Below, in pieces: positions 1 to 5,420 of a stretch of 5,420 nucleotides of DNA. Within the stretch, counting starts at the first letter, position 1. The number at the start of each line of letters is the position of its first letter. The DNA comes from an uncultured Flavobacteriales bacterium. GTDB lineage: Bacteria; Bacteroidota; Bacteroidia; Palsa-965. A program made the translations under genes and the position numbers. The DNA lies in NCBI GenBank assembly GCA_946478675.1, contig CAMLEF010000310.1, positions 1 through 5,420 of the forward strand. Reading direction: 5' to 3'. Under the pieces are notes generated by a model, which ran no database searches, was not told the origin of the DNA, and was given only the letters and a program-made list of their open reading frames with translations.

Positions 1-63
<63 letters not shown>

Positions 64-64
64 G

Positions 65-101
65 AAAAGCTTCATCGGAAAAGATGGGGCTTTTTTGTTT
101 T
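65..101 (+). terminator. Intrinsic terminator of the tRNA-Ala transcript
   Basis: A 12-bp stem (65-76 with 83-94, including two G-T wobble pairs) closes a 6-base loop GGAAAA. The 3' arm runs into a T-rich tract at 91-101. It lies 3 bases after the tRNA discriminator and most simply ends the tRNA transcript, which makes it unlikely that the tRNA promoter drives the genes downstream. Confidence 0.85.
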
Positions 102-103
102 TG

Positions 104-123
104 TGCAAGAGGTCAGCCGTTCG
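104..123 (+). repeat. Direct copy of part of the tRNA-Ala gene (matches 27-46)
   Basis: Bases 104-123 match tRNA bases 27-46 at 18 of 20 positions. The first 12 (TGCAAGAGGTCA) are identical, followed by two mismatches in four bases and then TTCG. The matched tRNA part covers the 3' anticodon arm, the variable loop and the T-arm start. After base 123 the resemblance fades, so no second tRNA can fold here. It could be a remnant of a tandem tRNA, or a displaced attachment-site copy left by an element that integrated at the tRNA. Confidence 0.55.
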
Positions 124-151
124 TTTTACTTCCGAAATACGCGTTACAACA

Positions 152-164
152 GAACAATTTGTTC
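152..164. promoter_or_regulatory. 13-bp palindrome, possible operator
   Basis: GAACAATTTGTTC is a perfect palindrome of two 6-base arms about one central base. It lies 46 bases upstream of the TTG element of the predicted promoter at 211-238. The size and symmetry fit the binding site of a dimeric regulator, but no regulator gene is in the window and the site could be chance in an A/T-rich stretch. Confidence 0.25.
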
Positions 165-210
165 AATCGCACGCTTCGTTCCTTATCTGGTGCAGAAACA
201 GCCGCTGATT

Positions 211-238
211 TTGATCTTGCCAAATAAATCTATATTTG
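211..238 (+). promoter_or_regulatory. Bacteroidota-type promoter upstream of the RNA repair operon
   Basis: TATATTTG at 231-238 is a full match to the Bacteroidota -7 element TAnnTTTG. TTG at 211-213 (as TTTTG) stands 17 bases upstream, within the 17-23 spacing reported for Flavobacterium. Transcription would start at about 242-245. It is the only convincing promoter seen between the tRNA terminator and hen1. The transcript must cross the terminator at 355-384 to reach hen1. Confidence 0.55.
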
Positions 239-242
239 CCTC

Positions 243-326
243 ATGTTCACGCAAACGATCAGCTGGTCCTACCTCCTTCAGTTTACGCTGGAGCAAAAGG
301 CTATTGTCGTGCCCGGGAGCAAATGA
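243..326 (+). CDS. Possible 27-aa leader peptide, leaderless
   Basis: An ATG at 243 opens a 27-codon frame ending in TGA (324-326). The peptide starts MFTQTISWSYLLQ and ends VVPGSK. It is not recognised. The ATG lies 4 bases after the TATATTTG box, so the mRNA would begin at or within a few bases of the start codon, leaving no room for a ribosome binding site. It sits between the predicted promoter and the terminator ahead of hen1, the position of an attenuator leader peptide. Its codons 24-25 (CCC GGG) are the first of three CCCGGG blocks that could pair alternatively. There is no run of one amino acid as in biosynthetic attenuators. A frame this short can easily arise by chance, so confidence is low. 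Confidence 0.25.
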   Translation: MFTQTISWSYLLQFTLEQKAIVVPGSK

Positions 327-361
327 TCATGCGATAAATTCCACTCATCATACCGCCCGGG
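312..361 (+). promoter_or_regulatory. Possible antiterminator pairing in the hen1 leader
   Basis: CCCGGG occurs at 312-317, 356-361 and 369-374. The second and third are the arms of the terminator stem. Because CCCGGG is self-complementary, the first copy can pair with the second and free the third, preventing the terminator. A ribosome or other factor on 312-317 would instead allow the terminator. Only the pairing potential is seen; use of it is inferred. Confidence 0.3.
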
Positions 362-384
362 CTCATCACCCGGGCATTTTTTTT
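355..384 (+). terminator. Intrinsic terminator 5 bases before the hen1 start
   Basis: A perfect 7-bp G/C stem, GCCCGGG (355-361) with CCCGGGC (369-375), closes a 7-base loop and is followed by A and eight Ts (377-384). This is a textbook strong intrinsic terminator. hen1 starts at 390, so no separate promoter fits between them, and hen1 must be transcribed through it. It is therefore either a regulated leader terminator or the end of an upstream small transcript with partial read-through. Confidence 0.8.
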
Positions 385-389
385 GACTC

Positions 390-1820
390 ATGCTTTTAAA
401 CCTTACGACCACGCATCAGCCGACATCCGACCTCGGGTTCCTGTTGCACAAACATCCCGACAAATTCCAGTCGACGGAATTACCGTTCGGCACGGCGCAC
501 GTTTTTTATCCGGAAGCGACCGCTGCACGCTGCACGGCATCTTTGCTGCTGGACATCGACCCGGTGGCGCTTGTGCGAAACGGGCGTCATGAAGCGTTCA
601 GCCTCGGGCAATATGTAAACGATCGTCCGTATGCGACATCTTCGTTTCTCAGCGCGGCGATCGCGAAAGTTTTTTCTTCTGCGCTGAACGGGAATTGCAA
701 GAACCGCCCCGAGCTCGTGGAAGTGGCCATGCCGTTCGAAGTGCAGCTGCCGTCGGTGTCTGCGCCACGCGGAGGGGAAGTGCTCATCCGTAAATTATTC
801 GAACCGCTCGGATACGAAGTCGGGGTGAAGCATGTGCCGCTGGATGAAAAATTTTCGGAATGGGGCGAAAGCCGTTACTATTCGCTGACGCTGCGTCACA
901 CGGTCAGGCTGCATGAATTGCTTTCGCATCTCTATGTGCTTATCCCGGTGCTCGACAACAACAAGCACTATTACGTCGGCGAGAACGAGGTGGAAAAGCT
1001 TCTTGAGAAGGGCGGATCGTGGTTGCCGTCGCACCCGGAAAAAGAGCAGATCACGCGCCGTTACCTGCGTCATCATCTTGCGCTCACCCGCGCGGCGTTG
1101 GCACGTCTGCTTGAATCTGAAAACGAAGAAGAAGCGGATGAGGAGACAGAAGAAACGCCGGTCGCATTTACGCCGGAAGAGCAGGCCGCAGCGGAAGCGA
1201 TCATCGGGCGACGCAGGAACCTGCACGACGAGCGTCTCGATCTCGCGGCGGAAACGCTGGTGAAAAGCGGGGCGAAGCGCGTGCTGGATCTCGGTTGCGG
1301 CGAAGGAAAACTGTTGCAGCGCCTGATCAAACAGGGGCAGTTCGAAGAAATTCTCGGCATGGACGTTTCCTATCGCAGCCTCGCCATTGCGAAACGAAAG
1401 TTGAATTTCGACCAGATGACGCCCCGCAAAAAAGAACGCATCAATCTCGTGCAGGGATCGCTGCTCTACCGCGACAAACGTCTCGAAGGATTCGATGCCG
1501 CGGCGGTTATCGAAGTGATCGAGCACATGGAAGCCGACCGCCTCGCCGCATTCGAGCGTGTGCTGTTTGAATTCGCGCGGCCTAAAACCGTGGTGGTGAC
1601 GACGCCGAATGCCGACTACAATGAAAAATACGAAACGCTGAGCGCCGGCCGGTTCCGCCACGACGACCACCGTTTCGAATGGACACGTGCCGAGTTTGAA
1701 AGCTGGGCGAACCGTGTTGCAGAAAAAAATAATTACGAAGTGGCGTTCCAACCCGTCGGCGAATACGACGAAAAGATGGGCGCTCCTTCACAGATGGCTG
1801 TTTTTACCTATGGAAATTAA
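390..1820 (+). CDS. hen1: Hen1, 3'-terminal RNA ribose 2'-O-methyltransferase
   Basis: A 476-aa bacterial Hen1. It methylates the 2'-OH of the 3'-terminal ribose of a cut RNA before Pnkp seals it, making the repaired tRNA resistant to the same ribotoxin; its N-terminal half also activates the Pnkp ligase (known for the family). Seen: the N-terminus MLLNLTTTHQPTSDLGFLLH, typical of the family, fixes the start at 390. The N-terminal domain spans about 1-240, followed by an acidic linker at about 240-258. The C-terminal methyltransferase has SAM motif VLDLGCGEG at 298-306. Metal ligands of the Hen1 type are E375 and E378-H379 in EVIEHME, and H427 in DDHRFEW; their spacing equals that of the Clostridium thermocellum enzyme as I recall it (E366, E369, H370, H418). 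All catalytic residues are present. The stop overlaps the pnkp start by 11 bases. No Shine-Dalgarno is visible; a T-tract precedes the ATG. Confidence 0.95.
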   Translation: MLLNLTTTHQPTSDLGFLLHKHPDKFQSTELPFGTAHVFYPEATAARCTASLLLDIDPVALVRNGRHEAFSLGQYVNDRPYATSSFLSAAIAKVFSSALNGNCKNRPELVEVAMPFEVQLPSVSAPRGGEVLIRKLFEPLGYEVGVKHVPLDEKFSEWGESRYYSLTLRHTVRLHELLSHLYVLIPVLDNNKHYYVGENEVEKLLEKGGSWLPSHPEKEQITRRYLRHHLALTRAALARLLESENEEEADEETEETPVAFTPEEQAAAEAIIGRRRNLHDERLDLAAETLVKSGAKRVLDLGCGEGKLLQRLIKQGQFEEILGMDVSYRSLAIAKRKLNFDQMTPRKKERINLVQGSLLYRDKRLEGFDAAAVIEVIEHMEADRLAAFERVLFEFARPKTVVVTTPNADYNEKYETLSAGRFRHDDHRFEWTRAEFESWANRVAEKNNYEVAFQPVGEYDEKMGAPSQMAVFTYGN

Positions 1821-2172
1821 AGTACCCCAACTCTCGCTTGTTGTAATGGTCGGCGTCTCAGGCTCCGGCAAATCCAGTTTTGCGCGAAAGCATTTCAAAG
1901 CAACGGAGATCATTTCTTCCGATACCTGCCGCGCCTTGGTATCCGATGACGAGAACAACCAGTCGGCCACCACCGATGCATTCGAAGTGCTGCATTTTGT
2001 CGCGGCCAAACGCCTGAAGCGCGGACTGCTCACGGTGATCGACGCTACCAATGTTCAGCCGGAGGCCCGCAAGCCGCTCGTGCAGCTCGCGCGTGATTAT
2101 CATTGCCTGCCCGTGGCCATCGTGCTCAATATTCCCGAGCGCTGCGCGAGGGCTCGCTCGGCCTCGGCGTAG
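1810..2172 (+). CDS. pnkp: Pnkp, N-terminal fragment: kinase P-loop part, ended by in-frame TAG
   Basis: A 120-aa fragment of the polynucleotide kinase-phosphatase-ligase. Start ATG 1810 lies inside the hen1 3' end, giving the normal family N-terminus about 15 residues before the P-loop GVSGSGKSS (15-23, K21/S22). D38 and R41 in SSDTCR are the kinase catalytic/phosphate-binding residues, and IDATN (77-81) is the conserved strand. The kinase phosphorylates 5'-OH RNA ends. The product stops at TAG 2170-2172, just after NIPER (107-111), before the lid helix whose arginine contacts the ATP phosphates. The text after the stop, QRNEARPDRNFG, continues the family sequence in the same frame, so this is a premature stop and not a gene end. 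Alone the fragment is probably not an active kinase. It may be a broken gene, a recoded stop, or an assembly artefact. Confidence 0.85.
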   Translation: MEIKVPQLSLVVMVGVSGSGKSSFARKHFKATEIISSDTCRALVSDDENNQSATTDAFEVLHFVAAKRLKRGLLTVIDATNVQPEARKPLVQLARDYHCLPVAIVLNIPERCARARSASA

Positions 2173-2173
2173 C
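2141..2173 (+). other. GC-rich hairpin insertion carrying the premature TAG in pnkp
   Basis: GCTGCGCGAGG (2141-2151) and CCTCGGCGTAGC (2162-2173) form an imperfect stem with one bulge and one G-T pair around a 10-base loop. Compared with the family pattern, in which about three residues separate PE(K/R) from (E/Q)RN, there are ten codons here, so about 21 nt are extra, in frame. They fit best as 2152-2172, ending with the TAG. Removing them would read NIPER-CAR-QRNEARPDR, a normal Pnkp sequence. The stem right arm partly mirrors the sequence just upstream. Confidence 0.7.
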
Positions 2174-2214
2174 AACGCAACGAAGCGCGCCCTGACCGCA
2201 ACTTCGGCAGGCAC

Positions 2215-4398
2215 GTGCTGCGCCAGCAATCGACGCAGCTCCGCAAATCCATTAATAATCTTCGCCGCGAAGGATTCCGCCACATCTACGTGCTGGACTC
2301 GCCGGAAGAAGTGGACGCGGTGCTGGGCATCCGCCGCGAGCCGTTGTATAACGACAAACGCGACATCACCGGTCCGTTCGACATCATCGGCGACGTACAC
2401 GGCTGTTTCAGCGAATTGCAAACGCTGCTTCATAACCTCGGTTATAATATAACGCGCGTGCCCGAAACGGAAACGAACTTCGGGTTCAGCGTGACGCCGC
2501 CCGAAGGAAGAAAAGCCCTTTTCCTCGGGGATCTCGTCGACCGCGGCCCGGATTCGCCCGGCGTCCTGCGATTGGTGATGAGCATGGTGAACGCGGGCGT
2601 GGCGATGTGCGTGCCCGGCAACCACGACGCCAAACTGCTGAAAAAGCTCAATGGCGCCAACGTCAACACGAAGCACGGACTTGCGCTCACACTCGAGCAA
2701 CTCGAAAAAGAGCCGCCTGCATTCCTTGAAGCGCTGAAAAAATTTCTCGACGGGCTCATCAGCCATTACGTGCTCGATGACGGCAAGCTCGTGGTCGCAC
2801 ATGCCGGCCTGAAAGAAGAAATGCAGGGCAGGGGCTCGGGCGCTGTACGTTCTTTCTGCCTCTTCGGAGAAACCACCGGTGAAACCGACGAGTTCGGGTT
2901 GCCGGTGCGTTACAACTGGGCGCTCGAATACCGCGGCAAAGCGATGGTGGTGTACGGGCACACCCCCGTTCCGGAAGCGCAGTGGCTTAACCACACGATC
3001 GATATTGATACCGGTTGCGTATTCGGAGGAAAGCTCACGGCATTGCGTTACCCGGAGCGCGACCTGGTGTCCGTTCCTGCAGAACAAATGTGGTGCGAGC
3101 CGGTGAAGCCGTTGCATCCGCCGACAGAAACACGCACGGCCCAGCAGGAATACGACGATGTGCTCGATATTGACGATGTAACCGGCAAACGTTTCATCAG
3201 CACGCGCCTGCGCCACATCATCACGGTGCGCGAAGAGAATTCCATTGCCGCGCTCGAAGTCATGAGCCGTTTCGCCGTCAATCCGAAATGGCTGATCTAT
3301 TTGCCGCCGACGATGTCGCCTTCGGAAACCAGCGATGAGCCGGGTTTCCTCGAACACCCGTACGAAGCGTTGAGCTATTTTTCTTCGCGCGGCGTCAGGC
3401 AAGTCGTGTGCGAAGAGAAGCACATGGGTTCGCGTGCGGTGCTCGTGATCGCAAAAGACGAAGCGGCTGTTGCAAAACACTTCGGCATTACCAGTGAAGG
3501 CATCGGCATTTGTTACACGCGCACGGGCCGGAATTTTTTCACGGACAAAAAAACGGAACAGGAATTTCTCGCCCGCGTACAAGCAGCGCTCACGAAAACC
3601 GGTTTCTGGGAAAAGCACCAGACCGAATGGGTGTGCCTCGATGCAGAGCTCATGCCCTGGTCGGCGAAAGCGCAGTCGTTGCTGAAAGATCAGTATGCGG
3701 CGGTCGGCGCTTCGGCCAATGCTGCTTTGCCGGCTGCGGTAAACGTATTGCAACAAGCGGCGGCGCGCGGGATCGACGATGCAAAAAAATTCGCAGCGCG
3801 TTTTGCCGAACGTGAAGCCGACGCGGAAAAGTTCGTGGCTGCTTATCGCCAGTATTGCTGGACGGTGAATACAGTAGACGATTATCGCCTTGCGCCGTTT
3901 CATATACTCGCTACGGAAGGCGCCGTGCACACCGATAAGCCGCACACCTGGCACATGGAGCAGCTCCACGCATTGTGTGAAGCGGATGCAATACTGATGG
4001 CAACGCCGTATAAAATCGTTAACCTCGATGACAAAGCCAGTGTCGACGAAGCAGTGCAATGGTGGCAGGAGCTGACCGGCAAAGGCGGCGAAGGAATGGT
4101 CATCAAGCCGATGGACTTCGTCGCGATTTACAAGGACGATCCGCTGCAGCCTGCCATCAAATGCCGCGGCCGCGAGTACCTGCGTATTATCTACGGTCCC
4201 GAATACACGCAGCCGGAGCATCTCGCGCGATTGAAAAAACGTGCGGTTGCTGCGAAACGTTCGCTGGCCATGCGTGAATTTGCATTGGGCGTGGAAGGAC
4301 TGGAACGTTTCGTGAAGCAAGAGCCGCTTCGCCGCGTGCACGAATGTGTGTTCGGTGTGCTCGCGCTGGAAAGCGAAGAGATCGATCCCCGTTTATAA
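2215..4398 (+). CDS. pnkp: Pnkp, C-terminal part: kinase lid, 2',3'-phosphatase and ligase domains
   Basis: The rest of Pnkp, in the same frame as the N-terminal fragment. The open frame resumes at 2173 (QRNEARPDR); GTG 2215 is the first usual start codon but has no ribosome site, so it is nominal. Counting from ATG 1810 with the TAG as residue 121: the lid arginine is R123. The binuclear metallophosphatase has GDVHG (D195, H197), GDLVDRGP (D241, R245), GNHD (N271), AHAG (H331) and GHTP (H384); it removes 3' and 2',3'-cyclic phosphates. The C-terminal adenylyltransferase/ligase has motif I KHMG (K537, AMP acceptor), EGMVIKP (761-767) and IKCRG (K784). Full length would be 862 codons, near the roughly 870 aa of the clostridial enzyme. 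Phosphatase and ligase look intact, since these domains work when separated from the kinase in known homologues. Their expression needs read-through, bypass or re-initiation. The gene is followed by a 2-base gap. Confidence 0.9.
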   Translation: MLRQQSTQLRKSINNLRREGFRHIYVLDSPEEVDAVLGIRREPLYNDKRDITGPFDIIGDVHGCFSELQTLLHNLGYNITRVPETETNFGFSVTPPEGRKALFLGDLVDRGPDSPGVLRLVMSMVNAGVAMCVPGNHDAKLLKKLNGANVNTKHGLALTLEQLEKEPPAFLEALKKFLDGLISHYVLDDGKLVVAHAGLKEEMQGRGSGAVRSFCLFGETTGETDEFGLPVRYNWALEYRGKAMVVYGHTPVPEAQWLNHTIDIDTGCVFGGKLTALRYPERDLVSVPAEQMWCEPVKPLHPPTETRTAQQEYDDVLDIDDVTGKRFISTRLRHIITVREENSIAALEVMSRFAVNPKWLIYLPPTMSPSETSDEPGFLEHPYEALSYFSSRGVRQVVCEEKHMGSRAVLVIAKDEAAVAKHFGITSEGIGICYTRTGRNFFTDKKTEQEFLARVQAALTKTGFWEKHQTEWVCLDAELMPWSAKAQSLLKDQYAAVGASANAALPAAVNVLQQAAARGIDDAKKFAARFAEREADAEKFVAAYRQYCWTVNTVDDYRLAPFHILATEGAVHTDKPHTWHMEQLHALCEADAILMATPYKIVNLDDKASVDEAVQWWQELTGKGGEGMVIKPMDFVAIYKDDPLQPAIKCRGREYLRIIYGPEYTQPEHLARLKKRAVAAKRSLAMREFALGVEGLERFVKQEPLRRVHECVFGVLALESEEIDPRL

Positions 4399-4400
4399 CA

Positions 4401-5030
4401 ATGAAAATCGTAGCCATTTCCGACACGCACGGACAGCATGAAGCGCTTCAGTTACCGAAGGGCGACATGCTGATCCATGCGGGTGACCTCAGCAAGCGGG
4501 GAACGGAGCAGCAGGTGCGGCTCTTCCTCGATTGGTTTGCGGCGCAGGATTTCCGCTACAAAATTTTTATTGCCGGGAATCATGATTTCTTTTTTGAACG
4601 CGAACCGGCTCGTCGGATTGCAGAGCTCATCCCGCCGGATGTTATTTATCTGAACGATTCGATGACCGAGGTGGAAGGATTGCGCATCTGGGGATCGCCG
4701 GTACAGCCGTGGTTTTATGATTGGGCGTTTAACCGGCAGCGCGGTGAAGAAATCCGAAAGCATTGGGACCTGATCCCGGAGAACACCGATGTGCTCATTA
4801 CGCATGGCCCGGCAGCCGGCATTCACGACATGACCATTCACGGCGAGCATGTGGGTTGTGTCGATCTGCTCGCGCGCATCGAAGCGGTGCAGCCGCGCCT
4901 GTTCATCTGCGGTCATATTCATGAAGCGCATGGAATCCTTCCGGGAAATCCGACTACATTCATCAACGCCGGCGTGCTGGATGAGCATTACATCCTTCGT
5001 CATCCGCCCGTTGAAATCGAACTGAAATAA
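4401..5030 (+). CDS. Calcineurin-like metallophosphoesterase of the RNA repair operon
   Basis: A 209-aa single-domain metallophosphoesterase, resembling the MPPED/UPF0046-like branch. Start ATG 4401 follows the pnkp stop by 2 bases and places the first metal motif at the N-terminus. Motifs in order: SDTHG (D8, H10), HAGDLS (D29), GNHD (N60-H61), THGP (H135) and GHIHEAHG (H172, H174). This is a complete binuclear metal site. There is no signal peptide or membrane segment, so it should act in the cytoplasm. The family hydrolyses phosphomono- or diesters. The substrate here is unknown; the operon position suggests an RNA end or a 2',3'-cyclic phosphate or nucleotide, adding to or replacing the phosphatase of Pnkp. 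That assignment is inference from context. Confidence 0.88.
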   Translation: MKIVAISDTHGQHEALQLPKGDMLIHAGDLSKRGTEQQVRLFLDWFAAQDFRYKIFIAGNHDFFFEREPARRIAELIPPDVIYLNDSMTEVEGLRIWGSPVQPWFYDWAFNRQRGEEIRKHWDLIPENTDVLITHGPAAGIHDMTIHGEHVGCVDLLARIEAVQPRLFICGHIHEAHGILPGNPTTFINAGVLDEHYILRHPPVEIELK

Positions 5031-5032
5031 AA

Positions 5033-5420
5033 ATGAAACCGACGATCCTCGAAAAAATCACGCAGCTGGAGCAAACGCATGACATCCGTATCCTGCTCGC
5101 CTGCGAATCCGGAAGCCGCGCATGGGGATTTCCATCTCCTGACAGCGATTACGATGTGCGTTTCATTTATGTACACCGTCGCGATTGGTATTTGTCGATC
5201 GTTGAAAAAGCCGATGTCGTAGAGCTGCCGGTCAATGCCGTGCTCGACATCAATGGCTGGGACCTGCGAAAAGCGCTGCGCCTTACCGCGAAGTCCAACG
5301 CCGTGATCTTCGAATGGATGCAATCGCCGGTGTTGTATCGCAGTAATGATTTCTTTCTCTCGCAGTTTCGCAGGATCGCCCCTGATTATTTTTCACCGAT
5401 CGCAGCGATGCATCATTACC
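5033..5420 (+). CDS. rlaP: RlaP-type Pol-beta nucleotidyltransferase, 3' end beyond window
   Basis: The N-terminal 129 residues of a DNA-polymerase-beta-fold nucleotidyltransferase, cut by the window edge. Start ATG 5033 is 2 bases after the preceding stop, within AAATAAAAATG. The signature ESGSRAWGFPSPDSDYDVRF (25-44) carries the family GS (G27-S28) and the metal-binding pair D39/D41; this phrasing is typical of the RlaP family (PF10127), described as RNA-ligase-associated Pol-beta enzymes in RNA repair operons. The family role is thought to be adding nucleotides to damaged RNA ends, or adenylating them, before ligation; this has not been settled to my knowledge. The middle part continues in frame without damage. 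Family members are about 250 aa, so roughly half the gene is seen. Co-transcription with hen1-pnkp and the metallophosphoesterase is very likely from the spacing. Confidence 0.85.
   Translation, partial: MKPTILEKITQLEQTHDIRILLACESGSRAWGFPSPDSDYDVRFIYVHRRDWYLSIVEKADVVELPVNAVLDINGWDLRKALRLTAKSNAVIFEWMQSPVLYRSNDFFLSQFRRIAPDYFSPIAAMHHY

Follow-up and report, generated by a model that had tools for sequence, protein, structure and literature searches.

The locus described here raises the question of what becomes of a bacterial pnkp gene that is closed by an in-frame TAG, with the remainder of the gene apparently sound. The initial annotation of this stretch of DNA (5,420 nt, hereafter the window) had reasoned that a dead gene would be expected to gather more damage than this one shows, and had offered as explanations a very recent mutation, an assembly error, or expression through read-through, ribosome bypass or re-initiation. 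Taking all of the evidence into account, the case appears to be one of unremarkable recent damage to the gene, or of faulty assembly, and not one of a novel enzyme or an unusual mode of decoding; of the earlier reading, the recent mutation and the error are compatible with our results, whereas the premise about damage and the proposals of read-through, bypass and re-initiation are not borne out.

Organization of the locus

The arrangement of a Pnkp-Hen1 cassette is present in the window, where hen1 adjoins pnkp, the 3' end of the former and the start of the latter sharing 11 nt (Table 1). A hen1 match was also found close to pnkp at 62 of 68 loci. Translation of positions 1810-4398 gives a single TAG, at codon 121, in a frame that is otherwise open to a TAA at 4396-4398, confirming that the two halves of pnkp share one reading frame and that the stop lies where it had been placed. 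Both halves are recognized by the TIGR04075 profile, the N part with 193 bits over model positions 1-118 and the C part with 1251 bits over positions 115-851, and the Pfam matches (kinase-type AAA_33, Metallophos and PNKP_ligase) likewise support the earlier statement that the kinase, phosphatase and ligase parts are otherwise intact.

The order of these domains is that of bacterial Pnkp, for which solved relatives are available (kinase 4gp6, phosphatase 4j6o and ligase 3ty8/4drf), and in its three recognizable domains and the hen1 gene directly upstream the locus resembles the Pnkp-Hen1 system defined by TIGR04075. It differs in that the single open frame of ∼850 codons is absent, since a 30-nt segment located where the lid begins shuts the frame behind codon 120. 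This segment sits just before Arg-116, Arg-120 and Arg-123 (family numbering), which do not vary across the 29 sequences aligned and of which Arg-116 and Arg-123 are presumably the lid arginines of the kinase. The claim that only the TAG breaks pnkp thus holds insofar as the TAG is the sole stop, but the codon is only the last of the segment, which brings a net gain of 21 nt. On the minus strand an antisense ORF of 827 residues (1858-4341) crosses pnkp, including the TAG segment, and is probably a by-product of codon usage.

Table 1. Features of the window
Feature	Position	Strand	Basis or remark
tRNA, 3' part	1-62		Rfam RF00005
hen1, 3'-terminal RNA ribose 2'-O-methyltransferase, intact	390-1820	+	TIGR04074, 703.6 bits
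pnkp, polynucleotide kinase-phosphatase-ligase gene, interrupted	1810-4398	+	TIGR04075 and Pfam
pnkp, N part, open for 120 codons up to the TAG; P-loop kinase lacking lid and last helices	1810-2172	+	translation, Pfam, solved relative 4gp6
30-nt segment, no counterpart in aligned relatives; ends with TAG	2143-2172	+	alignment to P0001 and relatives
In-frame TAG	2170-2172	+	translation
pnkp, C part of 741 codons and TAA, covering the end of the kinase domain, the metallophosphatase and the RNA-ligase domain	2173-4398	+	PF16542, 605 bits
GTG, 42 nt downstream of the TAG; no in-frame start lies nearer	2215-2217	+	
Metallophosphoesterase gene, intact	4401-5030	+	PF00149/PF12850
rlaP, RNA-repair-associated polymerase-beta-like, cut by window end	5033-5420	+	PF10127, 183.5 bits

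The closest relative and the 30-nt segment

From a database of 5.8 billion, the 8000 candidates with the most words in common were scored, and the best match among them is P0001, an 843-residue protein with an open frame on one contig of 7396 nt. Outside the segment it is identical to the window at 830 of 840 residues (99 of the N part and 741 of the C part), with 734 of 741 residues identical in the C part, and it is the only relative this close among the proteins scored. Searches for closer relatives reached lower values: among the whole genomes searched (396, 6 and 395) the best Pnkp is at 70% and the best Hen1 at 61%, the best segment among 57 loci on genome contigs is at 68%, the best full-length match in 113 plasmid records is at 67%, and the viral contigs searched gave none.

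Ten codons of the window, of which the TAG is the final one, stand against three residues in the open frame of P0001, the difference of 21 nt being in frame. The comparison of pnkp in close relatives that had been proposed as a check therefore returned a P0001 gene that is open and of normal length, and the 119 other full-length relatives listed are likewise normal, with 23 residues across the lesion site in 119 of 119. In the 64 fetched loci whose two halves share a frame, the spacing is that of P0001 in 48 and shorter in 16 (one or three residues), and none is longer. The G+C content of the segment is 0.77 compared with 0.57 for the gene, a value reached by 52 of 2559 same-size windows within the gene, and by codon position it is 0.5, 0.9 and 0.9 (over ten codons only) compared with 0.62, 0.40 and 0.67 in the N part. 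Judged by its composition, the segment reads as filler and not as coding sequence of pnkp.

An insertion at nearly the same place in the lid is seen in P0178, a 195-residue protein from a JGI contig of 3697 nt, where nine extra residues (SEALLRSAD) are followed by a resumption of the frame; it is the only such insertion among the visible tails of the 120 N-terminal pieces listed.

Age of the lesion

The ten amino acid differences between the window and P0001 were polarized on P0002 and P0003, which places four on the window side (P0001 positions 130, 290, 419 and 543) and three on the P0001 side (positions 51, 61 and 132), with three ambiguous (positions 52, 451 and 565). They give no sign of long decay, the numbers being too few to test. 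A random change in pnkp is nonsense 0.045 times as often as it is missense. Counting nonsense changes only, 4-10 missense changes on the branch to the window would be accompanied by 0.18-0.45 further stops, and in the absence of selection the chance of seeing no further stop is 0.83 to 0.64. At this divergence, with less than half an extra stop expected, the argument that a dead gene would gather more damage fails; the rest of pnkp probably looks healthy because little time has passed.

Recent break, assembly error or unusual expression

We regard this pnkp copy as having probably been inactivated recently, at the level of the strain, through a small insertion-deletion. Some nine bases of the original sequence, where the lid helix begins, would have been swapped for 30 bases of non-coding-like filler, which would happen to keep the frame yet end in TAG. 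Translation would then stop after 120 codons to give a kinase fragment without the lid, no phosphatase-ligase would be made at a useful level, and Hen1, encoded upstream, should be unaffected. On this account we infer that the segment lies in a living genome, arose in one event and leaves no full product to be made. The pair of features that marks a recently disrupted gene, an open close relative and a single lesion, is found in pnkp. The same open relative, being the sole close one seen, would also be expected under the main rival explanation, in which the segment stems from a chimeric or low-quality join in assembly or consensus and the actual gene has an open frame like that of P0001; both a very recent mutation and an assembly error, as initially proposed, are compatible with our results. 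We consider such an error possible but rather unlikely. Many of the internal stops found in public assemblies of bacteria are artefactual, with coverage, platform and assembler all of influence (PMC11017572), and the window may itself be a short metagenome record; however, the other three genes of the window carry no frame damage, the change is a clean exchange of 30 bases for 9 (+21 nt) rather than a single-base indel or miscall, and the letters of the segment would have to derive from some DNA.

That the two halves share one frame is also what would be expected if the ribosome passed the TAG by read-through, stop-codon recoding or bypass to give a full-length and perhaps regulated Pnkp, the explanation to which we give the least credence of all. 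A kinase model in which Gln is placed at the TAG still resembles the kinase of C. thermocellum (4gp6_A; TM 0.86, normalized by query length), and a full product is thus not absurd, the fold being kept. The read-through product would, however, carry seven extra residues in the conserved lid helix, and mean model confidence there falls to 55 and 58 (residues 111-120 and 121-130) compared with 87 and 77 in an uninterrupted control (L056), although some loss of confidence is to be expected where the extra residues have no aligned rows. The helix that is unbroken at 110-119 in the control is interrupted at 117 in the model, which suggests that read-through would probably yield a disturbed lid. With the read-through junction as query, 12 proteins were recovered, P0001 plus 11 more, and all are of normal length at this place; RNA folding at the segment is ordinary (z = -0.53), and no recoding signal was found. 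A recoded TAG would be expected in several genes; none is in frame in hen1, the metallophosphoesterase gene and the partial rlaP, the three complete genes end in TAA, and the one in pnkp is the only TAG to judge by. T4 gene 60 is a case of programmed bypass, in which the stop stands right after the take-off codon. The window resembles it in having a stop and extra nucleotides within an otherwise continuous frame, but on inspection there are no matched take-off and landing codons, the TAG lies at the 3' end of the segment and not directly after a take-off codon, and coding is not restored, since a hop over the segment cannot give back the three residues that were replaced. Given the junction search and these lost residues, neither read-through nor bypass has positive support.

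Re-initiation, in which ribosomes would stop at the TAG and restart at the GTG at 2215 to make a 727-residue kinase-less phosphatase-ligase, we hold to be very unlikely. The ORF from this GTG is complete, with both the phosphatase, from residue 68 of the C part onwards, and the ligase domain whole. In the structure of the Pnkp1-Rnl-Hen1 complex, a related but different assembly, the kinase and phosphatase modules are described as having essentially no contact with each other (PMC4411300), so that a kinase-less piece is not absurd; in that complex Hen1 makes contact with the kinase domain as well. The GTG is a weak start preceded only by an AGG three bases before it, it is the valine codon of a conserved HV[LI]R stretch that is also found in relatives without any stop, and the first in-frame ATG (2578) falls inside the phosphatase domain. 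Among the matches listed there is no kinase-less relative with the same break. With so poor a start, 42 nt from the stop, the proposal lacks positive support. Slimmer still is the prospect that the segment has been kept in the population and that the C part is made by coupled re-initiation at this GTG, giving a natural kinase-less phosphatase-ligase that works with Hen1; were this true, the enzyme would act on RNA ends that already bear a 5'-phosphate.

Returning to the recent inactivation, the finding as it stands matters little, since it concerns a single damaged copy of a repair gene that is already well described. If the segment were real and fixed, it would show that a lineage can drop the kinase step or the whole of Pnkp yet retain hen1, which would inform on how dispensable the RNA repair system is.

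Broken pnkp copies at other loci

Both halves of pnkp were found, at the thresholds used, in 66 of the 72 fetched loci, although L061 is a second fetch of L001 and the independent loci are thus slightly fewer. In 63 of the 66 the halves lie in one frame with no stop in the matched stretch, and the other three are disrupted, through a frame change in L021 and L069 and a TGA within the kinase in L037; broken copies of pnkp are thus not rare. The three breaks are each at a different place, as expected for chance damage or assembly errors. These copies are like the window in being otherwise good genes with one frameshift or stop, but unlike it in the site of the break and in having no comparable segment in the printed translations. 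At the level of the order, 141 of 396 genomes have some match to pnkp, of which 35 are strong (E below 1e-50) and the weak ones are partial, mainly of the phosphatase part; among the matches listed no stop was found in the strong ones, and in two of the genomes pnkp is recovered as two pieces, with G339 corresponding to L069.

We also considered a natural class of truncated kinases, which was rejected given that the 120 pieces listed, out of 2128 N-terminal pieces found, either stop or continue into other residues, and do so at scattered places. The segment of the window is in none of the visible tails of these 120, where the tails marked NA show the last 40 residues only, so that the place of the lesion is invisible in some. 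One database pnkp fragment, P0155, has a tail that holds SEEHTSELQS, which we take to be the translation of a sequencing adapter; database fragments of this sort can have artefact tails.

Possible origins of the segment and a repeat at the tRNA

No local template for the segment stands out in the window. The best gapped inverted match, at about 2058-2084, was equalled in 66 of 200 shuffles and the gapped direct match in 149 of 200, and exact matches of 7 nt (inverted) and 6 nt (direct) were equalled in 514 and 1272 of 2000 shuffles, respectively. A short mobile palindromic element would be another source, in which case further copies would be expected in the genome or its relatives; the segment occurs at one place in the window and, with up to three mismatches allowed, in 0 of 396 genomes, the order sampled being that of a 70% relative and maybe not that of the window itself. 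Partial matches to the segment occur in 15 plasmid records, each covering at most 58% of the query. In viral contigs the two 20-mers gave one and zero matches and the 26-mer zero, and the lone match, in a G+C-rich stretch, was taken as chance. None of these searches yielded a usable source for the segment. A structured RNA at the site was rejected, folding being equally ordinary for RNA and DNA (z = -0.52 for the latter), and no Rfam family reaches its gathering score there.

At the start of the window, the partial tRNA is without an ARAGORN match because the gene is cut. A 20-nt piece of it (27-46) recurs 77 nt downstream at 104-123 with 18 of 20 positions identical, and the pattern covering both copies was reached in 0 of 200 shuffles. 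This repeat may be what an integration event at the tRNA has left behind.
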